A stretch of DNA of 64,000 nt from Thiomicrorhabdus xiamenensis (GTDB lineage Bacteria > Pseudomonadota > Gammaproteobacteria > Thiomicrospirales > Thiomicrospiraceae). A program made the position numbers and the translations under genes. The DNA is taken from assembly GCF_013282625.1 (NCBI RefSeq), contig NZ_CP054020.1, positions 2,232,001 through 2,296,000 on the forward strand, in the 5' to 3' direction. The stretch's first letter is position 1; each line of letters starts with the position of its first letter. Of the stretch, positions 1-64,000 are shown piece after piece. The notes below the pieces were generated by a model. It saw only the letters and a program-made list of their open reading frames with translations, ran no database searches and had not been told where the DNA came from.

Positions 1-625
1 GCGCGGCACCGATTGCCGTACCGATCTTGGCCACGTCCATATCACCGCCAAGCAGTTCCATGGTCAGAATGACCCCCATAACCGCCGCGACGATCCCGAA
101 GCCGGGCAACCAATCAGCGACCTTCCCGGCCGCCTTCGGCACTTCCATCATCGACTGAGAAATCGAGTAGATCTGATTCTCCATATGCGCACCGAAACTC
201 TGCGTCGCAGGCGGATTCAGCATCAGGTAATTGAAATTATCAATAATGAATTTTTTCAGATCGGGATGCTTGAGCACTCGCGGATATTCGGCAAAGATCG
301 GACTGTCGTCGGGGTTCATAATATGTTTTTCAACGGCCAGCACCCCCGAGCTACGCGACAGGCGGGCAAGATCTTCCAACAAACCCAAAGTTTCGCGGTA
401 CAACTGCTTGGTAACTCTTTCCCCGGAAAAATAACGTCCCAGAAAAAACAGCGTCCGCGCCCAGACATAAACCGGAGTCGATGCAAGAAATGCACCCAGT
501 GAAATACCGAGAATAACCAACAGCTCGGACGGGTGCCATAAAGCTGACAAACTCCCGCCCATCAAGATAAAGCCGCCGAAAAAGCTCAAGGCGATAACTA
601 AAATTCCAAAAGGTTTTGCGAACAT
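1..625 (-). CDS. motA: Flagellar motor stator protein MotA (partial, C-terminus beyond left edge)
   Basis: Translating the complementary strand from the ATG at 623-625 gives about 208 residues with no stop before the window edge. It begins MFAKPFGILVIALSFFGG and contains two N-terminal membrane segments, a long charged cytoplasmic region, and the typical MotA stretch WLPGFGIVAAVMGVILTM followed by a glycine-rich loop. MotA forms the pentamer that carries ions through the flagellar stator with MotB and turns the rotor. The missing part should hold the fourth membrane segment and C-terminal tail; motB would be expected just beyond the edge. It is distinct from the second MotA-like gene at 16155-16979, so the genome has at least two stator-type systems. 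Confidence 0.9.
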   Translation of the reverse strand, partial: MFAKPFGILVIALSFFGGFILMGGSLSALWHPSELLVILGISLGAFLASTPVYVWARTLFFLGRYFSGERVTKQLYRETLGLLEDLARLSRSSGVLAVEKHIMNPDDSPIFAEYPRVLKHPDLKKFIIDNFNYLMLNPPATQSFGAHMENQIYSISQSMMEVPKAAGKVADWLPGFGIVAAVMGVILTMELLGGDMDVAKIGTAIGAA

Positions 626-895
626 AAAATAACCTTACTAGCCTGTCTGAGGCGCGCCATCAAGCACGTACTTCAAACCTGACTCGACAAATTCTGATTC
701 ATTTACGAAATCCAATGATTAAGCAAATCTAAAACAAACTCTTCAAAAGGGTTAGCTGCTGATTTAGCTTACCGAAATAGCCTAAGCAAATGTCATACCA
801 TTAGCTATTCACTCTATATCAAAGGGCTTCATCTTATTGTCTAGACGGCCGATTCCTCTTGTTCGCTATCAACTTCCCAGAAAATTAAAACTCTT
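626..895. other. Intergenic region between parC end and motA start
   Basis: About 270 bases separate the stop of parC from the start of motA on the same strand. I see no clear flagellar sigma-28 promoter, no strong hairpin and no supported ORF. The motA promoter should lie here. Confidence 0.5.
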
Positions 896-3124
896 TTACT
901 CGGCTGCCTCGATGGAATGGACCTTTTTCAAAGTTCTCGGCAAGACAATACCGCGTTTCGCCCGCGCGCCCAGCGCCTCCTGCAGCGCCGTCGGCCCGAA
1001 CTGTTTCTCATATTTTTCAGTCTTGAGATTCAGCTTCTCCCCGTCATTGAACGCGAATACCGCATTCACTTTCTCGCCTTTCGGCAATTGAATCAGCTTG
1101 TTGCCTTTTCCTTTTGCCAATTCAGGTAATTCCTCCAGCGAGAACACCAGCATCCGCGGCTCAGAAGTGACAACGGCAATAAAGGCTTTATCTTTCACAG
1201 CCGCAGGTGTCAAAACATCCGCACCCTTCGGCAGGGTAATCACACCCTTACCGGATTTATTTTTCGAATACAGGTTTTCAAACTCGGTAATGAAACCATA
1301 ACCAGCGCTGCTGGCCAGAATAAATTTGTCTTTCGGATTCGCCAACAGAACCTGAGTAAACTGACTGTCAGCAGGCGGATTTAAACGGCCGGTCAACGGC
1401 TCCCCGTGTGATCGCGCCGAAGGCAGGCTGTGCGCGGCCAAAGAATAACTGCGCCCGGTAGAATCCAGAAAAACCGCCATCTGACGACTCTGCCCGGCAG
1501 CCTGCCCTCTAAAGGCATCTCCGGATTTATACCCTAAGCTTTCACCGTCAATATCATGCCCTTTGGCTGCTCGAACCCAGCCATTTTCCGACAGTACAAC
1601 CGTAACCGCTTCGGACGGCAACAGATCCTGCTCGCTCATTGCCTGAGCGCCTTTGGCTTCGACGACCGGAGAATTTCGTTCATCGCCGTACTCCTCGGCA
1701 TCCGCAAGCAATTCTTTTTTCACCAGCGTCTTCAAGCGTGCAGCCGAATTGAGAATTTTCTCCAGCTTGTCGCGCTCAGCAGCCAGCTCTTCCTGTTCGG
1801 CTTTGATTTTCATCTCTTCCAGACGAGCCAAGTGGCGCAGTTTCAATTCCAAAACCGCTTCAGCCTGAATATCGGTCAAACCGAAACGTTCCATCAAGAC
1901 CGGCTTCGGCTTTTCCTCTTCACGGATAATCTGGATCACTTCATCGATATTCAAAAAGGCGATCAGCATCCCTTCAAGAATATGCAGACGTGCCAAAACC
2001 TTATCCAGACGGTATTGCAAGCGACGGCGAACGGTCTCTTTGCGATACACCAGCCACTCATTCAATATCAATGCAAGATTCTTAACCTGCGGCCGACCGT
2101 CAAGACCGATCACATTGAAGTTTCCGCGGTAGCTTTTTTCCAGGTCGGTAGTCGCAAACAGATGCAGCATCGCCGCCTCGACATCCACGCGTTTGGAGCG
2201 CATTTCCACCACCAGACGCACCGGATTCTCGTGATCGGATTCATCGCGCAGATCGACCACCATCGGCAATTTTTTGGCGCGCATCTGACTGGCAATCTGC
2301 TCCAGCACCTTGGCACCGGAAACCTGATACGGCAAAGCCTCAATAACCACATTGACACCGTCTTCCACCGAGTAGACCGCACGTTGCTTAATGGAACCGT
2401 TACCGGTTTCATACAACTTCGCCAGTTCTTCTTCGGTACTGATAATCTGCGCTTTATTCGGGTAGTCCGGAGCCGGAAGAAACTCCATCAATTCACGCGA
2501 AGTGGTTTTCGGGTTATCCAGCAGATGAACGCATGCGTTGGCGATTTCACGCAAGTTGTGCGGCGGGATGTCGGTCGCCATACCGACAGCAATCCCCGAG
2601 GTTCCGTTCAGCAGAACATGCGGCACACGAGCTGGGAGTACTTGCGGCTCATCCATGGTACCGTCGAAATTCGGCGTCCAGTCAACCGTACCCTGGCCAA
2701 TCTCTTGCAACAGGAGCTGACTGAATTTCGATAGACGCGCCTCGGTATAACGCATAGCGGCAAAAGATTTCGGGTCATCAAGCGACCCCCAGTTTCCCTG
2801 ACCATCGACCAGAGGGTAACGATAGGAGAAGTTCTGTGCCATCAGAACCATCGCTTCGTAGCAGGCCGAGTCGCCGTGCGGGTGGAACTTACCAAGCACG
2901 TCACCGACGGTTCTGGCTGATTTCTTGAATTTTGCTGTCGCTTTCAAGCCGAGCTCTGACATTGCATACAAAATGCGACGCTGAACCGGTTTCAGGCCAT
3001 CACCAATATGCGGTAAAGCGCGATCGAGAATGACATACATTGCATAATCCAGATAGGCCTGTTCGGCAAATTCCGCAACGCTGCGCTGTTCGATTCCATC
3101 GTAATTCATTGTGGTCTGATCCAC
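896..3124 (-). CDS. parC: DNA topoisomerase IV subunit A
   Basis: 742 residues, close to the usual ParC length. Subunit A makes and reseals the double-strand break when topoisomerase IV unlinks daughter chromosomes. The catalytic tyrosine is Tyr126 in [10 protein letters not shown], and the quinolone-resistance region reads [10 protein letters not shown] with Ser86 and Glu90, the wild-type sensitive residues (Ser80 and Glu84 in E. coli ParC). The C-terminal third is the DNA-wrapping beta-pinwheel. The start is a GTG at 3122-3124 with AAGGAG seven bases upstream; an ATG five codons later has no comparable site. It lies 43 bases after the metal-binding protein gene, probably in one transcript. 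The partner parE is 9 kb away on the same strand. Confidence 0.97.
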
Positions 3125-3167
3125 CCGCTAACTCCTTGGATTCAAAAAAGTTAATTTCCGCTAAAAA

Positions 3168-3455
3168 CTATTTCTGCGCCATTTTACCAACTGCGCAGGA
3201 AACAAACGACTTTGCCTTTGCACCCAATGCTTTGGTCCCCTCGACAGTACCGCTTTCCGGATACCCCATACTCAACAGCGCCTCCCTGGCCTGCTGTAGA
3301 ACAGTATCATTCTCCTCAGCCGTTTCAAGGGTTACAATCCCTTCTTCAATCGCCACTTCAACCGACAAAACGCCCTCTATCGCCTGAAGCTTGTTACTGA
3401 TTGAAGCGGCACAGCCACCGCACTTTATATTCTCGACATCCAACTGATAACGCAT
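3168..3455 (-). CDS. Heavy-metal-associated (HMA) domain protein, CopZ-like
   Basis: 95 residues. The N-terminal ~65 residues form one HMA ferredoxin-like domain with the metal-binding loop IKCGGCAASI (CxxC near residues 12-15), as in copper chaperones and the N-termini of Cu/Zn/Cd ATPases. A short tail with one more cysteine (SFVSCAVGK) follows and is not part of the usual chaperone. No copper ATPase or regulator lies next to it; it precedes parC. Probably a soluble cytosolic metal carrier; the metal cannot be told from sequence alone. Confidence 0.85.
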   Translation of the reverse strand: MRYQLDVENIKCGGCAASISNKLQAIEGVLSVEVAIEEGIVTLETAEENDTVLQQAREALLSMGYPESGTVEGTKALGAKAKSFVSCAVGKMAQK

Positions 3456-3623
3456 CCAATTTCTCCCATTAAACTCTAAGGGATTCCTAGCTTAGCACAG
3501 ACTCTCTAAAGAACACGCTCTCATAAAACAAATCCCCCCTGTCAATCGATAGCGACTCCGTTAAAATAGCCCTTAAAGTTACTCAACTTTTATGTACACC
3601 ACCCACAAATCAAGCGAAGCGCC

Positions 3624-5069
3624 GTGAACCGTTTTACCAACCACTATCTTGAACTGCCAAGCCATTTCTATCGCCCCATCGATCCGGAACCGCTTATCGA
3701 TGCGCGACTGGTGCATTACAACCAAACATTGGCGGAGCAGCTGGGAATCCGTCTGGAAAACAGTCAAGTCCTGCAGCTCACCGCCGGGCAAGCAATGGCA
3801 CCCGGGCTGGAACCGCTTGCGCAGAAATACACCGGGCATCAGTTCGGCTATTACAATCCGGATCTGGGAGACGGTCGAGGGCTGCTGCTGGGTCAGGCGA
3901 TCGACTCCGAAAACCGTTCTTGGGATCTGCATCTGAAAGGCGCCGGAATCACTCCTTATTCGCGCCGTGGCGACGGTCGGGCCGTATTACGTTCTGCCGT
4001 CCGCGAATATCTGATCGGAGAAGCGCTGCACCATCTGAATATTCCGACAACCCGCTGCCTGAGTCTCTGCCACAGTCCGGAGCCGGTGCGTCGCGAAAAA
4101 ATCGAAGATCGGGCTAGCTACATCCGGGTTGCCAAAACCCATGTTCGTTTCGGACACTTCGAATGGCTGGCACAAAGAGGCGACCGCAGTGATTTTGAAC
4201 AAATGGCTAACTATGTCGTTGAAGTCGTGTATCCGGAACTTATTGACGAGCCTCCCGCTAAACGCTATGCCGAACTTTTCCGCACCATCTGCATCCGAAC
4301 GGCTCAACTGATTGCCAAATGGCAGGCCGCCGGATTCTGCCACGGCGTCATGAACAGCGACAATATGTCAGTCGCCGGAGAGACATTCGACTTCGGACCT
4401 TACGCCTTTCTGGACGACTTCAAAATTCATCACATCTGCAACCACTCGGATACCGAAGGCCGTTATGCTTACAGCCAACAACCCAACATCGGCTTGTGGA
4501 ACTGTCAGGTACTCGGCCAGGCTTTCAGCATGCTGCTTAGCAGCGAACAGATCGAACAGGGCTTGGATGCTTATGTCATTCACTACAATCAGGCTTATCT
4601 ACATGCTATGGGAAGCAAATTCGGTCTGCCGAATCTGGCGGAAGGAGACAAATACTTTATCGCCGACAGCCTGATTTTAATGGACCAAAGCGACATCGAC
4701 TTCCACCACTTCTTCCATCATCTAGGAAAACTGGAGAGCGAGCAGGAACATCAATGGCTTGATTTCGTCGGCGACAGCAAAGCTTGGCGAGAGTGGCGAC
4801 AAACCTATTTAAGCCGAACCGACCAGATAGACAGAGAGCAAAGACGGCAGAAAATTGCCGAACAGACGGCATCTTTTGTTTTACGCAATCATATCGCCCA
4901 GGAAATTATCGAATCCTGCGAAAAAGGCGATTACGATCTTCTGTCTTCTGCGATGGCATGGCTGCAAACCCCCTTCGCCCCTCCTGCCGATCTGCTCGAG
5001 AACTATGCGCATTTTCTGCAGGCTCCGAGAAAAGAGCAGAAAGGGATCGCCTTAAGCTGTTCATCCTAA
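3624..5069 (+). CDS. selO: Protein adenylyltransferase SelO (YdiU family)
   Basis: 481 residues, matching the bacterial SelO family. SelO is a pseudokinase-fold enzyme that transfers AMP from ATP to Ser, Thr or Tyr of target proteins, many involved in redox balance. The family blocks are present: the Gly-rich LHLKGAGITPYSRRGDGRAV near residue 100, the following SAVREYLIGEALHHL helix, and the metal-binding CHGVMNSDNMS near residue 240 followed by DFGPYAFLDDF. The start is a GTG at 3624 with only a weak purine-rich site. There is no C-terminal selenocysteine motif, as usual in bacteria. It stands alone, with a hairpin at 5084-5100 after it. Confidence 0.95.
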   Translation: MNRFTNHYLELPSHFYRPIDPEPLIDARLVHYNQTLAEQLGIRLENSQVLQLTAGQAMAPGLEPLAQKYTGHQFGYYNPDLGDGRGLLLGQAIDSENRSWDLHLKGAGITPYSRRGDGRAVLRSAVREYLIGEALHHLNIPTTRCLSLCHSPEPVRREKIEDRASYIRVAKTHVRFGHFEWLAQRGDRSDFEQMANYVVEVVYPELIDEPPAKRYAELFRTICIRTAQLIAKWQAAGFCHGVMNSDNMSVAGETFDFGPYAFLDDFKIHHICNHSDTEGRYAYSQQPNIGLWNCQVLGQAFSMLLSSEQIEQGLDAYVIHYNQAYLHAMGSKFGLPNLAEGDKYFIADSLILMDQSDIDFHHFFHHLGKLESEQEHQWLDFVGDSKAWREWRQTYLSRTDQIDREQRRQKIAEQTASFVLRNHIAQEIIESCEKGDYDLLSSAMAWLQTPFAPPADLLENYAHFLQAPRKEQKGIALSCSS

Positions 5070-5082
5070 ACACAAAAAATGG

Positions 5083-5101
5083 CAAGCTTTTCGCTTGCTA
5101 T
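5083..5101. terminator. Hairpin after selO
   Basis: GCAAGC, loop TTTTC, GCTTGC. On the plus strand no T-run follows, so termination would be weak. On the minus strand a run of Ts follows, but no minus-strand gene ends here. Confidence 0.3.
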
Positions 5102-5146
5102 TGCTAATTAAACTGTACCTAAACTCGTATAAAACCGGACTGTCTT

Positions 5147-5500
5147 ATGTTGAAGAATGCCCACGGCTCCGAAAGGCGCTGTTCGCCACGCATCGCCATT
5201 AACCTCCCCGTCTCACTGGAGTGTAATGAGCACGTACTTGAATGCAAACTGATCGACATCTCAATGTGCGGCATCGGGCTTATCAGCAATGCAACGCTCC
5301 CCGTCTGCACTCCGGCAATAATTCGCTTAAAACTACCGAATGAAGACGGTTTTATCAATATGAAACTGCAAGCAAAGATTACTCGCTGCACTAAAATCCG
5401 CGAACAGTATTTAATCGGCTTGCAATTCGTCGATCTGAGCAGCTTTCATGAATACGAGCTCAGCGCTTTTTTTAGTTACCACAGCCGCTTTAGTGCATAA
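5147..5500 (+). CDS. PilZ domain protein
   Basis: 117 residues, essentially a single PilZ domain, the commonest c-di-GMP receptor fold. Both signature elements are visible: an arginine-rich start (ERRCSPR, residues about 9-15) giving the RxxxR element, and DISMCGIGL matching (D/N)xSxxG. It therefore probably binds c-di-GMP. A second PilZ-like gene follows 47 bases later, and then a chemoreceptor, suggesting a role in motility or surface behaviour; the output partner is unknown. Confidence 0.85.
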   Translation: MLKNAHGSERRCSPRIAINLPVSLECNEHVLECKLIDISMCGIGLISNATLPVCTPAIIRLKLPNEDGFINMKLQAKITRCTKIREQYLIGLQFVDLSSFHEYELSAFFSYHSRFSA

Positions 5501-5547
5501 TAAGGGCTTACCAGTAGAATCTGGGTCTGATAATTAAGGGATTGATT

Positions 5548-5901
5548 ATGGATTCAATCAGTGTCAAAACTGATCGTTCAGTTACCCTGATCGGAAAAAA
5601 CGGTCAGGCAAATGGTATTCTGGCCGATCTCTCGACTGAAAGCGCCGGCGTCCAATCGCCGCGAGGTGCGCGCGTCGGTACCGAACTGGAACTGGTGTTT
5701 GAAATCCCGACGTCTGAATACTTCCGAACATTGCGAATCCTGGGCAAAGTAACCCATCGTCACAATAACGCGGACGGCTCCTACCTTAAACTGCATTTTG
5801 ACCGCATCACACCAACCCAGCGGCAATATATTATGGAGTTTATCGAATACAAACAGCGCCTTGCCCTGCTCGGGAAAAAGAGTCACGTTCGCAGCTACTG
5901 A
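5548..5901 (+). CDS. PilZ-like protein, probably degenerate
   Basis: 117 residues from the ATG at 5548, chosen over an upstream TTG because TAAGGG lies seven bases before it. It keeps a weak (D/N)xSxxG-like element (ADLSTESAGV) and the PilZ strand pattern (LRILGKVTHRHNN.. LKLHFDRI, then an F-x-x-x-I helix), but the N-terminal RxxxR motif is missing, so c-di-GMP binding is doubtful. It follows a canonical PilZ gene on the same strand and may act as its partner or as a ligand-independent form. The family call rests on pattern and context. Confidence 0.65.
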   Translation: MDSISVKTDRSVTLIGKNGQANGILADLSTESAGVQSPRGARVGTELELVFEIPTSEYFRTLRILGKVTHRHNNADGSYLKLHFDRITPTQRQYIMEFIEYKQRLALLGKKSHVRSY

Positions 5902-6019
5902 CCGTCAGCATTTCCCCGCCTCACGATCACCTATCCAAAATCACCCCATAAAGCTGAAAACGAAATTGACGCCCCTCAAGCTTTACCCCAAAGATTCCTA
6001 ATGCAACTTTATCCATACA

Positions 6020-6030
6020 GTTTATAATGG
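6020..6030 (+). promoter_or_regulatory. Candidate -10 element upstream of the chemoreceptor
   Basis: A TATAAT hexamer sits about 40 bases before the ATG at 6069, with no convincing -35 element. No sigma-28-type flagellar promoter was seen. Confidence 0.3.
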
Positions 6031-6068
6031 ATTTTCAACTAAAAAAGTATTAACCAAGGTAACTCCCC

Positions 6069-8744
6069 ATGCGCGACAATGGACCTGTCACTCAAAAAGA
6101 GCACATTCTTCCGCCTGATACGAAAATCGTCTCCCATACCGATCTACAGGGCAATATCATTGCCGCCAACGAAGCCTTTATCGATGCCAGTGGTTACAAC
6201 TGGAAAGAACTGGTGGGACAGCCGCACAACATTCTGCGTCACCCGGACGTTCCGGCCGAAGTTTTCAAAGACTTCTGGCAAACCATTCAAGCCGGAAAAC
6301 CGTGGTCGCAGGTTGTTAAAAACCGTTGTAAAAACGGCGACCACTACTGGGTTTACGCCAATGCTACGCCGACATTTGAAAACGGCAAAATTACCGGTTA
6401 TATGTCATTAAGAGTGCCTGCCAGCGATGAAGAAAAACGTCAGGCAACACATGCATATAAAGAGATTGCCGCCGGCCGAATGCAGATTAAAAACGGGATC
6501 ATTCTCGACGCGGAACATCGTTTAAACCCGCTTCGCCATATCAATACCGCATCACAGGTCATTTTCTTTGCCGTCATGTTATTGCTGAGCGCATCGGTTT
6601 CATCCATGTTCCCATCCATTCATGACTGGCTCCCGACGTGGCTGTTTGAAGTCTTCGATTTGGCGATGGTCGCCGCAATCATTTTTGTCATGTTTAAACA
6701 TAATCAGAAACTGACACTAATAGAAAATCTTCTGACATCCATCTCCAGCGGCAAATTCGACAATAAGATCGATAGCTTCGGCAAAAACCATGTCCAGCAC
6801 ATCTTGGGGCGTATCCAGTCAATGCAGGTTAAACTCGGTTCGGATCTCGATCATGCCCGAGCAGCATTACTGAAGTCGACACGAATCGAACAGGCACTGA
6901 AGTCGGCCAACACCAACATCATGGTTGCCGACCGCTTCCGCAATATCATTTTCATCAACGACTCGCTGATGGAAATGCTCAAAGCCGCCGAAAAAGATCT
7001 GCAGAAAACCCTACCGAACTTTGATACCGAAAATCTGATGTATCAGAGCATCGATATTTTTCATGTCAATCCGCAGCATCAGCAGAGCATTCTGGACAAC
7101 CTTAGCGGAACCCATCATGCACGTTTCAACATCGGTGAGGTGGTTATTGATTTAACCGTTGACCCAATCTACGACAATGACGGCCAGCGAATCGGGACGA
7201 TTGCCGAATGGAAAAATATGACCGACCAGCTGGAAATCGAACGCGGCATTGAAAGCCTCATCAACGAAGCGGCACTCGGTGAACTTGGACATCGCATCGA
7301 TGTCTCCAAACTGAACGACTTTGAACGAGAGCTTTCCGGATCGGTGAATACACTGCTGGAGAAATTCTCGGGAACCCTGAACAATGTCACCCAGGTACTG
7401 GCAAGAATGAGTCAGGGCGATCTGACCGATCGCATGGATGGCGCTTTTGCAGGCCAGTTAAACTCGATCAAACTGGCGATCAACAATTCGATGAACAACC
7501 TTGAACTGACGCTCGGCAACGTCAAAAGCGGTGCCGAAGAGATCGGTACCATGTCGAAAGAGGTCGCCACCGCCAGCGAAGACCTTTCCGAGCGTACCCA
7601 GCAACAGGCCGCCTCTCTTGAGCAGACCGCCGCCAGCATGGAAGAGATCACTTCTACGACCAAGCACACGGCAGAAAATATGCAGGCCGCAAACGAAATT
7701 TCGCATGAAACCGCGCGCAACGCCCAAGAAGGCATCGCGGTCATGAAACAGACCATTGAAGCCATGCAAGGCATCAGCGATTTGAGTCAGAAAATCGGCG
7801 AAATAACTTCGGTGATCGATAGCATCGCTTTCCAGACTAACCTTCTGGCCCTCAATGCAGCGGTCGAAGCCGCTCGTGCCGGAGAGCACGGTCGAGGTTT
7901 CGCAGTGGTTGCCGGCGAAGTTCGCAGCCTGGCGCAGAAATCAGCAGAAGCCGCCAAGGATATTTCCAACCTGATTAACTCCGCCACAACACAGATTAAA
8001 GTCGGAACCGAACAGGTGGAAAACACCAATAACGTTTTTGCCGATATGGTCGAAAAAATCAACAATCTTGAGACCCTGATCTCGGAAGCATCGCAGACTT
8101 CTTTTGAACAGGCGAAAGGCATTGAACAGGTCAACCAGGCGATGGCGCATCTGGATCAGACAACGCAACAAAACGCGGCGCTGGTGGAACAGCTTTCGGC
8201 CACGGCAAACAATATGAGTGAGCAAGCCGAAAATCAGGCCACCTTTATTTCGCGCTTCCAGCTACACCAGCAAAGTGGTATCCGTTCGGCTTTAAGCGCC
8301 AAGTTTGCCGAAGCCAAAATGGCGCACAACACGTGGATTATCCGCATTGACAGTTACCTTGCCGGGATGCAAAGCGACATCAATAAAGAGCAGGCTCGCC
8401 TGGATAACGTCTGTGCACTGGGCCAATGGATTTATTCAGACGGACAGAACCTGCTACATATGCAGGAAATGCAGAAATTGCAGGAAACACACCGTGAATT
8501 CCATGCAATGGTAGGACGAATTATGGATGCAAAGGAGATTGGTGATGAAGCGACGGCACAACAACTCAAAGAACAACTGATGACGCTTTCGACCGAGATC
8601 ACTTCTCTTCTGGATGAACTCGACAAAAAAATTGCCGGCTCGGGCACAATCGCTCCCGTGCCTTCACAACCATCAACAACACCGAAACGTCTGGCTTCGG
8701 CGCAACCCGCACCGGAAAAAAGCGATGAGTGGAGCGAGTTCTGA
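6069..8744 (+). CDS. Aer-like methyl-accepting chemotaxis protein with two PAS domains and a CZB domain
   Basis: 891 residues. Domains in order: an Aer-type PAS domain (about 12-120, with [15 protein letters not shown] and NILRHPDVP); two closely spaced membrane helices (about 160-215) with no large periplasmic domain; a HAMP-like region; a second PAS-like domain (about 275-390); another HAMP-like stretch; the MCP signalling hairpin (about 480-740) with the tip [20 protein letters not shown]; and a C-terminal CZB domain with His in MAHNTW, Cys in CALGQW and paired His in ETHREFH. CZB domains bind zinc and in some bacteria respond to oxidants. The protein ends DEWSEF, a WxxF tail like the CheR/CheB docking pentapeptide. 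Likely an intracellular redox or energy sensor. Confidence 0.93.
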
Positions 8745-8753
8745 CACCGGACA

Positions 8754-8784
8754 TAAAAAAAGCACCTAAAGGTGCTTTTTTATT
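8754..8784 (+). terminator. Intrinsic terminator after the chemoreceptor gene
   Basis: AAAGCACC, loop TAAA, GGTGCTTT followed by a T-rich run. A-rich sequence on the other side means it may also serve the convergent gene ending at 8807. Confidence 0.85.
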
Positions 8785-8806
8785 ATCCAAATCATCCGTT
8801 TCAGAA

Positions 8807-9391
8807 TTAACGGCAGACTCTTTGATAAGGCTGCAAAACTGCTTTCAGTCCTTGCAAAGAAAAGCGATAGCTTTTTTTACCGGTATGGCGATGCTCGACC
8901 GTCAACTGAACCGTTTTCCCCTGCTCCAACTCATCCAGCAAACGATGATAAGCCTGCTTCATCAGATCCATCCGTTTCTGCACCTTTGTCGAATCAACCT
9001 CGAAACGCAATCTATTAACAAAACGGTCTGCGGTTAAATCGGCTTTAAGAATGGCCTGAAGAGGAACATCACCCGGCCTACCATCGATTTGATAAGACGC
9101 CTTCATCAATCGCGGAAACTCACTGATGATCTCATCTTCGAAAAGCAAAACCTGCATGGACGGAAAAGGCGACATTGCCGAGCAAGTCACCCCAAAGAAC
9201 ACTTCCTGATCGGATTGTTTGGTAAACGCCTCCAAATCCAGAACATCGCCCTGAATATCCGGATAAAGCGTTAAATGGTAATCGCCGAGTTGCTTACTGA
9301 CACCCTCCTGCGCAGCAGCATCGAAAATCACAACCAGTCCCAGAAACAAGCTGGAGATTATTTTTAAGATGGCGTATCGACTCACTTTCAT
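8807..9391 (-). CDS. Conserved secreted protein of unknown function
   Basis: 194 residues from the ATG at 9389-9391, preferred over an upstream start because GAGGTG precedes it and because it opens directly into a signal peptide (MKVSRYAILKIISSLFLGLVVIFDAAAQE). The mature part has no recognised motif; it holds one cysteine in the middle (FFGVTCSAMS) and one at the end, which could pair in the periplasm. I do not recognise the family. Neighbours (chemoreceptor, Sel1 protein) give no function. Confidence 0.7.
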   Translation of the reverse strand: MKVSRYAILKIISSLFLGLVVIFDAAAQEGVSKQLGDYHLTLYPDIQGDVLDLEAFTKQSDQEVFFGVTCSAMSPFPSMQVLLFEDEIISEFPRLMKASYQIDGRPGDVPLQAILKADLTADRFVNRLRFEVDSTKVQKRMDLMKQAYHRLLDELEQGKTVQLTVEHRHTGKKSYRFSLQGLKAVLQPYQRVCR

Positions 9392-9484
9392 AATTTTATG
9401 CACCTCTTTTTGGCGGTGCATCATAACTGAAAAAACGCCGTAAAACACAATTAACAACCATGCGGAGAGACCTTTCAAGATCAA

Positions 9485-9525
9485 TAAAAAAACCGGCATA
9501 GCCGCAAAAGACTATACCGGTTTTC
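9485..9525 (-). terminator. Intrinsic terminator after the Sel1-repeat gene
   Basis: On the minus strand an AAAACCGG..CTAT / ATAG..CCGGTTTT stem with a ten-base loop is followed by a run of Ts. It lies just downstream of the Sel1 gene stop at 9583. Confidence 0.75.
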
Positions 9526-9582
9526 TTTAAGTATGCGCTATTTAGAGCAAAAGCGCCTAAATCAGGAAACCGCGATTATGCT

Positions 9583-10104
9583 CTATTTCTTTTCAACCAG
9601 TCGTGCGAAACTGTCACAGCCCTTCTGGTTCTGATTACCGCAGGACAGGCCATACCATTTCTTCGCTTCATGTCTGTCTTTGCGAGCGCCCTTACCGTTT
9701 TCGATCAACAGTCCCAACTTGTATTGCGCATCCGGATTTCCCTGCAATGCCGATTTTTTAAGCCAGTTAATCGCCGTAAAAAAGTCCTGCTGGACGCCTT
9801 CGCCTTCAAGATACATCAACCCTACATACAATTGAGCGCGCGGATATCCCTGATCAGCCGCTTTCTGAAACCAGTTCAAAGCCTTTTTCTGATCGACTTC
9901 AAGGCCGCGGTTTTCAAGATACATCGTTCCCAGCGCAACCTGAGAATAGACATCCCCCTGATTTGCCGAAGCCGTAAACTGAGTCGCGGCTTGCTGGTAA
10001 TTACCAGCCATATAGGCATCAAATCCTTTATCAAAATCGGCATAAACCAATGAAGACACCAGCATTGAACAAAATAGCCAGAAAAATTTCAAAGGAGCTT
10101 TCAT
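9583..10104 (-). CDS. Sel1-like repeat protein, secreted
   Basis: 173 residues from the ATG at 10102-10104, which has AGGGTGAG upstream; an in-frame GTG three codons earlier is less likely. A signal peptide (about 1-22, ending VYA) is followed by about four Sel1/TPR-type helical repeats with the usual A-x-x-x-LG-x-MY pattern (QVALGTMYLENRG, QLYVGLMYLEGEG, QYKLGLLIENGKG). Such proteins are periplasmic adaptors. Two late cysteines (SCGNQNQKGC) could form a disulfide. A second, lipidated Sel1 protein lies at 54772-55641. Confidence 0.85.
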   Translation of the reverse strand: MKAPLKFFWLFCSMLVSSLVYADFDKGFDAYMAGNYQQAATQFTASANQGDVYSQVALGTMYLENRGLEVDQKKALNWFQKAADQGYPRAQLYVGLMYLEGEGVQQDFFTAINWLKKSALQGNPDAQYKLGLLIENGKGARKDRHEAKKWYGLSCGNQNQKGCDSFARLVEKK

Positions 10105-10124
10105 ATTTCTCACCCTATGCGTTT

Positions 10125-10859
10125 TTAAACTGCAGAATAGTTAATGACACGTGTCAACCTGCGCCGAGTGATCAAAGCTTTATGCGCCTCGGAGCACTCC
10201 GGCATTTTTCCGTGAAAACTTTTAAATCCGCCCTGTCTCATCTCAGCAATTTTTTGCTTTTGCAGTGCGCTTACTTTTAAAGAGGTCGCTTTTTTCGACA
10301 ACTTGGCCGAGACCTCAGCAATTTTGCCAGCCGTCTGCGCCGACACCTTCGCAATCTGTTTTTTCGCCGCTTGGATATAACGCGCGACCCTCTGCAAGAA
10401 GTCAAAATACTCCAGCGGCTCAAACTCGTGGCAAACGACACATTCATCCAGTAAACCGGCATGATTGCGGTAATGTGGACGTAGCTTTTTTGACAGAAGC
10501 AGCTTTTGTTCCAAAGCGTCTTTTAGAACGTAGGGTTCTTTACGGCACTGATTAACCACTCGGAAATGCTCGACGAAAACATAAGCCGATACGATAACGA
10601 AAACCAGCAACTCGACGAGCAGAATCAGTCCGTTATTCCATTCGAAAGCGATACTGGCCAGTACTGAAAATAAATAGAGCACAATCAGCGCCCCGGCCAT
10701 CCCCCACACAAACCCGCTATTCGCTCGTAGAGAACCTTGAAGATAATAAGCGTCGGTGAAAAACTCTTTTCGCAAACCCGACAGAGCGACTACAGCATCC
10801 CGAGTCTGCTCCAGATTCGCAACCATGCTTTTTAGAATTTGCTCATGATTTCTTTTCAT
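10125..10859 (-). CDS. Hypothetical membrane protein with alanine/lysine-rich C-terminal helix
   Basis: 244 residues from the ATG at 10857-10859, nine bases after GAGG; two earlier in-frame ATGs are possible but worse placed. Two membrane segments lie near residues 50-75 and 80-100, leaving both ends in the cytoplasm. A CVVCHEF sequence follows, then a long Ala/Lys-rich helical stretch (about 165-205). I do not recognise the family. Confidence 0.65.
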   Translation of the reverse strand: MKRNHEQILKSMVANLEQTRDAVVALSGLRKEFFTDAYYLQGSLRANSGFVWGMAGALIVLYLFSVLASIAFEWNNGLILLVELLVFVIVSAYVFVEHFRVVNQCRKEPYVLKDALEQKLLLSKKLRPHYRNHAGLLDECVVCHEFEPLEYFDFLQRVARYIQAAKKQIAKVSAQTAGKIAEVSAKLSKKATSLKVSALQKQKIAEMRQGGFKSFHGKMPECSEAHKALITRRRLTRVINYSAV

Positions 10860-11389
10860 CCCTGACATCCTCACAAAGGCCAAACGGCCACCTCTTATAA
10901 GAAGCAAAAAAGATCATATATCAAACACTTACTAACTTTCCTGACCTAGCCCTATCCTAGTTTCACTAGGTTTATTTTATGAACCAAATAAGGAAAAGTT
11001 ATCGACATCATATAAAAACCCTAATATAAAGTAAACATTATTTACCATAAACATCATTTACATAGTATAATTTTTCCAGACTAGCTACATAAACTCATGA
11101 AAAACAAAGAAAATTCTGGCCAATTAATACATATTTACCCGTAAAAATTGCGCCAAATTTAAGCCCGTAATTTCAGGCAATTAAAGCCTGTTGCTGAACC
11201 TGCAAGAAACGCAGGCCAGAATCCAAGCACGGATTTTTTTGAAAAAAGGCTGACGGACAGGCCGCTGAAAAAAATGAAGTCATCCGGATAAACTCCGGCT
11301 TTTAAACCTTTTGGATAAGAACTCAGGACTAAAGAGTTCGCCGCTTTATCTCAGGAAAGAGGTAAAGCTTTGAAACTACAGGGACAGCA
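10860..11389 (+). promoter_or_regulatory. AT-rich promoter region and structured leader upstream of the lapG-like gene
   Basis: About 500 bases without a supported ORF. The left half is very AT-rich with a candidate -10 TATAAT at 11066-11071. From 11174 the sequence becomes hairpin-rich: CAGGC/GCCTG (11174-11190), CCTGC/GCAGG (11199-11215), AATCC/GGATT followed by seven Ts (11220-11240, terminator-like), CCGG/CCGG (11284-11298) and GAACTC/GAGTTC (11319-11339). A leader of this kind ending near a ribosome site suggests RNA-level control. It does not match the c-di-GMP-I (GEMM) consensus I know, so the class is unknown. Confidence 0.45.
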
Positions 11390-11923
11390 ATGATAAAGCA
11401 CTTGGCATCCGTTTTAGTAATGATGCTTTTGAGCACGCACGCTTCGAAAGCAGAAAACCAAACTTTTAGTAAACTTCTGACTCAGGTTATTGACGAAATA
11501 GAAGGAAAAGACGAAACCGCAAGAGCAATTACGATAAACCGGATCATCAACCGTTATAAGTACATTGACGATCACCAATTGTATCGCTCAAGAGATTACT
11601 GGGCGCAACCGGAAGAATTCCTGGCAAACCGAGGCGGAGACTGCGAAGACTTTGCAATCCTGAAATTAACGCTATTGCAGCTGATCGGTATCGATTCGAC
11701 GCTGGTCAACTTTAGAAAGAACGGTGCAAACCATGTAGCCGTGGTCGCTATAGCCGATAAAAAACTGTTGCTTTTGGATCTTGAAAACCAGGAGAGTGTT
11801 TTGAACAAACGGAGCGTCAAAAACTACCGTTTCTTTCGCCTGAAAGAAGCCTCCGTCCATCAGAATTCAGCGTTTAACAACACCCCTCAGGTGTACATCA
11901 AAAATGGCTTGCCTAGTCTGTAA
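11390..11923 (+). CDS. LapG-like periplasmic transglutaminase-like cysteine protease (BTLCP family)
   Basis: 177 residues with a signal peptide (about 1-21). The catalytic triad is recognisable: Cys85 in RGGDCEDFAI, His115 in GANHVAVV and Asp130 in LLLLD, with the family WAxPxEF motif at 71-77. LapG enzymes cut the N-terminus of large surface adhesins and release cells from biofilms; they are normally restrained by the c-di-GMP receptor LapD, which recruits LapG when c-di-GMP is high. No lapD or adhesin gene is in the window, but two PilZ genes lie 5 kb away. The protein is slightly shorter than Pseudomonas LapG. Confidence 0.85.
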   Translation: MIKHLASVLVMMLLSTHASKAENQTFSKLLTQVIDEIEGKDETARAITINRIINRYKYIDDHQLYRSRDYWAQPEEFLANRGGDCEDFAILKLTLLQLIGIDSTLVNFRKNGANHVAVVAIADKKLLLLDLENQESVLNKRSVKNYRFFRLKEASVHQNSAFNNTPQVYIKNGLPSL

Positions 11924-11931
11924 GCAGGCAT

Positions 11932-11970
11932 AAAAAAACCGGTTCTTTTTCGAAAAGAACCGGTTTTTTA
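11932..11970. terminator. Bidirectional intrinsic terminator between lapG-like and parE
   Basis: A perfect 17-base stem, AAAAAACCGGTTCTTTT with its complement, around a three-base loop. T-runs on both strands make it suitable for both convergent genes. Confidence 0.92.
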
Positions 11971-11991
11971 CCATTCAGGTCTGTAACATTT

Positions 11992-13878
11992 TTATACGCT
12001 GGCAAGGTCGCCTTTCTGTTCCAGCCAGCTTTTACGATCCGGGCTACGCTTTTTCGCCAGCAGCATGTCCATAATTTCCGTTACCGCATTTTCGCCTTCC
12101 AACTGAAGCTGAACCAACCTGCGACTTTCCGGCAACATCGTCGTTTCTCGCAGCTGCACCGGGTTCATCTCACCCAAACCTTTGAATCGGGTTACCTGAA
12201 CCTTGCCCGGCAATTTCTCGGCAACGATACGATCAAGCACGCCCTGTCGCTCGGCTTCGTCCAGTGCGTAGAACACCCGCTTACCGACATCGATTCGATA
12301 CAGTGGTGGCATAGCGACATACACATGCCCCTTCTCCACCATCTGCGGAAAATGGCGCACAAACAGCGCACAGATCAGGGTCGCGATATGCAAACCATCC
12401 GAATCCGCATCGGCAAGAATACAGACCTTACCATAGCGTAAGCCACTCAGATCTTCCGAACCCGGATCGACGCCGATCGCCACCGAAATATCATGAATTT
12501 CCTGAGAAGCCAGCACCTGAGCGGACTCAACCTCCCAAGTATTCAAAATTTTGCCTCGCAGAGGCATAATCGCCTGAAAATTTTTATCACGCGCTTGCTT
12601 GGCGGAACCTCCGGCGGAATCCCCTTCAACCAGAAACAGTTCAGTCCGTGTCAGATCGGTATCTACGCAGTCGGCCAATTTCCCCGGCAGCGCCGGCCCG
12701 GAGGTAATTTTTTTACGCACCACTTTTTTGGCTTTGCGCACACGGCTGCTGGCATTCTGAATCACCATATCGGCAATCTTTTCGGCTACTTCGGTGTGCT
12801 GGTTGAGCCATAAGCTCAAGGCGTCCTTCACCACGCCGGAAATAAATGGCACACACTCCCGCGAAGAGAGTCGTTCTTTGGTTTGCCCGGCAAACTGCGG
12901 TTCCTTGAGTTTGGCGGACAGTACAAACGCCACGTTTAGCCATGCGTCTTCCGGCGTAATCTTAATCCCGCGCGGCACCATATTGCGGAATTCGCAAAAC
13001 TCGCGAATCGCTTCGGTCACGCCGGCACGCAAACCGTTTACATGGGTTCCACCCTGCGGAGTAGGAATCAGGTTGACATAGCTTTCACTGAGCATTTCAC
13101 TTGGTTCTTCCAGCCATGCGACCGCCCAGGAAACTTCTTCATTATCCGAACGGCTCTCGCCGACAAAACCTTCCTGAGGCAAGCGTTCGCGCCCGTCCAG
13201 AGCATCGTTCAAATAATCTTTAAGACCGTTCTCATACTGCCAGACTTCCTTCTTGCCATTCGTCTCGTCGACAAATGTCACCTTAAGTCCAGAGCAAAGA
13301 ACCGCTTTAGCCCTTAGAAGGTATTGCAGTCGACCGATGGAAAATTTCGCCGTATCGAAGAACTGCGCATCCGGCCAGAAACGCACCATCGTTCCGGTAT
13401 TGCGCTTGCCGACCTTGCCGATCACTTCCAGCTTCTGTTGCAGATCGCCGTTTGCGAAGGTAATCTGATGCAGCTTGGCATCGCGCCGAATCTGCACTTC
13501 AACCTTGGTCGAAAGCGCATTCACCACGGAAATACCTACCCCGTGCAGACCACCCGAGAAATTATAGGATTTATTAGAGAATTTCCCCCCTGCGTGCAGG
13601 CGGGTCATAATGACCTCAACGCCGGGCACTCCCTCTTCCGGATGCACATCCACCGGCATGCCGCGCCCGTTGTCGAGCACGCTCATGGAGCCATCGGCAT
13701 GATGGGTAATGGTGATTTCCGAAGCGTGTCCGGCGAGCGCTTCATCGACGCTGTTATCGATGACTTCCTGAGCCAGATGGTTCGGACGGGTGGTATCGGT
13801 GTACATCCCCGGACGTTTGCGGACGGGTTCCAGTCCGGTTAAGACTTCAATTTCGGCAGCATTATAGTTTTCGGCCAA
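11992..13878 (-). CDS. parE: DNA topoisomerase IV subunit B
   Basis: About 628 residues. ParE supplies the ATPase of topoisomerase IV. The GHKL ATP site is clear (EVIDNSVDEALAGH, DNGRGMPVD, GGLHGVGISVVNALS), followed by the transducer and the TOPRIM domain (ELFLVEGDSAGGSAKQ, LADADSDGLHI). I place the start at the TTG at 13876-13878, giving an N-terminus xAENYNAAEIEVL that aligns with E. coli ParE; AGGAG lies seven bases upstream. A longer ORF reaches 13941 but adds residues absent from the family. parC is 9 kb downstream, not adjacent. Confidence 0.96.
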   Translation of the reverse strand: MAENYNAAEIEVLTGLEPVRKRPGMYTDTTRPNHLAQEVIDNSVDEALAGHASEITITHHADGSMSVLDNGRGMPVDVHPEEGVPGVEVIMTRLHAGGKFSNKSYNFSGGLHGVGISVVNALSTKVEVQIRRDAKLHQITFANGDLQQKLEVIGKVGKRNTGTMVRFWPDAQFFDTAKFSIGRLQYLLRAKAVLCSGLKVTFVDETNGKKEVWQYENGLKDYLNDALDGRERLPQEGFVGESRSDNEEVSWAVAWLEEPSEMLSESYVNLIPTPQGGTHVNGLRAGVTEAIREFCEFRNMVPRGIKITPEDAWLNVAFVLSAKLKEPQFAGQTKERLSSRECVPFISGVVKDALSLWLNQHTEVAEKIADMVIQNASSRVRKAKKVVRKKITSGPALPGKLADCVDTDLTRTELFLVEGDSAGGSAKQARDKNFQAIMPLRGKILNTWEVESAQVLASQEIHDISVAIGVDPGSEDLSGLRYGKVCILADADSDGLHIATLICALFVRHFPQMVEKGHVYVAMPPLYRIDVGKRVFYALDEAERQGVLDRIVAEKLPGKVQVTRFKGLGEMNPVQLRETTMLPESRRLVQLQLEGENAVTEIMDMLLAKKRSPDRKSWLEQKGDLASV

Positions 13879-14006
13879 GCTCAAACTCCTGATGATAGAA
13901 TGACGCAAATTCAAAAATCGGCATAACGCCGATAATACCATATTCTGCCGGCCAACCGACAGAAGCGCGGCAATAACCCATACAGGATCAGGTTTTAGGA
14001 ATAAAT

Positions 14007-14717
14007 ATGAGTCAGATTCAACTGGAGAGCAGCTGGCTGTCCCATCTTGAAACGGAATTTTCGCAACCTTATATGCAGCAACTCAAAAACTTTCTGCAAC
14101 AGGAAAAGGACGAAGGTAAACGGATTCTGCCACAGGGCAACCTATGGTTTAACGCCCTGAATTCAACCCCCTTGAACAAGGTCAAAGTGGTTATTATCGG
14201 TCAGGACCCTTACCCGACACCGGGACATGCGCACGGCTTATGCTTTTCGGTGCAGCCGGACGTCTCCCCGCTGCCGAAATCTCTGGTTAATATCAATCAG
14301 GAACTGTGGGATGACCTTGGAGTCGACAACCGACATAACGGCAATCTCCAGCCTTGGGCCGATCAAGGGGTTCTGCTTCTTAACGCCGTTCTGACGGTTG
14401 AAGCACGCAACAGTAACTCGCACCAAGGGAAAGGCTGGGAAACCTTTACCGACAAAGTGATCGAACTGGTCGATCGCTACTGCGAGCATTGCGTATTTAT
14501 CCTGTGGGGAAGTTACGCGCAGAAAAAAGGCGCGAAAATCGATACCTCGCGCCATCTGGTCATCAAAAGCCCGCATCCGTCCCCCTTGTCGGCCTATCGC
14601 GGCTTTTTCGGCAGCCGACCTTTTTCCCGGGCCAATGCCTATCTTGAAGAGCACGGCAAAACGCCGATTAATTGGCAACTGCCTCAACTTCCTGAAGCTT
14701 CTCAAATCCCGCAGTAA
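14007..14717 (+). CDS. ung: Uracil-DNA glycosylase (family 1)
   Basis: 236 residues, the standard family-1 length. It removes uracil from DNA to start base excision repair. The water-activating loop GQDPYP holds the catalytic Asp67 and the minor-groove loop [11 protein letters not shown] holds His190; the uracil-recognition stretch [10 protein letters not shown] is also present. It is divergent from parE. Its last 50 bases overlap the 3' end of the convergent MotB-like gene. Confidence 0.97.
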
Positions 14718-15369
14718 GCAGAATCTCGATACGCCGGTTCAACTCTTTACCGGCTTCATTGCCATTATCTGCAACCGGATGGTATTCGCTATAGCCGGAA
14801 ATCGAAAACAGATCGGCCGGCAGCTGCGAAACCTTGAAGAGTTCACCCATCACCGTCTGCGCACGCATCGCACTCAAGAACCAGTTATTTCGCAAAGGGG
14901 ATGTCGGCAGAATCGGATCATTATCCGTATGCCCCTCTATGACAATTTCCGCTTTCCATTGCATCCCCTGTTCCAGGGCGTAATCAATGATCTTCGCTTC
15001 CTGCGGCAAATTTTGCAGATTAAACAAACGATTTTCCCTTAACAAACTTCCCAGATATTGCAATTCACCCAACAGTTGCTGCGAAGGATAATAGTCTGCG
15101 CTGTTGAAAGCGGCCGAACTCTGCACTGCAAACAGGATGCCCTGCGGGGTCTGGGTAACCGAAATCACCTGCAACCCCTGGTTCTTGATCTCCTCAGCAA
15201 ACGACTGGTAAGCGATTGTGATCTGCTGATCAGTCCAGCTCTGCAACTTACTGACCTGAGCGTTGTTCAATGCAATCACCATAATAAAAAAGGTAATCAG
15301 CAAAGTAATGACATCCCCGAAAGCCAACAGCCAGGAACTGCGCGCTCTTCTGTCCGCGGTCACATTCAT
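14668..15369 (-). CDS. MotB/OmpA-like stator subunit with the ion-binding aspartate
   Basis: 233 residues: a short cytoplasmic N-terminus, one membrane helix [18 protein letters not shown] (about 12-30), then a periplasmic OmpA-type peptidoglycan-binding domain ([25 protein letters not shown]). The Asp in AFGDVIT falls where MotB carries its essential ion-binding aspartate, so this copy looks functional. It is third in the set MotA-like, MotB-like, MotB-like and overlaps the preceding gene by four bases. No other flagellar gene is adjacent. The role may be an auxiliary flagellar stator or a non-flagellar ion-driven motor. Confidence 0.85.
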
Positions 15370-16136
15370 CGCTCACCCCCGTCACCCTCTACGGAAGCTC
15401 TCTGCGTCGATTTAAGCTGTAACTTCGGAAGCAGATAAATTTCGACACGGCGATTTTCCGCTGAATAAGCATCTTCAACCAGCGGATGAAAACTGCCGTA
15501 GCCGGCAATCGTGAAATAGCGTTTCGGCAGTCGGCTGTAGAGGCGCAGAAAATCCATCACGGCATAAGCCCGGTAACTGCTGAGTTCAACATTGTCCTTG
15601 AATCGCGATCCGGGATGCAAAGGGTGCGCATCCGTATGCCCTTCAATACGGACAAAAAATTCCACCTGCATACCGGAGCGTTGCAAATTATCGACCCAGC
15701 GCTGGTAGTAAAGAGAGGATTGCGGCAGATCAATTCGTGAAATCAGATTCGCTATCTGCCGCAGATAAGGCGTCTGCTGGGGATTGATGTTAGCCTGAGC
15801 GGAGTCGAACAGATTTTTATCTTTCAGCAACTGATAGTCCAGACTGAGTTTAACGCCCTTGGTCAGCGTGTTTTCCACCTTCAGCCAGTCCAGTTGCTCC
15901 TGTTCTTTAATCGAAAGCGATTTCTGATACAGATCCGCGACGATATTCTGATAAGCGCGCTTTGGAGGAACCGTTTCCAGCTGAACACGGGTCAGAATAA
16001 ACAGAAAAATCGCCAGCAAAGAGGTGAACAACCCGATGTACACCAGAAGCCAGACCGGCACTGAACGGATCGGATTGCGGTCTCTCAGCAGAGTTCCGTT
16101 GCGGTTTGAGCGGCTGATAATCGTTAACATGGACAA
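15366..16136 (-). CDS. MotB/OmpA-like subunit lacking the ion-binding aspartate
   Basis: 256 residues: cytoplasmic N-terminus, one membrane helix VWLLVYIGLFTSLLAIFLFIL (about 28-48), a linker, and an OmpA-type domain (IEGHTDAHPLH, SSYRAYAVMDFL, NRRVEIYLL). Aligned on the helix with the downstream paralog, WLLVYIG-LFT matches [10 protein letters not shown], so the MotB aspartate is a glycine here. It sits between the MotA-like gene (18-base gap) and the Asp-containing paralog (ATGA overlap), so the three are almost certainly co-translated. It may be a structural partner in an unequal B-subunit pair. Confidence 0.85.
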   Translation of the reverse strand: MSMLTIISRSNRNGTLLRDRNPIRSVPVWLLVYIGLFTSLLAIFLFILTRVQLETVPPKRAYQNIVADLYQKSLSIKEQEQLDWLKVENTLTKGVKLSLDYQLLKDKNLFDSAQANINPQQTPYLRQIANLISRIDLPQSSLYYQRWVDNLQRSGMQVEFFVRIEGHTDAHPLHPGSRFKDNVELSSYRAYAVMDFLRLYSRLPKRYFTIAGYGSFHPLVEDAYSAENRRVEIYLLPKLQLKSTQRASVEGDGGER

Positions 16137-16154
16137 CTCCCCCGTTACGGCGGT

Positions 16155-16979
16155 CTACGCCATCTCGCCGAGGCGCTGCTGGGTTTTCTCGTGAACGAAA
16201 GACTTCAATTGTTCTTTAATCAGCAGTGGCGACTCCTGCGCTTTCATGGCAACCACGGCATGGATGATCATTTCGTTGCGCAGCAATTCCTGCTCGCCCA
16301 AAACTTTCAATTTCCCGGCAATCGGCAGAAACAACAGGTTAGCCAGAAGCACACCGTAAAAAGTAGTCACCAACGCCAACCCCATACCATGCAGCAAACC
16401 GGAAAGCATGTCGTTACTTTGCGCAGCGACCAGCGAATACATATCGGCGTTAATCTGCGTTGTCATCATGACAATCAACCCCATGACCGTTCCCATCATC
16501 CCGAAGGCAGGCGAATAAGACGCCATATTGATAAAGACTTCCTGAGAATTAAGATCCTGAAGGCGATTGGTCATCAGGCGTGTCTGCAAACTGCTGCGCA
16601 GTTTTTCCGCATCCTGATACAACAGCATCTCGTTCAGCGAATGACGGAAAAACTTGTCCTCCACATCGGTCAACTGATTTTCGATTGCCAGAGGCCCTTT
16701 GCGTTTCGCCAGAGTCGCCAAATCGAAAATTTCGGTAATCAGCTCTTCATCCGAACGGGATTCAGTAGCGAAAACTTTATAAATCCCGGGGAAAATCGAC
16801 ACAACCTGATTCAGCGGATAGTTAATCAGGGCGGCGGCAAAGGTTCCGCCTAAGACAAGGAGCAGCGCCTGCCAGTTCAAAAAGGCGCTGATAAAACTCT
16901 GTTGCTGGTAATCGAACATGGTTGACGCAAGCAGCACAACCCCCAAAAGAATACCTAAAAAACTGGCAAGACGACTCAT
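16155..16979 (-). CDS. MotA/PomA-like stator channel protein
   Basis: 274 residues with four membrane segments, two at the N-terminus and two after a charged cytoplasmic loop. The third and fourth carry the conserved prolines of the MotA/ExbB/TolQ superfamily: ASYSPAFGMMGTVMGLIVMM and ALVTTFYGVLLANLLFLPIAGKL. The wording is closer to sodium-type PomA than to the motA at the left edge, but ion choice cannot be fixed from this. It leads a three-gene unit with two MotB-like genes. Confidence 0.88.
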   Translation of the reverse strand: MSRLASFLGILLGVVLLASTMFDYQQQSFISAFLNWQALLLVLGGTFAAALINYPLNQVVSIFPGIYKVFATESRSDEELITEIFDLATLAKRKGPLAIENQLTDVEDKFFRHSLNEMLLYQDAEKLRSSLQTRLMTNRLQDLNSQEVFINMASYSPAFGMMGTVMGLIVMMTTQINADMYSLVAAQSNDMLSGLLHGMGLALVTTFYGVLLANLLFLPIAGKLKVLGEQELLRNEMIIHAVVAMKAQESPLLIKEQLKSFVHEKTQQRLGEMA

Positions 16980-16992
16980 CTAAAGTCCCTCT

Positions 16993-17734
16993 CTACTTTT
17001 CTGGCCCTCCTTCGGACAAGGAGGACTCGTCAAAATGCGTTTGATACCAATCGGCTATCATCTGATTCAATTCGGCAGTGGATAGGTCGCTGACATCATC
17101 CAGACGTTTAATATAAACGTCAATCGTACCCGGTTTTTTAATAAAACCGTTTTTCGGCCAGAACTTTCCGGCATTATGCATCACCAGATAGATCGGCACC
17201 TGAGCCTGCTTGGCGAGCATTGAGCCGCCGATATTGATTTTACCCAGTTCATTCGGCGGCATACGGGTTCCTTCCGGAAAAATGACCACCCAATTACCGC
17301 CATCCAAACGCTGTTGACCTTCGGTCAAAATCTGCTTCAGCGCCTTACGCCCCGCTCCACGGTCAATCGCGATCGGGTGCAACAAAGCCATTCCCCAACC
17401 GAAGAACGGAATTTTCAGCAACTCCTGCTTCAAAACATACGCCTGACGCGGGAAGATTGTCTGAAATTTCAATGTCTCCCAAGCCGATTCATGTCTAGCA
17501 AGGATTAAGCCAGGTTTTTCATGATCGACCTGATCCAAACCGTGAACCCGCGAGCGGATTCCACAGGTCATACGCAGCCACCAAAGACAGAAATAAGCCC
17601 ATTGAGACATGACCCCATAGCGCACTTTATAAGAGAACGGACGGGTAAAACTGCCCAATGAGCGAGAAAAAAACCAAAGAAATCATCTGCCCTATGGCAA
17701 ATAGCGTTGATCGTACAAACCAGATCAGCTTCAC
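16993..17734 (-). CDS. plsC: 1-acyl-sn-glycerol-3-phosphate acyltransferase PlsC, apparently +1 frameshifted near its start
   Basis: The main frame (from 17658 down) encodes 220 residues with the acyltransferase motifs RHESAWE (an HX4E form of HX4D) and FPEGTR, which acylate lysophosphatidate in phospholipid synthesis. The usual membrane N-terminus lies in another frame: a GTG at 17732-17734, seven bases after GGAGG and overlapping the gmhB stop, begins MKLIWFVRSTLFAIGQMISL and reads to SLIGQF. Removing one base in the GGG at 17654-17656 joins ...VFFSLIG to SFTRPFSYK, giving a normal protein of about 246 residues. The cause is either a real mutation or a sequence error; an internal TTG start is a weaker alternative. 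Confidence 0.85.
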
Positions 17735-18277
17735 AAATTTTCCTCCGCTAAAAGATGGCGCACCAACGCCAATAAGTTGACATGCACCGGAATCGATTGC
17801 AACACAGGGTCCTGTGTGGACAGCGTCCGCTCACCCTTGCCACTTCGAACCAGATGAGGCCGCATCCCCTGTCGCAAAGCAGCCTTAAGATCGCCGAGCG
17901 TATCACCGACCATCGGAGCGCCTTGCAAAGAACAACCCAAGGCTTTCTCGATTGACTGCAACAATACCGGTTCCCGGTTTACGAGCCGGAGACCCGTCCT
18001 CGCCAAGATAGGGCGCAAAACTGATCCAGTCAACCGACTGGGGTGCCAGTAGACGCTGCATTTTCTGATGCATCGCACTTAAAGTCGCCCGATCGTAATA
18101 ACCGCGTTTGATACCGGATTGATTAGTCGCAACCGCAACTTTCCACCCGGCCTCTTTAAGCATGCGGATCGCCTCCAGACTTCCTTCAACCGGCCCCCAC
18201 TCTTCAGGCGACTTGATAAAGGCGTCCGAATCTTCGTTAATTACGCCGTCACGATCCAGAACAATGACTTTTGTCAT
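17731..18277 (-). pseudogene. gmhB: D-glycero-beta-D-manno-heptose-1,7-bisphosphate 7-phosphatase GmhB, apparently +1 frameshifted
   Basis: The 5' frame (18277 downward) encodes the HAD-family start VLDRDGVINED with catalytic aspartates Asp8 and Asp10, the ATNQSG motif and GSPARKPG; it then runs into unrelated residues. The 3' frame encodes the rest: LLQSIEKALGCSL..MVGDTLGDLKAA..HLVRSGKGE. Dropping one A at 17971-17972 joins the halves as RKPG-PVLLQSIEKAL, about 181 residues, the normal GmhB length. GmhB removes the 7-phosphate in ADP-heptose synthesis for lipopolysaccharide. As read, the gene is broken; a sequence error is a serious alternative. Confidence 0.85.
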
Positions 18278-18306
18278 AAGAACAATGCTTCACAGTGCTT
18301 GTAAAA

Positions 18307-18333
18307 CAAAAAGTCCCGCCAATGCGGGACTTC
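18307..18333 (-). terminator. Intrinsic terminator after glyS
   Basis: On the minus strand AAGTCCCGC, loop ATTG, GCGGGACTT followed by Ts. It lies 20 bases after the glyS stop, so gmhB probably has its own promoter. Confidence 0.88.
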
Positions 18334-18351
18334 ACTTAACCTAGCTGCGTA

Positions 18352-20421
18352 TTACAGTCGCGAAATATCCGCAACCTGCATAAACAACTGATAGATCTGA
18401 TTCAACAGCGCCAAACGGTTGTTGCGAATCGCTGCGTCGTCAGCCATAACCATGACGCTATCGAAGAAGCCGTCGACCTCTTCGCGAATAGTCGCCAGCT
18501 GCTCCATCGCCGCAATGTAATCTTTGTCGGCAATCAAATTGCTTACCGATTCACGCAACTGATCCAACTTGGCGAACAGCGCGCTTTCGGCATCATCTGC
18601 AAACAGTCCGGTATCGACCGTTTCCGCAATCTCACCGTCGACTTTTTTCAGCAGGTTAGCGATACGCTTATTGGCCGCACTCAAACTTTCCGCACCGTCG
18701 ATCTGTGCAAAGGCCTTGACGGCATCGATACGTTTGGCGAAGTCCAGTGGATGCGTCGGCGCACAAGAACGAACCGCTTCAAACTGTTCGGCGGTAACGC
18801 CCTGATCGGCAAAATACGCTTTCAGACGACTGACAATAAAGTCATAGATATCGGCAACCAGTTCGTCTCCGGCGTTCACCTGCGGATGCAGATCCAGCGC
18901 AAAACGGATCATCAGCATCAGATCCAGATTCAGCTCTTTTTCGATAATGATACGCAGCATACCCAAAGCCGAACGGCGTAGAGCAAACGGATCCTTATCT
19001 CCGCTCGGTACCTGGCCGATACCGTAAATACCGGTAATCGTATCCAGTTTATCGGCAATCGCCAGCGCCTGTGCGACGGCAGAATTCGGCAGCTCATCAC
19101 CGGCAAAACGCGGCTGATATTGCGCATCCAAAGCGTCGGCTACCTGCTGGTCTTCTTTCTGCTCCATGGCGTAGTAACGCCCCATAATCCCTTGCAGTTC
19201 CGGGAACTCGCCGACCATTTCCGACATCAAGTCGCATTTAGACAGACGTGCGGCACGTTCAAGAATCTGCGACTCCGCACCCAAAGGCTTACCGACTTTG
19301 ACCGTCAGAGTTTCCAGACGCTCGACCTTGTCGAACAGAGTTCCAAGCTGCTGCTGGAAGACCACTGTTTTCAAACGCGGCAGGAAATCGTCCAACGGTT
19401 GCTTGCGATCCTGATCCCAGAAGAATTTCGCATCCGACAGACGCGGACGAATCACACGCTCATTACCCGATTTCACCGAAGCCGGATTCGAGCTTTCGAT
19501 ATTCGAAATGGTGATGAACTTCGCCATCAGTTTGCCGTTGGCATCCAGCATATGGAAGTATTTCTGGTGTCCTTTCATCGCCGACACCAGCGCTTCTGAA
19601 GGCACGTTCAGGAAAACCTCGTCGAAGTCGCCGACGATCGCCTGTGGCCATTCATTCAATGCGGTAACTTCTTCCAACAGATCTTCGTCGATCTGTGCAA
19701 TGCCGCCCTCGGCTTTCGCGGCCGCTTCGACCTGCGCACGAATCATATCGGAGCGCGTATCGAAATCGGCCTGAACATAGCCTTGGGTACACAGGGTATT
19801 GATGTAATCTGCCGGTTTAGCAATCTCGATTGCCTGCGGTGCGTGGAAACGGTGACCGCGCGTCGTATTGCCGGTTTGGTGACCAAGAATGGTTGCTGGA
19901 ACCACCTTATCGTCCATCAGCATCACAGCCCAATGAACCGGACGCACGAATTCGACATCCGAAGCGCCCCAGCGCATACGTTTCGGAATCGGCAACTTGG
20001 CCAGCGACTGATTGACGATTTCAGGAAGCAGCTCGGCGGAACCCTGTCCTTTCTGTTCCTGCATAAACGCCATCCAGACACCTTTGTCGGTATCGATCTC
20101 GACCAGATCAGCAACCTCCGCTCCGCAACCGCGGGCAAATCCTTGCAGCGCCTTGGTCGGATTGCCGTCAGCATCGAATGCCGCTTTTTTCGCCGGCCCT
20201 TTCTTCTCAACGGTTTTATCGTCTTGCTTGGCCTGTAACTCCTGAATACGAACCGCCAAACGACGTGGAGACGCGTACAGAGAGACGGCGCCATAGCTTA
20301 GCTCCGCATCGATCAGACCCGCTTCAATGCCTGCGCCAAAAGCCTGACTCAGTTTTTTCAGCGCCTTTGGAGGCAACTCTTCGGTTCCAATTTCTACTAG
20401 AAAATCGACAGTCTGAGTCAT
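18352..20421 (-). CDS. glyS: Glycine--tRNA ligase beta subunit
   Basis: 689 residues, as expected for the bacterial beta subunit. It opens with DFLVEIGTEELPPKALKKL and carries the family blocks RRLAVRI, KRMRWG, VRPVHWAV and, toward the C-terminus, the HD-like and anticodon-binding regions (DPFALRRSALGMLRI). With GlyQ it forms the alpha2beta2 enzyme charging tRNA-Gly. The start overlaps the glyQ stop by one base (TAATG), indicating translational coupling. Confidence 0.98.
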   Translation of the reverse strand: MTQTVDFLVEIGTEELPPKALKKLSQAFGAGIEAGLIDAELSYGAVSLYASPRRLAVRIQELQAKQDDKTVEKKGPAKKAAFDADGNPTKALQGFARGCGAEVADLVEIDTDKGVWMAFMQEQKGQGSAELLPEIVNQSLAKLPIPKRMRWGASDVEFVRPVHWAVMLMDDKVVPATILGHQTGNTTRGHRFHAPQAIEIAKPADYINTLCTQGYVQADFDTRSDMIRAQVEAAAKAEGGIAQIDEDLLEEVTALNEWPQAIVGDFDEVFLNVPSEALVSAMKGHQKYFHMLDANGKLMAKFITISNIESSNPASVKSGNERVIRPRLSDAKFFWDQDRKQPLDDFLPRLKTVVFQQQLGTLFDKVERLETLTVKVGKPLGAESQILERAARLSKCDLMSEMVGEFPELQGIMGRYYAMEQKEDQQVADALDAQYQPRFAGDELPNSAVAQALAIADKLDTITGIYGIGQVPSGDKDPFALRRSALGMLRIIIEKELNLDLMLMIRFALDLHPQVNAGDELVADIYDFIVSRLKAYFADQGVTAEQFEAVRSCAPTHPLDFAKRIDAVKAFAQIDGAESLSAANKRIANLLKKVDGEIAETVDTGLFADDAESALFAKLDQLRESVSNLIADKDYIAAMEQLATIREEVDGFFDSVMVMADDAAIRNNRLALLNQIYQLFMQVADISRL

Positions 20422-21347
20422 TATTTTGCCTCCCCTTGTGAATCTTTAACTAATGGGAAGCCTAAAGCTTCACGTCCTTCATAATATGCTTCGGCAATCT
20501 GACGTGCCATGGTGCGCACGCGACCGATAAAACGTGCACGTTCGGTCACCGAAATAGCGTGACGTGCATCCAGCATGTTGAAAGCGTGCGACGCTTTCAA
20601 TACTTGCTCGTAAGCCGGCAACGGAAGTTTGTCTTCAACCAGCTTGGCAAAAATTTCTTCACATTCGTCGAAAGTACGGAACAGTTTCTCGGTATCCGCT
20701 TTCTCGAAGTTATAGGCTGACATCTCAACCTCGTTCTGATGGAAGACATCGCCGTAGGTGACTTTCCCCCCCGGTCCGTCAACCCAGGTCAGGTCATAAA
20801 CCGAATTCACGCCCTGAAGATACATGGCGATACGCTCAAGACCGTATGTAATCTCACCGGTCACCGGACGACACTCCAAACCACCGACCTGCTGGAAGTA
20901 GGTGAACTGTGTGACTTCCATGCCGTTCATCCAAACTTCCCAACCCAGACCCCAGGCACCCAAAGTCGGCGATTCCCAGTTGTCTTCAACGAAACGGATA
21001 TCGTGCTCCAGCGGATCAATTCCAAGACGTTTCAGGGACTCAAGATACAACTCCTGAATATTATCCGGAGACGGTTTTAACATCACCTGGAACTGGTAGT
21101 AATGCTGCAGACGGTTCGGGTTTTCGCCGTAACGACCGTCGGTTGGGCGACGGCAAGGCTGAACATAAGCAGCGCGCCAAGGCTCCGGCCCGATCGAACG
21201 CAGGAAAGTCGAAGGGTGAAAAGTCCCCGCGCCCATTTCGTTGTCATAGGGCTGCATGACGACGCATCCCTGTTCCGCCCAGAACGCTTGAAGGGTTTGA
21301 ATCAGACCTTGAAAGGTACGAATATCTGTTGCTGCTTGTGCCGACAC
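20421..21347 (-). CDS. glyQ: Glycine--tRNA ligase alpha subunit
   Basis: 308 residues containing the class II catalytic core: [51 protein letters not shown] and [22 protein letters not shown]. It forms glycyl-adenylate and charges tRNA-Gly with GlyS. The start is a GTG at 21345-21347 with a poor ribosome site. First gene of glyQS; divergent from the TusA-like gene. Confidence 0.98.
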
Positions 21348-21490
21348 AGGATTAAACCTCTTGATAAATTTTGTACAATGCTTGCATCGCCCGCCCTTTT
21401 GAGTGGAAAGAATTCAGGCCAACGATAAAATTTTAAAAATTGGCTGATTATAGCGCATTATCGAATAGGGTTTAACTCTAAGGAGAAAAA

Positions 21491-21724
21491 GTGAATACAG
21501 AGATAATAGATGCCAAAGGACTGAAATGCCCGATGCCGGTCATTAAACTGCAACAAGCGGTACGAAAATCCGAAAATGGCGACGAACTGAGTATCGCCTG
21601 CACCGACCTCGGAGCGGAAAAAGACATCGCCAGCTGGGCCAAAGTCAATAAACACCAACTTCTGGCAGTTGAAAAAACCGATTACGGCCTGCTCATTTCG
21701 ATCAAAGTGGACGCCCTGAAATAA
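21491..21724 (+). CDS. TusA-family sulfurtransferase / SirA-like protein
   Basis: 77 residues, a single TusA domain. The active-site sulfur carrier is Cys13 in GLKCPMPVIKL. Such proteins relay persulfide sulfur, in tRNA thiolation or, in sulfur oxidisers, in cytoplasmic sulfur trafficking. The start is a GTG at 21491 with AGGAG upstream. It is not next to dsr or hdr genes, so the pathway cannot be assigned. Confidence 0.88.
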   Translation: MNTEIIDAKGLKCPMPVIKLQQAVRKSENGDELSIACTDLGAEKDIASWAKVNKHQLLAVEKTDYGLLISIKVDALK

Positions 21725-21885
21725 CGTAATAAATTAAAGCCATCAACCAATAACTATTATCTATAAAAAACAATAAAACGCTCACCATTTCATATTGAAG
21801 ATGATTTGACTATAATCAATAGATAAATAACGGTTTTTGTGCACAACCGTTAACCGGAAACGATAGAGAGTCCTTCGATACGCTT

Positions 21886-23199
21886 ATGAAAAACTGGCCA
21901 ATTTCCTTTCATATCGCAACGCTAGCCGTCCTTTCAGGATTGCTGGTTTTCTTGCTAGCCGCCATCCCTTCCAAATCTGACGCCAATCTGCCGGTCGAAC
22001 CGGAATCATTGCCGCTACCGAAGCTTGATTTAAGCAAATCGGCAGCCATTGGCGCAGCACAAGCGAACGAGATGGAAACATCGCAGAATAACTGGATTCA
22101 AAAAACCGTTACCATTAAACGCAACGACGCCTTAAGTACCGCGCTTGAGCGCATTGGTGTCGGGGCATCGACGGTTTATAAAATCAGCCAAACCAAAAAC
22201 AGCGATCTGATGACCAATCTTAAGGTCGGTGACAAGCTGACCGTCTGGCTGGATCAGAACAGCGGTCTGCAACGCATCGTCTATCCGAAATCGAAAACAC
22301 TGGATCATGAACTGATTCGCACCGATACCGGTTTTCGTATCAACAAGGTTGAAAAGTCGGTGGAGATCCGCACCAAAACTGCTTACGGTGAGATCAAAGG
22401 GGCGTTCTACCCGGCGGCCGAGCGTGCCGGTTTGAGCCCTAAAAGCATTATGCAACTGGCCGAGATGCTTGCTTGGGATGTCGACCTTTCCCGCGAATTG
22501 CGCGACGGCGACTACTTCAAAGTCATCTACGAAACGCGCTATCTGAACGACGAATACATCGGTGACGGTGATATTTTGGCGGTACAGATCACCTCCGACG
22601 GCGGTAAACAGATTCACAACGGCTTTATCCTGCGCGACGGCGATGAAGTGATCGGCTACTATGACGAAAACGGCAATAACCTGAAAAAAGCCTTCCTTAA
22701 GGCGCCGTTGGATACCGTCAGAATTACTTCGCGTTTCAACCCGAAACGACTGCACCCGATTTTCGGTAAACGCCGACCACACCGTGGTGTTGACTATGGC
22801 GCGCCAACCGGAACACCTATTAAAGTAACCGGTAACGGTCAGATCGTCTATCGCGGTTGGAAAGGCGGCTACGGCAAGGTAGTCAAAGTGCGCCACAACA
22901 ATACCTACACCACGATGTATGCGCACATGTCGCGTTTCGGCAAATACAAAAAAGGTCAGATGGTTAAACAGGGACAGGTTATCGGTTATGTCGGTAGCAC
23001 CGGGAATTCAACCGGAGCGCACCTGCATTACGAATTCCATATGAACGGGAAACACGTTGACCCTCTGAAAATCAAATTCCCGGCAGCAGGCCCGGTTAAT
23101 GCCAAATACAAACAGGATTTCCTGCGACGCAGTCACTTCCTGTTAGGCCAGCTTGACCGCTTGGACCAGAGTACGCAGTTGGCTTTCAATTTTGAGTAA
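21886..23199 (+). CDS. M23-family murein DD-endopeptidase, MepM-like
   Basis: 437 residues. An N-terminal membrane anchor (about 7-27) is followed by an OapA/LysM-like peptidoglycan-binding region (about 65-135), an intermediate domain, and a LytM/M23 zinc peptidase domain. The zinc ligands are visible: His299 and Asp303 in HRGVDYG and the HxH pair His379/His381 in GAHLHYEF. This order matches MepM/YebA, which cuts D-Ala-mDAP cross-links to let the wall expand. Its stop overlaps the likely anmK start, linking hydrolysis and recycling of peptidoglycan. Confidence 0.93.
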   Translation: MKNWPISFHIATLAVLSGLLVFLLAAIPSKSDANLPVEPESLPLPKLDLSKSAAIGAAQANEMETSQNNWIQKTVTIKRNDALSTALERIGVGASTVYKISQTKNSDLMTNLKVGDKLTVWLDQNSGLQRIVYPKSKTLDHELIRTDTGFRINKVEKSVEIRTKTAYGEIKGAFYPAAERAGLSPKSIMQLAEMLAWDVDLSRELRDGDYFKVIYETRYLNDEYIGDGDILAVQITSDGGKQIHNGFILRDGDEVIGYYDENGNNLKKAFLKAPLDTVRITSRFNPKRLHPIFGKRRPHRGVDYGAPTGTPIKVTGNGQIVYRGWKGGYGKVVKVRHNNTYTTMYAHMSRFGKYKKGQMVKQGQVIGYVGSTGNSTGAHLHYEFHMNGKHVDPLKIKFPAAGPVNAKYKQDFLRRSHFLLGQLDRLDQSTQLAFNFE

Positions 23200-24334
23200 A
23201 GCACCTTCCAGTCAGGCCGAGGAACTCTATATCGGCCTGATGTCCGGCACCAGCGTTGACGCCGTGGATGCAGCGCTGATTGCCATCTGCGACCAATCTC
23301 TTCAACTCAAACATTTCACAACCACCCCAATTCCCGACAAGCTTAAACAGTTACTGCTTGAGTGCAACAGTGAGCAAAAACTCAGTTTACAATCTTTCAG
23401 CCAGCTACACAGTCAAATGGGGCAACTATTTGCCGCAGCGGTAGCTCAGCTTTTACGCGAAACCGGATTGGAAGCCCGCGACATTACCGCTATCGGCAGT
23501 CACGGACAAACCATTTATCATGCACCGGATTTAATGATGAGCCTGCAAATCGGCCATCCGGCCATTATCGCTAAACACAGCGGCATCACCACGGTGGGCG
23601 ACTTCCGGGTTGACGATATGGCGCTCGGCGGTCAAGGCGCTCCCTTTGCACCGGTTTTCCATCAACGCCTGTTTTCCGAGCCCGAACAGACAGTGATTGC
23701 GGTCAATATCGGCGGCATTGCCAATATCAGCTTACTTCCAGCCGATCACGCCACCGAGGCCGTCACCGGCTGGGATACCGGGCCGGGCAACGGTCTGATC
23801 GACGAAGCTTGCCAAAAACTGTTCGCCTGCTCATATGACAGAAATGGTGATCTAGCCAGACAAGGCGCAGTACAAACCGCCGTACTGGACTCCCTTGTGC
23901 AAGACAGCTATTTCCAGCAGCCCGCACCGAAAAGCTCCGGCCGCGATTACTTTAACTGGCCGTGGCTAGTGGAGAAACTGGGCAATGATTTTGCCCAACG
24001 AATAGACGCACATGACCTCTTGGCGACTTTGACCGAGCTGACCGCCGTCAGCATCGCGCAACAGGTTCGCCCGGCGCTCGGCGAGCAAACCGGAAATAGC
24101 GTCTGGATTTGTGGAGGCGGAGCTTTCAACCGCTATCTGCTTGAGCGGATTCAGGCTCACCTGCCTGCTTGCACGGTCTGCTCAAGCAGTGATGCCGGAC
24201 ATGATCCGAATGCGATCGAAGGGATGCTGTTTGCCTGGCTGGCGCACGAACGCCTACATAATCGACCAGTCAAACTCAGCGCAGTAACCGGTGCCGAACG
24301 GGATGCCGTTCTCGGCGGCATCTGGCACCCTTAA
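23192..24334 (+). CDS. anmK: Anhydro-N-acetylmuramic acid kinase
   Basis: About 380 residues from the TTG at 23192, placing the family start LYIGLMSGTSVDAVDAAL near the N-terminus as in E. coli; a longer frame begins at 23153 inside the previous gene. It has the ATP and sugar motifs IGSHGQTI, TVGDFR, NIGGIANIS, GWDTGPGN and CGGGAFN. AnmK phosphorylates and opens anhydroMurNAc to MurNAc-6-P in wall recycling. The start overlaps the mepM-like stop, consistent with one peptidoglycan-turnover transcript. Confidence 0.94.
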   Translation: MSKAPSSQAEELYIGLMSGTSVDAVDAALIAICDQSLQLKHFTTTPIPDKLKQLLLECNSEQKLSLQSFSQLHSQMGQLFAAAVAQLLRETGLEARDITAIGSHGQTIYHAPDLMMSLQIGHPAIIAKHSGITTVGDFRVDDMALGGQGAPFAPVFHQRLFSEPEQTVIAVNIGGIANISLLPADHATEAVTGWDTGPGNGLIDEACQKLFACSYDRNGDLARQGAVQTAVLDSLVQDSYFQQPAPKSSGRDYFNWPWLVEKLGNDFAQRIDAHDLLATLTELTAVSIAQQVRPALGEQTGNSVWICGGGAFNRYLLERIQAHLPACTVCSSSDAGHDPNAIEGMLFAWLAHERLHNRPVKLSAVTGAERDAVLGGIWHP

Positions 24335-24375
24335 TACAAACTTAAAGCGAATAAAAACGGTTATTTTTTTCGCGG

Positions 24376-25398
24376 CTATTTCTTTTTAAAATCCCGATAG
24401 GCGTTAACGCTGGAACGCAAAGCCAGTTCCGCCGGATAAGGGTGAATGATTTTCTGGGTCGCCAGATAATCGCTGCCAAAGTGATGAATCCACTGTTCGA
24501 TCAATTTCATCACGCTGACCAGCGGCACTATGCCCAACTTAAACTCCGCCAGCGTCTGCTGATAAAACTCTTTCTCACTCTCACCGAGCTGATCCTTAAA
24601 ATAGCCGTACATATGCTCGATGGCATTAACCATTTTACCGCGTGAAGTCGAGGTACCCACCGCCTGCAAAAACAGTTCGCCGTAACGTTGAAGACTCTCA
24701 GACAGATTGGCTTTAGCGGCTTCGGCAACAATCGGCCCCATCTTGCGGTACAGCCCTTCGTTTTTGGATAACAACAGATATTTGTGATCACGATGGAAGC
24801 TTTGCAACTCGGCAACCGAAGGATCGCTATGCACAAACTCGCGCCAGCGTGCCGCAGAAAAGATATGCAACATAAAATTTTCTCGCAGCCAGGCGTCCTG
24901 CAGACGCCCTTCCTCTTCAATTGCAATCATCGGAAACTCGCGACGCAGGTTTTTGGTAAACAGACCGGCATCCATCGGATCCTGGGATCCGAACCATTCA
25001 CCCGTTGGGCGATACACCTTGATCCGTTCCAAACCGCAACTCGGAGAGCGCGACTTAACCACCGCCCCGTCGATCTCTTGCTGATGAAAGAAACGCATCT
25101 TCTTGTCGGTATAGTCCTGCAATCCGTCGGTATAGTCCGAACCGGATTTCGGGCCCATCACGCGAATTTCCCCTTCGACCCCAACCAGACGGACCGTTTC
25201 ACGCGGCGTTCCAATAACCGCCGCCTCCGGGCAAAAACGTTTAAACTCGACATAATCGGCCAGCTTGTAACGCACAAAATCATATTGCGCATGCCCACCG
25301 TTGTAACGACACTCCGTACCCAACAGACAATCAGAAACGGCAATTTTCGGTTTCGGAAATGCCACTTGCGGATATCTTCTGTTAATCGCCTGATTCAT
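24376..25398 (-). CDS. DUF523/DUF1722 two-domain protein (YbgA-like)
   Basis: 340 residues. The N-terminal half is a DUF523 domain (VSDCLLGTECRYNGGH, CPEAAVIGTPRETVRL, SRSPSCGLERIKVY, with several conserved cysteines); the C-terminal half is a DUF1722 / YbgA domain (HRDHKYLLLSKN, YGELFLQAV, HMYGYFKD). The combination is common near photolyase and MerR genes, but none is seen here. The biochemical role is not established; a thiouracil-desulfurase role has been proposed for DUF523. It follows folM on the same strand. Confidence 0.85.
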   Translation of the reverse strand: MNQAINRRYPQVAFPKPKIAVSDCLLGTECRYNGGHAQYDFVRYKLADYVEFKRFCPEAAVIGTPRETVRLVGVEGEIRVMGPKSGSDYTDGLQDYTDKKMRFFHQQEIDGAVVKSRSPSCGLERIKVYRPTGEWFGSQDPMDAGLFTKNLRREFPMIAIEEEGRLQDAWLRENFMLHIFSAARWREFVHSDPSVAELQSFHRDHKYLLLSKNEGLYRKMGPIVAEAAKANLSESLQRYGELFLQAVGTSTSRGKMVNAIEHMYGYFKDQLGESEKEFYQQTLAEFKLGIVPLVSVMKLIEQWIHHFGSDYLATQKIIHPYPAELALRSSVNAYRDFKKK

Positions 25399-25437
25399 AT
25401 TACAAATCTCCTGCTGCGCGATCCAAAAACAGATGCG

Positions 25438-26163
25438 CTATTTGATTAAACGCACGCCACCATCCACCGGCATGCTGGCCCCGGTTATATAAGGATTATT
25501 CATCAGATACTGAACGCTTTGCCAGATCACCTCCGGCCCGGGCTCAATCGGCAAAAGCTGATTTTGCAGACGCTGCTGTTTATAAGATTCACTATCGTCC
25601 GCATGAAACATCAACAGTCCCGGCGCAATATCATTCACTTTGATCTGCGGTGCGAACTTACTGGCAAAAACGCGCATCTGGTTCTGCAACGCCGCCTTGG
25701 AGCTTAAATAGGCGATATAGTCGCTGCGGTTCAAATCGCAATTGGCGTCCGACAAACTGATAATATCTTTCAATCCGGAAGCAGTGTTTTTCAATAACCC
25801 CGATAACGCCATATTGATCCGGTAAGGCGTTTCGACATGCACCTTGAACAGTTGATCGTACAGTTCGGGCCGCTCGGCGATCTGGGCATCGGTCACCCAG
25901 ATGGAGGCGTTATGAATGATCGCCCGCAGACTCTCGATGTCATCGCGTAAATTTTCGAGCCAGCTCTGAAACTGCTCCTGATCACAAAAATCCACTTGAT
26001 AGACGATCGCTCCACGCTCGACCAGTCGGTCGATTTCCGGGCGCGGCTTACGATAAGTAATCACCACCGGATAGCGCCCCTGAGTGAGAAATTGCTCAGC
26101 CAGGTAGAACCCGACCCTTTGCCCGGCACCGGTTATTAAGACCGCTTGTTCGATTTTTGCCAC
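25438..26163 (-). CDS. folM: FolM-like dihydromonapterin/dihydrofolate reductase (SDR family)
   Basis: 241 residues with an SDR Rossmann fold. FolM-type features: an N-terminal LITGAGQRVGFYLAEQF in place of the usual TGxxxGxG, an HNAS segment, the YIAYLSSKAA active-site stretch (YxxxK modified as in FolM proteins) and the C-terminal ITGASMPVDGGVRL. FolM reduces dihydromonapterin to tetrahydromonapterin. The zinc-independent FolE2 at 35 kb also belongs to pterin metabolism but is not in the same operon. It overlaps the untranslated region of the divergent epimerase gene. Confidence 0.85.
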   Translation of the reverse strand: MAKIEQAVLITGAGQRVGFYLAEQFLTQGRYPVVITYRKPRPEIDRLVERGAIVYQVDFCDQEQFQSWLENLRDDIESLRAIIHNASIWVTDAQIAERPELYDQLFKVHVETPYRINMALSGLLKNTASGLKDIISLSDANCDLNRSDYIAYLSSKAALQNQMRVFASKFAPQIKVNDIAPGLLMFHADDSESYKQQRLQNQLLPIEPGPEVIWQSVQYLMNNPYITGASMPVDGGVRLIK

Positions 26164-26255
26164 AATTCATCCTTGCTGTTTCTGCGTATCCCTATAAAGA
26201 ATGGTACATTAAAAACGGCAAAAGTGAACACGCTCATACCCCAAAGGAGATTCGT

Positions 26256-27113
26256 ATGCAGATCACGATTCTGGGCGGCACCGGCATGATCGGTCAGGCG
26301 CTTAAGCAACATTTGAGTTCGCAACACACGGTGGAGTTATACGGTCGACAGGTTTTCAGTCAGCCGGAAAAACTGCTTGAGGCGATCAAGGACGCCGAAA
26401 TTATCATCCAGCTTGCCGGCGCCAATATCGGTGCGCGCTGGAATCCGGTATACAAACAGGAAATCTGGGACAGCCGTATCGACACCACCCGAATGCTGGC
26501 GCAGGCACTACAGGAAACTGCGAATCCGCCGCGTGTTTTTTGTGCCTCAGCCATCGGTTTCTATCCGCAGGCCGAAGCGTGTGAACATCATTACACGGAA
26601 AAGGATGTTCAACCCGGTGAAGATTTTCTGGCCCAGCTTTCGGTTGCCTGGGAAGAGGAAGCAAAAAAACTGGTTGCACCGGAGCTACTGACGATTACCC
26701 GTTTCGGCGTGGTGCTTTCGCCAAAAGGCGGAGCGCTGGCCAAAATGCTGCCGGCGTTCAAATTCGGTCTTGGCGGTCCGGTTGCTGGCGGCAGACAATG
26801 TTTCAGCTGGATTGATATTGATGATCTGTGCCGCGCCTACGCCTGGCTGATACAGCAACCGCAGATGCACGGCACTTTTAACCTGACCGCCCCGCACCCT
26901 CTGGCGCAAAAGGCGTTTGCCGAAACACTCGGCGAGGTTTTGCACCGTCCGACGATACTTCCGCTTCCTCTGTGGCAGTTGAAACTGATGTTCGGCGAAG
27001 GGGCGCAGGTTTTAACCCATAGCGCCAGTGTCTATCCGCAACGTTTACTGGATGAAGGGTTCGAGTTTAAATATCCGGATGCCAAAAGCAGCCTGAAACA
27101 CCTGCTGACATAA
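26256..27113 (+). CDS. TIGR01777-family NAD-dependent epimerase-like protein (YfcH/SDR39U1)
   Basis: 285 residues from the ATG at 26256, preceded by AAGGAG; an upstream frame is rejected because the NAD-binding motif starts immediately here (MQITILGGTGMIGQAL). Family features: LAGANIGARWNP, SAIGFYP, RFGVVLSPKGGALAKML, FSWIDIDDL, and the C-terminal DUF1731 (PQRLLDEGFEFKYP). The physiological substrate of this family is unknown. It is divergent from folM. Confidence 0.9.
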   Translation: MQITILGGTGMIGQALKQHLSSQHTVELYGRQVFSQPEKLLEAIKDAEIIIQLAGANIGARWNPVYKQEIWDSRIDTTRMLAQALQETANPPRVFCASAIGFYPQAEACEHHYTEKDVQPGEDFLAQLSVAWEEEAKKLVAPELLTITRFGVVLSPKGGALAKMLPAFKFGLGGPVAGGRQCFSWIDIDDLCRAYAWLIQQPQMHGTFNLTAPHPLAQKAFAETLGEVLHRPTILPLPLWQLKLMFGEGAQVLTHSASVYPQRLLDEGFEFKYPDAKSSLKHLLT

Positions 27114-27127
27114 AATGCAGATCTTGT

Positions 27128-27178
27128 GAGACCGGCCTGTAAAAGACCGGTCGCAACTTAACTCGCTAATTAAGTTGC
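27128..27178. terminator. Tandem hairpins between convergent epimerase-like gene and arsJ
   Basis: GACCGG..CCGGTC (27129-27151) is followed by a perfect nine-base stem GCAACTTAA/TTAAGTTGC (27153-27178) that includes the arsJ stop. Neither is followed by a strong T-run, so efficiency is uncertain. Confidence 0.45.
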
Positions 27179-28390
27179 TGTGACACTCGCCGGCTGGCGG
27201 ATTTTTCCGGCCAGTAATCCGGCCAGCAGAACGAAAACCGCCGCCGTCATCAAACAGGCCTCCATTCCGGCTACCTGATACACATAGCCGGACAACAATG
27301 TACCGACCAAACGCCCGGCGGCATTCGCCATATAGTAGAAACCGACGTCCTTGGAAGCCCCGTCCGCATCTGCATAAGAGACGATAAGATAAGAGTGCAC
27401 CGCGGAGTTGAGCGCAAACACAATCCCGAAAATCACCAGTCCAATCAACAGAATCCATTGCGGTTCTTTATTCAGAAAAAGCGCCATCAGAAAGGGAATC
27501 GCTCCGAGCGTGAAAGCCAACAGCTTGGCTGTATTAGCGGTCGGATTGCGTGATCCGTTATCCCCACCCTTCTTAATCCCGGTTAAAGCCGGTGCACTGG
27601 CCTGCACCATACCGTACCCGATAATCCAGAAAGCCATATAGGCGCCAATTGCCGTATGCTCCCACTGCAACACCGTTGCCAGATACAGCGGCAAAGCGAC
27701 CACAAACCAGATATCGCGTGCGCCGAACAGAAAAAAACGCGCCGCGGAAAGCATATTGATCGGCTGGCTTTTGGAAAAAATTTCACGGAACTTGTTTTTC
27801 TGTTTCGCCTTACCGATTTCCGATTGCAGCATCAGCAGCGACAACAGCCAAATCACCGCCAGAACCGAAGCCATTAACAGCATCGCGTCGGCAAAACCGA
27901 CCAATTCCAGCAACAGAGCCCCCACAAAAAAACCGGCACCCTTCAGAGCATTTTTCGAGCCGGTCAGCAAAGCCACCCAACGGTACATCTGACCGTCTTT
28001 TTCCTGGGTCAGCGATTTGATCGAGCTTTTGGCACTCATCTTATTGAGGTCTTTGGCGATCCCGGACAATGCCTGCGCCAGCATCACATAGGCGACCGAC
28101 AGCCAACTCGGATCGACCGTCAACATCAGCAAAGCGACAACCTGCAACGCCAGTCCGAGATTCATCGTCACCTTCAAACCAAGGTGTGCGCCAAGCCAGC
28201 CGCCGAACAGATTGGTTACGATGCCGAAAAACTCATACAACAGGAACAGCATGGCAATTTCCAGCGGGCTGTAACCAAGCTGATGAAAAAACAGCAACAC
28301 CAACATGCGCAGCGCGCCGTCGGTTACGGTAAAAGCCCAATAATTGGCGGTCACGATCCCGTATTGTGCAACGGGCGAGTGCAATGACAT
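27170..28390 (-). CDS. arsJ: Organoarsenical efflux permease ArsJ (MFS)
   Basis: 406 residues, about 12 membrane segments of the major facilitator type. ArsJ-type features are the N-terminal NYWAFTVTDGALRMLVLLFFHQLGY, the AKDLNKMSAKSS loop and the FLFGARDIWFVVALPLYL segment. ArsJ exports 1-arseno-3-phosphoglycerate, which a dedicated GAPDH makes from arsenate and which breaks down outside the cell, giving net arsenate export. The GAPDH gene lies 75 bases upstream on the same strand. AAAGGAG precedes the ATG. Last gene of the arsenic cluster. Confidence 0.95.
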   Translation of the reverse strand: MSLHSPVAQYGIVTANYWAFTVTDGALRMLVLLFFHQLGYSPLEIAMLFLLYEFFGIVTNLFGGWLGAHLGLKVTMNLGLALQVVALLMLTVDPSWLSVAYVMLAQALSGIAKDLNKMSAKSSIKSLTQEKDGQMYRWVALLTGSKNALKGAGFFVGALLLELVGFADAMLLMASVLAVIWLLSLLMLQSEIGKAKQKNKFREIFSKSQPINMLSAARFFLFGARDIWFVVALPLYLATVLQWEHTAIGAYMAFWIIGYGMVQASAPALTGIKKGGDNGSRNPTANTAKLLAFTLGAIPFLMALFLNKEPQWILLIGLVIFGIVFALNSAVHSYLIVSYADADGASKDVGFYYMANAAGRLVGTLLSGYVYQVAGMEACLMTAAVFVLLAGLLAGKIRQPASVTAT

Positions 28391-28465
28391 AAGAACTCCT
28401 TTGGAATGTTTATATCCTAACTGACCCGGACTGAACAGCGGCTGCCGTCCAGGTTCAATGCTTAA

Positions 28466-29506
28466 TCACTCCAACCCTTGCGGCTTCGGCAACAGCGCCT
28501 GATTCAAACGACCGACCTTGGCCGCCAGTTCCATCATACGCACCACATAACCGGTTTCATTGTCGTACCAGGCCAACACCTTCAACTGCGTACCGTTAAC
28601 AACCAGAGTCGACAGCGCATCAATCACCGACGAGCAGGTTTCCCCCTCATAATCGACGGACACCAGCGGCCGGGTCTCGTAACCGAGAACGCCTTGCAAA
28701 TCATTCTGTGCGGCATCGGCAAACAGCAGATTGACCTCTTCGGCCGTTACCTTGCGTTTCATCTCCAGAGTGAGGTCGGTCAATGACGCATTCATAAAAG
28801 GGACTCGCACCGCCAGACCGTTCAAACGCCCGTTCAATTCAGGGAAAATAGTGCCGATCGCCTTGGCTGATCCCGTGCTGGTCGGAATCAGCGACTCAAA
28901 ACTGGAGCGGGCACGACGCAAATCCTTGTGACCGTGGTCAACCACCTTCTGAGTATTGGTACGGTCATGCATAGTCAGAATCGAGCCATGCTCAATACCG
29001 ATCTTCTCCTGCAATACCTTGATAACCGGAGCAATACAGTTGGTGGTACAGGAAGCGGCGGTAATGATTCGATCCTCGCCGGCGACAAAAACATCGTCAT
29101 TGACTCCCATGACAATATTCTTGATCGGCTCTTTCATCGGCGCGGCGACAATGACCTGCGGAATTCCCTGATCCAAATACGGCTGCAGACTTTCCTCTGT
29201 CCGAAACTGACCGGTTGCCTCAATCACTACATCCACCCCGAATGCGGCCCAATCGGTAGCATCAATCTCTTCGTGCTGAGAGTAACTGATCGCATGGCCG
29301 TTAATCACAATCTGGCCATGGTCTTCCTTGGCTTCATGTTGCCAGCGCCCGTGCGCCGAATCGAAATTCAGAAGATGTGCCGAACCGTAAGCGTCGGTCG
29401 CAATTTCATTGATATGCACAAATTCAATTTCCGGCCAATCGAAAGCCTGACGCAGCGCCAGCCGTCCCATGCGCCCAAACCCGTTAATCGCCACTTTAAT
29501 TGTCAT
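28466..29506 (-). CDS. ArsJ-associated glyceraldehyde-3-phosphate dehydrogenase
   Basis: 346 residues with a complete GAPDH fold: NAD motif INGFGRMGRLALR at the N-terminus, catalytic Cys153 in TAASCTTNCIAP, His in the later LTMHDRTNTQ segment, and NETGYVVRMMEL near the C-terminus. The variant spellings and the position directly before arsJ mark it as the arsenate-detoxifying paralog that forms 1-arseno-3-phosphoglycerate, rather than the housekeeping enzyme. The start has AAGGAACA upstream. Confidence 0.95.
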   Translation of the reverse strand: MTIKVAINGFGRMGRLALRQAFDWPEIEFVHINEIATDAYGSAHLLNFDSAHGRWQHEAKEDHGQIVINGHAISYSQHEEIDATDWAAFGVDVVIEATGQFRTEESLQPYLDQGIPQVIVAAPMKEPIKNIVMGVNDDVFVAGEDRIITAASCTTNCIAPVIKVLQEKIGIEHGSILTMHDRTNTQKVVDHGHKDLRRARSSFESLIPTSTGSAKAIGTIFPELNGRLNGLAVRVPFMNASLTDLTLEMKRKVTAEEVNLLFADAAQNDLQGVLGYETRPLVSVDYEGETCSSVIDALSTLVVNGTQLKVLAWYDNETGYVVRMMELAAKVGRLNQALLPKPQGLE

Positions 29507-29609
29507 TTATATGTTCCTTAAAATCATAGGTTTAACTCAATTGGCCGCATTTAAACGCCCCAAGGTGACACCCGCATGACAAAAGAATGAATATTTATCC
29601 TGAATTTAA

Positions 29610-30254
29610 TTAACTTTCCGACTTTAACCAGCCTGCCACCTGATCGTGCGTCGGAACGCCACCGGAGTGAACCACCTTGTCATTCACCACCACGCCCGGC
29701 GTACTCATTACCCCGTAGGAAGCGATCTCTGCAACATCTTCGACTTTGCTGATATTGACACAGACATCCAGCTCTCCGGCAACCTTTTCGATCAGCGCAA
29801 CGGTATTGTTGCAGTTACTGCAACCGGTTCCCAAGACCTTGATCTCCATAGCATCGTCACAACAGACGGATTTTTGAGAATCGCCGCAGCATGACGATTT
29901 ATCGCTTGCAGGACTGCAGCAGGAAGAATCCTCTTCAGAACAGCAGGCGCTTTTTTTGTTTTTGTCCGTAGCAGCGGAATCGCAGCAGCTGTCATCGGAA
30001 CAACAGGCTTTATCCCCGGCGTCGGCATCACAGACCACACCGCAGGCAACACACTCGCCGCGTGAATTTTTAAACATCGGGCAGAACCCGGTATAGGATG
30101 CCTGAATCGCGTTCAAAGCCATCAGGATCATCAACCACAGAAATGAGACCTGAGTCAGATCAATCTGCCCCATAAAATGTGAAACAGCTAATAAAATCAG
30201 CATCATCACAGCAAAGATGCGTAGTGGACGATTTCCCTTAATTGCAACACTCAT
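29610..30254 (-). CDS. Fusion of a DUF2892/YgaP-type membrane domain, a CC-repeat linker and a thioredoxin-like domain
   Basis: 214 residues in three parts. Residues 1-60: a two-helix DUF2892 membrane domain ending TGFCPMFK, as in YgaP. Residues 65-133: a hydrophilic stretch with six vicinal cysteine pairs (84-85, 90-91, 104-105, 112-113, 122-123, 131-132) plus a CxxCxxxC at 68-75. Residues 136-214: a small thioredoxin-like domain of the MTH895/TM0996 type with CxxC in GTGCSNCNN (145-148) and cis-Pro motif STPGVVV. Nineteen cysteines in all. It lies between the ArsP-type permease (15-base gap) and the GAPDH/arsJ pair. Likely a membrane-tethered thiol protein that binds or hands on As(III) or reduces a partner; the cysteine-rich insert may be lineage-specific. 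Confidence 0.85.
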   Translation of the reverse strand: MSVAIKGNRPLRIFAVMMLILLAVSHFMGQIDLTQVSFLWLMILMALNAIQASYTGFCPMFKNSRGECVACGVVCDADAGDKACCSDDSCCDSAATDKNKKSACCSEEDSSCCSPASDKSSCCGDSQKSVCCDDAMEIKVLGTGCSNCNNTVALIEKVAGELDVCVNISKVEDVAEIASYGVMSTPGVVVNDKVVHSGGVPTHDQVAGWLKSES

Positions 30255-30269
30255 TCAACTTTCTCCTCA

Positions 30270-31244
30270 TTACAATTTAGCGTAAAAATAATTAAAGCCG
30301 TACCCGACCAGAATAAAAGCCACCACCAAGACTGCGACAAACAGCAGCAGTGCCGGCCAGCGAATCACTTTTCTTAAAATAAGCAGTTCCGGCAAAGACA
30401 GCGCGGCAATACTCATCATCAGCGCCAGACTGGTACCAAGCGGCACGCCCTTGCCCAGCATGGCTTCGATGACCGGAATTACACCGGTGGCGTTGGAATA
30501 CAAGGGAACGCCGAGCAGCACCGCCGCCGGCACACTCCACCAGTTACTTGCATCCGCCAGCGTTTCGGTAACCCAGACTTGCGGGACATAACCATGAAAG
30601 GCCGCTCCGACACCGATACCGATAAACACCCAGTGCCAGATGCGTTTTACAATCACTTTTACCTCGCTCCAGGCAAAACCGTGTCTGGCACGCCAACCGT
30701 TGGCAAGCGCTTGCTGTTCCTGAGCCTGGCGCATCTTGATATCCCAGACATAAGCCTCAACCCAGCGCTCCGGCTTAAACCAGCCGATGACCACCGATCC
30801 GATATAGGCGACCACCAATCCCGCCAGTACGTACCAGAAAGCGACCTCCCACCCCAGCAGGGAAATCAACAGTACCACAGCCACTTCATTAATCATCGGG
30901 CTGGCAATCAGAAAAGCAAAGGTGATGCTGAGCGGGATTCTGGCTTCAACGAAACCGATAAACAGAGGAACCGACGAACAAGAGCAAAAAGGCGTCACCG
31001 ATCCCAGACCGATCGCCATGGAACGGCCTAACCATAATGGCTTGCCGACAACCACACTGCGCACACGTTCGGTAGAAACAAACGCCCGCAGCAACCCCAT
31101 CAGATAGATAATCAGCACCAGCAGGAAAAAGATTTTCAGCACATCCATGACAAAGAAATGCATGGCCTGCCCGAATGCGGTTTGAGAGTCTATGCTCAGA
31201 ATGCCATAAACAAACCAGCTTGCTGTGCTTTCAAACGGTGTCAT
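30270..31244 (-). CDS. Permease of the ArsP / COG0701 family
   Basis: 324 residues, about eight membrane segments. The family signature TPFCSCSSVPLFIGF with its paired cysteines is present, as is the second repeat VPLYSNATGVIPVIEAML. ArsP members export trivalent organoarsenicals such as methylarsenite. It starts two bases after the stop of the upstream MBL gene and 15 bases before the CC-repeat fusion, all in the ArsR-linked cluster. The same family includes proteins of unknown substrate, so the arsenic role rests on context. Confidence 0.88.
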   Translation of the reverse strand: MTPFESTASWFVYGILSIDSQTAFGQAMHFFVMDVLKIFFLLVLIIYLMGLLRAFVSTERVRSVVVGKPLWLGRSMAIGLGSVTPFCSCSSVPLFIGFVEARIPLSITFAFLIASPMINEVAVVLLISLLGWEVAFWYVLAGLVVAYIGSVVIGWFKPERWVEAYVWDIKMRQAQEQQALANGWRARHGFAWSEVKVIVKRIWHWVFIGIGVGAAFHGYVPQVWVTETLADASNWWSVPAAVLLGVPLYSNATGVIPVIEAMLGKGVPLGTSLALMMSIAALSLPELLILRKVIRWPALLLFVAVLVVAFILVGYGFNYFYAKL

Positions 31245-31246
31245 TT

Positions 31247-32182
31247 TTAGAGCCCCTGCTCAAACTGTAAGTAAGTACGGTTAAGAATCATTTTATGCCA
31301 AGAGTCGTAATGCTCCAGGTGTTTAAATTCCGGCCAATCCTTATTATCGGCAACTGCCTGATCTACGCCGAGCATTTCATCCGCCGCTGCAGACATAACG
31401 TCAACCAGTTTATCCAGATAAGCTCCGGTATCCTGACGCGCCTTATTCCAATCGCAAACCTGTCCGTGTCCGGGGACAATCTTTACCGCCGGCAAAGCTT
31501 CGGCCTGATGAAAGGCGTTGCGCCAACTCGCCACCTTGGAAAACGGATGCACTCCAAGCATTCGGTCTACGTAAATCAGATCGCCTGAAAACAGAATTTT
31601 CTGCTGCGGCAACCAGACAACGACATCACCGGGAAAATGCGCATCACCGAAAAATTTAAGCGCAAAATCCACGCCACCGATATTAAACTGAGCGTCGTTC
31701 CCTTCAAAAGGCTTTGCGGCATGCTCAGGCGAAGTTCCAGCAAAAACAGAAGAAACTTTGGACATCTTTTCAATCAGTTCTGCCGCCATCTTCTTCTGAG
31801 TCGCCACCGTCCGCGAGAGCGCATAGACGGGGACACCCTTTTGAGCAAAATAATGATTTCCTAACCAACGATGATCCTGACTGCCGGTATTGATCACTGC
31901 AATAATCGATTTATCGGTCACTTCTCCTGCCGCTTTTTCCAACGCTTTGGCAGAAACATCTCCCGCGCCCGAGTCGATCAACACGGCGCCATCCTCGGTT
32001 ATTACAAGGCCGATATTATTATTCAACCCCAAATTTTCTTCCGAACGATTCGTTAAAGGCCCGATGTAAGCATAAACCTGATCCGCAACCGGCTTAAAGT
32101 GAAACTCCATGGCCTGCCCGGGAACAGCAAACAGACTCAGACAGAAAGTGACTAAAACTGAAATTTTTTTCGACCAATCCAC
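31247..32182 (-). CDS. Secreted MBL-fold metallo-hydrolase with altered HxHxDH motif
   Basis: 311 residues from the GTG at 32180-32182 (GGAGG six bases upstream), opening into a signal peptide (SVLVTFCLSLFAVPGQA). Metallo-beta-lactamase fold: GLVITEDGAVLIDSG, FFGDAHFPGDVVVW, FSGDLIYVD and IVPGHGQ. The usual THxHxDH loop reads NTGSQDHRWLGN, so the standard first zinc-site histidines are absent while Q-x-H remains. It is the first gene after the divergent arsR, two bases before the ArsP-type permease, so an arsenic-related periplasmic role is inferred. A relative at 41040-42161 has the same change. Confidence 0.85.
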   Translation of the reverse strand: MDWSKKISVLVTFCLSLFAVPGQAMEFHFKPVADQVYAYIGPLTNRSEENLGLNNNIGLVITEDGAVLIDSGAGDVSAKALEKAAGEVTDKSIIAVINTGSQDHRWLGNHYFAQKGVPVYALSRTVATQKKMAAELIEKMSKVSSVFAGTSPEHAAKPFEGNDAQFNIGGVDFALKFFGDAHFPGDVVVWLPQQKILFSGDLIYVDRMLGVHPFSKVASWRNAFHQAEALPAVKIVPGHGQVCDWNKARQDTGAYLDKLVDVMSAAADEMLGVDQAVADNKDWPEFKHLEHYDSWHKMILNRTYLQFEQGL

Positions 32183-32352
32183 GAGATACCTCCAAGATTC
32201 ACATATACGCATAAGCAAATATATTATTCTCAAACCGGAAACTTTCAAAGCACTTTTAAAAGTTTTAGAAAAATCCGTGCATTTGCTTCAAAATAGACAG
32301 ACATCGGAAAACATCCGTCGAGATTGATACACAATAGAACCCGTCAAAATTT
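32183..32352. promoter_or_regulatory. Divergent ArsR-controlled promoter region
   Basis: 170 bases between the divergent MBL gene and arsR. An AT-rich imperfect dyad (ATATACGCATAAGCAAATATAT, halves split around position 32213) is a candidate ArsR operator. The symmetry is poor, so the exact site is unproven. Confidence 0.4.
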
Positions 32353-32694
32353 ATGACATTAGAAACCGTCACTCAAACCTTTAAAGCGCTCTCGGAACCA
32401 GTCCGCCTGCGCATCGTCCACTTGCTACTACAGCGCGAATCGCTCTGTGTCTGCGATCTGGTCGAAACACTGGAACTGAATCAAAGTACCGTGTCCCGTC
32501 ATCTAGCCTATCTGAAGAACTCCGGCTTGGTCACGTCCTGGCGCGACGGAACCTGGATGCACTATGCGCTGATTCCCGAAACCTTGCAAATACTTAACCT
32601 TGAAGTACTCAAGCGACATTTGTCCGAACAGTTAAGCTTGGATTTACAAAAACTACAGGCTTACGAGCAAAAACCAAGAAGCTGTAATCTGTAA
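32353..32694 (+). CDS. arsR: ArsR-family transcriptional repressor
   Basis: 113 residues with a winged helix-turn-helix: FKALSEPVRLRIVHLL, recognition helix LNQSTVSRHLAYLKNSGLV, wing SWRDGTWMHYAL. The metal site CVCDL (ESLCVCDLVETL, about residues 32-34) is the ELCVCDL motif of As(III)/Sb(III)-sensing ArsR. It would repress the divergent MBL-permease-fusion-GAPDH-arsJ unit and be released by arsenite. A further cysteine lies at the C-terminus (RSCNL). Confidence 0.94.
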   Translation: MTLETVTQTFKALSEPVRLRIVHLLLQRESLCVCDLVETLELNQSTVSRHLAYLKNSGLVTSWRDGTWMHYALIPETLQILNLEVLKRHLSEQLSLDLQKLQAYEQKPRSCNL

Positions 32695-32739
32695 AATACG
32701 CGGCGTAAAAAAATTAAGAAAAAAAGCACAAAAAATCAT

Positions 32740-32780
32740 CCACTTGCCCATTTCAGGCACGATCTTTTATATAATAGCGG
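32740..32780 (+). promoter_or_regulatory. Candidate promoter of the mqo-like gene
   Basis: A TATAAT -10 at 32770-32775 follows a TTGCCC at 32744-32749. The spacing of 20 bases is longer than ideal. Confidence 0.4.
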
Positions 32781-32812
32781 GTTTTCCAGCTTCATCACTT
32801 AAGAGTGCGTAA

Positions 32813-34156
32813 ATGAAAAATAGAGTTTTTGATGTGGTCATTGTCGGCGGCGGTATCTCGGGTTGTGCCTTGACCTATATGCTGTCACGTTACACCGATG
32901 TAAAGAAAGTGGCTATGCTTGAAAAGTACGGCAGCCTGGCACCGTTGAATTCCAGCGCAAGATCCAATAGCCAGACCCTGCACTGCGGCGACATCGAAAC
33001 CAACTACACACTGGAAAAAGCCAAAGTCGTCAAACAACAGGCAAGTATGATCGAATACTTTGCCCAGCAGGTTGAAAAGAACGACTTCCTGTATAAATTC
33101 CCGAAAATGATTCTTGCCGTCGGCGATGACGAATGTGAACGTCTGGAAAAACGCCATCACGAGTTTGCCGAAGCCTTCCCGTATATGGAACTGTGGGACG
33201 CCGACAAGATCGCCGAAGTTGAACCTGCGGTGACGATGAAAGACGGCGAACGCCGCCCGGAGCGCATTCTGGCTTCCGGCTGTACCGACGAATATTCTGC
33301 AGTCAATTACGGCAACATGTCCAAGGCACTGATTAATCAGGCACGTAAAACCAATACCGAAATTCAGGTTTCCCTGAGCACGGAAGTACAGAAAATCAGC
33401 AAAGTTGAAGACGGCTACGAGTTAAATACCTCGCAAGGCACGTTCTTCGCGGATTTCGTTGTGGTCTCCGCCGGCGGTCACAGCCTGCTACTGGCCAACC
33501 AATTAGGACACGGCATGGACATGTCGATTCTGCCAATGGCCGGCAGCTTCTATTACGTACCGAAAATCCTGAACGGTAAAGTCTATACCATGCAGAACGA
33601 CAAGCTGCCTTTTGCCGCGCTGCACGGCGACCCGGACCTAGTTGAACTGAGCAAAACCCGTCTTGGGCCGACGGCTCTGGTTCTACCGAAACTGGAACGC
33701 TACACCGGCGGAACTTATCTGGATTTCTGGCGCAGCCTGAAACTCGATCGAAAGGTCCTCAAAGTCTTCTGGGATCTGATGAAAGACAGCACCATCCGCA
33801 ACTACATTTTGCGTAACTTTGCCTTCGAGATTCCATGGTTGCGTAAACGCCTGTTTGCAAAAGACGCACAGAAAATCATTCCGGATCTAAAACCGGAAGA
33901 TCTCGAATATGCCTCCGGCATCGGTGGCCTGCGACCTCAGGTTATCGACAAAACTACTATGCAGCTGAAGCTGGGAGAAGCGAGCATCGTTCCGGAAAAC
34001 GAGCGCCTGATTTTCAATATGACGCCTTCCCCGGGTGCCACCACCTGTCTTGGTAATGCCTACCGCGACGCGCAAATCATCTGCGAACGTTTGAATATTC
34101 AGATGCACAAGCAGCAGGCGATCGACGAACTCCTCGGCGGAAAAGACCTGCCTTAA
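32813..34156 (+). CDS. FAD-dependent oxidoreductase, malate:quinone oxidoreductase-like
   Basis: 447 residues. The N-terminal FAD-binding motif is VVIVGGGISGCALTYMLSRY, and MQO-type features follow: NSSARSNSQTLHCGDIETNY, a middle substrate region (PMAGSFYYVP, LGPTALVLPKLERY) and a C-terminal GIGGLRPQVID. MQO oxidises malate to oxaloacetate at the membrane and passes electrons to quinone; organisms of this group are known to use it in place of NAD malate dehydrogenase. The homology is to the MQO superfamily, so the substrate is probable rather than certain. A COG0523 gene starts five bases after its stop. Confidence 0.82.
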   Translation: MKNRVFDVVIVGGGISGCALTYMLSRYTDVKKVAMLEKYGSLAPLNSSARSNSQTLHCGDIETNYTLEKAKVVKQQASMIEYFAQQVEKNDFLYKFPKMILAVGDDECERLEKRHHEFAEAFPYMELWDADKIAEVEPAVTMKDGERRPERILASGCTDEYSAVNYGNMSKALINQARKTNTEIQVSLSTEVQKISKVEDGYELNTSQGTFFADFVVVSAGGHSLLLANQLGHGMDMSILPMAGSFYYVPKILNGKVYTMQNDKLPFAALHGDPDLVELSKTRLGPTALVLPKLERYTGGTYLDFWRSLKLDRKVLKVFWDLMKDSTIRNYILRNFAFEIPWLRKRLFAKDAQKIIPDLKPEDLEYASGIGGLRPQVIDKTTMQLKLGEASIVPENERLIFNMTPSPGATTCLGNAYRDAQIICERLNIQMHKQQAIDELLGGKDLP

Positions 34157-34161
34157 TCGCG

Positions 34162-35196
34162 ATGGCCGGCATTCCGACGTATTTAATCAGCGGTCTCCTC
34201 GGCAGCGGTAAAACCACCTGTCTAAGGCAGCTGATTAAACAGAAACCGGAAAACGAAAACTGGGCGGTACTGATCAACGAATTCGGCGAAGTCGATATTG
34301 ACGGTGCCACCCTGTCGCAAAACAACGCCGTCACGATTAAAGCCGTTTCCGGCGGCTGCATCTGCTGCTCCGCGCAGTTCAATCTGGCTCAAGCGCTCGG
34401 GGAATTGAGTCGTCAGCCAATCGACAAACTGTTTATCGAACCGACCGGACTCGGCCACCCGGCCAAGGTGCTCGATACTCTGAAACAGTTCCCGCAGTTC
34501 ACCCTCCACAAAACCCTGTGTGTGATCACGCCACAGCAACTGACCGAAGTACGCTGGCAAAAATCGCAGGTCATGCGCGATCTGGTGACACTGGCCGATC
34601 TGATCGTGCTCAACAAAACCGACCTGAGCTCGCAACAAGAAGTGACGAAGAGTCAGGCGATCCTTAAACGGCTATATACTCAAAAAACAATACTGCCGAC
34701 ACAGTTTGCCCAAATCACCATCGAGCAACTCAAGCCACCCGAGCAAGCTCGCCCCCTTTTTCAGTTTCAGGCCGTTGCAACGGATTTCAGCCTTAAACAG
34801 AACGCGGACGCAGTGCATGCAAGCGAAAACCGCGACTGGAACAGCACCCTTCCCGGTGTCGAACAGGCTTTTCTGCAAATCGATCCGCAAAACGGCCGAC
34901 TGCTCGCTATTGGCTGGCAATTCAGTGCCGAAGTGCAGTTTAACCGCATCGCATTGAAGGCCTGGATAGACAATTTCGCTCCTCTTATGGCTCGCGCTAA
35001 AGGCTTGGTGCGCACAGGAAAAGAGTGGCAGCTATTGAATTATATTGATAACCATTTACAATTAGAAGATATTGCCTGGCGACAAGATAGCCGACTGGAA
35101 TGTCTATTTACAGAAGCACCAAACAGCATCCCACCGCATAAAGACACTATTATTTCTATGGAATCTCAATTGCTTAGCGCTATCCAGCTTCGCTAA
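34162..35196 (+). CDS. COG0523/CobW-family metal chaperone GTPase
   Basis: 344 residues. G-domain motifs: Walker A SGLLGSGKTT, the INEFGEVDID switch, the metal-binding GGCICCSAQ (CxCC), and NKTD for guanine specificity; a CobW C-terminal domain follows (about 240-320). Such GTPases deliver metal, often zinc, to client enzymes under limitation. The next gene is folE2, the zinc-independent GTP cyclohydrolase, a pairing typical of zinc-limitation responses. I saw no Zur box upstream. Translation is probably coupled to the mqo-like gene. Confidence 0.9.
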   Translation: MAGIPTYLISGLLGSGKTTCLRQLIKQKPENENWAVLINEFGEVDIDGATLSQNNAVTIKAVSGGCICCSAQFNLAQALGELSRQPIDKLFIEPTGLGHPAKVLDTLKQFPQFTLHKTLCVITPQQLTEVRWQKSQVMRDLVTLADLIVLNKTDLSSQQEVTKSQAILKRLYTQKTILPTQFAQITIEQLKPPEQARPLFQFQAVATDFSLKQNADAVHASENRDWNSTLPGVEQAFLQIDPQNGRLLAIGWQFSAEVQFNRIALKAWIDNFAPLMARAKGLVRTGKEWQLLNYIDNHLQLEDIAWRQDSRLECLFTEAPNSIPPHKDTIISMESQLLSAIQLR

Positions 35197-35321
35197 ATTC
35201 CAACAATTAAGCCGCCGTTTTTTTAAATATTTGTTAAAATCGCAGCTCATTTTTTAATCACGAGACGTGCCCCACTTGCTTTTGCCAATAGGACCCGTCC
35301 ACAACAGCCGAAGGAAATTGC

Positions 35322-36278
35322 ATGACTAAGCACATGCCCGATATCGCGTGTCAGCCGCACCAAACACCACAAGGAACCCTTAATTGGGTCGGAATGAGCG
35401 GCATTGAACTGCCTGTTTTGGTTCAACAAGGAACGGATGCCTCGCAAAGCGTTCGTATGTCCTCTTTAGCCCAAGCTTACGTCAATCTAGGAAACCCGCT
35501 CAGCAAGGGTATCCATATGTCACGACTGTATCTGATCCTCGATCAGATGGCAACCGAAGAGCCGCTTTCACCGAACCGCGTTAAAGCGATTTTGGATAAA
35601 TTCATTGAATCGCATGAAGGACTGAGTTCGCATGCGTTTGTTGAGTTCAAGTTTGATTACTACGAGCGCCGTAACTCGCTGAAAAGCGACAACAGCGGTT
35701 GGAAACACTATCCGTGCACTGTCCGCGGTGAAATGCGTGACGGCAATTTTGATTGTGAGATATCCATCGAAGTACCTTACTCTTCAACCTGTCCTTGCTC
35801 GGCTGCACTTTCTCGCCAGCTGATTCAGGAAGCGTTTGAAAGAGATTTCGACGGTAAAGATCTGAGTTATGCCGAAGTCATGGCTTGGCTGGGCACACCG
35901 GAAGGTATCTGTGCGACGCCGCATAGCCAGCGCTCTTATGCTCAGGTCAAGGTCAAAGTCGAGGAAAGCGATTCATTGGGCATTTCCAATCTGATTAACG
36001 ACATTGAAGCCGCTCTGCAAACGCCGGTACAGGCCGCGGTTAAACGTGAAGACGAACAGGAATTCGCACGCCTGAATGCCTCCAACCTGATGTTCTGCGA
36101 AGACGCCAGTCGTCGTTTGCAGGCCGCTCTTAGCGCTCAGGAAGAACATTACCTGGATTTCTGGGTACGCGTTAACCACCTGGAAAGCCTGCACCCGCAC
36201 GATGCGGTAGCGATTGTCACCAAAGGGATCGACGGCGGTTACACCGACGAACCGAATTTGATGGATCCTATGAAGTAA
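35322..36278 (+). CDS. folE2: GTP cyclohydrolase FolE2 (type IB)
   Basis: 318 residues, full length. It makes dihydroneopterin triphosphate from GTP for folate or queuosine synthesis without the zinc requirement of FolE. Family blocks: GMSGIELPV, QAYVNLGNPLSKGIHMSRLY, VPYSSTCPCSAALSRQLI (with the metal-binding cysteine), and TPHSQRSYAQVKV. A terminator follows. Its neighbour COG0523 gene suggests use when zinc is scarce. Confidence 0.97.
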   Translation: MTKHMPDIACQPHQTPQGTLNWVGMSGIELPVLVQQGTDASQSVRMSSLAQAYVNLGNPLSKGIHMSRLYLILDQMATEEPLSPNRVKAILDKFIESHEGLSSHAFVEFKFDYYERRNSLKSDNSGWKHYPCTVRGEMRDGNFDCEISIEVPYSSTCPCSAALSRQLIQEAFERDFDGKDLSYAEVMAWLGTPEGICATPHSQRSYAQVKVKVEESDSLGISNLINDIEAALQTPVQAAVKREDEQEFARLNASNLMFCEDASRRLQAALSAQEEHYLDFWVRVNHLESLHPHDAVAIVTKGIDGGYTDEPNLMDPMK

Positions 36279-36303
36279 TTCACCTTACTTCTTCCATCTC
36301 TAA

Positions 36304-36346
36304 AGAAGCCCGCCCGGACAAAGTTCTCGGCGGGTTTTTCTTTCTT
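36304..36346 (+). terminator. Intrinsic terminator after folE2
   Basis: AAGCCCGCC and GGCGGGTTT around a 14-base loop, followed by TTTCTTTCTT. Confidence 0.85.
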
Positions 36347-36382
36347 CCTGAATCGAAGCAAAATAAAACTCTGCAATCATTT

Positions 36383-36673
36383 CTACTTAAGCTCTTCGCA
36401 CTCTTTTCTGTTCATAATAAGAATCCCGGCCGGGCCAACCCAATTTGACGGGTGAACCTGCTCTTCACGTTCAAAGACCAACCGGCAGCCGCTATCCAGA
36501 TAGATAACAAAATTTTCATAATCAATATGCTCGATATGGCCATGAAGTGCCCGGTGATCCCGAATATACTCATCCATTGCATGACGGTCTTTATCCGCTT
36601 GAATCGAAGGCGACAAAACCGAGAAAGCCTCTGTGTTGAAGACCAATAAGCCCAAGAAAATGATCGACTTCAT
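36383..36673 (-). CDS. Small secreted protein of unknown function
   Basis: 96 residues from the ATG at 36671-36673, with AGGAGGG just upstream. A signal peptide (about 1-17) is followed by a charged mature part with HGHIEHIDYENFVIYLDSGCRLVFEREEQ, a pattern of a small beta-rich domain, and two cysteines. I do not recognise the family and the neighbours are unrelated. Confidence 0.7.
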   Translation of the reverse strand: MKSIIFLGLLVFNTEAFSVLSPSIQADKDRHAMDEYIRDHRALHGHIEHIDYENFVIYLDSGCRLVFEREEQVHPSNWVGPAGILIMNRKECEELK

Positions 36674-36761
36674 ATTCCCTCCTGATTGTTGCGGCACCCT
36701 TTTACAGATTCCATAAAATAAATCATAAGTTCTATCTTAATTTTCAGTGTAGAGGTTGAAT

Positions 36762-37082
36762 ATGCAACTGGACAATATCTTTAAAGCACTCCCAGAAAAC
36801 CTTGATTTAGAAATTTTTGAAACCCTTGTCGAGTCCTCATCGATAAGAATTGAGCGCATTGTTTCCAAGGGGCATACGTCGCCGGAGAGAGGCTGGTATG
36901 ATCAGAATGAAAATGAGTGGGTTTTAGTTTTGGAAGGCAAGGCGATTCTGGAATTTAGTGATGGCACTCAATACCCGCTGACTGCCGGCGATTATCTGAA
37001 TATCCCGGCACATACACAACACAAGGTGGCTTGGAGCGATCCAGATAAAATTACTATCTGGCTTGCGGTGTTTTATCTGTAA
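36762..37082 (+). CDS. Cupin-domain protein
   Basis: 106 residues from the ATG at 36762 (AGAGG six bases upstream; a TTG two codons earlier is less likely). A single small beta-barrel: GHTSPERGWYDQNENEWVLVLEGKAIL and YPLTAGDYLNIPAHTQHKVAW carry the two cupin motifs, with His and Glu residues able to bind a metal. Substrate unknown. Confidence 0.85.
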   Translation: MQLDNIFKALPENLDLEIFETLVESSSIRIERIVSKGHTSPERGWYDQNENEWVLVLEGKAILEFSDGTQYPLTAGDYLNIPAHTQHKVAWSDPDKITIWLAVFYL

Positions 37083-37155
37083 CAGACATTCATCCCGTTA
37101 AACAGATCAAAACACCTTAAATACCCTGCAAGGGCTTTCTGGAGAAACTCGAACG

Positions 37156-37434
37156 ATGCACCTAACCGAAATCAAAAATTTCCGTGACATTCCCAATGTC
37201 GGCGCAGCCATTGAAGGCAAGTTCATGACACTGGGTCTGAAAAGCCCTCAGGAACTGATCCATAAAGACCCTTATCAACTGTATGAAGACCTTTGCGAGA
37301 TTATGCAAACAAGACTCGACCCCTGTCTGCTGGATGTTTTTATCTCCGCTGTCCGCTATATGCAAGGCGAACCGGCACAGAAATGGTGGCACTACACTCC
37401 GGAGCGTAAACAGAGAATGTCGTCAAAAAAATGA
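37156..37434 (+). CDS. Cdd1-type helix-hairpin-helix protein
   Basis: 92 residues. IKNFRDIPNVGAAIEGKFMTLGLKSPQELIHKDPYQLYEDLC matches the helix-hairpin-helix arrangement of the pathogenicity-locus Cdd1 family, with DPCLLDVFISAVRYM following. Such modules bind DNA without sequence specificity; the cellular role is not known. Confidence 0.8.
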   Translation: MHLTEIKNFRDIPNVGAAIEGKFMTLGLKSPQELIHKDPYQLYEDLCEIMQTRLDPCLLDVFISAVRYMQGEPAQKWWHYTPERKQRMSSKK

Positions 37435-37585
37435 CGACCGTAAAATCAAAGCGTTTCTGAATGCTGAATCGACCCGTTTCTTTTCGAATTTGTAAAATTC
37501 CAATATAAAAAATACCTCTTTAACCATTTGTTTTTAATCATAAAAATAAAAAACAACTTACCTTTCTACGGCACAGAAAAATCTC

Positions 37586-37602
37586 TGGCATGGCTTATGC
37601 TT
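37586..37602 (+). promoter_or_regulatory. Sigma-54 (RpoN) promoter upstream of a small ORF
   Basis: TGGCATGGCTTATGCTT carries the invariant GG (37587-37588) and GC (37599-37600) exactly 12 bases apart, the -24/-12 spacing of RpoN promoters, and matches most of the TGGCAC-N5-TTGC consensus. It points at the ORF starting at 37683. No enhancer site was identified. Confidence 0.65.
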
Positions 37603-37682
37603 AATACCCATTAAAGAGGTTATTAAGCCTGCGTTTTGAGCAAAGCAAAACGTTCATTCCCAACAGAAGAAAGGATACAAAG

Positions 37683-37808
37683 ATGAGTCGTTTAAAGTTT
37701 CTGAAAGAGGTTTTTGAGTTACGCAACCAACAGGCACTGAAAAATAAATTGGCGAATGCACATGTGATTTGCCAGCAGTCTGCGTTTAAACAGCTTAGAA
37801 GAGCTTAA
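37683..37808 (+). CDS. Small basic protein (41 residues) of unknown function
   Basis: 41 codons from ATG 37683 to TAA 37806-37808, preceded by AAAGGA seven bases upstream and by the RpoN-type promoter 80 bases upstream. The product begins MSRLKFLKEVFELRNQQ and ends QLRRA: a basic, probably helical peptide with one cysteine and no membrane segment. A GTTTTG/CAAAAC hairpin lies in its leader near 37632-37650. Its stop overlaps the stop of the convergent DUF89 gene. The family is not recognised. Confidence 0.6.
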   Translation: MSRLKFLKEVFELRNQQALKNKLANAHVICQQSAFKQLRRA

Positions 37809-38644
37809 AGAGACTCTTCTTTCCATAAAATCATATCCTTGACCGACTGCTTAATGGCTCTGGCAATCACCTCGCATTTAACGATAAACAGATAATAGAC
37901 ATCGCGCGGGGTCTGCCGGTAAAGGCTTTCAAAATTCCCCATCCCTTTGGCGAGTACGACATCCGCGTTTTTAAACAGTTCAAAAGAACGCTCGTTGACT
38001 TCGCTCAGATCATAGCCCGGCGTGGCCACCCCGGAGTCAATGACTTCCGCTGTCCCTTCAAAAATCTTAGCTTCCGCGATGGTTACATCATTGATCACCG
38101 GCCTGCCACGCACGAAGAAATACAGCTGCAGATGCGGGTATCGCTGCTTAATGATTTTGAGCAGATGCAGATCAAGAATATGCTCGCCGACATTATCACC
38201 GATCAGAACCAGCGAACGGGCGGACACTAAATCCGCTTCCAATTTAAGAATATCGTTTCTGGCAAAAGGTTCATGAAAATGCGAATCGACGGTTGCCTGG
38301 AGGTTAAACTGATTAGGCGCTCCGAAATCGATTACATTGCCGATCACGCTGAGCTTGAGAGCTTCCTCCAGCGTGTTAATCTGCGAAGTATCGACCTTTT
38401 GCGCCTGCTCAAGCGCGATCTGTTTCGCTTCCTTTACCGGATCGTCAATACCGCTAATCTCACTGACTGCCTGATAAATCTCTTTCGCCATCTGTGGCGC
38501 GGTGGAATCCAGTGAATGTGATTGCAGAATCTGGGCGGCCCGATCCAACACCGCTTTACACTCCTCATCGTTCAACTTCAGCAGACGACTGGTTTTCAGG
38601 GCCTGTGCATACAAACAGGAAAAACATTCCGGCTGGGATTTCAT
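37805..38644 (-). CDS. DUF89 / ARMT1-family metal-dependent phosphatase-like protein
   Basis: 279 residues from the ATG at 38642-38644; the frame extends upstream but the family start PECFSCLYAQAL lies here. An N-terminal helical domain with a CxxC is followed by the DUF89 core: IGNVIDFG, LVLIGDNVGEHILDLHLL (the metal-site Asp-Asn), VRGRPVINDVT, and ADVVLAKGMGNFESLY. Family members hydrolyse phosphometabolites, with cofactor-dependent damage-control roles proposed. No clear pathway partner is adjacent. Confidence 0.85.
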   Translation of the reverse strand: MKSQPECFSCLYAQALKTSRLLKLNDEECKAVLDRAAQILQSHSLDSTAPQMAKEIYQAVSEISGIDDPVKEAKQIALEQAQKVDTSQINTLEEALKLSVIGNVIDFGAPNQFNLQATVDSHFHEPFARNDILKLEADLVSARSLVLIGDNVGEHILDLHLLKIIKQRYPHLQLYFFVRGRPVINDVTIAEAKIFEGTAEVIDSGVATPGYDLSEVNERSFELFKNADVVLAKGMGNFESLYRQTPRDVYYLFIVKCEVIARAIKQSVKDMILWKEESL

Positions 38645-38670
38645 GGCGAGCGCTCTCAATAAAATATCAG

Positions 38671-38706
38671 AAAAAAAGCCGTTGCACCTGCATCTCAATG
38701 CAACGG
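38671..38706 (-). terminator. Intrinsic terminator after the 476-residue gene
   Basis: On the minus strand CCGTTGCA, loop, TGCAACGG followed by CTTTTTTT. It ends about 25 bases before the DUF89 start, so it separates the two genes or acts as an attenuator. Confidence 0.8.
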
Positions 38707-38832
38707 GTTGTCTGCCTTAGACAAAGGCAATTCAAGATTTATATTGGATTTTATCAAGAAAAAAGGACATAAAAGCTTTTCAAACCTTTAAGATCGAACA
38801 AGCCCCCGACTGACCAATTGATGTTAAGGCGC

Positions 38833-40263
38833 TTAAATCGCCAGAGGATTGTTTTCCTCGCCCATAAAAGCGGCGGATTCAAAAGCGTCGATCACTTCTT
38901 TAGATTGCAAAGCCTTACGTAAGGTATTCATGGTTTCCGCTGCCGGGGCCAGGAACTGACAGGAAATCTGATAAAAGCCGATATCGGGGTGCTCGTCGAT
39001 ACGCACCACTTTCACTTTCTGGTGAATCACATCATAGACGTTCTTATCCGGATCGTCGGAAAGATCGAGCTGAAAGAACAATTCCAGAATATCGTTGACG
39101 CTGACCAGAAATTCGCTGTAAAAAGAGAAACCAACCGGTGAGGCGTCGTGATAATGCTCGGACCAGTACTCCGGAAAAATAATAATGTAGTTACTGGCCG
39201 AAATATTGTTATAGATCTTTTCCAGCAGCTGCGCATAGTTGTACAGATCGATAAAGGAGGAGAGCAGATAGGAACGGTTTTTCTCGCGTTTTTCCTGATA
39301 ATCGACAATGTCTTTGTCAATTTTGAGCTGCTTGAGCACCGGTCCGTCATACAACTGGTGCGGCGTCGATTTTTCCAAAAGCGTCAGAGTACTGGCGCTG
39401 ATCTGATCGATTTTTTCCTCGAAGTCTCGCAGAATACTCTCGGTACGGATATTCCCGCTCAGTGACGCGTAATCAAGCGGTTCCTCCACTCCCTGGCGCA
39501 AAGAGCGTTTCGCCTCTTCGATCGGCAGAACGCCAACCGAGATACCATTCAACACCTTGCGCAGATATTCCAGCCGCTCAATGACCACCATAAAGAGCTG
39601 ATACGCCGCCGGAAAGGGTTTCGCCAGTGCCTGTCGGATATTGGTATGGTAGTTGGCGTGCAGGATATCGAGCTTTTCATTAACGATTTTGGTGAAGTGT
39701 TGAATCCCGGTGGTATAGATATCGCCGGTCAACTCCTCTTTGCCTTCCTGTGAACCGATACGGATAAAGTGGTATTTCAGCTTTGCTCTATAACGGAAAT
39801 AACGACGCGTGTTCTGAAAACGTTTGCGGATCGCCAAAGTTCGGCGGTCTTCATTATCCGATTTGTGGAGCCATTGATAAGTTTTCGAATGCGCCAGTTT
39901 AAGATAGTCCAGCAGTGTTTCATCACTCTCATCGGTAAATTCCAGAGCACGTTTGGACAGAAAGCGCAGCGACTTGAAGAGCACTTCGTTAATGAAAACC
40001 TCGTGGTCCGAATTGATATACAAGGTTTTATCGAGTCCGGTGATTTTAGCGACAATGCAGGCGTGTATCGTCCGCTCTTTTTTCTCGGCGCTGACCTGCC
40101 CCAGCTTGGGAAAGGCGTCAAACTCTTTGGAGTGTTGACTGCGCAGATTAAGCAGCATGGTTTCCAGAGAGTCTTTACGGATAATCCGATAGGCGACCAG
40201 CTTTAATTCTGTCGGCAGACTTTCAATAAAAGAGTGATCATTGTCGTAATGAGTGCCCGGCAT
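38833..40263 (-). CDS. Large protein of unknown function, possibly with a PilZ-like C-terminal domain
   Basis: 476 residues, soluble, mostly helical. The first ~300 residues are charged helices (for example LAHSKTYQWLHKSDNEDRRTL, RYFRYRAKLKYHFIRIG). The last ~140 contain HDASPVGFSFYSEFLVSVNDILELFFQLD, resembling the (D/N)xSxxG strand of PilZ domains, but without a clear RxxxR motif. This may be a degenerate c-di-GMP-type domain; I am not certain. It stands alone with its own terminator. Confidence 0.7.
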   Translation of the reverse strand: MPGTHYDNDHSFIESLPTELKLVAYRIIRKDSLETMLLNLRSQHSKEFDAFPKLGQVSAEKKERTIHACIVAKITGLDKTLYINSDHEVFINEVLFKSLRFLSKRALEFTDESDETLLDYLKLAHSKTYQWLHKSDNEDRRTLAIRKRFQNTRRYFRYRAKLKYHFIRIGSQEGKEELTGDIYTTGIQHFTKIVNEKLDILHANYHTNIRQALAKPFPAAYQLFMVVIERLEYLRKVLNGISVGVLPIEEAKRSLRQGVEEPLDYASLSGNIRTESILRDFEEKIDQISASTLTLLEKSTPHQLYDGPVLKQLKIDKDIVDYQEKREKNRSYLLSSFIDLYNYAQLLEKIYNNISASNYIIIFPEYWSEHYHDASPVGFSFYSEFLVSVNDILELFFQLDLSDDPDKNVYDVIHQKVKVVRIDEHPDIGFYQISCQFLAPAAETMNTLRKALQSKEVIDAFESAAFMGEENNPLAI

Positions 40264-40375
40264 AGTGGAATCTTAAAGGAAGATAGATTTTTAATATTAA
40301 CAGAGATTTTACCCTTTCTAGCCGAAGAGAAAAGAACTCTTATTCAAGAAAATTAAAACACTTTATCCATGGCAT

Positions 40376-40669
40376 TTATACAGCTTGCGCCAGACGCTCT
40401 TTTTCGGCCTTGGACAGGCGTTTAATCTGATACTCTCTCTGGCTCGCATGGCTGCGACTGGAGGCTTGTTCAGAGTAAACCAATCGGCATGGCTGGCGGC
40501 TTTTGGTGTATTTCGCCCCCCCGACCAACTCTCCGTTGTGCTGCTTCAGGCGCTTGGAAAGATTATTGGTAATGCCGCAATAAAGCGAATTATCGGCGCA
40601 ACGCAAAAGATAAACCGACCAGCAGAGCTCGGACGCCTGAGGATCCGTATTAATATCGTGATTAGACAT
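40376..40669 (-). CDS. GIY-YIG nuclease-domain protein (YhbQ-like)
   Basis: 97 residues, a stand-alone GIY-YIG domain: WSVYLLRCADNSLYCGITNNLSKRLKQHN (the Y-x9-Y-x-G form of the motif), then GAKYTKSRQPCRLVYSE with the catalytic Glu, and SREYQIKRLSKAEK. Members bind or nick DNA; YhbQ's role is poorly defined. Confidence 0.9.
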   Translation of the reverse strand: MSNHDINTDPQASELCWSVYLLRCADNSLYCGITNNLSKRLKQHNGELVGGAKYTKSRQPCRLVYSEQASSRSHASQREYQIKRLSKAEKERLAQAV

Positions 40670-40784
40670 ACAGGGAAGATTAAAGAACTTTACCGTTTTT
40701 TTAAAGTTCTTTCGCTACAGAGAAGGCCAGGAAAAATCAAAAACATATAAAACCGGATATGATTTTCCAAAAAGCTTTAATGCC

Positions 40785-41036
40785 ATTTTCGAGGAAGTTT
40801 TGGCGCAATTCCATGCGGCGCTTGGTGACGTTAAGTAACACCTAAACGAACCAAACGCCAAATAAAATTACCAAGTCTAGTTTAGGCATATGGGAGATGA
40901 TTTTTAAAGATTTCCAGGCAAGGTATTTTGACCTAATTTGAGAGATTATTTGAGGAAAGTTCGCGGCGGGAGCAGACGAAGTTAAGTATCACTTAATGAA
41001 TCTACGCCCAACAAAGAAACTTACCAAATCAGACTC
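40785..41036. repeat. Two degenerate tandem copies of a ~95-base intergenic element
   Basis: Copies at about 40785-40880 and 40945-41036 share GAGGAA, GACG, TTAAGTAnCACnTAA, a GAA-n-C block and TTACCAA-n-TC in the same order. The second contains the perfect short palindrome TTAAGT-ATC-ACTTAA. Read in frame, both give a short FEE-type peptide ending near the TTAAGTA, so they may be gene-tail remnants. The rest of this 370-base gap holds nothing else I can support. Confidence 0.4.
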
Positions 41037-41039
41037 AAA

Positions 41040-42161
41040 TTAAAAGTCGCCGCCGGTAATTTCGATGTAAATATGCTCAGCATTATTGGTCGCCGCCTGC
41101 TGGAAAACCGGACGATCCTTATACATCGATTGATCGACCTGCACGGCGTCTTCCATCTTGCCGCCGGCATCTACGACTTTTTGCACTTCCTTATGCATAT
41201 AAACCAGATAATCATACATCTGTTTCTTCGCCGTCTGCATATCGGTCGGCGTACCATGTCCCGGCACAACAATCGTATCTGCCGGAATTTCATCCATCAT
41301 CCTCTTGAACGAGGCTTCCCACGCAAAAGAATCCGTGTAGCTGAAGAATACCGGCATACGCTCGTTAAAACCGAGATCGCCGGTAAGAATCACCTTACGC
41401 GACGGAATATAGGCACTGGTCGAAGCCGGAGTATGCCCTGGACCGAAGTCCTTCAGTATCACTTTCTCTCCGCCACCAACATCAATGGCCAGTTCATTCT
41501 CGAAAGTCGTGAATTTGTCGGATACATTTCGTGCATGCAGAGTTAATTCCTTGCCGACGCGAGTACCCCACTCCGCTTTAATCATGTCAAAAGCGGCATC
41601 AAACTGATCATTCGCCAACTGGCTCGAATAGAGGTTTTTCACACCGACATCGACCCAGTAGCTGGCGCCGAGATAGGCGTGTCCCTGATTATTTTCGACC
41701 GCCACCCATTTGACCGGCTTGCTGGTTACCTGCTTGATCTGCTGGTGCAAACTGTAAGCCAGAGCCGGATTGGCTCCGGCATTGAAAACAAAGACGCCGT
41801 CCTCGAAAACAATAAAGGAGAGGTTGTTATTGAGGCCGAAATTCGCCGGGTTATGCCAGATCATACTGCCTACCACCGTATAGACGCCATCGGTGACCTT
41901 TTGCGCTTTTGGAATCGGCAATACGCGTCCAATATAGCCAACCGATTTTTCAGTGCGTTCGGCGTCGGCAACATAACTGTTAACCGCCTTATACAGACTG
42001 TCGGTATAGCTTCGCACCTCCTTTGCATAGGCCTCGAAGCCCGCCAGGTAAGGATCTTTCTCCTGCGCAACAGCATTATTTGCCGTCAATCCTAGAACGA
42101 TTCCGGCAAACAGGACACCGGTTTTACTGACAAAAAAACGAGATCGGTTCAGCAACTTCAT
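41040..42161 (-). CDS. Secreted MBL-fold metallo-hydrolase with altered HxHxDH motif (second copy)
   Basis: 373 residues with a signal peptide (about 1-32, ending AVAQ). MBL-fold blocks: LSFIVFEDGVFVFNAG, DFGPGHTPASTSAYIP, ILTGDLGFNERM and VVPGHGTPTD. The loop that normally reads THxHxDH is VENNQGHAYLGA, so again only Q-x-H is kept, matching the arsenic-cluster protein at 31247-32182 (NTGSQDHRWLGN). It may use a reduced or shifted metal site. It is flanked by the repeat element and an AI-2E-type transporter; the substrate is unknown. Confidence 0.85.
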   Translation of the reverse strand: MKLLNRSRFFVSKTGVLFAGIVLGLTANNAVAQEKDPYLAGFEAYAKEVRSYTDSLYKAVNSYVADAERTEKSVGYIGRVLPIPKAQKVTDGVYTVVGSMIWHNPANFGLNNNLSFIVFEDGVFVFNAGANPALAYSLHQQIKQVTSKPVKWVAVENNQGHAYLGASYWVDVGVKNLYSSQLANDQFDAAFDMIKAEWGTRVGKELTLHARNVSDKFTTFENELAIDVGGGEKVILKDFGPGHTPASTSAYIPSRKVILTGDLGFNERMPVFFSYTDSFAWEASFKRMMDEIPADTIVVPGHGTPTDMQTAKKQMYDYLVYMHKEVQKVVDAGGKMEDAVQVDQSMYKDRPVFQQAATNNAEHIYIEITGGDF

Positions 42162-42242
42162 TGTTTTCTCCCTTCAATTGCTTCACCCAAATCATAACAC
42201 CAACTCTGCGCTGCTCAGCACCCCGGAAAACTTCAATTTTTT

Positions 42243-43346
42243 TTATGTACGGTCTAATCGCTCTGAATGCATCTCTTCATAAACATCGAAAATGGTTATC
42301 GCCATCGCGGCGATAACCGGACCGAAGAACAGGCCGATGACACCGAAATGGATCAAGCCGGCAAAGGTGGACAGTACCGTAATCAAGGTATGATTGGCCA
42401 CCGCCATATCGTTGCCTCCGCCACCGACCACCGCCGTCAAGCGCTTAATCAGAATCGGACGGACAACATTATCAATAATAAAACCGGTGACCACGATCCC
42501 CCAGACAGCGATAACCACGGCGCTGATATACTCACCCTGCAAGCCGGTATAGATCACCAGAGGCACCCATACCAGCGCCGCGCCGACAATCGGCACAAAA
42601 GAGGTCACGGCAATCGCCATACCGATGAACATCCCCGGCAATCCAAGGATCCATGCCAATACCGCAAACGAAACGCCTTGCAGAACAGCGATGCCCAGTA
42701 CACTCAAAGTCAACACGCTGGAGAGGCTGGAAAAACGGTTCATAATCATACTATCGAACTTGTTTTCCAGAGGCGAAAGTACTTTAAGATGCCTGGCGAT
42801 CGCACTGCCGTCACGATAGAAAAAAAACAGCGCAAAAACCGACAAGCCAAGGAAAGTAATAAAAGAAGAGGTCGTCCCCAATACACCCTGTAGCAGAAAA
42901 ACGGTCACTTTCTGAACAAAGTCGAGGATCTTCTGCGAATGCGCTTTCAGTTGCGCCAGCAGATCCATCTGGGTATTTTCGCTGATCGGCAGATAAGCGA
43001 TCAGCGAAGCATTCAGCTTGGCCAGAGATTCCGGGCTCTGCTGGCCGAGCCAGGTCTGGGCCTGACCATACAACTGTCCGACCTGCAAACTGATTTCTAC
43101 CAACAGATAGGTTACCGGCGCGATGACACCAAGAAAGATCAGCGTGCTCATCACCCCAGAAGCAACCGTCGGCGAATAGTCGAAACGTTTCTGCAGCTTG
43201 AGATAGTAAGGATAACTGGCGGTTGCGACGATCATGGCGAAAAACAACGCTTCCAGAAAAGGGTTAAAAAGCCAGAAGAGGCCGACAATGGCCAACAGCA
43301 GCAAAATAATTAAAAAACCTTCCTCATAAGGACGACTGTCACGCAT
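42243..43346 (-). CDS. AI-2E-family transporter (PerM-like)
   Basis: 367 residues with about eight membrane segments. Features: the N-terminal pair LIILLLLAIVGLFWLFNPFLEALFFAMIVA, a cytoplasmic helical region, and the C-terminal FGPVIAAMAITIFDVYEE typical of the family. Despite the name, most members are not AI-2 exporters; some are Na+/H+ antiporters or permeases. Substrate unknown. Divergent from ppnN. Confidence 0.9.
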   Translation of the reverse strand: MRDSRPYEEGFLIILLLLAIVGLFWLFNPFLEALFFAMIVATASYPYYLKLQKRFDYSPTVASGVMSTLIFLGVIAPVTYLLVEISLQVGQLYGQAQTWLGQQSPESLAKLNASLIAYLPISENTQMDLLAQLKAHSQKILDFVQKVTVFLLQGVLGTTSSFITFLGLSVFALFFFYRDGSAIARHLKVLSPLENKFDSMIMNRFSSLSSVLTLSVLGIAVLQGVSFAVLAWILGLPGMFIGMAIAVTSFVPIVGAALVWVPLVIYTGLQGEYISAVVIAVWGIVVTGFIIDNVVRPILIKRLTAVVGGGGNDMAVANHTLITVLSTFAGLIHFGVIGLFFGPVIAAMAITIFDVYEEMHSERLDRT

Positions 43347-43421
43347 AATAGACCCTCAACAGATGAACGCTGTTTAGATTACGTAAAATTCTTAATGAAT
43401 TCCAATTAAAAAGACATCTCT

Positions 43422-44798
43422 ATGAATACCGATATCGCTGAAGTCATTATTCGTCCGGAAGGCTCATTGCAGATCCTTTCCTATCAGGAAGCCAATCAGT
43501 TGAGCGATGCAACCCAAAGCGGCTTGAACGAGATTTTGCGCCAATGTGCGCTGGCGGTTCTCAATACCGGCTCAAACGAAGACAATATGCTCACGCTACT
43601 GGAAAAATATCAGGACTTCGACATTATGGTCAGTGTCAAAGGCCGCGGCGTTCAATTAATTATTAAAAACGCGCCGCGCCACGCCTTTGTCGATAACCAG
43701 TTAATTGTCGGTCTTAAAGAACATCTGTACGCGGTTATCCGCGACCTTGTCTATGCGCGCAACGATGTGCTCGACAGCGGACAGTTTAATTTGCTGCGCA
43801 GCCACGGCATTACCAATGCCATTTTCCATATCGCTCGCAATGCCCAACTGCTCAAAGCCAATACTACACCGAATATCGTTGTCTGCTGGGGCGGCCATTC
43901 GGTATCCGGCGAAGAGTACAAATACAGTAAACATCTCGGCTATGAACTCGGATTGCGTAATCTGGATATCTGTACCGGTTGTGGCCCGGGAGTCATGAAA
44001 GGCCCGATGAAAGGCGCTATGCTCGGCCACGGAAAACAGCGTTATCAGCACGGCCGTTATATCGGTATTACCGAACCGGGCATTATCGCCGCCGAAGCGC
44101 CAAACGCCTTTGTCACCGAACTATGCATTATGCCGGACATCGAAAAACGTCTGGAAGCCTTTGTCCGCCTCGGGCACGGCATCGTGATTTTCCCGGGCGG
44201 CGCCGGCACCATGGAAGAATTGCTGTATCTGATCAGCATCCTGCTGCACCCGGAAAACCAGGACATTCCGATGCCGGTTATATTGACCGGGAATGAGGCC
44301 AGCCGCGAATATTTCGACGCCATTATGGAATTTATTAGCGAAACGCTTGGCGCCAAAGCCTGTGAACTGTTCGAAGTCATTATCGAACATCCGCGCGATG
44401 TTGCGACCAAAATGAAATTCGCAATGGAAACGGTGCGTCAGGATCGGAAAGCCTCCAGCGACGCCTACTACTTCAACTGGCGCCTGACACTGGAACTGGA
44501 TCAGCAACAGCCGTTTATTCCAACCCACGAAAACATGGCCAATCTGGACCTGCATAAGGATCAGCCGGCCTATAAACTCGCCAGTCAGCTGCGTAAGGCG
44601 TTCTCCGGTATTGTTGCCGGAAACGTCAAGGCGGAAGGCCTCAGAGAGATCGAACAGCACGGTCCTTTCCGCATCAGTGGCGACGCCGATATTATGCACG
44701 CTATGGATAAGCTGCTGCAGAAGTTCGTCGATCAAAAACGCATGAAACTCGATGCCAGCGACTATAACCCCTGTTATACAATAGTGCACCAAGAATAA
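43422..44798 (+). CDS. ppnN: Nucleotide 5'-monophosphate nucleosidase PpnN (YgdH, LOG family)
   Basis: 458 residues, full length. The LOG motif FPGGAGTMEELLYLISI and the upstream CTGCGPGVMKGPMKG form the nucleotide-binding site, with PpnN-specific N- and C-terminal domains. PpnN cleaves purine and pyrimidine monophosphates to base and ribose-5-phosphate and is stimulated by (p)ppGpp in E. coli. A DEAD-box helicase gene follows 21 bases later. Confidence 0.95.
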   Translation: MNTDIAEVIIRPEGSLQILSYQEANQLSDATQSGLNEILRQCALAVLNTGSNEDNMLTLLEKYQDFDIMVSVKGRGVQLIIKNAPRHAFVDNQLIVGLKEHLYAVIRDLVYARNDVLDSGQFNLLRSHGITNAIFHIARNAQLLKANTTPNIVVCWGGHSVSGEEYKYSKHLGYELGLRNLDICTGCGPGVMKGPMKGAMLGHGKQRYQHGRYIGITEPGIIAAEAPNAFVTELCIMPDIEKRLEAFVRLGHGIVIFPGGAGTMEELLYLISILLHPENQDIPMPVILTGNEASREYFDAIMEFISETLGAKACELFEVIIEHPRDVATKMKFAMETVRQDRKASSDAYYFNWRLTLELDQQQPFIPTHENMANLDLHKDQPAYKLASQLRKAFSGIVAGNVKAEGLREIEQHGPFRISGDADIMHAMDKLLQKFVDQKRMKLDASDYNPCYTIVHQE

Positions 44799-44819
44799 GA
44801 ACAATAAAAAGACAGCAAC

Positions 44820-46058
44820 ATGACCTTTGACGAATTCGACCTTGACCCGATTCTGCTCAGCGCAATTGAGAAGATCGGTTACCACAAACCAACCCCGGTA
44901 CAGCAGGAAGCGATCCCGGCAATGCTGGATCGTGCCGATGTTCTGGCAGGCGCAGCAACCGGTACCGGAAAAACTGCCGCCTTTGTCATTCCTGCATTGC
45001 AGTATCTGCTCGACGAGCCGAGACCGGCTCGTTTCCCAAGAGTATTGATACTGGCGCCGACACGCGAACTGGCTTTCCAGATTCATAAAACGGTCAAACA
45101 GCTCGGTACCCACTGCGAATTCCCGACAGCTGTTATTACCGGCGGTTTCAATCAGGGAAAACAAGCGCAGACACTGAGTAACCCAACCGACATTCTGGTT
45201 GCAACTCCCGGCCGTCTCTCGAAAATGATGGAGGAGGATCAGGTCAACCTATCCTATGTCGAACTGCTGATCATTGACGAAGCCGACCGTATGCTTGATA
45301 TGGGTCAGGGACCGACAGTCAGAACACTGCTTGAAGCGATTCCAGGCGATTTCCAAGCCGGGCTCTTCTCGGCTACCCTGTCCGGAAGCGGCGTGCGTAA
45401 ATTCGCTGATGAAATTCTCGACGAGCCGGTGGAAATCCTGATTGACGCACCGAACCGGAAGTCGGAACAAATTCAACAGGTCAGCTATCTTGCCAATGAC
45501 AAGGATCACAAGCACGCGCTTCTGACCAACCTGCTAAATGACCCTTCCTGCCAAAGCGCGATTGTCTTCTGCAACAAAAAAGAACGCGCTATTGCCGTAA
45601 CCGATTTTCTGCAGTCGCAGAATATCAGTGCACAGGTGCTGCATGGCGATTTTATTCAGGCGGTTCGCCTTGAGAAAATGCAGAAATTCAAAAGCGGTAA
45701 GATCAAAGTACTGGTGGCAACCGATGTTGCCGCGCGCGGACTAGATATGCTTAATATCACGCATGTCATTAACTATGACCTGCCTTATCGCGGCGACATC
45801 TATATTCACCGCATAGGCCGAACCGGTCGTGCGCAGCAGGTCGGTATCGCCGTCAATCTGGTCGAACGCCATGACCTTAAAGCGCTGGAACGCATCGAAT
45901 ATCACCTGCAGCAGAAAATTCCGGAAGCCAAAATCGCCGGCTTGGAGCCGAACTTCACCATTAAATCGGCGATTAAAGTTCAATCCAAAGCTCAGAAAAA
46001 GAAACCCAAAAAAAGCGCCAAGAAAAAAGCCGCTAGCAAGAAAAAAAGCAAAAAATAA
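44820..46058 (+). CDS. DEAD-box ATP-dependent RNA helicase, SrmB/RhlE-like
   Basis: 412 residues. All core motifs are present: Q motif PTPVQQEAIP, I GAATGTGKT, Ia APTRELA, II DEADRM, III SATLS, V ATDVAARGLD and VI HRIGRTGR. The last ~40 residues are almost pure lysine with alanine and serine, a tail that may bind RNA. The N-terminus resembles SrmB, which assists 50S assembly, but the subfamily is uncertain. Confidence 0.92.
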   Translation: MTFDEFDLDPILLSAIEKIGYHKPTPVQQEAIPAMLDRADVLAGAATGTGKTAAFVIPALQYLLDEPRPARFPRVLILAPTRELAFQIHKTVKQLGTHCEFPTAVITGGFNQGKQAQTLSNPTDILVATPGRLSKMMEEDQVNLSYVELLIIDEADRMLDMGQGPTVRTLLEAIPGDFQAGLFSATLSGSGVRKFADEILDEPVEILIDAPNRKSEQIQQVSYLANDKDHKHALLTNLLNDPSCQSAIVFCNKKERAIAVTDFLQSQNISAQVLHGDFIQAVRLEKMQKFKSGKIKVLVATDVAARGLDMLNITHVINYDLPYRGDIYIHRIGRTGRAQQVGIAVNLVERHDLKALERIEYHLQQKIPEAKIAGLEPNFTIKSAIKVQSKAQKKKPKKSAKKKAASKKKSKK

Positions 46059-46063
46059 ATCAA

Positions 46064-46090
46064 CGGACTCACCATTTCAGGTGAGTCCTC
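46064..46090 (+). terminator. Hairpin after the helicase gene
   Basis: GGACTCACC, loop ATTTCA, GGTGAGTCC. It is followed by a C/T-rich tract rather than pure Ts, so it is a moderate terminator. Confidence 0.6.
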
Positions 46091-46254
46091 CCCCTCCTCC
46101 TTGAAACACTCCTTAAGGCTACGATTACAGATAGATAAAATTACCCTGCATCAATTTCTCTGACACTTTAACAGAGTAAATACAACTTACCTAATGAACT
46201 TTTGTACCTTTAAAGCTATTTTAAAAAGGTCAAAAGCACAGTAAAGGAAGTTGT

Positions 46255-47229
46255 ATGTTATTTATCACCAACCGATTCCCTAAAGGCTCGATCCGCAGCC
46301 GAAAAAACCGTCCTTTCAAATTCGACCTGAACAATAACGCGCCAAGCAACTCCGTCTTTTACTGCCAGCGACACCCCGATGGCAGCATGAATGAAATCAT
46401 GGGCGAAAACCTGATGAGCGAGCTGAAAAAATCCGATTACCGACAAGTCCTGCTATATATTCACGGCTACTCGAATCTTCCGGATGACGTCTTCGAAGCC
46501 GCTCAAGAATTTCAGCAACTCTGCGATCGCGAAAAACCGAAAGAAGTTCTGGTGGTGCCCGTGATCTGGCCTTGCGACAACGATCTGGGCATTATCAACG
46601 ACTACTGGGACGATCAGAAATCCGCCGACAGCAGTGCCAGTTCTTTCTCGCGGGCGCTTAACCACTTTATGCAGTGGCGTGATCAAGAAGCCCATAAACC
46701 CGATTACGCCCCCTGTCTGAAAAGAATCAACGTACTCGCTCATTCCATGGGCAACCGGGTATTGCGCGAAACCCTGCAAGCTTGGAACAAATACGATCTT
46801 GGCGCCGGGGTTCCGATGCTCTTTCGCAATACGTTTCTGGTTGCCGCAGATATCGAAAACGAGTCGGTTCACCGTGACGAGCGTGGCCGCCTTATCAGTG
46901 ACGCTTCGCGCAATGTCGTAGTCTATTTCGCCGGTGACGACCTGGCCCTCAGAGCCAGTAAAGTGGCGAATGTCAGAAATAAAGTCGCCTCGCGCCGTCT
47001 TGGTCATTCCGGCCCTGAAAACATGAACAAGACGCCGCAGAATGTCTACAAGGTGGACTGCGATGACGTCAACAGCCGTTACGACCTTAAAGGGCACAGC
47101 TACTTCAGAAGCGACGGTGACGGCAACCCCGGGCTGGTGTTCAAACATATCTTCCAGTGCATTCACAGCGGACGTGTTTTTCCAGAAGATCCGGATCAGC
47201 GCTCAACCGTTATTCGTTACGAAGATTAG
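46255..47229 (+). CDS. DUF900-type alpha/beta hydrolase
   Basis: 324 residues without a signal peptide. The alpha/beta-hydrolase core shows LLYIHGYSN (oxyanion loop), the nucleophile elbow LAHSMGNRVLRETL (GxSxG-like, Ser in HSMGN) and a late DLKGHSYF His candidate. DUF900 proteins are predicted esterases or lipases of unknown substrate. The ATG is preceded by AAGGAAG. A peptidoglycan-binding lysozyme-like gene follows 42 bases later, so the two may act together. Confidence 0.85.
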   Translation: MLFITNRFPKGSIRSRKNRPFKFDLNNNAPSNSVFYCQRHPDGSMNEIMGENLMSELKKSDYRQVLLYIHGYSNLPDDVFEAAQEFQQLCDREKPKEVLVVPVIWPCDNDLGIINDYWDDQKSADSSASSFSRALNHFMQWRDQEAHKPDYAPCLKRINVLAHSMGNRVLRETLQAWNKYDLGAGVPMLFRNTFLVAADIENESVHRDERGRLISDASRNVVVYFAGDDLALRASKVANVRNKVASRRLGHSGPENMNKTPQNVYKVDCDDVNSRYDLKGHSYFRSDGDGNPGLVFKHIFQCIHSGRVFPEDPDQRSTVIRYED

Positions 47230-47271
47230 TCCTATGCCAGGCGATCAACTGAGATTAGGAAAGGAGCGAAG

Positions 47272-48141
47272 ATGACTCATCCAACGCTACAAAGACATAC
47301 GATCAGCGATGCGGTCAAACCCTTGCAATCGCTGCTTAACCGTGTCGGAGCCATGCTTTCCGTCGATGGGGATTTCGGCCCGGGAACCGAACGCGGCGTG
47401 CGTTTTGCGCAAGAAGCCGCCAATCAAACGGTCACTGGGATTGCCGGCAGCGAATTATGGCAGTGGCTGGAAGCCCAACCTGAACCCTTTGAGCGTCTGA
47501 ATACGGACGGTATCGCCTTTATCGCCCGGGAAGAGACTGGCGGTTTAGCTTTTTACGAACGCTTTACCAAATGGCCGCACTATCCGGGACATGCCAGTGG
47601 CATCACGATCGGTGTCGGCTATGATCTGCGTTTTCATTCACTCGACGCCTTTGAAAATGACTGGGGAGAACTTCTATCGCAGGAGGTTGTTAACGAACTG
47701 AGCAAAGATATCGGGCACAAAGGCAACAGACAGAGAAGCGACGAACTCAAGGAACTGGATATCAACATCCCTTTTACGGCCGCCTGGCAGGTCTTTTCCC
47801 GTTATACCATTCCCAATTTTTTTACACAGACCGAATCAATCTACCCTTCCATCAGCACATTGCCTAAACCGCTTCGCTCCGTTCTGGTAAGCCTGGTTTA
47901 CAATCGCGGTACCTCGCTGAACGGCTCTCGACGTCGCGAAATGCGCAATATTCAGCAAATCCTGCAAGAAGCAGAAAATTCAGGACTTTCAGAAACCGAG
48001 CGTAAAACGATTCTTAATCGTGTCGAAGATGAAATTCTCTCGATGCAACGTCTATGGTCAACAAGTTCCGGATTGAATAAACGCCGTCAGGCAGAAGCGA
48101 ATATGTGGCGTCAGGCGCTGCATCAATGGCAGGATGTTTGA
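47272..48141 (+). CDS. Peptidoglycan-binding and lysozyme-like (GH24/pesticin-type) protein
   Basis: 289 residues. Residues about 15-65 are a PG_binding_1 domain (LLNRVGAMLSVDGDFGPGTERGV). The rest is lysozyme-like: FIAREETGG, GITIGVGYDLRF, the catalytic Glu-x-Asp/Thr arrangement of phage-type muramidases, and LVSLVYNRGTSL. There is no signal peptide, so it would need lysis or a secretion system to reach peptidoglycan. AAAGGAG precedes the start. It looks like an endolysin or an antibacterial effector, but no phage or T6SS gene is near. Confidence 0.82.
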   Translation: MTHPTLQRHTISDAVKPLQSLLNRVGAMLSVDGDFGPGTERGVRFAQEAANQTVTGIAGSELWQWLEAQPEPFERLNTDGIAFIAREETGGLAFYERFTKWPHYPGHASGITIGVGYDLRFHSLDAFENDWGELLSQEVVNELSKDIGHKGNRQRSDELKELDINIPFTAAWQVFSRYTIPNFFTQTESIYPSISTLPKPLRSVLVSLVYNRGTSLNGSRRREMRNIQQILQEAENSGLSETERKTILNRVEDEILSMQRLWSTSSGLNKRRQAEANMWRQALHQWQDV

Positions 48142-48162
48142 GTCCGGGAACAGGACTCTTTG
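48138..48162 (+). terminator. Hairpin overlapping the lysozyme-like gene stop
   Basis: GAGTCC, loop GGGAACA, GGACTC followed by three Ts. Weak. Confidence 0.4.
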
Positions 48163-48178
48163 AAATGCGTAGGTTTCA

Positions 48179-48946
48179 TCAATTATGTAACGCTTTACGC
48201 TCTGCGGATAACATCTCCTGTTCGTGCCGCGCTTTGGACTCCAGCGGTACACCAAGCAAGAGATTTTTCAGGGTCCTTTTGATCTGATCGCGCATCATCT
48301 GATCGATTGCAGGATCGTAATCAACCTCGATCCCCTGAGGTTTTTCAAAACGCTCGTCAGGCGGATTTTCCTGACGGACTTCAACCGCTTCCTCTACCGA
48401 AGTGACGCCCATAATCTGACTGATAGTTTTGAGCGGAAAACCGGTTCCGGAGATGGTAAAAACCTTAACCCCGGTCGCGCTGGTCATATCGCAGCGGTAG
48501 CCATGCAGAGTGAGAATATCCTTCTGAACCTTCCCTTGCATGCCTTTTAGCAGGTAAACCCCATTTTTACCGGCATTTTCGGCGATTTTAGCCTGTTCTT
48601 CCGCCGTGTATTTATCCAGCTCCTGTTTGAAAATCTTGGTGGGATTGCTGGTTTTGACCGCAGAATGATTCACCATATCGAAAGTATAAATCCATTCCGG
48701 TTCGGTAATGACAATCTCTTTCTGCTGCTGCTTCATACCGAATACGCTCATCGAAAGATCGCTGTACTCCGCGCTTTTTCGGCCATATTCGCGAACGAAA
48801 ACGGTCTTGGTTCCACTCATGGTTCCCTGAACCTGATAAGTCACCACGGCTTCTTTAAAAGGCAACTTCGGATCGTACCAGGTACCGGAGAAAGCAAGAT
48901 GGGAAAATACAAGCAGCCCAACGGCAACCATTGATCGAAAAAACAT
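48179..48946 (-). CDS. Periplasmic protein of unknown function
   Basis: 255 residues from the ATG at 48944-48946, which opens into a signal peptide (about 1-20, ending FSGTWYDP); an upstream extension lacks sense. The mature part is mostly beta-type (YQVQGTMSGTKTVFVREYGRKSAEY, EWIYTFDMVNHSAVKT, GVKVFTISGTGFPLKTI) followed by a charged helical tail. It resembles a lipoprotein-carrier-like beta fold, but I cannot name the family. Confidence 0.7.
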   Translation of the reverse strand: MFFRSMVAVGLLVFSHLAFSGTWYDPKLPFKEAVVTYQVQGTMSGTKTVFVREYGRKSAEYSDLSMSVFGMKQQQKEIVITEPEWIYTFDMVNHSAVKTSNPTKIFKQELDKYTAEEQAKIAENAGKNGVYLLKGMQGKVQKDILTLHGYRCDMTSATGVKVFTISGTGFPLKTISQIMGVTSVEEAVEVRQENPPDERFEKPQGIEVDYDPAIDQMMRDQIKRTLKNLLLGVPLESKARHEQEMLSAERKALHN

Positions 48947-49156
48947 TACGTCATTACCTTGCAGAAAGCGATGCTGACAGCATACCTCTAAAAAACAGGG
49001 AAATGTATAGCGAAGACCGGTGTCGCTCTGCTTTGTGTACGCTAAATTGACAGTCATCAACTCGCGCTCTATACAGAGAATTTCATAAAAAAATCAAGGT
49101 GATAGAAAAAACCACTCTATAGCATAAACGCGCCCCTGATCCAGCACACATTCAAG

Positions 49157-50125
49157 CTAAAACCATTTTCGCCATTTGAAAATAACCAGCTGGATGGCAA
49201 TCAAAACAACCACAAGCCAGATGAAATAACGGAATGCCTGCGGATTATCCGCTCCGGGGATACCACCGACATTGATTCCCAGAAGCCCGGTTAAAAATCC
49301 CAGCGGCAGAAAAACCGCCGTAATAATCGACAGCAGATACATCCGGTTATTGAGTTGTTCACTGAGCCGGTTCTGCAGCTCTTCCTGACCGACGACGGCT
49401 CTTTCCCGTAGAGCTTCGAGGTCTTCCAGGGTTAAGGTGATACGATCAACTACTTCGCGTAACTCCACACGTTCCGAAGCCGTCATCCACGGCAGTTTTT
49501 CCAGAGAGAAGCGCAGTAATGCCTCTTTCTGCGGTGCCAGATAACGGCGCATCGCAATCACCTGGCGGCGCAAGCTGCTGAGCTCCGAACGCAGGCGCGC
49601 ACTACTGTGTTCGATAACCTGATCTTCGAGGTTTGCCATATGTTCTTCGAACTCATCGACCACTTCACCGATTTTCCAGACCATGCGGCCGGCAAGATCC
49701 ACCATCAGTTCCGCCAGAGTCGTCGGCCCTTTATTCTTCATCAACGCCTGAGAAACCTCTTCCACGGAAGCCAGATCACGACGTAAGGTGGTGATTAAGC
49801 GCCCTTCCTCATACCATAGACGCAGAGCGATCATATCTTCCGGATCGGCGTTGGGGTTCATATTTACGCCTCGCCATGCCATCAGGGTACCGTTATCGAA
49901 TTGACTGAAACGCGGTCTGGATTCGCTGCTCAACAGAGTTTCGGCAACTGAAATATCCAGATTCGATCCGTGAAACAACCACTCTTTAACAGAGAACACA
50001 CTGTAATCCAGGTGAATCCATAATTCGCCATCTCCCGGTTTCCAGCTCTGTAACTGCTGCCATTCCAGTTTTTTGGCACCACCTTGCCCATCCAGCAATA
50101 AAGCGTGAATTAAACCGTCCTGCAT
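49157..50125 (-). CDS. zntB: Zinc transporter ZntB (CorA/MIT family)
   Basis: 322 residues from the ATG at 50123-50125 (AGGGGG upstream). A long cytoplasmic domain is followed by two C-terminal membrane helices; the loop motif GLLGINVGGIPGA is the ZntB version of the CorA GMN motif, and the protein ends with basic residues. ZntB moves zinc across the inner membrane. Independently transcribed, after a strong terminator. Confidence 0.93.
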   Translation of the reverse strand: MQDGLIHALLLDGQGGAKKLEWQQLQSWKPGDGELWIHLDYSVFSVKEWLFHGSNLDISVAETLLSSESRPRFSQFDNGTLMAWRGVNMNPNADPEDMIALRLWYEEGRLITTLRRDLASVEEVSQALMKNKGPTTLAELMVDLAGRMVWKIGEVVDEFEEHMANLEDQVIEHSSARLRSELSSLRRQVIAMRRYLAPQKEALLRFSLEKLPWMTASERVELREVVDRITLTLEDLEALRERAVVGQEELQNRLSEQLNNRMYLLSIITAVFLPLGFLTGLLGINVGGIPGADNPQAFRYFIWLVVVLIAIQLVIFKWRKWF

Positions 50126-50145
50126 GTACACCCCCTGGTAAATAT

Positions 50146-50194
50146 GCATAAAAAAACCCCGGCAATGCCTCTATTCTGCATGACCGGGGTTTAT
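50146..50194 (-). terminator. Intrinsic terminator after the OsmC-family gene
   Basis: On the minus strand AAACCCCGG..CCGGGGTTT with an inner ATGC/GCAT pairing, followed by Ts. Confidence 0.9.
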
Positions 50195-50220
50195 TTGAAA
50201 ACGCTTTTTAACGGCGAGAA

Positions 50221-50640
50221 TCAGACTTCGATAATTTCGAAGTCGTGCGACATTTCCACCGTTGCTTCCAGCATTTTGGAAACCGAGCAGTATTTTTCCG
50301 CCGAAAGATCGACAGCTCGTTTAACTTTTTTATCGTTCAATTCGCTACCGTAAACTTTAAAGTGCACATGAATTTTAGTGAACACTTTAGGAATTTCCGA
50401 GGAGCGTTCCGACTCGATTTCGATCTGTACGTCCTTGATATCCTGACTCATCTTCTGCAGCATCATCACCACATCAATGCCAGTGCAGCCGCCAAGCCCC
50501 ATCAGAACCATCTCCATCGGGCGCGGGCCGGTGTTTTCACCACCGACTTCCGGCGCCGCATCCATACGTACCGTGTGCCCGGTACTGGCCGTTGCATCAA
50601 ATGCCATACCAGAACCTTGCCATTTTACAATCGTCGTCAT
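50221..50640 (-). CDS. OsmC-family protein (YhfA-like)
   Basis: 139 residues. OsmC/Ohr fold with the catalytic cysteine pair: the family motif GLGGCTGIDVVMMLQ and, later, SAEKYCSVSKML. Members reduce organic hydroperoxides using paired cysteines; the YhfA branch has no settled substrate. GAGGAG precedes the ATG. It follows ornithine decarboxylase by 27 bases and probably shares its transcript. Confidence 0.9.
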   Translation of the reverse strand: MTTIVKWQGSGMAFDATASTGHTVRMDAAPEVGGENTGPRPMEMVLMGLGGCTGIDVVMMLQKMSQDIKDVQIEIESERSSEIPKVFTKIHVHFKVYGSELNDKKVKRAVDLSAEKYCSVSKMLEATVEMSHDFEIIEV

Positions 50641-50667
50641 TGTCGCTCCTCGTTATTCTTATCGCGC

Positions 50668-51867
50668 TTAGAGTGCTTCGCTTTCCGGGTCGAAAATATC
50701 TTCGACCACGACCACTTTCGGCTTAGGATAGTAGTTGAACTCGGTAGCCGATGCAATAGTGTAGGCCCCCATCTGCTTACCGATCAGAATATCGCCAACC
50801 TCCAGCTCAGGCAGCTCGATATCTTCGGCAACCACATCGATCGAGTCGCAGGTCGGGCCCGCCAGTACGCTCGGGAAGAACTCACCGGTCGGGTCAAACG
50901 GCTTTAACGGAGCGATCGGATAAGCGGCATGGTCAAACATCTGACCACTGAAACCACCGTAAACTCCGTCATCCAGGTAATACCACATACGCGCGCCGCG
51001 TTTTGCTTTACCGACCACAGAGACCACTTCGATCATTGCCGGGCCGGAGATAAAACGTCCCGGTTCGGCAAACACGTCAACGCCTTGTGGGAGTTCAGCC
51101 AATGCTTCGTTAATCGGCACACAGAAATCTGCAATCGGAGACACCGACTCCTGATAGACAATCGGAAAGCCGCCGCCGATATCCAGGAATTTCCAGTCCA
51201 CATGACTCATCACTTTCATCGCTGCGACACTGGAACGAACCGCATTGACATGTGTCATCGGCGACATCGACTGCGAACCGACGTGGAAAGACAGACCAAC
51301 GACACTGATACCGTGAGCCGCCGCATCATCCACCAGACGAGGCAGTTCTTCCAGCGTACAGCCGAATTTACGCGACAGATCAACCACCGCCTGCGGACTG
51401 CGGAAACTGACACGAATAATCAGTTCGACTTGTCCGGCATATGGATAGAACTTCTGCATCTCGGCGAAGTTATCGACCACAAAACGGGTACAGCCGAACT
51501 CCAAAGCGCGTTTGATCTCTTTGTCTTTTTTAATCGGGTGGGTATGAATACACTGATCGCCGGTAATCCCCAGGGATTCGACCAGCTCCACTTCACCAAT
51601 GGTCGCCAGATCAAAATAAGAACCCAGTTTCTTCAGACGCTTGATCAGCTCCGGATGCGAAAGCGACTTTAGAGCGTAAAACAGCTTGGTGTTCGGCAGA
51701 GCCGCTTGCAGTGATTTGAACTGATAATCGACTTCCTCCAAGTCCAGCACCATAAACGGTGTTTCATGCTTGGCGACCAACTCTTGCAGGCTGGCGCGGT
51801 CAAACTGTTCCAGTTCATCAGGGTGGGTTTGTTCAGCAAAGTGCTGAATAATATCTTGAGTGTCCAT
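50668..51867 (-). CDS. Ornithine decarboxylase, fold III (eukaryotic-type)
   Basis: 399 residues. PLP-binding Lys67 in FYALKSLS, the glycine-rich phosphate site DIGGGFP, and the dimer-interface Cys in GPTCDSID match fold-III ornithine/diaminopimelate-like decarboxylases. It makes putrescine from ornithine (lysine decarboxylation is also possible in this family) for the SpeE reaction. It is third after speD and speE on the same strand; a GCC-rich hairpin lies between. Confidence 0.9.
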   Translation of the reverse strand: MDTQDIIQHFAEQTHPDELEQFDRASLQELVAKHETPFMVLDLEEVDYQFKSLQAALPNTKLFYALKSLSHPELIKRLKKLGSYFDLATIGEVELVESLGITGDQCIHTHPIKKDKEIKRALEFGCTRFVVDNFAEMQKFYPYAGQVELIIRVSFRSPQAVVDLSRKFGCTLEELPRLVDDAAAHGISVVGLSFHVGSQSMSPMTHVNAVRSSVAAMKVMSHVDWKFLDIGGGFPIVYQESVSPIADFCVPINEALAELPQGVDVFAEPGRFISGPAMIEVVSVVGKAKRGARMWYYLDDGVYGGFSGQMFDHAAYPIAPLKPFDPTGEFFPSVLAGPTCDSIDVVAEDIELPELEVGDILIGKQMGAYTIASATEFNYYPKPKVVVVEDIFDPESEAL

Positions 51868-51908
51868 TCGACTCTATTTAAACCTCAAAAACGAGAGAAC
51901 CCATTGGC

Positions 51909-51936
51909 TCAAAACCGCCGATTGAAAGGCGGTTTA
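51909..51936 (-). terminator. Hairpin between speE and ornithine decarboxylase
   Basis: On the minus strand AAACCGCC, loop TTTCAATC, GGCGGTTTTG. With a short T-run this may be an attenuator within the polyamine operon. Confidence 0.55.
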
Positions 51937-51985
51937 GTGTTACTGTGGCTCAAAATTAACTGCAATCTCTGTATAAATTAGCAGC

Positions 51986-52837
51986 TTAAGCAATGGCATC
52001 CAGCACATATTGAGGCAGTGCGAATGCGCCCTTATGCACTTCAGGAGTATAGAAGCGCGTTTTGATTCCGGACTGCTTAAAACGCTGCTGCAGAGTTTCC
52101 AGAGAAACCTCTTTGAGCGCTAAGTTATCGGTTGCCCACGCAAAGGTCATAATACCTCCGACATAGGTCGGTACAGCACCGGAATAAAAACTCGCTTGCG
52201 CAAACAATGGAGACAGACGTTTATGTGTGGTTGACACTTCGTCAGTCTGCATAAAACTTACGCCGTTCTGGGCGACAAAGACACCGCCGTCGTTCAGACA
52301 GTTTTTGATCCCCTGATAGAAACGCGAAGTGAACAGAACTTCGCCCGGCCCCATAGGATCGGTCGAATCGGAAATAATCACATCGAATTTTTCCGTACAC
52401 TCGTTGACGAAATCGACGCCGTCGGCAATAACAATATTGGCTTTCGGGTTATCGTAAGCGCCCGCCGAGTGGTTCGGCAGATATTTCACGCACATATCGA
52501 TAACCTGCTGATCGATTTCCACCTGAGTAACCGAATCCACATTTTCGTGTTTAAGCACTTCACGCAGAATTCCGCCGTCGCCGCCACCGATAATCAGTAC
52601 CTTCTTGGCATTGCCGTGCGCCATCATCGGCACATGCACCATCATCTCATGGTAAACAAACTCGTCTTTTTCGGTTGTCTGGATCACGCCATCCAACGCC
52701 ATCACCGTGCCCCACTGCTCATTTTTGAAAATAATCAGGTGTTGGTGACCGGTATTAACTTCAAACAGAACTTCATTCATCACAAAGCTCTGTCCCCAGG
52801 TCGGATAAAGTGTTTCCAGATAAGTTTGCTGACTCAT
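51986..52837 (-). CDS. speE: Polyamine aminopropyltransferase (spermidine synthase)
   Basis: 283 residues. Motifs: [36 protein letters not shown], the dcAdoMet-binding [18 protein letters not shown], and the gate/catalytic [17 protein letters not shown]. SpeE transfers an aminopropyl group from decarboxylated AdoMet to putrescine. speD lies 22 bases upstream and ornithine decarboxylase downstream, giving a complete putrescine-to-spermidine route. Confidence 0.96.
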
Positions 52838-52858
52838 TAGACTGTCCTTTTGCTTGCC

Positions 52859-53359
52859 TTACTGTTTCGCGTTCTCGACTTCGCCGCGCAGAATGGTATC
52901 GACTTTAACGTCGCTCGGCGTAAATGCCGCCTGCAACACTTCAATCGCTTTTTCCGGCTCAGAATCGCCGCACATGAAGACGTCGAAAGCCGCATAGTTG
53001 CGCTCCGGCCATGAGTGAACCGAAATGTGCGATTCAGCAAGCACCGCGACACCGGAAATTCCGCCGTTCGGCGTAAAGTGGTGCAGGTGAATATGCAACA
53101 GAGTCGCTTTGGCTTTTTCCACCGCTTCACGCAGTGCACTTTCCATCACTTCAAGATTATCCAGGTTGCTTGCGCCCCAAAGGTCGATAATCAGATGCGT
53201 TCCGGCAAAGACTTTACCGTCACGGCAGATGAAGTGATCCAATGTCTGATCTTCAACCGCTTGATCGTGGGTTGGCCAGGTATCGTCGATAATCGTAGTT
53301 TTTTCAACGACTTCAAAATGGTCATTACTGGTGACCAGAATATTTTCTGAATGCGGCAT
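52859..53359 (-). CDS. speD: S-adenosylmethionine decarboxylase proenzyme (class 1B)
   Basis: 166 residues. The self-cleavage site is Glu109-Ser110 in LAESHISVHSWPE; Ser110 becomes the pyruvoyl cofactor. The catalytic Cys is in FDVFMCGDSEP. It makes decarboxylated AdoMet for SpeE, and leads the speD-speE-odc unit. About 360 bases of empty sequence lie upstream. Confidence 0.95.
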   Translation of the reverse strand: MPHSENILVTSNDHFEVVEKTTIIDDTWPTHDQAVEDQTLDHFICRDGKVFAGTHLIIDLWGASNLDNLEVMESALREAVEKAKATLLHIHLHHFTPNGGISGVAVLAESHISVHSWPERNYAAFDVFMCGDSEPEKAIEVLQAAFTPSDVKVDTILRGEVENAKQ

Positions 53360-53722
53360 TCTAGGAGTACCTTTATAAAAACACCCGTTAGAAAAGGAAA
53401 GTAACGGATGAATGATTAATTATTAGTCCGACAAACAAAGGCTAGTTTGCCAAACCCCAGCCACGCCGCTTCGCGTATTTATATTGCAAAAGCATTACGT
53501 GAGGTGTTAACCATTTTTCTTTCTGTTGCCTTCAACTCGGAGGGAGTCACACGAAGGTTTCTGTGTGAAAAAGGAAGTGGGTATTATTCTTCTTTTTGGA
53601 AAATATGCAAGCAGATTTTTTCTTTTTCTGAGGGGAAATAAAAAGCGTCGAAAAAACGCATCAACCGGTTGATTTAACTTAGAAATTCCATTATTGGAAA
53701 AATCCGTCAAAAGAGACGGTTT
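53360..53722. other. Intergenic region upstream of speD
   Basis: 363 bases. The right end holds the terminator of the HDOD gene (CCGTC/GACGG near 53702-53719). The rest should contain the speD promoter; I see no conserved site and no supported ORF. Confidence 0.5.
53695..53722 (-). terminator. Intrinsic terminator after the HDOD gene
   Basis: On the minus strand CCGTC, loop TCTTTT, GACGG followed by ATTTTT. Confidence 0.7.
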
Positions 53723-54628
53723 TCAATGGCTTGCGGTCACAAAGGTGGCCGAATTACCCCATTTTTTCAAGGCGGCGCAGGCCGAGGCAATTGCCGTATC
53801 AGGAAGTTTCAGATACTGCTTGCCCACATAGCCGTAATCCTTAAGCTCCTGGGTAATGTATTGCGCATTATCGCTACCGCTGACCAGATAACTTGATACC
53901 ACGCCCAAAGCAGCCAGATCGCAAACTTCTTTGCTGGCTGACAGCTTGCGCTCAAAGTCCTGATCATGATGAAACAGCACCGACTTGACGACCTTATTCG
54001 GCAGATTCCATTTACTGCCCAGAAGACTGCTGAAAACCGCATGATTCGTGTGATATCGCTTATCTTCCTTGAGAAACTGGGAAATGGGATTGATACGGAG
54101 GCGGTTAATCATTCCATCATAACCGTCAGGATCGTGACGGCGCATGAAAATGTATCCGGTATTCTGCAACAAACCGAGCATATAGGCCTCCGAACGGGAT
54201 ACGCCGTACACCCAGTAAGATAGCTCGGCGGCAACGATACCGATCTTCATACACTCATTAAGAATCTTCTCTTCTTCCGCTGACGAACTCAACAAGCGGG
54301 CAAAAAGCGTGGAGACAAACAGGTTAAAAACATCGTCCAGACCGATCAGATTCACCGCCGCCTTGGCATCCTGAATTACGCCCTTTTCTTCGGCAACGCA
54401 GGCATTGGCAATTTGCAGAAAGCTGGAGAGGTATTCGGGATTTCGGCTGATCAGATTGGCGATCGTAACACTGTTGGGATACGGTTTATCGAATTCTTCT
54501 TTGAGAAGCAACACCTTCTGAGGAACCGACGGCAGCGATTGCTGCGCCAGAATCGCTTTGGCAACCTGAATTTTGTCCTGCAGAGATGGGTTCAATACAC
54601 TTTGCTCCTCGATAAAAAGCCCATTCAT
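53723..54628 (-). CDS. HDOD-domain protein
   Basis: 301 residues, mostly one HDOD domain (about 20-230): LPSVPQKVLLLKEEF, NLISRNPEYLSSFLQIAN, AAVNLIGLDDVFNLFV, and the altered HD region (LGLLQNTGYI, NHAVFSSLLGSKWNLPNKVVKSVLFHHD). HDOD domains usually lack catalysis and act in signalling, often with c-di-GMP or chemotaxis systems. Confidence 0.88.
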   Translation of the reverse strand: MNGLFIEEQSVLNPSLQDKIQVAKAILAQQSLPSVPQKVLLLKEEFDKPYPNSVTIANLISRNPEYLSSFLQIANACVAEEKGVIQDAKAAVNLIGLDDVFNLFVSTLFARLLSSSAEEEKILNECMKIGIVAAELSYWVYGVSRSEAYMLGLLQNTGYIFMRRHDPDGYDGMINRLRINPISQFLKEDKRYHTNHAVFSSLLGSKWNLPNKVVKSVLFHHDQDFERKLSASKEVCDLAALGVVSSYLVSGSDNAQYITQELKDYGYVGKQYLKLPDTAIASACAALKKWGNSATFVTASH

Positions 54629-54771
54629 TATAAGGAATTATTTACAGTCACTCATTAAATGTAATTATTAGTAAACAATATCTTTTTATCCAAAACAAAC
54701 GAAATCAACTAGATTTTTGGCTTTTCCCATTCCTTTTATGGCATGAAATCCATCTCAACCGACACACGAAA

Positions 54772-55641
54772 CTACTTCGGCAAAGCGTTTAACCTCTCCC
54801 TAGAAGCCCCCTTAATACTTTCGTTACCATTAGGATTATCATAGGATTTTTGATACCAGTATCGTGCTTTTGTAATATCCTGCTGTACCCCGCATTGTCC
54901 GTATTCATAGCAGAGACCTAAATCATGCTGTGCTGACGCAATTCCCTGATTGGCGGCCTTTTCCGTCCAGTAACCATATTTCTTATCACTCGACTCAACA
55001 CCCCAGCCATAATAGTAGTACTGAGCCAGTGCGCTCTGCGCTTCTGCATGCCCTTTTTCTGCCGCTTTCTGCAACCAAACTGCAGATTGCGCAGAGTCTT
55101 TAGCAATACCTTCTCCATTTTTATACAGCATGCCTAAACGATATTGCGCTTTTACATGACCTAACTCTGCCGCCTTCTGATACCAGTATGCAGACTCTTG
55201 TAAATCCTGTGGGATCCCTTCGGCGTTACGGTACATCACTCCTAGGTTGTAGGAAGATGAAGCATCCCCTTGCTCGGCTGATTTTTTGAACAGACGCACC
55301 GCTTCCGAATAATCTTTTCGTTCATAGGCTTCAACCCCTTTGTCGAAATCACTTTTACCCTGCATGGGTGCAGCAGACTGTGTGGAAGTTTGAGATGAAG
55401 AGCTTTTTGGCGTAGGGGAAACTTTTTTTGCTTTTGAAGATTCTTCTTCCGGGCACTCTTTACGAACACAAACCATAACATCATCATATTCTGAGTGGCA
55501 CATATTTCCTTCGGAATTACATACCCATCTTATCTGTTGTTTATAATCCCACTCCACGCATTTACAGTCCAACGCAGAACAACCGCTTAAAGTCCCTAAA
55601 ATCAGTCCAGCAAAAACAACCCCAGTCACCTTTTTATACAT
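54772..55641 (-). CDS. Sel1-repeat lipoprotein
   Basis: 289 residues from the ATG at 55639-55641 (GAGG eight bases upstream). A lipobox LSGC (Cys about 21) marks lipidation. A cysteine-rich segment follows (CKCVEWDY, RWVCNSEGNMCHSEYDDVMVCVRKEC; about seven cysteines), then a serine/proline linker (about 70-95) and about five Sel1 repeats (SYNLGVMYRNAEG, QYRLGMLYKNGEG, QHDLGLCYEYGQC). Probably an envelope adaptor; the cysteine-rich N-terminal part is not one I recognise. Confidence 0.85.
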   Translation of the reverse strand: MYKKVTGVVFAGLILGTLSGCSALDCKCVEWDYKQQIRWVCNSEGNMCHSEYDDVMVCVRKECPEEESSKAKKVSPTPKSSSSQTSTQSAAPMQGKSDFDKGVEAYERKDYSEAVRLFKKSAEQGDASSSYNLGVMYRNAEGIPQDLQESAYWYQKAAELGHVKAQYRLGMLYKNGEGIAKDSAQSAVWLQKAAEKGHAEAQSALAQYYYYGWGVESSDKKYGYWTEKAANQGIASAQHDLGLCYEYGQCGVQQDITKARYWYQKSYDNPNGNESIKGASRERLNALPK

Positions 55642-55897
55642 CACCATTACCTCTACTTATTGCATCATTTACACTGTGTAATGTCATTATAATGAGTCAT
55701 TTATGGCTGTAATATCTTGACAGACTGATTGGCGTATAAAGTTACTGTCTGAATTGATTCAAGTCAGTTTAACGGCAAAATACAGGAGATAAAAAAAGCG
55801 ATTTAAGTACGACAGGGCATTTCGTTACAGGGAAATACTGAAAAATCTTGCGCAGATGCACCGCCAAAGAGAGAGCGGCGCACACAGGAAAGGGAAC
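55642..55897. other. Intergenic region between trpC end and the Sel1 lipoprotein start
   Basis: About 250 bases, AT-rich. No clear terminator, RNA or ORF is seen. Confidence 0.45.
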
Positions 55898-56698
55898 TTA
55901 TTTGAAAAGTTCGGCCAGCTTCTCGCCCGGATTTTCGGCGCGCATAAAAGCTTCTCCGACCAGGAAAGTATTGACATGATGCTCGCGCATTAAAGCGACA
56001 TCTTCCGGAGAATGAATACCGGACTCGGTGACCACAATACGGTCATCCGGAATTTTATCGAGCATATTCAAAGTCGTTTGCAGACTGACATCAAAGGAAT
56101 GCAGATCCCGATTATTAATGCCGATCATCGGCAAAGGCAGACGCAAAGCGCGATCCAGCTCTTCTTCGTTATGCACTTCGATCAAAACATCAAGCCCCAG
56201 CTGCAACGCCGTCTCGGTCAGCTCATACATCTGCGCATCGCCGATCGCCGCTGCAATCAACAGAATACAATCGGCTCCGATTACACGTGCTTCATACACC
56301 TGATAATCATCGATAATGAAATCTTTGCGGATAATTGGCAGATCGACCGCAGCACGAACCTGCTGCAAATACTCGTTGGAGCCCTGAAAGAAATCGCGGT
56401 CGGTCAGTACCGACAGACAGGCCGCGCCGTTTGCTGCATAGCTTTTGGCAATTTCGACCGGATCAAACGGGTCGCGCAATACGCCTTTGGATGGCGACGC
56501 TTTTTTGATTTCCGCGATCACCGCCGACTTCCCTTCATCCAGTTTGGCCTGCAAAGCATCGGCAAAACCTTTGGTCGGGCTCGTAGTCATCATCAGCGCT
56601 TTTTGCTTCATCTCGCGCAACGGAATCTTATCGCAGCCTTCCTGGATCTCTTCCATCTTACGGAAAATAATTTTTTTCAAAATCGTTGGCGTACTCAT
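55898..56698 (-). CDS. trpC: Indole-3-glycerol phosphate synthase
   Basis: 266 residues, a TIM barrel with the family motifs: [69 protein letters not shown] and [11 protein letters not shown]. It closes the indole ring in tryptophan synthesis. No trpA/B/D/F gene is in the window, so trp genes are scattered or partly elsewhere. Confidence 0.97.
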
Positions 56699-56834
56699 CT
56701 TTCAACCCTATTTCTCTATTTGCGCGCTAGTTTATCAGATTTGCCCACTTGAGACACCGAGGTGCACTGTTTTTAAACCGTGAATTCATGCACTTGAAGA
56801 AGTGGCCGAACGCCTTGTTTATGAAATTGATTGG

Positions 56835-56868
56835 CACAAAAAAACCGCATCCTGGCAAACGCGGCTTA
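56835..56868 (-). terminator. Intrinsic terminator after the ParA/small-protein pair
   Basis: On the minus strand CCGC, 12-base loop, GCGG followed by seven Ts. Confidence 0.7.
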
Positions 56869-56897
56869 GGTTGAAAACCTCTAGTGATAAAATCGAC

Positions 56898-57131
56898 TCA
56901 ATCCGGCCAGACGCGACTCGAAGGCATCGGCTGAATGTGCTCTTCCTGAGGTGCCGAAGATTCTACAGGGGTTTCTTGCGGCACTTTATCCTCTAGCGTT
57001 TTCGCAGCTTGGGTGGTTTTAGCCCGCCGGACACTGCTGGCCAATTTGGAAGCGCTTGTCTTTGCCTGTGCCTGATTCTTCGCCGGCGCTGTCTTCGCTG
57101 AACGTGTGCTTGTACTTTTTTCTGTGGTCAT
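56898..57131 (-). CDS. Small disordered protein, candidate alpha-type McdB
   Basis: 77 residues, low complexity: a Lys/Arg/Ala/Ser/Thr-rich first half, then an acidic Pro/Gln/Glu-rich half ending SSRVWPD, with the only Trp three residues from the end. Alpha-McdB proteins are described as short and disordered, with an invariant tryptophan near the C-terminus; they link carboxysomes to the ParA-type ATPase McdA. The ATG overlaps the stop of the ParA-like gene (ATGA), as expected for such a pair. The call rests on form and context, since such sequences do not align well. Confidence 0.6.
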   Translation of the reverse strand: MTTEKSTSTRSAKTAPAKNQAQAKTSASKLASSVRRAKTTQAAKTLEDKVPQETPVESSAPQEEHIQPMPSSRVWPD

Positions 57132-57760
57132 AATACCTCCTGAATAATTCCTTCAATCTCTTCAACCGCCGTCTGGCCGCGTTTTCCGATGCAATAGACG
57201 CTTAAGCCTTCCATTGCGGAATTTCGATAAACGGCGCGGCGGCGAAGACCGTTCTCTAAAGCCGGAATGTCGAACTCCTCCAACGCCTGTTGCATCGCTT
57301 TCGATAAGGCACTGCGGGGTTCCAATTGGTTCACAACAATATAGGGTTTGAGTGCACGATTACGAATTCGTGCCTGCTCGAGCACCTCGACAATGCGGAG
57401 GCTGGCCCATAAATCCACTGGAGAAGGTAGAACCGGAATCAGTGCCGCTTCGGAAATATCCATAGCCGCCTGCATCACCCCGGTCTCCAGCGTCGGAGGG
57501 CAGTCGATCACAATGAAATCGTAATCCTTGGCAAAACGTTCGACTTCACGCTTTAAATGTCCGCCCACCGAAATCACCGAAACCGGAAACGGCTTGCTGT
57601 CCGAGGAAAGGCCGCTCCACAGAGAAGCAGACCCCTGAGGATCGGCATCAATCAACAGAGCCCGTCCCTGCTGGGCCAAACCCGCTGCCAGATTCATACT
57701 CAGGGTGGTTTTACCTGTACCGCCTTTTTGATTCGCAATCGAAAAAATACGTGCCGCCAT
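57128..57760 (-). CDS. ParA-family ATPase, candidate carboxysome-positioning McdA
   Basis: 210 residues. Deviant Walker A KGGTGKTT with signature Lys12 and Lys17, then LIDADPQGSASLW, VIDCPPTLE and LPSPVDLWASLRIVE. Such ATPases form nucleoid-bound gradients that move cargo. The SPVDLWAS stretch and the RRRAVYRNSAMEGLSVY block match my memory of proteobacterial McdA proteins, and the following gene ends in a near-terminal Trp. The position beside SulP and DabAB carbon-uptake genes supports carboxysome cargo over plasmid or chromosome partition; no parB lies nearby. Confidence 0.8.
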   Translation of the reverse strand: MAARIFSIANQKGGTGKTTLSMNLAAGLAQQGRALLIDADPQGSASLWSGLSSDSKPFPVSVISVGGHLKREVERFAKDYDFIVIDCPPTLETGVMQAAMDISEAALIPVLPSPVDLWASLRIVEVLEQARIRNRALKPYIVVNQLEPRSALSKAMQQALEEFDIPALENGLRRRAVYRNSAMEGLSVYCIGKRGQTAVEEIEGIIQEVL

Positions 57761-57820
57761 AGTCCTTCCAGATAATTTATTTTCAGAGCACGCTGTAGCG
57801 GGAGCTCCGAAGGATTTGAC

Positions 57821-58123
57821 TTAAACCAAGTGCTCGTTGATCAAGGTATCCACAAAATTCTCATCAAAATTCGAACTCAGAATATCGTCGATCCATACCG
57901 GTTGAGGCTGATAACCTTCAAACATGGCAAAGCCCACTTTGTACTCGTCGCCGAACTTCGCCAGCATAAACTTGAACTTAATCCCGTTGCTTTTGTTACT
58001 GACCGTGCAGGAACCGTTTTCTTCGCTTTCAAAGGAAAACGTCGCCGAAGTATCTTCTTGCGCCATGTAATTTTGCAGTTGTGTCGCAATTAACTGATGC
58101 AGTTGCTCGTAAGTTTGAATCAC
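57821..58123 (-). CDS. Hypothetical protein upstream of the ParA pair
   Basis: 100 residues, soluble, acidic, no signal peptide. It contains SFESEENGSCTVSNKSNGIKF and DEYKVGFAMFEGYQ, a pattern of short beta strands, and one cysteine. I do not recognise the family. It precedes the ParA-like gene by 60 bases on the same strand and may belong to the same operon. Confidence 0.65.
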   Translation of the reverse strand: MIQTYEQLHQLIATQLQNYMAQEDTSATFSFESEENGSCTVSNKSNGIKFKFMLAKFGDEYKVGFAMFEGYQPQPVWIDDILSSNFDENFVDTLINEHLV

Positions 58124-58616
58124 AATTCCTTCCAGTAATGTGTTCTCACATTGGTTATCGAAAATAACGGAAAATGCAAATACGCGAAATCGGCTTCACC
58201 CTTCCCAACGATGTTGCCTTATTTGCACACTTCTTTCAGCAGATTCTAGCAACGCTATAGATTGAAACTATCGATAATACAAATCACTACCAAAGACCCC
58301 AATCTATGCATTTAGCTCCCAAACCCCTCAAAAGGGCGCTAAATCGCGGAAAAACCGCGGCAACAGAAACCTATTGATAATGTCTATAGGTTGCAGTGGG
58401 ATCATCAATTATTAATCTCAGCGCCCTCTCTCTAAGATAACTTCGCTGAACAACCTCTACATTTGAACGAACAAAACCGCAGCGGGCCTCGCCGAAAATT
58501 TGAAATTTACAACGGCTCCGGCAAATCGAATATAGAACCGTTGTCCTTCCTGGCGGCGACTTTTCCGTAAAGTCATTACCGATGGCTGAATAAACGACTA
58601 AGGCACACAAGTAATC
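58124..58616. promoter_or_regulatory. Divergent control region of the SulP gene and the ParA operon
   Basis: About 490 bases without a supported gene. It holds an inverted repeat ATAG-N7-CTAT (58257-58271), a hairpin CGCGG/CCGCG (58347-58361) and a seven-base inverted repeat AACCTAT/ATAGGTT (58369-58393). The first resembles LysR-type T-N11-A half-sites; CO2-responsive LysR regulators control such genes in relatives. No regulator gene is in the window. Confidence 0.4.
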
Positions 58617-59921
58617 ATGGCAAACGAAACGATAAAAACTTCGGTATCTGATTCCGGCTCCGCGGCTTTTAGAAAAGAGTATGCATTAAGAGATATTCAG
58701 GCAGGCGTCATTACCGCCACTATGGCGATTCCGCTGTCGATAGGGATCGCATTGATGTCCGACTACCCGATCCAGGTCGGTCTGGCGACTGTCGCTTTCG
58801 CTTCGTTTATCGGCTTCCTGTTCGCCTGGTTCCGTCCGGGCAACTTCATCGGCGCCCCTGGTATCGCCGCAGGTCTGGCGCCAATCCTCGCGATGGGGGT
58901 CGCCACTTTCGGCATAGAGAACATGGCTTTCATTGTTTTCCTGACCGCCGCCTTTCAGGCCATCATCTGGAAATTCAACTGGCAGCGCTATCTGCTGATG
59001 GCCGTTCCGGGCTATCTGGTGGAAGGTTTACTGGCGGGAATCGGTTTAAAGATCGCTTTGAAATTCCTGCCGTTCCTGTGGATGCTGCCGGTTGCAGCAT
59101 CGGCAGACGTTTTCTGGACCGAAGAACGGATTAACGTCGTTGCGCTGTCCGTGATAGGCGCGATAATTTTCTTCGGACTGTTTCAGCACTTTAAGGACTC
59201 CAAACCGGCGCTGCCGTATTTCTCACTGATTCTTTTCGGCATTGTTTCCGCGCTTTTCATTGAAGTGAAGATGCTGCACATCGAAGATATCGACTTCAAT
59301 ATCGGCTTCCCTGTGCCGTCATTTGACAGCGCATGGATGTGGCTGTATGCCATTTTCTTTGCGCTGATGCTGGCCGTAGTCGATGTCATCGAACAGGTTA
59401 TGAGCAATGCGGCGATTGAAAAAATCGATCCGCTGAAGCGACCATGTAACTCGAACAACTCTTTGCTCTCTATCTGGGTGGCCAATATGGGCTCCTCCTT
59501 CTTTGGCGGCATGACCAATCTAGACGGCCTGGCAAAATCGTCCACTAACCGGCTGGCCGGAGCCTATACCAAACTGTCGGTTCTGGTCATCGGTGTGCTG
59601 ATCAGCTTTCTACTTTTTAATCAGGAGTATCTGCATAACCTGCCATATTTCGCGCTCGCCATCATCATGTCGTTTGTCGGCATCAAAATGGCGCTGGGCA
59701 TTCTGCATATCGCCCACCACGGCCCTTATGCAATGCTGCTCGCCACTCTGTGCGCTATTTTGGTCTTCAAAGTCGGTATCTTTGAAGGGTTGATTATTAC
59801 CCTCGCGGTGCACGCAATTATCTATTACGTGATCTTTAAAAGAGTCAACTGCGAGCCGAATGGACGCATTATCCGTCGCTACTTCAAGAAATTTAAAAAA
59901 GACGAGCAAGAACTTAACTGA
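58617..59921 (+). CDS. SulP-family transporter without STAS domain, probable bicarbonate uptake
   Basis: 434 residues, about 10-12 membrane segments. SulP features: an N-terminal YALRDIQAGVITATMAIPLSIGIALM, APGIAAGLAPILAMG, then NMGSSFFGGMTNLDGLAKSSTNRLAGAYTKLSVLVIG near the substrate site. The C-terminal STAS domain is absent, giving the shorter form. SulP proteins carry sulfate or bicarbonate; a bicarbonate role is inferred from the adjacent DabAB operon and the known use of SulP transporters for inorganic carbon in this group. Confidence 0.85.
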   Translation: MANETIKTSVSDSGSAAFRKEYALRDIQAGVITATMAIPLSIGIALMSDYPIQVGLATVAFASFIGFLFAWFRPGNFIGAPGIAAGLAPILAMGVATFGIENMAFIVFLTAAFQAIIWKFNWQRYLLMAVPGYLVEGLLAGIGLKIALKFLPFLWMLPVAASADVFWTEERINVVALSVIGAIIFFGLFQHFKDSKPALPYFSLILFGIVSALFIEVKMLHIEDIDFNIGFPVPSFDSAWMWLYAIFFALMLAVVDVIEQVMSNAAIEKIDPLKRPCNSNNSLLSIWVANMGSSFFGGMTNLDGLAKSSTNRLAGAYTKLSVLVIGVLISFLLFNQEYLHNLPYFALAIIMSFVGIKMALGILHIAHHGPYAMLLATLCAILVFKVGIFEGLIITLAVHAIIYYVIFKRVNCEPNGRIIRRYFKKFKKDEQELN

Positions 59922-59973
59922 ATGAATAACCGCCTGGATCAGGCGATTGAATAATGAACAAGGAACTATCTGT

Positions 59974-60528
59974 ATGAGCAATCGTTACCCAATCAGCGGA
60001 ACCGTCGGCATCGAATGGGATACTGGCCGAAATGTCAGCGTCAGCGGCTTTCAACGCACCCATTCGCAAAAGGATCGCCGCGTGACCCAGAGAGATCTGC
60101 GCGCCCCGATCGACACCCCAATCGCCAATGAGTCTTGCTCTTGCGCACCCTCTTCGGAAAAACTGGCGCAGGAACTGTTTGATAACTGGAATAACGCCCT
60201 GCAAAGCGGCAACCCGCAAACCGTGGCGCAGCTCTATTGGGAAGACGCCATTCTTCTGCCGACCGTCTCGAATGTGCCGCGAGTCAATCACGCCGAAATC
60301 GCAGATTACTTCCAGCACTTTCTGCAATCGAAACCGTTCGGCACGATTGTTTCACGGAATCTGAAACAGGGCTGCAACAAGCTGACCGATGCCGGTGTCT
60401 ACGAATTCAAAGTGACTAAGAACGGCGAGCAGAGTACAGTTCCGGCGCGCTACACCTTTGTGTATGAATTCCGCGACGGCCTCTGGAAAATCAGCCATCA
60501 TCACTCATCCATGATGCCGGAGAAATAA
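59974..60528 (+). CDS. CaMKII-association/SnoaL-like domain protein with an N-terminal extension
   Basis: 184 residues from the ATG at 59974 (AAGGA upstream; an in-frame TTG at 59947 is less likely). Residues about 65-180 form an NTF2-like fold: LAQELFDNWNNALQSGNPQTVAQLYWEDAILLPT, HAEIADYFQHFL, ARYTFVYEFRDGLWKISHHHSSMMP, matching CaMKII association-domain proteins. The first ~60 residues are a separate, probably disordered, Gly/Thr/Arg-rich segment (ISGTVGIEWDTGRNVSVSGF, RVTQRD, then CSC). It follows SulP by 52 bases and probably shares its transcript. Similar proteins accompany carbon transporters in relatives; the function is unknown. Confidence 0.8.
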   Translation: MSNRYPISGTVGIEWDTGRNVSVSGFQRTHSQKDRRVTQRDLRAPIDTPIANESCSCAPSSEKLAQELFDNWNNALQSGNPQTVAQLYWEDAILLPTVSNVPRVNHAEIADYFQHFLQSKPFGTIVSRNLKQGCNKLTDAGVYEFKVTKNGEQSTVPARYTFVYEFRDGLWKISHHHSSMMPEK

Positions 60529-60692
60529 TCTCCGCAAAACGAATCGCGTCAGAGGCCTTCCAACTTCCTACCCTCGGGCATCTGACGCCCTTTTAACCCT
60601 CTATCTTTACACCCCCAACTCATTTTCACTCTCACCTCAAACAGTGAAATAGTGTCTCTGTAGCCGTGTTTGTTCCTGTAATTTCTGCGGAC

Positions 60693-60721
60693 AAAAAAAG
60701 ACCTCCAAAAGGAGGTCAATT
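60693..60721 (-). terminator. Intrinsic terminator after dabA
   Basis: On the minus strand GACCTCC, loop TTTT, GGAGGTC followed by seven Ts. Confidence 0.9.
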
Positions 60722-60767
60722 CTCGGCTTACGGATCAAAAGCGGATTGAATCGCTTTTAATGGTTTT

Positions 60768-63224
60768 TTAGTTATGCCAGCTCTGATTGAGATAACGTTC
60801 GATAGTGCCGTCTCGATCCCAGCGGAAGCAGTATAGCCATTCGTTATCAATCAACTGACGCACCACTTCGTGTTCGCCGACGACTTGTGCGATAAAATCG
60901 CGCGGCGCGTCGATATAGACGCTCAGACGCAGAGGTTCGTGCATCCAGTTATTACCGTTGTGCAGCGACTGCAGCGGCAAACCGATGCGCAGATCCCCCC
61001 CATTACCTTCAAAGACGCCGATCGAACCGTCAACGACATTGTGCAACACCTTGTTACCGCTGCCGTACACATAGTTATCGCACACGGAGGCATAATACTG
61101 CAGGTTGATCCAGTTGGTCACGACCATCGGCGCGGTCATGATCTGGGTCAGCAAGGAGACATCCGCATCCTTCTGCCAGTCATAATCGTGCAGGAATGCC
61201 CGCCCCTGGAAGTTTTGCCCGCGGCTGCGCTTACGCGGCGCAACGATAAAGGAAGCGTTGCCGGACAGACCCCATTCCGGGCGCACCTGCGACCAGTCTT
61301 TAGCTCGGCGGCGAATCGATTCATACACCGCTTCCCCTTGCAGATGGTCTAACCCCAGATTCATAGCACGTTCTTGCATCGACAGTTCCGAAGCACGGGC
61401 AAACCAGCCTTTCATTTCCTCGTCCAGTTCATCAGGGCCGTAGAAGGTAAAGGCATCGGTGGTGGTGTTATGCATGGCCGCCACAAAACGCGTATTCTCG
61501 GGGATCGCTATGCCTTTTGCTTTGAGTCCGGCACGCAACTCCGGATCATTCAACAGGAAGCTCAAAACCCGTACATTGATTTCACCGGTCTGTCCACCGC
61601 AGGCACCACAGTCATAACTGGCCGCATGCGGATTATTACAGCTGCTACTGCCGTGCCCGACCAGCATAACGGTTTCCGCCAGATTCTGATCCAGCCCCAG
61701 ACCATGCAAAATACCGGCTGCCAGACTGATCTTATCATCCAGACTCAAAGGCGAGTTGTCGGATGACAATTCATAAGCATCCGCCGTCGGTAGATGGTTA
61801 ATCGGGTGTTCATGCTCATGCGGAAAAAAGCTGTTACGCAGCATCTTAAAGGCATACAGCAGTCCGGTCGCTTCAACCATACTGAAAGTTGCCGGTGGCG
61901 CATTCCCCCACTCAATCCAGCGCGCTTTTTTATTAAGCGATTTTTTAGTGCCTTGGTCGGTCTCTTGCGACAAGATCGCCTTAACCTGCAATTGCGGCTT
62001 CAACAATGCTGGTAGCTGCGAACGCAGCGCTTCGGTTCCCACCGGCTGATAAGCGATCGGCAGACCGAAGAAACCGGCGAAACCGATCGTTTCGATGCGA
62101 GGATCCTGCGCTTCCAGAGCACGACGAATCACCTCGGAACGCACATCGATACAGAAAGCCGCCTGTAGTTTCGGCTGGGTTTGCTGTTTTTGAGCGTTCT
62201 GCTGATCCGCCTGCTCCAACTGTTGACGTAATGCCGACTGATACGCGATTTCCGCCGCTCTCTGCCAGATCCAGCCTTTTGCCTGCGCCGCTTTATGTGT
62301 CTCAATCAATTCCGGGAGAATATTCATCTGATGACGCCACATCACTTTCAGTTCATTAAATACGGAACGATCGTGAAATTTCTGGTGACGCCAAAGTACG
62401 CGTTCCCAAGCGATACGGATCGCCAACAGATCGAGCATCAGATTGTTTTCCACTCCGTCGAGACGATCCTGCCAACGCAGATAGGCAACCCAGGATGCCC
62501 AACCGTTAATATCCAGCAGCAAAGCGTGCGCGTAATCCTCCAGACTTTCGTCGGTCACACGCAACACCGTCAGCGCTTCGGCAAGAAGCTCTTCGGCCGT
62601 GTCCGGCAGACTCATAAACTGCTCGGTCAGACCGTCTTCGGCCATCAGAATCTCAATCCCTTTATCCTGACGGGTCGTCGCCAGCCATTCGCTGTACAGC
62701 CCCTGATAAGTTTCGGCATAGGACGCCGTGTGCTCGCGATAACGGAAAAAGTCGGCGCAGAACTGGCTGATCTGATGGGTAATCTCGTCACGCCACGCCA
62801 TCTTGTATTTACGATCACGACCACTATCAACAAAGTCACTGATATTGTGCCAATGCGTATGCTCGTCGTCCTCAATCAGAAAGCGTTCGAGGTTTTCAAT
62901 CGTATAGTCTGCACCGGACTCTTCTATCGCCTGCTTTAGATGCTGCGGAGAAACCATCTCCATCCAAACTTCCTGGAAGTAGGATTTCGGCATTAAGCAC
63001 TGCGCCTGACTCAAGGCCGTCAATTTAGCGGAAACCTCAGTAAAGTGCTGCTCTCGCATCTCCCACCAAGGATTAACCGCAACCAACTCGTCCAGCGGCC
63101 AAGTCGGTGCAACTTTGCTACACGCAGATTTAAGCTTTTCCCTCTGTCCTGCTGATAAATCCGGAATCAGCGGGCGGGCTTGCGCCTCCCCATAAGAGGT
63201 CGGCGATTTATTCATCGCTGTCAT
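60768..63224 (-). CDS. dabA: DabA, carbonic-anhydrase-like subunit of the DAB inorganic-carbon accumulation complex (DUF2309)
   Basis: 818 residues, normal length. DabA is a beta-carbonic-anhydrase-like zinc protein that, with the membrane partner DabB, converts CO2 to bicarbonate in one direction using the proton gradient. The zinc site and active-site pair are visible: Cys358 and Asp360 in FCIDVRSE, His524 in VGHGSSSC and Cys539 in SYDCGACGG, the same residue types as in Halothiobacillus DabA. The start overlaps the dabB stop by one base (TAATG), so the two are coupled. Confidence 0.96.
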   Translation of the reverse strand: MTAMNKSPTSYGEAQARPLIPDLSAGQREKLKSACSKVAPTWPLDELVAVNPWWEMREQHFTEVSAKLTALSQAQCLMPKSYFQEVWMEMVSPQHLKQAIEESGADYTIENLERFLIEDDEHTHWHNISDFVDSGRDRKYKMAWRDEITHQISQFCADFFRYREHTASYAETYQGLYSEWLATTRQDKGIEILMAEDGLTEQFMSLPDTAEELLAEALTVLRVTDESLEDYAHALLLDINGWASWVAYLRWQDRLDGVENNLMLDLLAIRIAWERVLWRHQKFHDRSVFNELKVMWRHQMNILPELIETHKAAQAKGWIWQRAAEIAYQSALRQQLEQADQQNAQKQQTQPKLQAAFCIDVRSEVIRRALEAQDPRIETIGFAGFFGLPIAYQPVGTEALRSQLPALLKPQLQVKAILSQETDQGTKKSLNKKARWIEWGNAPPATFSMVEATGLLYAFKMLRNSFFPHEHEHPINHLPTADAYELSSDNSPLSLDDKISLAAGILHGLGLDQNLAETVMLVGHGSSSCNNPHAASYDCGACGGQTGEINVRVLSFLLNDPELRAGLKAKGIAIPENTRFVAAMHNTTTDAFTFYGPDELDEEMKGWFARASELSMQERAMNLGLDHLQGEAVYESIRRRAKDWSQVRPEWGLSGNASFIVAPRKRSRGQNFQGRAFLHDYDWQKDADVSLLTQIMTAPMVVTNWINLQYYASVCDNYVYGSGNKVLHNVVDGSIGVFEGNGGDLRIGLPLQSLHNGNNWMHEPLRLSVYIDAPRDFIAQVVGEHEVVRQLIDNEWLYCFRWDRDGTIERYLNQSWHN

Positions 63225-64000
63225 TAGTGATATAACTCCTCTTTAGGAACCTGTAACTTTTTGGGCTTAAAACGCACCGGTAAACGAGTCGGGTAAATAC
63301 GCAAATTCAAACGCGTCACCAACTCATCAAGATAAAAACCGGCGTAAAATGCGCGGCGAACTTTCGCCATCCACGGCAAATGCTGGTAGTAGCGCAACAG
63401 AATGTACCCCGCCATAAACAGCATCAACAGGAAAGCGATCCATAGATCCCCGGCCCAGCCGACACTGGTCGGCAGATTTTCGACAAAGAAACTCAAGCTC
63501 GATTTCTGAATGCTATAAACAATCAACAGGAATGCCGCCAAACCGATAATTTCCGGCAAACCGGCCGTCCAGCTGCGACCGCGACGCTCAGCGACCAGCA
63601 GCGTCAGAGCAATGGCAAACAGTAACCACGGGCTATAAGGCTCCGGAACCTGCATCGCGACAGCCAAACCAGCAACCAAGCCGATTGAAATCAGTCCGGC
63701 GATCGTCCAGTCTTTTGCCTTTGGTGTTTCCGACTGCGCCAAACGACGTTTCATGCTCGCTTCCACCTCGGAACCGGAGTTCAGGAAGGCATAGGCCTTG
63801 TAGCAAGAGTGCGCAATCAAGTGCAGCAACGCCAATTCAAATAAGCCCAGAGCACACTCAACCATCATCAAACCCATCTGCGACATGGTTGACCAGGCCA
63901 GACGCACCTTGACCGACGCGCGCGTCATCATGACCAATGCAGCCAGTACCGTAGTGATGCCACCGACAATCAACAGCATCCACTGGGCAACATCGGACAT
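63224..64000 (-). CDS. dabB: DabB, NADH-dehydrogenase-subunit-5-like membrane subunit (partial, N-terminus beyond right edge)
   Basis: 258 residues to the window edge, the C-terminal half of a Nqo12/NuoL-like protein. About six membrane segments are seen, including MLLIVGGITTVLAALVMMTRASVKVRLAWSTMSQMG with the antiporter lysine/histidine region (LLHLIAHSCYKAYAFLNSGS). DabB is the proton-conducting partner of DabA. The ATG at the edge is internal, not the true start. Confidence 0.94.
   Translation of the reverse strand: MSDVAQWMLLIVGGITTVLAALVMMTRASVKVRLAWSTMSQMGLMMVECALGLFELALLHLIAHSCYKAYAFLNSGSEVEASMKRRLAQSETPKAKDWTIAGLISIGLVAGLAVAMQVPEPYSPWLLFAIALTLLVAERRGRSWTAGLPEIIGLAAFLLIVYSIQKSSLSFFVENLPTSVGWAGDLWIAFLLMLFMAGYILLRYYQHLPWMAKVRRAFYAGFYLDELVTRLNLRIYPTRLPVRFKPKKLQVPKEELYH

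Follow-up and report, generated by a model that had tools for sequence, protein, structure and literature searches.

The window, the whole stretch of 64,000 nucleotides of Thiomicrorhabdus xiamenensis DNA that was analysed, contains an arsenic gene cluster in which genes for a metallo-beta-lactamase-fold (MBL) protein, an ArsP_1 permease, a fusion protein, an ArsJ-type GAPDH and ArsJ follow one another on the same strand (Table 1). The permease gene lies 15 bases upstream of the fusion gene, with GAPDH and ArsJ downstream, and Pfam and NCBIfam profiles confirm these neighbours, which had been named in an original prediction made from the sequence alone. The permease is a member of PF03773 and reads TPFCSC at its motif, the feature that defines ArsP cluster 2, in which a tPF precedes the C(S/T)C motif (PMC4435449). 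The MBL-fold protein is nearest to SoxH-related models, below their cut-offs. An Mqo-like FAD oxidoreductase and a CobW-type GTPase are encoded next to the arsenic cluster, at 32813-36278 in the window and also in many genomes of the order, together with a gene that we take to be folE2-like. Scans for promoters and terminators found no excess over shuffled sequences.

Table 1. Features of the arsenic gene cluster, in positions of the window
Feature	Position	Strand	Evidence
Fusion protein (YgaP-like membrane domain, CC linker, ArsE-type thioredoxin)	29610..30254	-	Pfam, NCBIfam, AlphaFold
YgaP-like membrane domain, aa 8-61, two helices, both ends predicted cytoplasmic	30072..30233	-	PF11127, AlphaFold, charge pattern
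Low-complexity CC linker, aa 77-134, six CC pairs, predicted disordered	29853..30026	-	Shuffle test, AlphaFold
MTH895/ArsE-type thioredoxin domain, aa 136-211, GC145-S-N-C148	29622..29849	-	PF13192, TIGR00412, Foldseek
ArsP_1-family permease with TPF-CSC motif	30270..31244	-	PF03773 207 bits; motif read in sequence
Metallo-beta-lactamase-fold protein	31247..32248	-	PF00753
ArsR/SmtB-family regulator, divergent	32353..32694	+	NF033788 95.4 bits
ArsJ-associated GAPDH	28466..29506	-	NF033735 521 bits, cut-off 450
ArsJ organoarsenical efflux transporter family	27170..28390	-	NF033734 593 bits, cut-off 400

Architecture of the fusion protein

The fusion gene starts with ATG and encodes 214 amino acids. 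A DUF2892-like membrane part and a CxxC thioredoxin-like end had been predicted, and both are recovered by profile searches: the membrane domain passes YgaP-like_TM (PF11127) marginally, with 26.2 bits against a gathering cut-off of 25.3, the C-terminal part matches Thioredoxin_3 (PF13192) with 89.4 bits (cut-off 24.8), and 86.9 bits against a curated cut-off of 62 make it a member of TIGR00412, the MTH895/ArsE family. The GCxxC of its redox motif is conserved in all 42 fusions of the order, whose distribution is described below. In the AlphaFold model (mean pLDDT of the whole protein 62.1) two helices span residues 9-27 and 37-55, residues 56-131 fall below 50 and appear unordered, and the thioredoxin part (136-213) is confident, with block means mostly of 83-91. 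MTH895 is the best phmmer match of the fusion (E 2.2e-5); in Foldseek its structure, 1ilo, ranks second by E-value among the PDB entries and has the highest target TM-score (0.80) among the 50 matches listed. E. coli YgaP is a rhodanese with a two-helix membrane domain; the membrane domain is common to both proteins, and in the fusion a thioredoxin takes the place of the rhodanese, for which Pfam gave no match in the window fusion up to E 1.

The charges flanking the two helices were counted in those 29 of the 38 normal-order fusions that begin with a KGN motif. There are 74 positive and no negative charges before helix 1, five positive and 34 negative in the loop between the helices, and 58 positive and 36 negative after helix 2. 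Under the positive-inside rule this pattern predicts a cytoplasmic position for both the linker and the thioredoxin. Compared with the nearest relative (L053), the window gene differs by 12 synonymous-only and two amino-acid differences in the membrane part, 14 and seven in the linker, and 23 and five in the thioredoxin, so that the gene looks constrained, the linker less so. No plasmid record matches the fusion over 80% of the query; 153 match it in part, and among the 20 listed all do so over the thioredoxin. An assignment to an anti-phage defence family was rejected, as PADLOC gave no match.

The six vicinal cysteine pairs of the linker lie exactly where they had been predicted, at residues 84-85, 90-91, 104-105, 112-113, 122-123 and 131-132. 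Shuffles of the same residues would lead one to expect 1.94 pairs in this linker (p 0.0005). Across the 42 fusion linkers 141 CC were observed against 35.4 expected in composition-preserving shuffles, a fourfold excess that is individually significant (p<0.05) in 36; the other six are the four linkers of reversed domain order and those of L083 and L088, which have a single CC each after trimming. Reversed-order linkers have one or two CC, with one more CC at the C-terminus of the protein, and every one of the 42 proteins has at least two CC (range 2-9). Of 304 linker cysteines 282 are paired, CxC and CxxC are absent from all 42 linkers, histidine accounts for three of 2160 residues, and the remainder is chiefly S, A, K, E, D, T and G. 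Such linkers agree with selection on how many thiols there are, and on their pairing, in a putatively disordered chain. Per-site conservation gives that view no support, since in cysteine-blind alignments of 20 linker pairs the pooled value is 0.46 for Cys and 0.48 for other residues; among the seven closest linker pairs, every Cys is conserved in five. A DNA-repeat origin of the CC run was rejected: there is no tandem repeat, and all four codon combinations occur among the CC pairs.

Distribution of the fusion and of its separate parts

A first contig scan returned 15 loci, all from Thiomicrorhabdus, Hydrogenovibrio, Thiomicrospira or Thiotrichales, eight of which (L002-L009) encode the full fusion, always beside permease, GAPDH and ArsJ, and seven a related membrane protein alone. 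The profile search of the order covered 62 genomes from one family and seven genera, and 60 regions were fetched and read. These regions yielded 41 fusion ORFs from 40 genomes, and adding the window raises the totals to 42 fusions and to 41 of the 62 genomes. The domains are ordered membrane-CC-thioredoxin in 38 and thioredoxin-CC-membrane in four (L092-L095), all of one genus, and in two further genomes (L090, L091) the thioredoxin lacks the membrane part. The prediction was to be refuted by a CC region unique to a single strain and variable in copy number; the 41 genomes contradict this, although the number of CC pairs does vary.

Among the 41 fetched fusion loci, 40 encode an ArsP-type permease on the fusion's strand and no more than 1.2 kb away, so that the suspected linkage of this architecture to arsP is a general one. 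At L072 a CDF-like ORF stands between fusion and permease, and at L083 the permease reads in two short frames. The sole locus without it (L079) is near the end of a short contig, with ArsR on one side of the fusion and the end part of a GAPDH gene on the other. Up to 6 kb from the 41 fetched fusions we found GAPDH 29 times, ArsR 28, ArsJ 27, MBL 19, ArsC 12 and ArsB three times, and neither ACR3 nor the CMD-like protein described below at any. GAPDH, ArsJ, ArsR, ArsC or ArsB are within this distance in 34 of the 41 loci, so that homologues with the full architecture do not lie mainly in non-arsenic contexts, the other outcome that would have refuted the prediction; at seven loci the permease is the lone arsenic-type neighbour. 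On its own the YgaP-like membrane domain mostly does not accompany arsenic genes: of the 19 membrane-only ORFs that the fetched loci contain, four have a permease, GAPDH, ArsJ or ArsR gene no further than 3 kb away, and two of these are copies inside fusion operons (L059, L060). Many of the membrane-only relatives L096-L112, mostly off arsenic genes too, share a GFCPMFKN..GECVACG pattern and have 0-3 CC; they are possible donors of the membrane part of the fusion.

Outside the family the parts occur separately. A class sample of 369 genomes gave 34 loci outside the family that were read (28 returned, six fetched) and a phylum sample of 398 genomes gave 29, the stronger matches in either case; none of these 34 and 29 loci has a membrane-thioredoxin fusion. 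The permease is present in 33 of the 34 class loci as read, the locus L129 beginning 53 bases from a contig end. At L117, L120, L126, L137, L162 and L182 a separate YgaP-like ORF lies directly beside the thioredoxin, and the fusion therefore joins what are neighbours elsewhere. Most members of the MTH895/ArsE family that were read are stand-alone proteins of about 76-106 aa, whereas the fusion's C-terminal domain, as a member, is joined to a membrane domain via the CC linker. The family (TIGR00412, 'redox-active disulfide protein 2') was known in ars operons before, if, as we infer, the two names denote the same proteins (PMC2963123). The cluster of ICEpMERPH likewise unites GAPDH, ArsJ, a thioredoxin-like protein and ArsP, but there the thioredoxin is a gene of its own and Acr3 is present (PMC6947025). 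In the parts of the literature covered by our search there was no paper that joins DUF2892 with arsenic and none whose title or first lines of abstract concern this architecture.

Vicinal cysteines recur on several of these separate proteins. Stand-alone thioredoxins with a two-CC tail were found in six of the 34 class loci (L125, L126, L130, L132, L139, L156) and likewise in Sulfuricella (L021), and in none of the 29 phylum-search loci; in 16 of the 34 class loci the thioredoxin has no carrier of two CC beside it. A small CMD-like protein sits between the ArsP-type permease and the ArsE thioredoxin (L021:6176-6487; L113-L116, L120, L121, L126, L130, L132, L134, L135, L137, L140, L159). One member matches PF02627 weakly, below the cut-off, and three others fall in no Pfam or NCBIfam family, although one of them has two weak DUF matches below the cut-off. 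It has at least two CC in 13 of the 14 class loci that possess it, mostly as a CC-tail end such as SGQSCC, and one, one and two CC in three phylum-search loci. Since it accompanies none of the 41 fetched fusions, its CC role may have passed to the linker of the fusion. Other CC tails were seen on a glyoxalase-fold protein (L141) and on GDCCVxC proteins (L021, L076). The glyoxalase-fold protein (L141:3613-4053), encoded just before the ArsP permease, also has a TCCYA stretch, presumably ArsI-like. Among 297 unassigned ORFs of L053-L095 and L141-L161 three have two CC in their last 45 residues, and each of the three belongs to the cassette: in L057 and L091 it stands between the genes for permease and thioredoxin, and in L141 it directly precedes the permease gene. 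Among the assigned non-cassette ORFs of the same loci there are none; the overlap filter of this count kept 38 of the 41 fusions.

Arsenic efflux genes and the ancestry of the fusion

In 60 genomes of the order ArsB was found in seven and ACR3 over its cut-off in three. A further 24 have only sub-cut-off ACR3 matches (in the window genome 40.6 bits against a cut-off of 282.8), which we take for other bile-acid-symporter relatives. The set includes 40 of the 41 fusion genomes (G042 was left out): ArsB is present in five of the 40 and ACR3 over the cut-off in none, so that 35, that of the window included, have neither, and the three genomes with a true ACR3 have no fusion. Because ArsB and ACR3 were not found in most fusion genomes, the permease beside the fusion would be the best candidate for the exit of inorganic As(III). 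An ArsM query that matches strongly in two control genomes found nothing of the tested type at 1e-20 in the 60 genomes; in seven fusion genomes its matches are weak and reach at best 1e-9 to 1e-11, a level to be expected of generic methyltransferases. As a candidate ArsC of the window genome, its sole LMW-phosphatase-family match was rejected, as it reads as an ordinary LMW phosphatase.

Outside the family, an ACR3 anywhere in the genome accompanies four of 18 loci with a CC carrier (at least two CC) against 13 of 16 without (Fisher p 0.0016), and ACR3 or ArsB six of 18 against 13 of 16 (p 0.007), in a post hoc comparison of loci of about 2 to 10 kb that ignores kinship. With the one-CC membrane ORF of L117 counted as a carrier, the ACR3 figures become five of 19 and 12 of 15 (p 0.0049).

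The thioredoxin tree alone is poorly resolved, with the long branches L189 and L190 falling among the fusions, and for this reason we relied on a midpoint-rooted permease tree of 98 rows, from which the long branches L019, L164 and L180 of an earlier 101-row tree had been dropped; the permeases of L079 (none) and L083 (two short frames) are in neither. The four permeases beside reversed fusions fall in a deep clade of 27, together with L117 and L120 and with the CC-tailed-thioredoxin loci L125, L130, L132, L139 and L021. The 36 permeases beside normal-order fusions belong to the other clade, where one clade contains 35 of them, all but that of L072. A single clade of all 40 fusion permeases, a group named after the loci had been seen, is rejected (p-AU 1.35e-34 with 98 rows, 1.08e-8 with 101). 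Because the permeases beside reversed fusions are of another lineage, two origins of the fusion are probable, in opposite order and with CC pairs placed between anchor and thioredoxin each time. Independent fusion is the simplest reading of the tree, exchange of the permease the alternative.

A candidate arsenic chaperone and its alternatives

Our preferred explanation, held with modest confidence, is that the fusion is a membrane-tethered, ArsD-like chaperone of trivalent arsenic for the adjoining cluster-2 ArsP permease. The two-helix anchor would fix the protein to the inner membrane, on whose cytoplasmic side linker and thioredoxin are predicted to lie, and the flexible chain of vicinal dithiols, by the established chemistry of As(III) with dithiols, would capture As(III) on its formation or entry. 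The ArsE-type thioredoxin could then take the arsenic on its CxxC and pass it to the permease, where the conserved C-S-C motif in the membrane could plausibly accept it; alternatively it may keep the CC thiols reduced. GAPDH and ArsJ would dispose of arsenate in parallel, as is established elsewhere for that pair. Binding of As(III), the hand-over, re-reduction by the fused thioredoxin and the substrate itself are thus all putative. The grounds for the chaperone are the linkage to the permease, the pairing of the cysteines, the invariant GCxxC and the predicted cytoplasmic side, to which are added the usual lack of ArsB and ACR3, the lack of ArsM of the tested type, the post hoc finding that CC carriers outside the family lie less often in genomes with ACR3, the separate-gene relatives, the two permease clades, a likeness to ArsD and the thioredoxin-ArsA fusion described below. 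Points against it are the null result of pooled Cys conservation, ArsB in five of the 40 fusion genomes, the seven permease-only loci, L079 and the split permease of L083, the 16 of 34 loci without a CC carrier, the 0 of 29 with a CC-tailed thioredoxin and a missing CCxxxxC site. The original prediction of a membrane-tethered arsenic buffer or relay is partly supported, because the architecture is common, the CC pairs are kept, the permease is linked and the charge pattern indicates the cytoplasm. Beyond it go the separate genes elsewhere, the reversible domain order and the cluster-2 motif of the permease.

ArsD is a soluble protein that serves ArsA. It shares with the fusion the thioredoxin fold, vicinal CC pairs and a place in an arsenic operon, the fusion having a CxxC and a membrane anchor instead; ArsD hands As(III) to a pump, and for the fusion such a hand-over is proposed by analogy. 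ArsD is a thioredoxin-fold As(III) metallochaperone with MTH895 (1ilo) as its top SCOP match (PMC3091736), and its metallochaperone cysteines are Cys12-13-18 (PMC4562236). The vicinal pairs of E. coli R773 ArsD are at the C-terminus (PMC4562236), in a tail. The two ArsD proteins compared by us end in CCSGSRCC and CCGGKTSCC. An hhalign comparison of 13 ArsE thioredoxins with these two gave a probability of 95.9 (E 5e-9) with the CC tails aligned, a score that rests on two ArsD rows only and owes part to the tails, and the fusion alignment reached 83.4 over 38 columns. The fusion is nevertheless not an ArsD, because Pfam ArsD has no match in the window fusion up to E 10, and the N-terminal CCxxxxC site present in both ArsD rows is replaced by GCSNC. 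At L190:1501-3231 (+), downstream of ACR3 and ArsC homologues, an ArsE thioredoxin is fused in frame to ArsA (Thioredoxin_3 72 bits, ArsA_ATPase 266 bits), which suggests that ArsE may stand in for ArsD.

Several other explanations have to be weighed. An unlikely one is the handling of organoarsenicals, in which permease and thioredoxin would act in the manner of ArsEFG on trivalent aromatic or methylated arsenicals bound by the CC linker. The NCBIfam name of the thioredoxin family, MTH895/ArsE, points this way, and the ArsEFG study, to judge by its title, reportedly concerns roxarsone and nitarsone. ArsE and ArsF give resistance to organic arsenicals (PMC9144182), and C. jejuni ArsP is cited as moving such compounds out of the cell (PMC4435449). 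However, ArsM of the tested type was not found at 1e-20 in the 60 genomes, which leaves MAs(III) without an apparent internal source, and the ArsC homologue near 12 of the 41 fusions would make inorganic As(III). The cluster-2 motif means that the window permease is not demonstrably a methylarsenite pump; we know of no experimentally tested cluster-2 member.

We regard it as improbable that the protein is mainly a thiol or persulfide relay, which would carry sulfane sulfur or electrons, for thio-arsenicals or to feed ArsC, with arsenic binding secondary. The host bacteria are sulfur oxidisers, the YgaP-like membrane domain accompanies a rhodanese in E. coli YgaP, and genes for rhodanese, OsmC, MBL or CcdA recur near ArsE thioredoxins. 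Thioredoxin-like proteins of ars operons, those of MTH895/ArsE type included, have been proposed to feed ArsC (PMC2963123). Such a relay would need one or two thiols, against up to nine CC pairs; moreover, ArsC is near so few of the fusions, and rhodanese is no part of them. A membrane-bound, metallothionein-like buffer of soft metals (Zn, Cd, Cu, Hg) would account for a cysteine-rich, low-complexity and predictedly disordered linker, but we consider it very improbable, as the linkers lack the CxC clusters of metallothioneins, and CxxC as well, are almost free of histidine, and are linked to ArsP, ArsJ, GAPDH and ArsC. That the linker is a neutral spacer left by gene fusion, its CC pairs without function, agrees with their variable number and position and with the pooled conservation, and yet is hardly credible given at least two CC in every fusion, the fourfold excess of pairing and the CC tails on unrelated cassette proteins, which are missing from the other flanking ORFs examined.

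If the chaperone reading is carried further, the cluster-2 ArsP permease together with a portable, disordered vicinal-cysteine 'arsenic sponge' might form an unrecognised, separate system of As(III) disposal that replaces ArsB and ACR3, a possibility that we put forward tentatively. The sponge would move among ArsE thioredoxins and YgaP-like membrane, CMD-like, glyoxalase-fold and GDCCVxC proteins, and the order would have built it twice, in opposite order, into membrane-tethered fusions. ArsP-type permeases and ArsE thioredoxins adjoin in many bacterial arsenic clusters, with substrate and partnership unsettled. A natural fusion beside the permease, mostly in genomes in which no ArsB or ACR3 was found, makes the partnership of permease and thioredoxin directly testable. 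If true, the chaperone would be a second design beside ArsD, built on a disordered dithiol chain, and would provide a compact natural arsenic-binding module.
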